The position numbers and the translations under genes are program-made. The notes below the pieces were generated by a model. That model did not search any database, was not told where the DNA came from, and was given only the letters and a program-made list of their open reading frames with translations. From a virus, in the IMG/VR virus record IMGVR_UViG_3300012920_006705, positions 1 to 20,366 of that record: 20,366 bases of DNA; one strand, given 5' to 3'. Of the stretch, positions 1 through 20,366 are shown piece after piece; positions within the stretch are counted from its first letter, which is position 1; each line of letters opens with the position of its first letter.

Positions 1-1179
1 AGTAAGCATGGATATATTATTCCTATAGATCATGAAGAAGGTATAAACGTATCAAAAGAACGTGTCTACGAACTTTTACAAGAATTTAGTACTCTATATA
101 CCGTAGATAAGAAAGAACTGCTATATCACTTTAATATACAGGGAGCTATTGATTTATCTCTGCTATATTCAATGACCAAATTCGAAAGGTTAGAATATTC
201 TAAAGAAAACTCAACTGTAAATTATTTTTACCATAAAAATAGAGATTTTATAGAAGTAAATAAATTAATTCCTATTAGTAAATTATATGAATCTTGTGAA
301 AAATTATACGATCAAGTTAAAGGAGTAGTAAAATACAAAATACCTACCGGATTTGACTTCTATAATACCACAGCTATTAATGTTTTTTACTTAATAGAAC
401 AAACCGGATTAGGAGTTTACTATGAAGCATATAATGAATTGTTTAAACCTCGTAATCCTTCATATAATACTATAGATAATACAGTTTTAACTTATTATAA
501 TCTGTATAATATCACATCTAGACCTACTAATTCATTTAATAGTGTTAATTATGCTGCTATTCCTCATTCTGAGAATCATAGGAAAGCATTTAAACCTCAA
601 AATGATTACTTTGTAGAACTAGACTTTGATGGTTACCACTTACGTTTACTTTGTGATCAAATAGATTACCCACTTAGTGAAGAATCCGCTCATAAACAGT
701 TAGCAAAGCTATACTTTGAAAAAGAAGAAATAACTGATGAAGAATATAATAAAGCAAAACAGATAAATTTTCAAGCAATATACGGTAAAATACCTGAAGA
801 GCATGCATTTTTAGAAGTTTTTGAAAAAATAGATAAGTTTATTAAAGAGTTATGGAAAGAGTTTGAAAAGAAAGGAAAAATAAAAGCTCCTATTAGTGAA
901 AAACCTTTTACTACTCAGTTGAAAGATATGCATCCACAGAAATTAATGAATTATGTTATGCAATCGTTGGAAACATCAAGAAATATACTTATATTAAAAG
1001 AAGTACTAAGGTACTTAAGAGATAAAAAATCAAAAATAGTATTATATACGTATGATGCTATTTTATTTGATTTTAGTAAAGAAGATGGAAAACAAACTTT
1101 AGAAGATATAAAAGATATACTTGAAGAAGGTAAAAAGTATCCAATAAAGTTTAAATATTCCAATAATTTAGTTTTGTAA
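1..1179 (+). CDS. Family A DNA polymerase, C-terminal part (5' end outside window)
   Basis: The frame is open from base 1, so the gene begins upstream; an internal ATG at 172 is not the likely start. The visible 392 residues form a family A (Pol I-like) polymerase domain. Motif A is ELDFDGYHLRLL with catalytic Asp at 622-624. Motif B is KQINFQAIYG near 757-786, matching the O-helix pattern K-x-x-N-F-x-x-x-Y-G. Motif C is LYTYDAILF with the second catalytic Asp at 1054-1056. A segment resembling the 'NLQNIP...R.AF' template-binding stretch precedes motif A. Oddities: the O-helix arginine before the lysine is replaced, and the usual HDE of motif C reads YDA. Any 3'-5' exonuclease domain would lie upstream, or in a separate gene as in RM378. 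It sits just before the gp32-UvsX-nuclease-helicase block, consistent with being the phage replicase. Confidence 0.85.
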   Translation, partial: SKHGYIIPIDHEEGINVSKERVYELLQEFSTLYTVDKKELLYHFNIQGAIDLSLLYSMTKFERLEYSKENSTVNYFYHKNRDFIEVNKLIPISKLYESCEKLYDQVKGVVKYKIPTGFDFYNTTAINVFYLIEQTGLGVYYEAYNELFKPRNPSYNTIDNTVLTYYNLYNITSRPTNSFNSVNYAAIPHSENHRKAFKPQNDYFVELDFDGYHLRLLCDQIDYPLSEESAHKQLAKLYFEKEEITDEEYNKAKQINFQAIYGKIPEEHAFLEVFEKIDKFIKELWKEFEKKGKIKAPISEKPFTTQLKDMHPQKLMNYVMQSLETSRNILILKEVLRYLRDKKSKIVLYTYDAILFDFSKEDGKQTLEDIKDILEEGKKYPIKFKYSNNLVL

Positions 1180-1201
1180 AACAGTTTAATATTTATATGA
1201 A

Positions 1202-1651
1202 ATGGCAAATGTTGTAGCCTCCAGGTTCGATTACGATTTAGAACCTTTATATTTAAACGAAGATATGAGTAATAAACTGTTCTGTACTTTTGCTACAGAA
1301 GATTCGCTTGAGAGCGTACTTAACCAAATTCAAGAACGTTATAAGATTATCTATAATAAGATATTCGTTCTTTACTCAAAGAGTCAAGATGAGTACATTT
1401 GTACTTATAATGTAGATTTTGGTAATGTAGGAGCTTTTTTAGAAAATACAATTCTAGTCCATAGAAAAAAGGAATCTAATACTCTATATACTATTAATGC
1501 TTTAAATACTTTAATTAAAGAACTGAACGGAGGAGTTTTAGATACTACCTATAAAATAAACTGGACAGATTACAGAAATTGTATACTTCTTACCAAAGGT
1601 CCAGATCTCAAAAGGATAAATACAAAATTATACAAAATTTTAGAAATATAG
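1202..1651 (+). CDS. Hypothetical phage protein between polymerase and gp32
   Basis: This 149-residue protein is not recognised. It has no signal peptide, membrane segment or known catalytic motif. It is mixed alpha/beta in character, with an N-terminal half rich in acidic and aromatic residues and a C-terminal stretch (INWTDYRNCILLTKGPDLKR) that looks like a conserved core. It starts at an ATG 22 bases after the polymerase stop without a Shine-Dalgarno sequence. Its place between polymerase and gp32 suggests a replication accessory or regulatory role, but only by position. A RegA-like translational repressor was considered because T4 has one nearby in its replication region; I see no similarity that supports it. 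Confidence 0.75.
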   Translation: MANVVASRFDYDLEPLYLNEDMSNKLFCTFATEDSLESVLNQIQERYKIIYNKIFVLYSKSQDEYICTYNVDFGNVGAFLENTILVHRKKESNTLYTINALNTLIKELNGGVLDTTYKINWTDYRNCILLTKGPDLKRINTKLYKILEI

Positions 1652-1680
1652 TTGGATAATAGAATATTATTACCTATATT
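1652..1680 (+). promoter_or_regulatory. Phage promoter, GTTGGATAATA class, upstream of gp32
   Basis: TTGGAT (1652-1657) and TATATT (1675-1680) are separated by 17 bases, a standard sigma-70-type spacing. The 11-mer GTTGGATAATA (from 1651) and the exact spacing are repeated at 4435 and 8765, which argues for a real element. The predicted transcription start is about 27 bases before the gp32 ATG. The element begins directly after the stop of the previous gene. Confidence 0.65.
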
Positions 1681-1713
1681 ATATTAAACGTTATAATTAA
1701 AATAAGTTATACT

Positions 1714-2517
1714 ATGGATTTAAATGCGATCAAGGCAAAATTAGACGCCTTAAACAACGGTAATCAGCAGCAAGAAAAAACTGATTACACAAAAATTTTC
1801 TGGAGACCTGAATTAGGTAAACAGACAGTTAGAATTGTTCCATCGGCTTTTGATCCCACTTTTCCTTTTAAAGAGTTAAAGTTTCATTACGGTATAGGGA
1901 AGTACCCAATGGTAGCTTTATCGAATTTCGGTAAACAAGACCCTATAGAAGAATTTGTAAAGGAGCTTAAAAAGACTTCTGATAAGGATAATTGGTCATT
2001 AGCAGGGAAGCTTAACCCTAAGACTAGAATCTTTGCACCTGTAATTGTAAGAGGTGAGGAAGATAAAGGTGTGAGGTTATGGGGATTTGGTATTACCATC
2101 TATAAAGCATTATTAGCATTAGCTGAAGATGAAGATGTAGGTGATTTTACTGACGTAATCAATGGTTGGGATATGATTGTTGAACAGCAACAAGGTAACC
2201 CTTACCCTACTACATCGGTTAGAATTAAACCAAAACAATCACCATTATCGGATGATAATGATTTAGTTGAAACTTGGTTAAAGACTCAACCTAACCCAGT
2301 AGAAGTACATTCTCAATACGATTACGATTTTATTAAGAAACAACTTCAGAATTATTTGAACCCAGGATCAGCTGAGGAGAATGCTCCAGCAGCAGGTTCG
2401 GAATCAAGTACGCCAGAAAGCTCAGGAAGTCCTCAAAAGACTGACTTTACTTTGGAAACAGCTACTGCTGGCAACAAAGACACAGTTAGTAAGTTTGATG
2501 ATTTATTTAATGAGTAA
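1714..2517 (+). CDS. 32: Single-stranded DNA-binding protein, T4 gp32-like
   Basis: This 267-residue protein coats single-stranded DNA during replication and recombination. It has the gp32 layout: a short N-terminal segment with KAKLDALNN, an OB-fold core (about residues 25-215) with the FWRPELGKQTVRIVPS entry strand, a low-complexity Ser/Pro/Ala linker (about 218-245) and an acidic, aromatic tail ending KFDDLFNE. In gp32 proteins that tail recruits UvsX, the helicase loader and the polymerase. Unusually there is no cysteine at all. The segment that in T4-type gp32 carries the zinc ligands (CPxC-like) reads QDPIEEF at about residues 75-81, so the zinc site is lost. It is followed by uvsX with a one-base TAATG overlap. 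A dedicated promoter lies at 1652-1680. Confidence 0.92.
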   Translation: MDLNAIKAKLDALNNGNQQQEKTDYTKIFWRPELGKQTVRIVPSAFDPTFPFKELKFHYGIGKYPMVALSNFGKQDPIEEFVKELKKTSDKDNWSLAGKLNPKTRIFAPVIVRGEEDKGVRLWGFGITIYKALLALAEDEDVGDFTDVINGWDMIVEQQQGNPYPTTSVRIKPKQSPLSDDNDLVETWLKTQPNPVEVHSQYDYDFIKKQLQNYLNPGSAEENAPAAGSESSTPESSGSPQKTDFTLETATAGNKDTVSKFDDLFNE

Positions 2518-3587
2518 TGGCAAAGAAGAAAGAAGTACAACAAAGAGCGACCTCTGCAGTACGTAAGTCGTTCAACTTAAGCAATTTTAAAAAGAAGAAA
2601 GGTTTTTCAAACGCTTCTGTAAAGTTTAAAGAACAAGGTTGGATACCTTTATCTAAAGCTTTTCAAGATATTACTTCCCTACCCGGTATACCTACCGGTC
2701 ACATCACTCTTTTAAGAGGACACAGTGATACGGGCAAAACAACTGCCCTAATAGAAGCTGCGGTGAGTGCTCAAAAATTGGGCATTCTCCCAGTCTTCAT
2801 TATTACTGAGATGAAGTGGTCTTGGGAACATGCTAAGGAAATGGGATTAGAAGTTAACGAAGTTACTGATGCAAATGGTACTATCGTTGATTACGAAGGT
2901 CATTTCTTATATGCAGACAGAGGTACTTTAAATACTATAGAAGATGTAGCAGTATATATAGCAGATCTTATGGATGAACAAGCAAAAGGTAATCTTCCTT
3001 TTGATATGTGTTTCTTATGGGATTCTATTGGTTCTGTTCCTTGTGATCTATCAGTACGTTCTAATAAGAATAATAATGAATGGAATGCAGGAGCTATGTC
3101 TACTCAGTTTGGAAATAACCTAAATCAAAAGATTCTTTTATCTAGGAAAGAAAACTCACCTTATACGAATACTTTAGTAGCAATTAATAAAGTATGGACT
3201 ATGAAACCTGAATCACCTATGGGTATGCCTAAATTACAGAATAAAGGAGGTATGTCTATGTGGTATGATGCAACTTTAGTAGTTACCTTTGGTAATATTA
3301 CTAATCCAGGTACGTCTAAAATTAAAGCTATTAAAAATGGTATGCAAGTAGAGTTTGCTAAAAGAACTAACGTTCAGATAGAAAAGAACCATATCGGAGG
3401 AGTACAGTCTAGAGGTAGAGTTGTTATGACTCAGCATGGTTTTATACCAGATGATAAAAGAGCGATTGATAAGTACAAAGATCAGTACAAAGATCACTGG
3501 TTAAAATTAGTTGGTAGCTTAGATTTCGATCTAGTCGAAGAAGGAGATTTAGAAGAAGAAAAAATTACTACTAATTTACTTGACTAG
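2517..3587 (+). CDS. uvsX: UvsX/RecA-family recombinase
   Basis: This 356-residue strand-exchange recombinase forms filaments on ssDNA for recombination-dependent replication and repair. Walker A is GHSDTGKT (residues 68-75). The catalytic glutamate is in FIITEMKW (Glu98), and Walker B is MCFLWDSIG (Asp169). A lysine-rich N-terminus (KKKEVQQR, KKKKGFS) precedes the core. The C-terminus is acidic (VEEGDLEEE), as in T4 UvsX and RecA. A run of loop residues around 190-220 includes GGMSMWYDA-type sequence typical of the phage family. The ATG overlaps the gp32 stop by one base and has no ribosome binding site, so translation is probably coupled to gp32. Confidence 0.93.
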   Translation: MAKKKEVQQRATSAVRKSFNLSNFKKKKGFSNASVKFKEQGWIPLSKAFQDITSLPGIPTGHITLLRGHSDTGKTTALIEAAVSAQKLGILPVFIITEMKWSWEHAKEMGLEVNEVTDANGTIVDYEGHFLYADRGTLNTIEDVAVYIADLMDEQAKGNLPFDMCFLWDSIGSVPCDLSVRSNKNNNEWNAGAMSTQFGNNLNQKILLSRKENSPYTNTLVAINKVWTMKPESPMGMPKLQNKGGMSMWYDATLVVTFGNITNPGTSKIKAIKNGMQVEFAKRTNVQIEKNHIGGVQSRGRVVMTQHGFIPDDKRAIDKYKDQYKDHWLKLVGSLDFDLVEEGDLEEEKITTNLLD

Positions 3588-4606
3588 TGGCGTACGATAA
3601 TATACTAAAGAACTTAAAGCAGACCCCACCCCGAGAGCTAAATGATCACATTATGGTGATCGATGCTATGAATATGTTAATTCGTAGCTTTTCCCTGCTC
3701 AAAGCAATGAGCCCAACAGGTCACCACATAGGAGGCCTGGTTGGCTTCTTGCGATCTTTAGGATATGTTACTAGAATATTTGATCCTACTAGAGTTATCA
3801 TAGTATGGGACGGTAAAGGAGGTTCCGGAAATCGTCAAAATATTAATCCTGATTATAAAGCTCATAGAGCTACCAATAGAATAACACATTGGGGATTATA
3901 TGATACTAAACAGGAAGAAACTGAAGCACTAGTAGGTCAATTATTTAGAACTAAGGATTATCTTGAATGCCTTCCAATACATCAAATAATGATGGAAAAA
4001 TTAGAGGCAGATGATATTATAGCTTACTTAGCTCAAGAAGCTACAAATAATAAAAAGAAATTAACAATTATTTCTTCTGATAAAGATTTTTTACAGATGA
4101 TTAATAAGCATGTAGAAGTATATGCACCTGTAAAGAAAAAAGTATATACTATAGAAAATACTAAAGAAGAAATAAAAGTAATACCAGAGAATTATAATGT
4201 TGTTAAAGCACTACTAGGGGATAATTCAGACGGTTTGAGTGGAGTAAAAGGTTTAGGTATAAAAACTATAGTATCAGAATTTCCTGATATAGTAGATAAA
4301 CCTAATACTACATTAGATTACATATTTGAAGTATGTGAAAAAAATCTAGAAGGTAAAAAAATATTCTCTAAAATTATACATCAATGGGATAAAGTTGAGA
4401 CTAATTTTAAGTTAATGAATTTACACGAAAGTGTGTTGGATAATAGAGAAAAAAATACTATATTAGATATTATTAAAAGTGATGTACCTGACCTTCAAGC
4501 AGGAGCCTTTTTACATCTATTAGATTCTGATAGAATAGAAGGTATAACTAAAAATACTGAAGGTTGGTTAGAGAACTTTAGGGGTTTAACGGTTTTTAAA
4601 AAATAG
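3587..4606 (+). CDS. rnh: 5'-3' exonuclease of FEN family, T4 RNase H-like
   Basis: This 339-residue 5' nuclease removes RNA primers and flaps from lagging-strand fragments. Metal-binding acidic residues of the PIN/FEN fold are visible: Asp26 (MVIDAMN), Asp75 (IIVWDGK), Glu140/Asp142/Asp143 (LEADDIIAYLA), Asp165/Asp167 (ISSDKDFLQ) and Asp212/Asp215 (LLGDNSDGLSGVKGLGIKT). The last segment is the helix-3-turn-helix DNA-binding motif. The start is GTG at 3587, overlapping the uvsX TAG by one base; this is the only non-ATG start I assign. A promoter of the GTTGGATAATA class lies inside its 3' end (4436-4464). The position between recombinase and helicase fits lagging-strand processing. Length is close to T4 RNase H (about 305) with modest extensions. 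Confidence 0.9.
   Translation: MAYDNILKNLKQTPPRELNDHIMVIDAMNMLIRSFSLLKAMSPTGHHIGGLVGFLRSLGYVTRIFDPTRVIIVWDGKGGSGNRQNINPDYKAHRATNRITHWGLYDTKQEETEALVGQLFRTKDYLECLPIHQIMMEKLEADDIIAYLAQEATNNKKKLTIISSDKDFLQMINKHVEVYAPVKKKVYTIENTKEEIKVIPENYNVVKALLGDNSDGLSGVKGLGIKTIVSEFPDIVDKPNTTLDYIFEVCEKNLEGKKIFSKIIHQWDKVETNFKLMNLHESVLDNREKNTILDIIKSDVPDLQAGAFLHLLDSDRIEGITKNTEGWLENFRGLTVFKK
4436..4464 (+). promoter_or_regulatory. Phage promoter, GTTGGATAATA class, inside rnh and ahead of helicase gene
   Basis: TTGGAT (4436-4441) and TATATT (4459-4464) are spaced by 17 bases, identical to the elements at 1652 and 8766. It lies in the coding sequence of the 5' nuclease, about 150 bases before the helicase ATG. It could give the helicase its own transcript. 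Because it is within a gene, chance preservation by the encoded residues (VLDN..) cannot be excluded. Confidence 0.5.
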
Positions 4607-4612
4607 GTTATT

Positions 4613-5959
4613 ATGACATTAAAAAGTCTACAACAGTACGGTAAAGCATTTCAGTTAAAAGTGCTAGGGTCGTTACTTACTGATAAAAAATTCTTACTTA
4701 ACGTTAGAGATGTACTATATCCAGATTATTTTGATGCAGATTCTCATAAATGGATTATTACACAAATTATAGAATACTTTGATCAATACCATACTATTGT
4801 TACTATGGATGTTCTTAAAGTAGAACTTCATAAAGTAGAAAATGAGGTATTACAAGTAGCGTTGAAAGAAGAGTTAAGAAATTCTTATGCAGCTTCTCAA
4901 GATGATCTTGATTATATTCAAGAAGAGTTTACTAATTTTTGTAAAAATCAAGAGATGAAAAATGCTATTTTAAATTCTGCTGATTTACTTAAATTAGGAG
5001 ATTTTGATGGTATAAGAAACTTAGTAGAGAAAGCTATCAAAGCAGGAATGGATAAAAATATAGGACATGAATATAATAAAGATATTGAAACTAGGTATAG
5101 GGTTGATTACAGGCCTACTATTCCTTCTCCTTGGCCGATACTTAATGAAGGAATTCAAGGAGGCTTCGGACCGGGGGACTTAGGAATAGTTTTTGGTAGT
5201 CCGGGAGGAGGTAAATCTTGGACTATGGTTGCAATAGCTGCACATGCAGTTCAATTAGGATATAAAGTTAATTACTATACTTTAGAGTTAGGAGAAGATT
5301 ATGTCGGTAAAAGATTTGATTGTTATTTCACTGGATATAATATTGACGAAATAAATAAACATAGAGAAGACGTTCAAACCTACGTTAATAATTTAAAAGG
5401 TAAGTTAATAGTAAAAGAATACCCTCCTAAAGGAGCATCTATTTCTACTATTAAAGCTCACGTACAGAAATGTATAGATATGGATCATAAACCTGATATG
5501 ATTATTATTGATTATGTAGACTATTTAAGAGCTCCATCTAAGAGTAAATACTCAGAACGTAAAGATGAAATTGATGATAATTTTATAGCTACTAAAGGTT
5601 TAGCTAAAGATTTAAAAATACCAATCTTAACACCTTCTCAAGTAAATAGAATGGGTGCTAGAGATTCAGTTATTGAAGGAGATAAAGCAGCAGGATCTTA
5701 TGATAAGATGATGGTTGCTGATATGTGTTTATCTTTATCTAGAATGAAGGAAGATAAAGTACTGGGAACTGGTAGAATACATGTTATGAAAAATAGGTAT
5801 GGTCAAGACGGTATGACTTATAATATTAAGATGGATACTAATAATGGTCATATTGAATTTGAAGGTAAAGCCGACCCTTCTGAATTAGTACCTGACGAGT
5901 CAAAACCTGCGTTTAATTTAGATAGCGCAACTATGTCAAAAATATTTGAAAAAAAGTAA
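4613..5959 (+). CDS. 41: Replicative DNA helicase, DnaB/T4 gp41-like
   Basis: This 448-residue hexameric helicase unwinds DNA 5'-3' at the fork and partners with primase. The N-terminal domain (about 1-150) is helical, as in DnaB. The RecA-like domain has Walker A GSPGGGKS (195-202), the catalytic glutamate region YYTLELGED (about 221-229), and Walker B MIIIDYVDYL (Asp300). Further DnaB-type motifs are TPSQVNRMGARDS and GRIHVMKNRYGQDG, which carries the trans-acting arginine region. The start lies seven bases after the nuclease stop with only a weak AGG upstream. It is the last gene before a terminator, so it closes the replication operon. Primase and helicase loader were not seen in this window. 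Confidence 0.92.
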   Translation: MTLKSLQQYGKAFQLKVLGSLLTDKKFLLNVRDVLYPDYFDADSHKWIITQIIEYFDQYHTIVTMDVLKVELHKVENEVLQVALKEELRNSYAASQDDLDYIQEEFTNFCKNQEMKNAILNSADLLKLGDFDGIRNLVEKAIKAGMDKNIGHEYNKDIETRYRVDYRPTIPSPWPILNEGIQGGFGPGDLGIVFGSPGGGKSWTMVAIAAHAVQLGYKVNYYTLELGEDYVGKRFDCYFTGYNIDEINKHREDVQTYVNNLKGKLIVKEYPPKGASISTIKAHVQKCIDMDHKPDMIIIDYVDYLRAPSKSKYSERKDEIDDNFIATKGLAKDLKIPILTPSQVNRMGARDSVIEGDKAAGSYDKMMVADMCLSLSRMKEDKVLGTGRIHVMKNRYGQDGMTYNIKMDTNNGHIEFEGKADPSELVPDESKPAFNLDSATMSKIFEKK

Positions 5960-6004
5960 AAAAAAATATCCAGGAACATGAATATATATGATATTTATTT
6001 GAGA

Positions 6005-6036
6005 GTCCTTGATAGAATCCTATCAGGGATCTTTTT
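6005..6036 (+). terminator. Rho-independent terminator after helicase gene
   Basis: An 11-base-pair stem (6005-6015 with 6020-6030, two G-T pairs) closes a four-base AATC loop and is followed by CTTTTT. It separates the replication genes from the ribonucleotide reductase genes and is the only clear hairpin terminator in the window. The surrounding 107 bases otherwise hold only a doubtful 30-codon reading frame. Confidence 0.75.
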
Positions 6037-6066
6037 ATCTAACCCACTTTTAAATAAGAAATATAT

Positions 6067-7044
6067 ATGAAAAAAAACATATTCGAACCCAGCGAAGATG
6101 TTAGAGGAAATGATTACCCTCATTTGCTAAGGTATGCAAATGTTATATGGGAAGCTTTCTGGACACCTGAACATTTTGACTACGATAGAGATGTAAGAGA
6201 TTTTAAAACTAAGTTTAAACCTCACGAACAGGAAGCTATGAAAAGATCAATGCTTTGTATAGGAGTAGTTGAAAATAAAGTTAAAACATCCTGGGCTAGA
6301 GTAGATATTAGATTACCAAAAACTGAAATAGCTGATGCAGGTTTTGTATTTGCTGGTAATGAAGTAGTACATAGAAGAACTTATAAACAGGGATTAGATT
6401 TATTAGGATTAGAAGATGTTTTTGAAAACGTAATGGATATACCGCAAATTGCCGGTAGAGTAAAATACTTAAATAGATACCTAGAAGGGTATACTTCCAG
6501 GTCTAATAAAGAGTTTACTAAATCCTTAATTCTTTTTTCGTTATTAGTAGAAAATGCAAGTTTATTTTCTAACTTTTTAACTATATCAGCATTTGGTAAA
6601 TATAAGAATATGTTTACTAACTTTACAACTGTAGTTAATGCTACAAGTAAAGAAGAAGCAATCCATGCGCAGTTTGGTGCTGAACTAATTAAGATAATTA
6701 AAGAAGAAAATCCTGAGTGGTTCGATCAAGAAATGGAAGACAAAATTAGAAGAAATATCAGAAAAGCTTACAAAGCAGAAGAAGAATTAATAGATTGGGT
6801 ATTTGAAAAAGGAGAATTAGACTTTATGCCTAAAGCTATAATAAAAGAATATACTAAACAAAGATTAAACCACGGATTAGAGTTGATAGGTTATGAAAAA
6901 GAATATGAAGTTGATAAAGAATTATTAAAACCGACTGAATATTTTGATAGAATGGCTAAAGCTCCAATAGCATTTGATTTTTTCGCACAAAAAAGCACCG
7001 ATTATAATAAACAAAATTTAATTACAGAAGACGCATGGGACTAA
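6067..7044 (+). CDS. nrdB: Class I ribonucleotide reductase, beta (radical) subunit
   Basis: This 325-residue subunit houses the dimetal-tyrosyl radical cofactor that drives reduction of ribonucleotides by NrdA. Ligand candidates by comparison with E. coli R2 are Glu69 (VVENK), Glu99 and His102 (NEVVHRRTY), Glu162 (LVENASLF), Glu197 and His200 (EEAIHAQF). The radical tyrosine is Tyr106, at the exact E-x-x-H-x-x-x-Y spacing. The first ligand is Glu where E. coli has Asp84; Glu is found there in class Ic enzymes, but those lack the tyrosine. The C-terminal tail (STDYNKQNLITEDAWD) is the expected docking peptide for NrdA. The ATG follows AT-rich sequence without a Shine-Dalgarno. The nrdA start overlaps its last ten bases, and the order B-A is opposite to T4. 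Confidence 0.93.
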   Translation: MKKNIFEPSEDVRGNDYPHLLRYANVIWEAFWTPEHFDYDRDVRDFKTKFKPHEQEAMKRSMLCIGVVENKVKTSWARVDIRLPKTEIADAGFVFAGNEVVHRRTYKQGLDLLGLEDVFENVMDIPQIAGRVKYLNRYLEGYTSRSNKEFTKSLILFSLLVENASLFSNFLTISAFGKYKNMFTNFTTVVNATSKEEAIHAQFGAELIKIIKEENPEWFDQEMEDKIRRNIRKAYKAEEELIDWVFEKGELDFMPKAIIKEYTKQRLNHGLELIGYEKEYEVDKELLKPTEYFDRMAKAPIAFDFFAQKSTDYNKQNLITEDAWD

Positions 7045-8753
7045 AGTTACAGTGGCTCAGAGATACTGAGCAAAAAGAAATGTTACAAAGAGGTTATTTA
7101 GAGAAAGATGAATCTCCAGAGCAAAGATTTCAAACTATATGTGATACAGTCCAAAAATACTCTAATAAATTAGCTACTACAGACGAAGCAAGAGAATATT
7201 TAAAAGATATAGGTAAAAGATTTGAAAAGTATGTTTCTAAAGGATGGACTTCTTTTTCTACTCCTGTCTTAAGGTCTTTTGGTTCTGAATATAATTTACC
7301 TATCAGTTGCAACCATTCAATTATAGAAGATTCTATAGACGGCATATACAGAAGATTTTATGAAACTGGTATATTAGCTAGTAGAGGAGCAGGTACTGCT
7401 GTAAACGTTTCTGACATAAGAGAGATAGGGTCTCCTATAAGATCAGGAGGTGAAGCAAATAGTATAATGGAATGGATTGAGCTTTACGCAGATATGATGA
7501 GTAAAACTGCTCAAAATTCTCAAAGAAGAGGGTTTATAACATTTTACTGTAATGCAGATCATCCTGAAATTATGGATTTCTTAGATATTGGTACTGAAAG
7601 AATACCTAAAGATAAACAAAGATTTTTAACAACAGTTACTACAGCAGTAGTTTTACCTAAAGGTTTTAGAGAAGCATTAAAATCAGGAGATAAAGAAAAA
7701 AGAAAAATATTTACCAAGATACTTAATACTAGAAAAGAAGCAGGTTTTCCTTATATCTTAGATGTAGAAAATTCTAATAAAGGAATATGTAAAGCTTATG
7801 AGGATAAAGGATTAGAAATACGTAATGCTAATATTTGTGCTGAAGCAATAGAATATGCTGATTATGAGAAAACTTTTGCTTGTTGTTTATCTTCTATAGT
7901 TGCTTATTACTGGGATGATATAAAAGAAGATCCTAACTTTTTATTCGATATGAATATTATGTTAGATTGCGTAATTGAAGAGTATATAGAAAAAGGAAAG
8001 AATATACCTGGAATAGGTCCTGCTATTAAATTTGCAGAAGAACATAGAGCTATAGGATTAGGAATATCAGCATTCCATTCTTATTTACAAAAAAACTTAG
8101 TAGAATTTGGTTCTTTAGAATCTATGAAAATTAATAACGATATTTTTTCTAAAATGAGAGCCGAAGGAGATAGAGCTTCTAAATGGATGGCTAAACATTT
8201 CGGAGAACCTAAGATGTTAGTAGGTTATGGAGAACGTAATACAAGTAGAATGGCTCAAGCACCTAAAAAGTCTACTAGTTTTATAGATGGAGGAGTAACT
8301 ATGGCTTTTAGCGAAGGTATAGAACCACATAAAATAAACTACGGCGAAAAAATGGTAGCTAAAATTCAAGTTGAATGGAAAAATCGAGAATTAGAAGCGC
8401 TACTTAAAGAAAAAGGTAAAGATACTCAAAAAGTTTGGGATAGTATACTACGCTATGGTGGTTCAGTACAACATTTAGACTTTTTAACTGACCATGAAAA
8501 AGCAGTTTTTAAAGTGTTTCATGAAATATCGCAAATAGATGTAATTAATTTAGCTGCTCAAAGACAAAAACATATAGATATGGGACAGTCTATCAACTTA
8601 GCCGTACATCCATCAGCACCTCCTAGAGATGTTATTAAATTACATTTAGAGGCTTTTGATAAAGGAATTAAATCCCTTTACTATCAGTATAATTTGAATG
8701 CTGCACAACAATTTTCTCAAGAGCTACTTACATGTAGTTCATGTGAAGGGTAA
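7035..8753 (+). CDS. nrdA: Class I ribonucleotide reductase, alpha (catalytic) subunit
   Basis: This 572-residue subunit reduces ribonucleoside diphosphates. Active-site residues are present: Cys92 (ISCNHS), the N-x-C-x-E triad Asn266/Cys268/Glu270 (NANICAEA), the partner cysteine Cys284 (ACCLSS) and the radical-transfer pair Tyr549/Tyr550 (SLYYQYN). The extreme C-terminus has the redox pair Cys567/Cys570 (TCSSCEG), which would be re-reduced by a thioredoxin such as the one at 14457. The N-terminal ATP-cone is absent: only about 70 residues precede the first active-site cysteine, against about 220 in E. coli NrdA. Overall activity control by dATP is therefore probably missing, a common trait in phage enzymes. 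It overlaps nrdB by ten bases. Confidence 0.93.
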   Translation: MGLKLQWLRDTEQKEMLQRGYLEKDESPEQRFQTICDTVQKYSNKLATTDEAREYLKDIGKRFEKYVSKGWTSFSTPVLRSFGSEYNLPISCNHSIIEDSIDGIYRRFYETGILASRGAGTAVNVSDIREIGSPIRSGGEANSIMEWIELYADMMSKTAQNSQRRGFITFYCNADHPEIMDFLDIGTERIPKDKQRFLTTVTTAVVLPKGFREALKSGDKEKRKIFTKILNTRKEAGFPYILDVENSNKGICKAYEDKGLEIRNANICAEAIEYADYEKTFACCLSSIVAYYWDDIKEDPNFLFDMNIMLDCVIEEYIEKGKNIPGIGPAIKFAEEHRAIGLGISAFHSYLQKNLVEFGSLESMKINNDIFSKMRAEGDRASKWMAKHFGEPKMLVGYGERNTSRMAQAPKKSTSFIDGGVTMAFSEGIEPHKINYGEKMVAKIQVEWKNRELEALLKEKGKDTQKVWDSILRYGGSVQHLDFLTDHEKAVFKVFHEISQIDVINLAAQRQKHIDMGQSINLAVHPSAPPRDVIKLHLEAFDKGIKSLYYQYNLNAAQQFSQELLTCSSCEG

Positions 8754-8765
8754 TTCACTGTTAAG

Positions 8766-8794
8766 TTGGATAATAAAAATTAATTTCGTATATT
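8766..8794 (+). promoter_or_regulatory. Phage promoter, GTTGGATAATA class, upstream of glycan cassette
   Basis: TTGGAT (8766-8771) and TATATT (8789-8794) with a 17-base spacer match the elements at 1652 and 4436 in sequence and spacing. It lies in the short gap after nrdA. The predicted transcription start is only about eight bases before the ATG at 8809, so the mRNA would be nearly leaderless. It probably drives the small gene and the carbohydrate genes behind it. Confidence 0.6.
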
Positions 8795-8808
8795 TAGTAA
8801 GAAAAGTT

Positions 8809-9000
8809 ATGAAAAAATTAAAAGGACTAGGAGATGTGATATTTATAATAACAAAGTACACCGGAATAAGGTGGCTTGTTAAAAAGGTATGGGGAGAAGA
8901 TTGTGGTTGTGATGAAAGGCAGGAAGTTCTTAATGATTTAGTACCTTTTAAAGATAAAGATAGAGTTATAGAAAAACCGAAACCGACACCAAAGTTATGA
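8809..9000 (+). CDS. Small conserved-looking protein with CGC-DER motif
   Basis: This 63-residue protein begins MKKLKGLGDVI and contains EDCGCDERQEVLN near residues 31-43, then a charged Lys/Pro tail. I recall small proteins with a 'KGLGD...CGC.ER...LN' pattern in marine T4-like phages, of unknown function; that is memory, not a search. The C-x-C pair could bind metal or be redox active. An in-frame ATG at 8698 exists but lies inside nrdA, and the promoter at 8766-8794 makes 8809 the better start. The stop overlaps the next ATG (ATGA), so it is coupled to the glycosyltransferase gene. It has one moderately hydrophobic helix (DVIFIITKYTGI) but no clear membrane span. Confidence 0.7.
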   Translation: MKKLKGLGDVIFIITKYTGIRWLVKKVWGEDCGCDERQEVLNDLVPFKDKDRVIEKPKPTPKL

Positions 9001-10280
9001 CAATTAAAAATGGTACAATATTTGTACAAATTGCAAGTTATAGAGATCCAGAATTAAAACCAACATTAGTCGATTTATTAGATAAGGCTGATAATCCTGA
9101 TAGATTAAAAGTTTGTATAGCATGGCAACATACCCCTGAAGATGAATGGGATACGTTAGATGAATATTTAGATGATGATAGATTTATTATCATTGATATA
9201 CCTCATACTGAAACTAATGGTACTTGCTGGGCTAGAAATACTATACAACAAAAGTATAACGGAGAAGATTATACTTTACAGTTAGATTCTCATCATAGAT
9301 TCGTAAAAGGATGGGATAGTAAATGTATAAGAATGTTAAAACAGTTACAGAAAAAAGGACACAAAAAACCTTTATTAACTGGTTATATACCTTCTTATAA
9401 CCCTAAGAATGATCCTGAAGAAAGAGTCGATTCTCCTTGGAAAATGGATTTTGATAGATTTACACCCGAAGGAGTTATATTTTTCTTACCAGCTACTATT
9501 GATGATTGGAAAGAAAGAAACGAACCAGTACCTGCCAGATTCTTTTCAGCTCACTTTACATTTACTTTAGGTATATTTTGTAATGAAGTACAACACGATC
9601 CTAAATATTATTTTCATGGAGAAGAAATTGCATTAGCAGTAAGAGCATATACTCACGGTTATGATTTATTTCACCCTCATAGAATAATTGCATGGCATGA
9701 ATATACTAGAGTAGGAAGATCTAAACATTGGGATGATGATGATTCATGGGTAGATAGAAATAAAACTACCTTTTATAGACTTAAAGGACTATTAGGTACT
9801 GATGGTACTGTATGTACTCCTTGTATGAAAAAACAATTAGTTCCTTATTACTTAGGTGAAGAAAGAACACTAGCAGATTATGAAAAATATGCAGGTATAA
9901 GATTTAATGATAGAGGAATACAGCAGTATACTTTAGATAAGGTTGGATATCCTCCTAATCCAGAAGTAGAAGATTATGAAAATTCATTTCATAAAGTATT
10001 TAGACATTGTATCGATATACATACTAATGATGTGCCTGAAAAAGATTATGACTTTTGGGCAGTAGCATTTCATGATGAAAACGGTAAAGATATATACAGA
10101 GAAGATGCTTCAAAAGAAGAAGTAGCTAATCTAATAGCTACACAGAAAGATGGATGGATAAATCTTTGGAGAACTTATACAGGTCCACTTCCTTCAAGTT
10201 GGAGTGTATGGCCTTATTCTAAGAGTAAAGAATGGTGTAATAGATTAAGTGGTAATTTAGGAATAGAAAAAAATGGCTAA
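8997..10280 (+). CDS. GlcNAc-transferase-type glycosyltransferase with extra C-terminal domain
   Basis: The first ~280 of 427 residues match the 'Glycosyltransferase (GlcNAc)' family (Skp1-type, GT-A fold). It opens with IFVQIASYRDPEL, a family hallmark. The metal/nucleotide-sugar motif is QLDSHHRF (Asp97-Ser-His99). A later block HGEEIALAVRAYTHGYDLFHP followed by AWHEYTR is also typical. It probably transfers GlcNAc or a related sugar from UDP-sugar, acceptor unknown. The last ~115 residues (from about 310) form an additional region with many Trp and His residues that I do not recognise. The start is an ATGA overlap with the small gene upstream. The carbamoyltransferase start overlaps its last eight bases, so the two products are probably made together. 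Confidence 0.85.
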   Translation: MTIKNGTIFVQIASYRDPELKPTLVDLLDKADNPDRLKVCIAWQHTPEDEWDTLDEYLDDDRFIIIDIPHTETNGTCWARNTIQQKYNGEDYTLQLDSHHRFVKGWDSKCIRMLKQLQKKGHKKPLLTGYIPSYNPKNDPEERVDSPWKMDFDRFTPEGVIFFLPATIDDWKERNEPVPARFFSAHFTFTLGIFCNEVQHDPKYYFHGEEIALAVRAYTHGYDLFHPHRIIAWHEYTRVGRSKHWDDDDSWVDRNKTTFYRLKGLLGTDGTVCTPCMKKQLVPYYLGEERTLADYEKYAGIRFNDRGIQQYTLDKVGYPPNPEVEDYENSFHKVFRHCIDIHTNDVPEKDYDFWAVAFHDENGKDIYREDASKEEVANLIATQKDGWINLWRTYTGPLPSSWSVWPYSKSKEWCNRLSGNLGIEKNG

Positions 10281-11856
10281 TATAGCGTTTTACGGGTCTC
10301 ATAATGCTGCTGTAGCTGTAGAACAAAATGGTAAAGTTTTAACAGTTATAGAGATAGAAAGATTTCTAAATACTAAAAATGCAGGGTATGGACAATACCT
10401 TATATCATATACTCGTCCAAAATTAATTAATTATATTCTAGATTATATCTATAAAACCTATGGTATAAAAACATACGATACATGTTATTACCAGAATACT
10501 GATACAATAGAAGGTGAAAAAGGAAAAGTTCATTACGAAAGATTAATACCTGCTAAAAATTATGTAGATTGTTTACATCATTATAGTCATGCAGCAAGCG
10601 GTTTTTATCAAACTGATTACGACAATGCTTTAATAATATCGTTTGATGGAGGAGGAAACGATGGGTATTTTAATATATACCATGCTAAAGATAGAAATAG
10701 TATTGAAATACTTTTTAAAGATAATATAGATTTAGGTTTTCCTTATATGATTTTTGGTAATTATTTGAATGATATCAAAATGGAACCTGCTCTTAATATA
10801 GGTAATTTAGTTTACTCAGGAAAATTAATGGGATTATGTTCTTACGGTAAAGTAAATAAAGAATGGTTACCACATTTTAAAGAATTTTATTTTTCTAAAC
10901 CTGATGGTGAAAACTATCTTGGTCTGTTAGAGATATTATCTGAAAAAACTGGAATAAAATTCGATGTTAATAAAAGGTTAGAAGATCAAATAGCTTATGA
11001 TGTTGCAGCAACTTCTCAAGAAGCATTTGAACAAGCATTTTTTCAGGTTACTAAACCTTATATAGAAAAATATCCTGATATACCTATTATCTTAGTAGGA
11101 GGTTGTGCATTAAATATTATACTTAATAGTAAAGTTAAGAAAAAATTCAAAAGAGAAGTATTTGTACCGCCTAATCCTAACGATTGCGGGTTAGCTTCTG
11201 GTATGATATTAGATCATATAAAACCTAAAAAAGCTATTGATTTAACTTATTCTGGAATAGAAGTTTTAGATAGAGATATGTTAATGTATCACGTAGAAAA
11301 CAAAAGAGGAAATGAAGTAGACTTTAAAGAACTATCTAAACATTTAAATGAAGGTAGCATAGTAGGAGTAGTAAGAGGACAAGCAGAACATGGACCTAGA
11401 GCATTAGGTAATAGAAGTATTTTATGTAACCCAGGTATTGATAACATGAAAGATCTTCTTAATAAAAAAGTTAAAAATAGAGAATGGTATCGTCCTTTCG
11501 CTCCTGTATGCAGATTAGAAGATGTTAATAAGTATTTTAACTTTGAGGGAGAAAGTAGATTTATGAGTTTCTGTCCTACTGTAAAAGCTAAATGGAGAAA
11601 AAAACTTTCTTCTATTACTCATGTAGATAATACTGCAAGAATACAGACAGTTACAAAAGAACAAAATGAATGGTTGTATAATTTACTCACTGAGTTTGAA
11701 AAAATATCAGGATATGGAGTTTTATTAAATACATCATTTAACGTTAACGGTAAACCTATATTATCAAGCTATTCAGATGCACTAAAAGTATTCTTAGAAT
11801 CTGAAATGGATAAATTAGTTTTAGAAAATTATTATTTTAAATGGAAACACGTTTAG
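10273..11856 (+). CDS. NodU/CmcH-type O-carbamoyltransferase (first copy)
   Basis: This 527-residue enzyme should transfer a carbamoyl group from carbamoyl phosphate through an adenylated intermediate to a hydroxyl, usually on a sugar. The N-terminal Kae1-like domain has the metal-binding HHYSHAA motif (residues 102-108), ISFDGGGNDG (122-131), GKLMGLCSYGK (183-193) and VGGCALNIILN (275-285). The C-terminal domain has EHGPRALGNRSIL (372-384) and WYRPFAPV (405-412). All main blocks are intact, so the enzyme looks active. The usual N-terminal 'HHDSAA' block is degenerate (GSHNAAVAV), unlike the second carbamoyltransferase at 20014. It overlaps both neighbours, which are glycosyltransferases, so its acceptor is most likely a sugar made by this cassette. 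Confidence 0.9.
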   Translation: MANIAFYGSHNAAVAVEQNGKVLTVIEIERFLNTKNAGYGQYLISYTRPKLINYILDYIYKTYGIKTYDTCYYQNTDTIEGEKGKVHYERLIPAKNYVDCLHHYSHAASGFYQTDYDNALIISFDGGGNDGYFNIYHAKDRNSIEILFKDNIDLGFPYMIFGNYLNDIKMEPALNIGNLVYSGKLMGLCSYGKVNKEWLPHFKEFYFSKPDGENYLGLLEILSEKTGIKFDVNKRLEDQIAYDVAATSQEAFEQAFFQVTKPYIEKYPDIPIILVGGCALNIILNSKVKKKFKREVFVPPNPNDCGLASGMILDHIKPKKAIDLTYSGIEVLDRDMLMYHVENKRGNEVDFKELSKHLNEGSIVGVVRGQAEHGPRALGNRSILCNPGIDNMKDLLNKKVKNREWYRPFAPVCRLEDVNKYFNFEGESRFMSFCPTVKAKWRKKLSSITHVDNTARIQTVTKEQNEWLYNLLTEFEKISGYGVLLNTSFNVNGKPILSSYSDALKVFLESEMDKLVLENYYFKWKHV

Positions 11857-12740
11857 TAACAGCTTTTTATTTCGATAACTACGGAGGAGATCAGAGACCT
11901 CCTTATCATATGCATAGTGCAGTAGCAAGATACCATAGGTACCTCTACTCTATAGTTCAGTTGTCTAGAATGAACCTACCTATAAAATTAGTCTGTGGGA
12001 AAAATGTATATGATGCATTAACTATTGAACTTCAACATAACAACGTTAAAAATGTAGAAGTAGAAGTTAGGGATTTAGATAGTTTTAAGTATACAAAAAA
12101 AATACAAGACTTAAAAAGTAAATATCCTGATAAGTTTAACTTTTATCATGAAATAGATTGGGCTAAATTAGACTTATTATATGAAGAATCTAAGAAAGGA
12201 GCTGATTATACATACTGGATTGACTGTGGGTTAGCCCATAGAGGGTTATGGCCTGATAAATATAGTAAAAACCCTGATACTTTAACTGGGTTTTCACATG
12301 ATAGACAAAACTATGAATTTGATAAAGTTTTTAACCCCCAGTTTTTTAATAAAATAAATGAATGGGTAGGAGATAAACTAATTGACATAAGAAGTATTAT
12401 GCAATATCATCCATTCGATGTTATAAATGATTTAGCTGAAGAGTCTATATGCTGTGATGGTCAGACTATAGGAGGAATTTTAGGAGGTAGTAAAAATAGC
12501 TTAGACTTTTTTATTGAACAGTTTTATCATTATGCTGATAAATGTATATCTAAAGATAGAGTAATGAATCATGAAGCTATCATATCTGTTATAACACATA
12601 AAAATAACGATAAGTTTAAAACGTTTAAATTTGATACTTGGTATCATGAAAATACCGGAGGAATGGATTGGATAACCCCAGAATGGTTAGATACACAAGT
12701 TTCATTTTACGAATTTGTTAAAGAAATAGGGCATGAGTAA
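11841..12740 (+). CDS. Putative glycosyltransferase, HtrL/YibB-like
   Basis: This 299-residue protein has the order of features seen in HtrL/YibB-type (WlaTC) proteins: an N-terminal RLVTAFYFDNYGG strand, a middle helix-rich part, and YTYWIDCGLAHRG (about residues 126-138), where WID is the probable metal-sugar motif of a GT-A fold. A C-terminal GGILGGSKNS segment and MNHEAIIS block correspond to GGFFGGPVD and GTEESLFS in the next gene, so the two are probably distant paralogues. The donor and acceptor sugars are unknown. The ATG lies 16 bases inside the end of the carbamoyltransferase gene. The match is weaker than for the downstream protein. Confidence 0.6.
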   Translation: METRLVTAFYFDNYGGDQRPPYHMHSAVARYHRYLYSIVQLSRMNLPIKLVCGKNVYDALTIELQHNNVKNVEVEVRDLDSFKYTKKIQDLKSKYPDKFNFYHEIDWAKLDLLYEESKKGADYTYWIDCGLAHRGLWPDKYSKNPDTLTGFSHDRQNYEFDKVFNPQFFNKINEWVGDKLIDIRSIMQYHPFDVINDLAEESICCDGQTIGGILGGSKNSLDFFIEQFYHYADKCISKDRVMNHEAIISVITHKNNDKFKTFKFDTWYHENTGGMDWITPEWLDTQVSFYEFVKEIGHE

Positions 12741-14412
12741 AAAAGTTACATTAGTTACAGGTCTTTGGGACATTAAGAGAGATACTTTAGAAGCAGGATG
12801 GAATAGATCTTTTGAGGATCATTATATAACTAAGTTTAAAGAATTATTAAATGTTCCATGTAATTTAATTATTTTTGGAGAAGAGGAATTAAAAGAAGTA
12901 GTATTTAAAATTAGATCTGAAGAAAATACCCAATTTATAGTCAGAAATCAAGACTGGTTTAAAAATGAATTTTACGAAAAAATTCAGTCTATTAGAACTA
13001 GTGAGGAATGGAAAAATTTAGCACCTTGGTTACCTGAATCTACTCAAGGTAAATTAGAGATGTATAATCCTTTAGTTATGTCAAAGATGTTTTTACTTAA
13101 TGACGCAAGGATATTTGATAAATTTGAATCTGAACACTTATACTGGATAGATGCAGCCTTATCTACTACTGTCAGCATGGGGTATTTTACGTCTGACAAC
13201 GTCTTAGACAAACTCTTAGATAAGATAAGTAAATTTTTATTTATCTGTTTTCCTTATGAGGCAAATACAGAAATTCACGGTTTTGCTTATCCGGAAATAA
13301 ATACCTATGCTCGTGGGAAAGATATAAAAATGGTAGCAAGAGGTGGATTTTTTGGTGGACCTGTAGATACTATAGGAGAGATAAATGCTAAATACTACGA
13401 TTTAATGAGTACTACATTAAACGAAGGATATATGGGTACTGAGGAATCTTTATTTTCTTTACTTACCTACCAATTTCCTAATAAAGTATGTTATTCAAAA
13501 ATTGAAGAAAATGGATTACTTTATTACTTTTTTGAGAAATTAAAAAATGATGAAGTAGTAATAGAATCAGTATTATCTAAAAATGCAATAAATCGTTTAG
13601 ATTATAGAAAAGTAGCCCTTTATGTAATTACTTATAACTCCCCAGATCAATTTAATACGTTATGTAAGTCTTTTGAACAGTATGATAAAGATTATTTAGA
13701 CCTACCTAATCGTAAGATATTACTTAATAATTCTATAGATAGATCTACTGATAAGGAATATGATAAATTATGTGAAAAATGGGGCTTTGAACAAATTAAG
13801 AAAGATAATATTGGTATATGTGGAGGAAGGCAGTTTATAGCTGAGCATTTTGATGAACAAGAAGATTTAGAGCATTATTTATTTTATGAAGATGATATGT
13901 TCTTCTATAATGGCAACGAAACTACATGTAAAAACGGGTTTTTAAGAAAAGTTAGTGGTCTATATAAAAAATCGTTAGAGATTTGTAATGTTGAAAATCT
14001 TGATTACTTAAAACTTAATGTAACAGAATTTTTTGGTGATAATTTAAAGCAATGGGCATGGCATAATGTACCTTCTGATAAAAGGAAAGTATATTTTCCT
14101 GACCACCCTGTAAAAAATAACCATACTTTTGATTTCCCTAATACAGTATTTAGTCAGATAAAATCACATAAGGGGATACCTTATGCTATAGGTGAAATAT
14201 ACTACTGTAACTGGCCACAAGTTATAACTAGGGAAGGTAGTAAAAAAATGTTTTTAGATACTAAATGGGCTAATCCATTTGAACAGACTTGGATGTCGCA
14301 TATATTTCAACTGACCAGAGAACAAAAAGTAAGAAATGGAATATTGTTACTAACTCCTACTGAACATGATAGATTCGATCATTACCCTAAAGAAGAAAGA
14401 AGAGAAAACTAG
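12733..14412 (+). CDS. Two-domain protein: HtrL/YibB-like domain fused to second glycosyltransferase-like domain
   Basis: The N-terminal half (about 1-280 of 559 residues) resembles HtrL/YibB (WlaTC): TLVTGLWDIKRD, an IQSIRTSEEWK helix, YNPLVMSKMFLLNDA, LYWIDAALSTT and ARGGFFGGP followed by GTEESLFSLL. The C-terminal half starts near residue 293 with VALYVITYNSPDQF, the opening strand of GT2-type glycosyltransferases. It then has ILLNNSIDRST, GICGGRQFIAEHF and a DxD-like LFYEDDMFF motif. Two sequential sugar transfers by one polypeptide are plausible. It overlaps the previous gene by eight bases and is the last gene of the block; the next gene has its own promoter-like region. Fusion is unbroken in frame, with no sign of a frameshift. 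Confidence 0.7.
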   Translation: MSKKVTLVTGLWDIKRDTLEAGWNRSFEDHYITKFKELLNVPCNLIIFGEEELKEVVFKIRSEENTQFIVRNQDWFKNEFYEKIQSIRTSEEWKNLAPWLPESTQGKLEMYNPLVMSKMFLLNDARIFDKFESEHLYWIDAALSTTVSMGYFTSDNVLDKLLDKISKFLFICFPYEANTEIHGFAYPEINTYARGKDIKMVARGGFFGGPVDTIGEINAKYYDLMSTTLNEGYMGTEESLFSLLTYQFPNKVCYSKIEENGLLYYFFEKLKNDEVVIESVLSKNAINRLDYRKVALYVITYNSPDQFNTLCKSFEQYDKDYLDLPNRKILLNNSIDRSTDKEYDKLCEKWGFEQIKKDNIGICGGRQFIAEHFDEQEDLEHYLFYEDDMFFYNGNETTCKNGFLRKVSGLYKKSLEICNVENLDYLKLNVTEFFGDNLKQWAWHNVPSDKRKVYFPDHPVKNNHTFDFPNTVFSQIKSHKGIPYAIGEIYYCNWPQVITREGSKKMFLDTKWANPFEQTWMSHIFQLTREQKVRNGILLLTPTEHDRFDHYPKEERREN

Positions 14413-14420
14413 TAAAATAG

Positions 14421-14449
14421 TTGTTTTATAAATAAATTTTAACTATATT
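14421..14449 (+). promoter_or_regulatory. Possible promoter of related architecture before thioredoxin gene
   Basis: TTGTTT (14421-14426) and TATATT (14444-14449) have the same 17-base spacing as the three GTTGGATAATA elements, but the -35-like part is different. It sits in the 44-base gap after the fused glycosyltransferase gene. The predicted start is within a few bases of the ATG at 14457. Weak evidence alone in AT-rich DNA. Confidence 0.35.
14427..14434 (+). promoter_or_regulatory. T4 late promoter-like TATAAATA
   Basis: A perfect match to the T4 late promoter box TATAAATA lies 22 bases before the thioredoxin ATG, in an intergenic gap. In T4 the box is read by the phage sigma-like gp55 with gp33 and the clamp. 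Such eight-mers are not rare in AT-rich sequence, and it overlaps the spacer of the alternative promoter at 14421-14449, so at most one of the two readings may be functional. Confidence 0.3.
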
Positions 14450-14456
14450 ATATATT

Positions 14457-14717
14457 ATGAAAGATGTAATTAAATTTCACGCCGAATGGTGTTCTCCATG
14501 CAGATATTATAAGACTGTATGGAATGAAGCTAAAGAAAAACATGGAGCTGTCCATAACTTTATCGAAGTAGATATTGATAACGATAATACTGGATTAGCA
14601 GAAAAGTTTGGAGTAAGAAGCGTGCCTACTACTGTAGTAGTAAAAGAGAATAAAGATTTTCAAAAGCAGGTAGGAGCTTTAGCATATGGAGATCTAGAAA
14701 AATTAATTAAAGGATAA
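14457..14717 (+). CDS. Thioredoxin-like protein
   Basis: This 86-residue protein has the thioredoxin active site WCSPC (residues 11-15) and the cis-proline motif SVPTT (Pro57). It lacks the first beta strand and helix of full-length (about 105-residue) thioredoxins but keeps the essential core. By analogy to T4 NrdC, it probably re-reduces the C-terminal cysteine pair of the phage NrdA. It could also serve as reductant for other enzymes in this region. It starts at an ATG without Shine-Dalgarno, about 23 bases after a TATAAATA box. The stop overlaps the next start (TAATG). It lies about 5.7 kb from nrdA, separated by the glycan cassette, so co-expression with the reductase is not obvious. Confidence 0.88.
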   Translation: MKDVIKFHAEWCSPCRYYKTVWNEAKEKHGAVHNFIEVDIDNDNTGLAEKFGVRSVPTTVVVKENKDFQKQVGALAYGDLEKLIKG

Positions 14718-15031
14718 TGTTAAGAAAACCAAATTCTATACCAAAAGGAGATACTTTAATAGAGGATCAAGCAATTGAACCTTACTTTTTAGTTAAATCT
14801 CAAACAGGAGGATATGTTATTTACAAAAGAGTTATAAAAGGTGTAAATAATACCCCTTACATTAAGACTATTTGCTACCCAGGAAATTTTAGTCAAGCAC
14901 TTAAATTAGTAGCAGAAAATATACTTAATGACGGTAATGAAAAAGTTTATAGTTCGTTACAAGATTACATAAGTGAATATAAAAGTATTGAATCTAAAAT
15001 AGGTTCAGTAAAGGATCAGCCTATATCCTAA
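14717..15031 (+). CDS. Hypothetical small phage protein
   Basis: This 104-residue protein is not recognised. The N-terminal half looks like beta strands (YFLVKSQTGGYVIYKRV) and the C-terminal half is helical (FSQALKLVAENIL, SSLQDYISEYKSIESKI). The 'ALK..A..IL...YSSLQDYI' pattern resembles small uncharacterised phage proteins I have seen before, but I cannot name a family. There are no membrane spans or catalytic motifs. The TAATG junction couples it to the thioredoxin gene. A 32-base AT-rich gap separates it from queC. Confidence 0.7.
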   Translation: MLRKPNSIPKGDTLIEDQAIEPYFLVKSQTGGYVIYKRVIKGVNNTPYIKTICYPGNFSQALKLVAENILNDGNEKVYSSLQDYISEYKSIESKIGSVKDQPIS

Positions 15032-15063
15032 AAATACCTGGCAAATTTAATTTTTATATTATT

Positions 15064-15915
15064 ATGGCAAAAAATGCTGTTTTATCATTAAGTGGAGGAA
15101 TGGATTCTTCTACGTTATTGTTACATTTATTAAGAGAAGGTTATAATGTAACAGCACTCTCTTTTGATTACGGTCAAAAACATAGAGTAGAATTAGAAAG
15201 AGCTCAAGCTCTAATTGATTACGTAAATAGTAAATGTAATCAAGTTGTAGGTACAGAACCTGATACAGGTGCAACTATTGCAAAATTAAAATATATGCCT
15301 GTAAATTATCAAGTTATTAAACTTGATGGATTAGTTAATTTATTAGATTCGGCTTTAGTGGAAGGAGGAGATGACGTTCCGGAAGGTCACTATGAGCAAG
15401 ATAATATGAAAGAGACTGTTGTTCCTAATAGAAATAAAATATTCTCTTCTTTAACTCAAGCAGTAGCTTTATCTATTGCTAATAAAACAAAAGAAGATAC
15501 TTTTATTAGTTTAGGTATTCATGCAGGTGATCATGCAGTATACCCAGATTGTAGGCAAGAATTTAGAGATGCTGATTTTGAGGCATTTAAATTAGGTAAC
15601 TGGGATGCTGATAGAGTTAAGTTTTTTACTCCTTATTTAGATATTGATAAGTTCGGTATTTTACAAGATGGAGAAGAAAGTTGTAAAAGTTTAAATTTGG
15701 AATTTGATGAAGTCTATTCTAGAACTAATACTAGTTATAAGCCTTTTCCTAGTGGCAACAGTGATTATAAGTCTGCTAGCAGTGTTGAACGAATTGAAGC
15801 ATTTATTAAGCTCGGTAGGCCGGACCCTGTGCAGTATGAAGACGAAACTGGTCCAGTGGATTACGAAGTAGCTGAAGCCCATGTAAAGGAAGTACTTGCT
15901 GAATACGCGGGATAA
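15064..15915 (+). CDS. queC: QueC-like 7-cyano-7-deazaguanine synthase homologue lacking zinc cysteines
   Basis: QueC converts 7-carboxy-7-deazaguanine to preQ0 using ATP and ammonia. This 283-residue homologue has the PP-loop SGGMDS (10-15), SFDYGQKH (33-40), ETVVPNRN (117-124) and GIHAGDHAVYPDCRQEF (151-167), all typical. The C-terminal region that normally carries four zinc cysteines, ending CGxCxxC-VER, here reads DYKSASSVERIEAF (234-247): Ser or other residues replace the cysteines, and no cysteine follows residue 207. It also has a 30-residue acidic C-terminal tail with higher GC than its neighbours. No queD, queE, folE or transglycosylase gene is visible here. It may make a DNA or nucleotide precursor, or act as a QueC-like ligase in another reaction. 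The sulfotransferase start overlaps its stop (TAATG). Confidence 0.85.
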   Translation: MAKNAVLSLSGGMDSSTLLLHLLREGYNVTALSFDYGQKHRVELERAQALIDYVNSKCNQVVGTEPDTGATIAKLKYMPVNYQVIKLDGLVNLLDSALVEGGDDVPEGHYEQDNMKETVVPNRNKIFSSLTQAVALSIANKTKEDTFISLGIHAGDHAVYPDCRQEFRDADFEAFKLGNWDADRVKFFTPYLDIDKFGILQDGEESCKSLNLEFDEVYSRTNTSYKPFPSGNSDYKSASSVERIEAFIKLGRPDPVQYEDETGPVDYEVAEAHVKEVLAEYAG

Positions 15916-16514
15916 TGAAAATTCTATTACTAGCTAATGCTAGAACAGGTTCTACCGTACTTTATACCGCTCTTAGTGAGATATTAGGGTTAAAGAAGTA
16001 CGGTGAACCTTTTAATTATAATATGCGTAAAAAAGCGGGTACTTTAATTAAAAAATTTCCTATAGCATTAGAAGATAACTGTATAGTCAAAACCCTTACA
16101 TCTCATATTCCTAAAGAGTATACTGATACCGAAGTTAATTTTTATGATTACTGGAAGAGATCTTTTGATAAAGTTATTTTATTAGGTAGAAATAATTTAC
16201 AAGACATATACGAGAGTCAAGTACATTTTAAAAAAGAGGATAAACACTGGCATCAGAAATACTACTACCGGGATAATTATACCTTTGAAAGTAGGTTATG
16301 GAAAACTTTAGTTAATTCATATAACTATCTTAATTGGTATAGCAAAAAATCTCATATACCTATTACCTGGTATGAAGATTTATATAGCGGAGATAAAGAT
16401 AAAATACAAAAGTGTATCGATAAATGGGACTTAGAGGTAGAAGTAGATCAAATTTACAGGTATGTAAACCCAGAATATAGATATAGGCAATTTACTAAAC
16501 AAACAATAATATGA
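15915..16514 (+). CDS. PAPS-dependent sulfotransferase-like protein
   Basis: This 199-residue protein starts with KILLLANARTGSTVLYTAL, where ARTGSTVL (9-16) is the 5'-phosphosulfate-binding loop of bacterial sulfotransferases (Stf0-like). VILLGRNNLQDIYES (about 87-101) matches the 3'-phosphate-binding segment, with Arg92 and Ser101. It should transfer sulfate from PAPS to a hydroxyl, most likely on a carbohydrate given its neighbours. It is shorter than most family members (about 250), with a compact C-terminal part. It is coupled to queC by TAATG and to the APS kinase gene by an ATGA overlap. The adjacent APS kinase would supply the PAPS donor, which strongly supports the assignment. Confidence 0.8.
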   Translation: MKILLLANARTGSTVLYTALSEILGLKKYGEPFNYNMRKKAGTLIKKFPIALEDNCIVKTLTSHIPKEYTDTEVNFYDYWKRSFDKVILLGRNNLQDIYESQVHFKKEDKHWHQKYYYRDNYTFESRLWKTLVNSYNYLNWYSKKSHIPITWYEDLYSGDKDKIQKCIDKWDLEVEVDQIYRYVNPEYRYRQFTKQTII

Positions 16515-16975
16515 TATACTGGCTAACAGGGCAACCAGCCCATGGAAAAACAGTTTTAGGTAACTTATTGAAAGAATATTTAGAACATTCCAGAAATGAA
16601 AAAGATCCTAATAAGAGATATAAGGTTTATAGGATAGATGGTGATGATATGAGAGAATTATTTTCTAATAAAGATTATTCTATAAAAGGTAGAGTTGAAA
16701 ATGTAGGTACAGCTCAAAGAATAGCACACTATTTACATAACCAAGGTAATGATGTTATAGTTTCATTAGTAGCTCCTTATATAGATCAAAGAGAAGATTT
16801 TAAAAAACTATTAGGAGAAAATATTACCGAAATATATGTTCATACTACTGAACCTAGAGAAAGAGATCATTTTAAAGCAATAGCTTATACACCACCAGTA
16901 AAAAACTTTATAGATATAGATACTACTGATGATGAACCTAAAGAATCACTACTTAAAATTATACAACAAATATGA
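16511..16975 (+). CDS. cysC: Adenylyl-sulfate (APS) kinase
   Basis: This 154-residue kinase phosphorylates APS at the 3' position to give PAPS. The P-loop is GQPAHGKT (7-14). The APS-binding region reads YRIDGDDMREL (40-50), corresponding to the canonical LDGDNxR. GRVENVGTAQRIA (60-72) matches the GxRxENixRi segment, and VSLVAPYIDQRE (84-95) matches the ivsliaP..R block. RERDHFKAIAY corresponds to the RD.KGLY lid. It is somewhat shorter than typical CysC (about 200), with a reduced C-terminus. Together with the overlapping upstream sulfotransferase it forms a sulfate activation and transfer pair. No ATP sulfurylase of usual size is visible; the host may supply APS, or see the small nucleotidyltransferase at 17957. 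Confidence 0.85.
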   Translation: MIYWLTGQPAHGKTVLGNLLKEYLEHSRNEKDPNKRYKVYRIDGDDMRELFSNKDYSIKGRVENVGTAQRIAHYLHNQGNDVIVSLVAPYIDQREDFKKLLGENITEIYVHTTEPRERDHFKAIAYTPPVKNFIDIDTTDDEPKESLLKIIQQI

Positions 16976-17649
16976 AAATAGCTATGTGTTTTTATGGTGA
17001 GTTAAGAAGTTTAGAATTTTTGAATTCTGACTATACCAATAATACACATTTCGATTTTTTTATTTCTGCAGGAACTGATAGACTATGGGATAATATTAAT
17101 ATAGATTTTAAATATTCCAGCTTTGAATTAGATAATGAACAATCTCCTATTAAAGTAAAAAATTTAGTACATAATAATAGAGTAGCAAAAGCTTGTTACC
17201 ATATTAATAAAGTTGTAAGATTAAAAGAAAAGTATGAAATAGAAAATAAATTTGCATACGATGTAGTAATTTTATTAAGAACTGATTTTAAATACGATAT
17301 AGATTACCTACTAAAATATTGTAAAAAAGTATATAAAGTTAGTAATGAAATAGGAATAAAACCAGTATGCTTTGTTAGAGCTCAACCAGAACATTTAAAA
17401 GGTAAAGAAGACAAAGGACTGGGAATAGCTCAAGATGATTTGTTTATACATAATAATGAAGGAGCAAACTTACATGCTAATTTATATAATTCTCTTTTCT
17501 TACAAAAAAACGCAGATAAAACAAAGGTAAAATTTGATAATATAACTGATAATGGACATTGGGTGCATTGTTTTTTATTAACAAAATATCCTTTTCATAT
17601 AATATTTGATAATACAGTAAAATGGACAAAAAAAATACTTACTTTGTAG
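16972..17649 (+). CDS. Putative glycosyltransferase-like protein
   Basis: This 225-residue protein opens MKIAMCFYGELRSLEF, like a group of uncharacterised glycosyltransferase-like proteins that begin 'KIAICFYGQ.R'. A central FAYDVVILLRTDFKYDIDYLL (about 93-113) resembles the 'YD.VIR.R.D' segment of those proteins and could hold the metal/nucleotide-sugar Asp. A later IAQDDLFIHNNEGAN stretch is also family-like. Donor and acceptor are unknown. It starts in an ATGA overlap with the APS kinase gene. The HAD gene begins 28 bases before its end. Position inside the sulfation cluster suggests it builds the sugar that is then sulfated. Confidence 0.55.
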   Translation: MKIAMCFYGELRSLEFLNSDYTNNTHFDFFISAGTDRLWDNINIDFKYSSFELDNEQSPIKVKNLVHNNRVAKACYHINKVVRLKEKYEIENKFAYDVVILLRTDFKYDIDYLLKYCKKVYKVSNEIGIKPVCFVRAQPEHLKGKEDKGLGIAQDDLFIHNNEGANLHANLYNSLFLQKNADKTKVKFDNITDNGHWVHCFLLTKYPFHIIFDNTVKWTKKILTL

Positions 17650-17960
17650 ATATAGACGGAACTATATTTAAATACAGAAAGTTTGAGACATATGAAACTT
17701 CTCAAGCTGAACCAATAACAAGTACGGTAGAGTACTTAAGAAATAAAAAAGAACACGGTCATATGATAGTACTAACTACAGCAAGACCAGACTGGTTATA
17801 TGAACATACAGTCAGAGAGTTAAAAGTTAACGATATACCTTTCGATAGATTAGTAATGGGTATAGAAAGAGGACCTAGATTTTTAATTAATGATAAGGAC
17901 CCTAAAATAAATGAAGATAGAGCAACAGCAATTAATTTAATAAGAGATAAAGGAATATGA
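17622..17960 (+). CDS. Small HAD-superfamily phosphatase
   Basis: This 112-residue protein has HAD motif I DIDGT (Asp10, Asp12), motif II TTAR (52-55) and motif IV-like INDKDP (89-94). It has no cap insertion, so it belongs to the small C0-type phosphatases such as those in capsule and sugar-phosphate pathways. The start ATG lies 28 bases inside the previous gene, and no later ATG would keep motif I. Its stop overlaps the nucleotidyltransferase ATG (ATGA). A phosphatase next to a nucleotidyltransferase recalls sugar-phosphate activation steps, but the substrate cannot be read from sequence. It could also clear 3'-phosphoadenosine 5'-phosphate, the sulfotransferase by-product; this is speculative. 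Confidence 0.8.
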   Translation: MDKKNTYFVDIDGTIFKYRKFETYETSQAEPITSTVEYLRNKKEHGHMIVLTTARPDWLYEHTVRELKVNDIPFDRLVMGIERGPRFLINDKDPKINEDRATAINLIRDKGI

Positions 17961-18310
17961 AAAAATATAGCATGTTTATTGGAAGATGGCAACCATGGCA
18001 TAAAGGTCATAGGTGGTTAATCGATCAAAGGTTAAATGAAGGTAAAAACGTTTGGATAGCAATTAGAGATGTTGAACCTAACGAAAATCAACCTTGGACT
18101 CCACAAGAAGTAATGGAAAATCTAGAAAATGAATTATCTGACTTAATAAATGAAGGTAGAATATTTATAAGTATAATACCTGATATAGAATCAGTAAATT
18201 ACGGTAGAGGAGTAGGTTATGAGATTATAGAACATGTCCCACCCCAAACTATAAAAGAAGTATCAGCAACTAAAATTAGAGCTGAGCTAAGACAGAAAGG
18301 TAAATTATGA
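17957..18310 (+). CDS. Small HIGH-type nucleotidyltransferase (adenylyl- or cytidylyltransferase)
   Basis: This 117-residue protein has the nucleotidyltransferase signature FIGRWQPWHKGH with HxGH at residues 15-18 and the C-terminal SATKIR motif (103-108), typical of the NMN/pantetheine-phosphate adenylyltransferase superfamily. WIAIRDVEPNENQPW in the middle recalls proteins I have seen encoded near APS kinase in marine phages, annotated as cytidylyl- or adenylyltransferases. Candidate reactions are activation of a sugar or alcohol phosphate with ATP or CTP. A role as a minimal ATP sulfurylase is attractive from context, since Sat also uses an HxxH motif, but there is no direct sign of it. 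It lies between HAD and dioxygenase genes with ATGA overlaps on both sides. Confidence 0.8.
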   Translation: MKKYSMFIGRWQPWHKGHRWLIDQRLNEGKNVWIAIRDVEPNENQPWTPQEVMENLENELSDLINEGRIFISIIPDIESVNYGRGVGYEIIEHVPPQTIKEVSATKIRAELRQKGKL

Positions 18311-18810
18311 TAGGAACTTTTGATAAAGTATTATTATCAAATGAAGAATGCAATATAATTAAATCATTGTACGAAGATAAGTTAGTACTCAGAGAAAGGG
18401 AAATAAGAAGACAGAAAAACTACCATGAAATTGAAAATAATTCTTGGTTACATAAAAAAGTAAGTAATTTAATTCAAAAAAATTTAGGTAATAATTATTC
18501 TCTTTTAGAAAGAGTTACTATTCTTAAATATGAACCTGGAGATTTTTTTTCTAAGCATATAGACGGATCTTATAATACTAGTTTATCTAAAACTCTTCCT
18601 TATCATTTTTATGGTGGAATAGAATTATGTGAACGCGAAGAATTTAAAGGAGGAGAATTTTTTATAAAAGATAAAAATGTTGAATTTAAAAAAGGTAGGC
18701 TGTTTACTCATGGTTTTGATGATTCTCATGGAGTTAAAAAAGTAGAAGAAGGAATTAGATGGAGTTTACATTTTTTAATTAAAGAAAAAATTGAAAAAAA
18801 ATTAATATAA
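18307..18810 (+). CDS. 2-oxoglutarate/Fe(II)-dependent dioxygenase
   Basis: This 167-residue enzyme has the double-stranded beta-helix iron triad H-x-D...H: His84 and Asp86 (SKHIDGS) and His141 (FDDSHGV), with Arg151 (GIRWSLHF) as the 2-oxoglutarate carboxylate ligand. YGGIELCEREEFKGGEFFI before the distal His is typical of the prolyl-4-hydroxylase-like branch. It should hydroxylate an unknown substrate, perhaps a protein side chain, nucleobase or sugar. In this cassette a hydroxylation that creates an acceptor for sulfation, carbamoylation or glycosylation is an attractive but untested reading. It starts in an ATGA overlap with the nucleotidyltransferase gene and is followed three bases later by the DUF2061 gene. 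Confidence 0.85.
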   Translation: MIGTFDKVLLSNEECNIIKSLYEDKLVLREREIRRQKNYHEIENNSWLHKKVSNLIQKNLGNNYSLLERVTILKYEPGDFFSKHIDGSYNTSLSKTLPYHFYGGIELCEREEFKGGEFFIKDKNVEFKKGRLFTHGFDDSHGVKKVEEGIRWSLHFLIKEKIEKKLI

Positions 18811-18813
18811 TCA

Positions 18814-19026
18814 ATGGTAGCTAAAAAAAGACATATTTTAAAAACAATTACTTGGAGAATAGTTGGTACTTTAGATACTTTTTTACTATCTTGGTTAATA
18901 ACCGGTAGTGTTAAGATTGGAGCAGCTATAGGTACAGTAGAAATAATAACAAAAATGATATTATACTACTTACACGAAAGAGCTTGGTATAAACTAAGTA
19001 AATTTGGTGTAAATAAAAACAAATGA
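18814..19026 (+). CDS. DUF2061 family small membrane protein
   Basis: This 70-residue protein has the DUF2061 pattern: KRHILKTITWRIVGTLDTFLLSWLITG, then a second hydrophobic segment and EIITKMILYYLHERAW (43-58). Two membrane spans are likely at about 16-31 and 35-52, with a basic N-terminus in the cytoplasm. Function is unknown. From memory, DUF2061 proteins in bacteria often lie beside sulfate-activation genes (cysD/N/C) and are sometimes fused to APS kinase-type proteins, which agrees with its place here next to APS kinase and sulfotransferase. Whether it moves sulfate or organises the enzymes at the membrane is not known. The ATG is three bases after the dioxygenase stop, and the stop overlaps the next ATG. 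Confidence 0.85.
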   Translation: MVAKKRHILKTITWRIVGTLDTFLLSWLITGSVKIGAAIGTVEIITKMILYYLHERAWYKLSKFGVNKNK

Positions 19027-19859
19027 AAAACTTCGATATAGTAAGAACATCAGAGTACGTAGTTACTGAAAGTAAACTTGTTGACAGTTTTAAGTCTAAA
19101 TTCGAAAATTATAAAGTTGAAGTAGATCCTAATAACTATAGGGAAACCTATATTATGAGTAACGGTAATGAACCTGTAATAAGATATCAAATGCAATCAC
19201 AGGTTAGAATGACTGGGTTAAACCAAATTTTAGTATATTTTAATTTTCCTGTTAGTTTCTTTATAGAAGATATAAGATCTACTCCTTATGGTCATTTTAA
19301 TTATCAGATAATGAATAGTTTTTGTCAAGAATTAGATACTGATAATATTACTTCTGGAGAGTTAACTCATAAAATAAAGGAAACTGATAAAAAATACCCA
19401 GCTATAGTAAGAGATTTATACCCTATAGATTACGAATGGAGAGATGACGACATGTATAATTCTATAGCTTGGAGAGATCAGTATGCTCCTGAACAGTACT
19501 GGTCTTTTATGAAATATGGACAGTTGGGAATACCTTTATTAGACAGACCTAATGAATTCTTTATAGGATCAGCTCATAGTTTATTTTCAGCACATCTTGC
19601 TAAATTTAAAATTATGCCTTTGTATATTCAAGTACCTAAAAATAAGAAGAGTTGGTTTATGAAAATGCCAAGTGCCTTATTTCAAGAAAAACAAAAACCT
19701 TTTATAAAAGAAGAATCTAAATTTACTTATTTATTTTATGTTGATTTAGAAAATAAAAATCTTTGGGGTAAGAAATCTTACCATACTAATAGTTCGACAG
19801 TTAAGTTAGAAATTCAAGAACAAGAAAAAGATTTAAATACTTATACTAAGTTATTATGA
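19023..19859 (+). CDS. Hypothetical protein in sulfation operon
   Basis: This 278-residue protein is not recognised. It has no signal peptide and no clear membrane span. It is rich in aromatic residues, with conserved-looking stretches such as IRYQMQSQVRMTGLNQ, YGHFNYQIMN, AWRDQYAPEQYW and FFIGSAHSLFSAHLAKF. The overall look is of a soluble mixed alpha/beta protein; PEQYWSFMKYGQLG could be part of a substrate pocket. It starts in an ATGA overlap with the DUF2061 gene and ends in one with the 52-residue gene, so it is part of the same coupled operon. A structural, enzyme or chaperone role cannot be chosen from sequence. Confidence 0.75.
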   Translation: MKNFDIVRTSEYVVTESKLVDSFKSKFENYKVEVDPNNYRETYIMSNGNEPVIRYQMQSQVRMTGLNQILVYFNFPVSFFIEDIRSTPYGHFNYQIMNSFCQELDTDNITSGELTHKIKETDKKYPAIVRDLYPIDYEWRDDDMYNSIAWRDQYAPEQYWSFMKYGQLGIPLLDRPNEFFIGSAHSLFSAHLAKFKIMPLYIQVPKNKKSWFMKMPSALFQEKQKPFIKEESKFTYLFYVDLENKNLWGKKSYHTNSSTVKLEIQEQEKDLNTYTKLL

Positions 19860-20014
19860 TAAAATTAGATGTAAAAATAGGTGACACTATATTAGTAGGA
19901 CGTTTTAAAAATAAAAGAAGTAAAGTTAAAACTATAGAGTACGATGAATTCGGTATGCCTATAATAAACGGTAGACCTGCATGTACTTTTAGATTAGTAA
20001 AAAATCCAAGATAA
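19856..20014 (+). CDS. Small phage protein, 52 residues
   Basis: The frame starts at the ATG in an ATGA overlap with the previous gene and ends in a TAATG overlap with the next, which strongly supports translation. The product begins MIKLDVKIGDTILVGRFKNK and continues with a strand-turn pattern ending INGRPACTFRLVKNPR. The pattern 'VGDTILVGRFKNK...V..I..DE.G.P.ING....FR' resembles tiny uncharacterised proteins common in T4-like phages, from memory. It is probably a small beta-barrel (SH3-like) protein. Function is unknown. Confidence 0.75.
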   Translation: MIKLDVKIGDTILVGRFKNKRSKVKTIEYDEFGMPIINGRPACTFRLVKNPR

Positions 20015-20366
20015 TGATTCAATTAGGAATATCAGCTTTTTACCATGATTCGGCAGCTTGTATAGTCAAGGATGGTAAAGTTTTAGCTGCTGCTGAAGAG
20101 GAAAGATTTACTGAAATCAAACACGACTCTTCTTTTCCTGTTAATGCTATAGCCTATGTATTATCGGAAGTAGGAATAGAAGATATAAATAATATAAACG
20201 AAGTATGTTGGTATGAAAAACCTAAGGTTAAAAAAGACAGGGTTCTTAAAACGTTTAACAAACATTTTTTCAAAACTCTCAAAAATAGATTTATTTTTCT
20301 TTATAACTACTATTTTAATTCTCCTAAAAATTTACTTAAACGTCATTTTAGGTATAAAGGTATAAT
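20014..20366 (+). CDS. Second NodU/CmcH-type carbamoyltransferase (3' end outside window)
   Basis: The first 117 residues are visible. They begin QLGISAFYHDSAACIV with the HDSAA block (His-Asp) and continue GKVLAAAEEERFTEIKHD, both diagnostic of the N-terminal domain of NodU/CmcH/TobZ carbamoyltransferases. This copy is closer to the family consensus than the one at 10273, where the same blocks are degenerate. From residue ~78 it has a basic, aromatic insertion (FKTLKNRFIFLYNYYF) also common in bacterial members. The rest, including the HGPRALGNRS block, lies beyond the window. The ATG overlaps the stop of the 52-residue gene (TAATG). Confidence 0.88.
   Translation, partial: MIQLGISAFYHDSAACIVKDGKVLAAAEEERFTEIKHDSSFPVNAIAYVLSEVGIEDINNINEVCWYEKPKVKKDRVLKTFNKHFFKTLKNRFIFLYNYYFNSPKNLLKRHFRYKGI

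Follow-up and report, generated by a model that had tools for sequence, protein, structure and literature searches.

Three identical copies of a bipartite repeat in a virus record of 20,366 bases (G+C = 30%; this whole stretch is called the window here) probably belong to one promoter class, TTG-N20-TATATT, that immuto-like Flavobacteria phages use for their pre-late genes. The repeated motif itself is very probably a real promoter with dozens of uses per genome. On the evidence of sequence comparison, the class exists, is strand-specific, rigidly spaced and located before genes, and is selected on the DNA even within a coding gene; it looks lineage-specific, because two host-type genomes and six unrelated Flavobacteriia phages have no N20 peak.

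The window is related to immuto, a complete phage of 160 kb. Its helicase gene has 74.9% DNA identity to four Flavobacterium phage immuto records, and the two share the gene order DNA polymerase, single-strand DNA-binding protein (SSB), UvsX/RecA-like recombinase, exonuclease, helicase, and ribonucleotide reductase. Among the IMG/VR matches listed is a longer contig (34,814 bases) whose SSB and helicase proteins show 100% identity to those of the window. Two related records, G003 (191 kb) and G004 (177 kb), are nearer to the window than are immuto and two others, G013 and G014.

The three exact copies of GTTGGATAATA-N13-TATATT lie on the + strand at 1651-1680, 4435-4464, and 8765-8794. An earlier note on this DNA held that they are hard to explain by chance, and this is borne out: allowing up to three mismatches gives four matches (0.59 expected), a number reached in none of 100 shuffles; among 200 simulated first-order Markov sequences, none contained the 11-mer more than once, and in none was any 11-mer repeated three times at 13 nt before TATATT. 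The same note saw a strongly conserved -35 region here, which for the 11-mer is not supported. Relatives keep (G)TTG(G/C) only and GATAATA varies; the 11-mer is rejected as a -35 box because relatives retain TTG alone. GATAATA, common to the three copies in the window, appears to be a coincidence. The conserved core in the sequences compared is TTG-N20-TATATT rather than the 11-mer, and the layout is of the Bacteroidetes -33/-7 type (TTG, 20 bp, TATATT) rather than sigma-70 -35/-10. This core occurs five times on the gene strand of the window (967, 1652, 4436, 8766, and 14421) and twice on the opposite strand.

Spacing is the clearest signature of the class. For TTG-Nx-TATATT on the gene strand of immuto there are 40 sites at x = 20, and the counts for the remaining spacers between 8 and 33 are 0-8 each; the opposite strand has 3 at x = 20 and 1-7 elsewhere. 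In 150 related loci, which overlap and were pooled after deduplication by sequence context, 274 sites fall at x = 20 compared with 5-50 at other spacers, and the opposite strand has 28 at x = 20. Contigs pooled by the full exact motif alone, kinship apart, supply 83 further N20 sites versus 15-33 at other spacers. With the gene strand of each record defined as that of its SSB, helicase, or sigma-like gene, gene-strand and other-strand counts in whole records are 40/3 for immuto, 34/3 for G003, and 33/2 for G004, and 29/6, 10/4, 10/4, 8/2, 17/1, 25/3, 28/3, 23/4, and 52/3 in nine further records; a reversed-pattern control in these twelve gives 0-6 per strand.

A scan of relatives, which the earlier note had proposed, finds the motif enriched before genes in immuto and the related records. 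In immuto 33 of 40 sites end no more than 60 nt from an annotated gene start (background 9%). For ORF-called starts the corresponding figures are 18/34 in G003 (background 7%; the other 16 are farther than 60 nt from any start) and 23/33 in G004 (background 6%). TATCTT serves as a variant of the -7 box in immuto, with 14 occurrences at N20, of which ten have a gene start no farther than 60 nt away, and 7 on the other strand. The same motif thus stands before many genes on one strand, as in a phage temporal class.

The earlier note placed two of the copies in gaps right before genes and the third about 150 bases before the helicase gene. The copy at 1651 needs a small correction, as its first G completes the TAG stop codon of ORF 1202-1651; the class site proper (1652..1680, + strand, predicted start near 1687) is an exact copy and is retained in relatives. 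It precedes the gene for the gp32-like SSB (1714..2517, + strand; PHROG 1192, E 2.9e-18). A site of the form TTG-N20-TA[TC]ATT is found before the SSB gene in 48 of 48 relatives examined (47 of 80 SSB loci plus immuto), with 26 distinct spacers; the boxes and their distance are therefore conserved while the spacer changes. One of the 80 loci (L063) was omitted from the spacer comparison.

The copy at 4435 lies inside the exonuclease ORF (3587..4606, + strand; PHROG 107, E 1.5e-31), its end 148 nt from the ATG at 4613 of the replicative DnaB-like helicase gene (4613..5959, + strand; PHROG 19, E 4.2e-74). This site (4436..4464, + strand, predicted start near 4471), an exact copy, would serve the helicase, and codon choice argues for its function. 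Exactly one TTG-N20-TA[TC][ACT]TT occurs within 260 nt before the helicase in 75 of 81 helicase loci (all 80 plus immuto, duplicates kept) and none in the other six; random windows from the same loci contain one site in 191 of 2400 cases. It takes one of two positions upstream of the helicase: at 138-162 nt, where it falls in the exonuclease gene, or at 16-32 nt. Among 84 distinct helicase-upstream regions, 81 have a site, 38 in the exonuclease gene and 43 just before the helicase. Leu-284 of the exonuclease, whose codon bears the TTG of the site, is encoded by TTG in all 38 regions with the in-gene site and in 0 of the 46 others. Where the two genes adjoin, 38 regions combine the in-gene site with TTG and one combines a near-helicase site with another codon; 42 regions with separated genes have the near-helicase site and another codon, and the remaining three have no site and another codon.

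Counting only distinct variants (34 of 67 adjacent and 39 of 59 separated), Leu-284 is TTG in 32 of the 34 variants in which exonuclease and helicase adjoin; in the 39 with the genes at least 60 nt apart it is always leucine and never TTG (TTA 34, CTA 4, CTT 1). TTG is a minority leucine codon in these genes (494 vs 2586 for TTA). The groups partly follow descent and are therefore not independent events. The plain reading of this pattern is selection at the DNA level for a promoter inside the exonuclease coding gene.

Placement directly before a gene stands for the copy at 8765. The site (8766..8794, + strand, predicted start near 8801), an exact copy with a counterpart in L020, precedes a small ORF of 63 aa with no assigned function (8809..9000, + strand); a PHROG search with its longer reading, 8698-9000, gave no match. 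Five of 35 distinct regions downstream of NrdA in relatives contain a match, two of them at the same place, L005 and L020; L005 is apparently the same phage as the window, and the spacer in L020 differs. Two further class sites match the core. The site at 967..995 (+ strand) falls within the ORF for DNA polymerase, ahead of the ORF at 1202. Immuto has a site at the same place (1114, with 204 nt to the next gene), but its conservation may reflect no more than that of the protein sequence. The site at 14421..14449 (+ strand) precedes a thioredoxin-like gene whose mRNA may be nearly leaderless, since the predicted start (near 14456) is one base before the ATG at 14457.

The large ribonucleotide reductase subunit (window 7035-8753) was compared with its counterparts in 35 relatives: identity is about 33% (32.7-34.6%) in 33 of them and 97.7-99.7% in L005 and L020, so that the gene has probably been replaced. 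After the reductase, the window has glycosyltransferase and Nol-like carbamoyltransferase genes at 8997-11856, and immuto has nucleases and a lectin-domain protein there. In the gap between the helicase gene and nrdB (5991-6028), a late-like motif, GATATTTATT, is followed directly by a terminator-like hairpin with a T run; this pair is present in L020 too and in variant form in L022.

The earlier note saw in the repeats one temporal promoter class; the class stands, enriched before genes, and its temporal nature is plausible from gene content. Thirty-five of the 40 TATATT sites of immuto lie at 0-77 kb, and because they concentrate outside the structural-gene half, a pre-late class serving replication, nucleotide metabolism, and small early-type genes is plausible. 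Eighteen class sites fall in a small-gene region at 60-77 kb (10000-27000 of locus L155). Many small genes there each have a site in which the sequence held in common around the start is longer, TATATTTAG(G/A)TAT; 17 of the 19 such strings in immuto are at 60-77 kb and none is on the other strand. The sites with this extension are possibly an early subclass.

Genes of the late region carry another motif, [CA]TATTTATA, which would be the late promoter and may be read with a phage protein resembling sigma region 2. The motif occurs before genes in immuto 28 times against 3 on the other strand; 24 of the 28 are within 60 nt of a start and 19 lie at 77-160 kb. The strand bias recurs in G003 (34/9) and G004 (43/4). 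A conserved protein annotated as hypothetical (immuto 78130-78828; 28130-28828 of L155, also 161-841 of L477) has some likeness to sigma region 2, in divergent form, and is a candidate for the late sigma of these phages. Its matches to Sigma70_r2 are below the curated cut-off, with E 0.016 and 0.019 in two of six records; across the family, sampled at 31 of 80 loci, 12 of 31 members match below that cut-off (best E 0.0072). The predicted fold (mean pLDDT 76, pTM 0.51) aligns to sigma region 2 with Z up to 9.5 and rmsd 2.3 over 90 residues, although for a mostly helical model such Z is possible by chance. Foldseek with this model gave a best E of 2.1, PHROGs gave no match, and a PDB sequence profile search gave no sigma match.

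We lean towards the host polymerase with its primary sigma, perhaps modified, as the reader of the pre-late class, because the same core serves the small-gene region, which is probably expressed first. The host multi-subunit RNA polymerase would treat the class as a Bacteroidetes -33/-7 promoter, in which TTG is the -33 contact and TATATT the -7 box that melts; the near-obligate TTG and the frequent TTC at -16 to -14 probably compensate for the T-6 G-5 that the host consensus has and the class lacks. It is not obvious that host sigma could read the class alone, since the host TTG peak is weak and at 19 and six unrelated flavophages lack the class. The intergenic pattern TTG-Nx-TAnnTTTG in a Flavobacterium genome (G001; 800 kb of 5.7 Mb, except for whole-genome N20 counts) has its weak peak at x = 19 (20 vs about 7). 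TTG-N20-TATATT is near control in the whole genomes of Flavobacterium sp. Leaf82 (101/105 vs 79/94) and Christiangramia (27/44 vs 30/38), and there is no N20 peak in the six phages, among which Cellulophaga phi38:1 has four sites on one strand (phi38:1 and phiST covered by their first 50 kb).

It is possible, and we hold this tentatively, that the class is a true promoter class read only by a polymerase form that the phage specifies, through either a divergent phage sigma or an activator redirecting the host sigma, for which T4 MotA/AsiA is a functional parallel. The rigid 20-bp spacing, the TTC at -16 to -14, and the lack of TG after TATATT, none of them seen in the host set, favor such a reader, as does the absence of enrichment from the two host-type genomes and the unrelated flavophages. 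T-16, T-15, and C-14 are present at 87, 87, and 85% of immuto sites (n = 39); C-14 reaches 51% in 267 sites of relatives vs 14% in 249 host TAHHTTTG sites; and TATATT at spacer 20 is followed by TG at 0 of 107 sites in three phage records. However, a search of six phage records for sigma region 4 families gave no match even with E allowed up to 1, and the core also serves the small genes at 60-77 kb of immuto, probably expressed before phage factors unless these are injected. A wider proposal may likewise be entertained, as a conjecture we would not yet favor: immuto-like phages would have their own promoter code distinct from that of the host, with rigid TTG-N20-TATATT, frequently preceded by TTCn, and TTTG never present. 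A host polymerase altered by the phage would read this code, and in one branch the 20-bp spacer would accommodate an entire intrinsic terminator.

That the motif is instead a binding site, such as an operator or replication element, is very improbable. Some SSB-site spacers do contain an inverted repeat: the mean stem over 26 variants is 5.0 vs 3.0-4.0 in the null (ten variants have stems of 4 or less), and the SSB site of the window has an AT-rich inverted repeat only. Against a binding site, the spacer sequence varies, other sites have no inverted-repeat excess, the orientation relative to genes is single, and the site stands 16-32 nt before the helicase when outside the exonuclease gene. 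Chance repeats in AT-rich DNA, for which the low G+C of the window and the apparently coincidental GATAATA might speak, are virtually eliminated for the core motif by the shuffles, Markov sequences, spacer peak, strand bias, and codon choice.

The spacer does hold a specific structure in one group of phages. At 10/54, 10/56, and 11/63 sites (TAT[AC]TT) of immuto, G013, and G014, respectively, the spacer contains a GC-containing stem-loop followed by a T run, and the 5' arm includes or adjoins TTG. The average for shifted controls is 0.05-0.22 (maximum 2), and 0 of 27 opposite-strand sites have such a hairpin. The nested kind makes up 31 of the 88 gene-strand terminators detected in these three records. 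No nested terminators were found in G003 (0/40) or G004 (0/39; 0/79 together), and the window sites have no GC-containing nested hairpin. If the structures are what they seem, a nested element, about 45 bp long, would both terminate a transcript and initiate the one after it. Spacer hairpins as a general feature of the class were rejected: non-SSB sites in relatives of the window have a mean stem of 3.37 vs 3.19 when shuffled, and at -6 kcal/mol hairpins are no more frequent at class sites (12/267) than at TTG sites at large (6.3%). Even in immuto the mean energy of -3.35 is little lower than the -2.20 and -2.53 of controls, with 9 of 40 sites standing out.

The literature searched, outside which most subscription papers fall, contained no account of promoter classes in Flavobacterium phages. 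For a phage group widespread in aquatic habitats, the analysis offers a map of pre-late and late promoters that can be tested. It also offers what appears from sequence to be a clear example of selection for a promoter within coding sequence, and candidate parts with which to drive expression in Flavobacteria. Should host sigma be unable to read the class alone, an unknown phage transcription factor is indicated.

Comeau, Arbiol and Krisch reportedly described PeSLs in T4-like phages in 2014. These composite promoter-terminator motifs, the only lead found in the literature on nested terminator-promoters, are known from T4-like phages, as far as the available portion of the source describes them (PMC4503421). 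The likeness lies in a promoter joined with a stem-loop and repeated within one genome; in immuto, G013, and G014, promoter and stem-loop terminator share one intergenic element, as in a PeSL, at 31 of 173 sites. There the hairpin lies between the -33 and -7 boxes.

Immuto resembles T4, with its early, middle, and late promoters, in that distinct classes precede different sets of genes. The T4 late promoter motif, TATAAATA, is short, AT-only, and without an upstream box in the accessible part of its description (PMC1524935), and the immuto late-type motif is like it in these respects; T4 gp55 would be the analogue of the candidate late sigma. The promoter sequences differ, and the immuto late sigma is only a candidate.

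Another close comparison is with the primary-sigma (sigma-ABfr) promoters of Bacteroidetes, TTTG at -33 and TANNTTTG at -7. The -33/-7 layout is known for the phylum (PMC6847099, PMC7366714), and in F. johnsoniae, according to the part of the account available, T-12 A-11 T-8 T-7 T-6 G-5 are nearly invariant and the -33 motif is faint (PMC6847099). The phage class shares the bipartite layout, T-12 A-11 and T-8 T-7, and TTG about 20 bp upstream of the -7 box, where the TTG peak is found. It differs in that its spacing is fixed at 20, whereas Flavobacterium host promoters have a weak peak at 19; its TTG is near-obligate, whereas the sigma-ABfr host -33 is faint; and its sites lack the T-6 G-5 that TANNTTTG includes. 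Host promoters nearly always have TTTG, an ending that the phage class is without.
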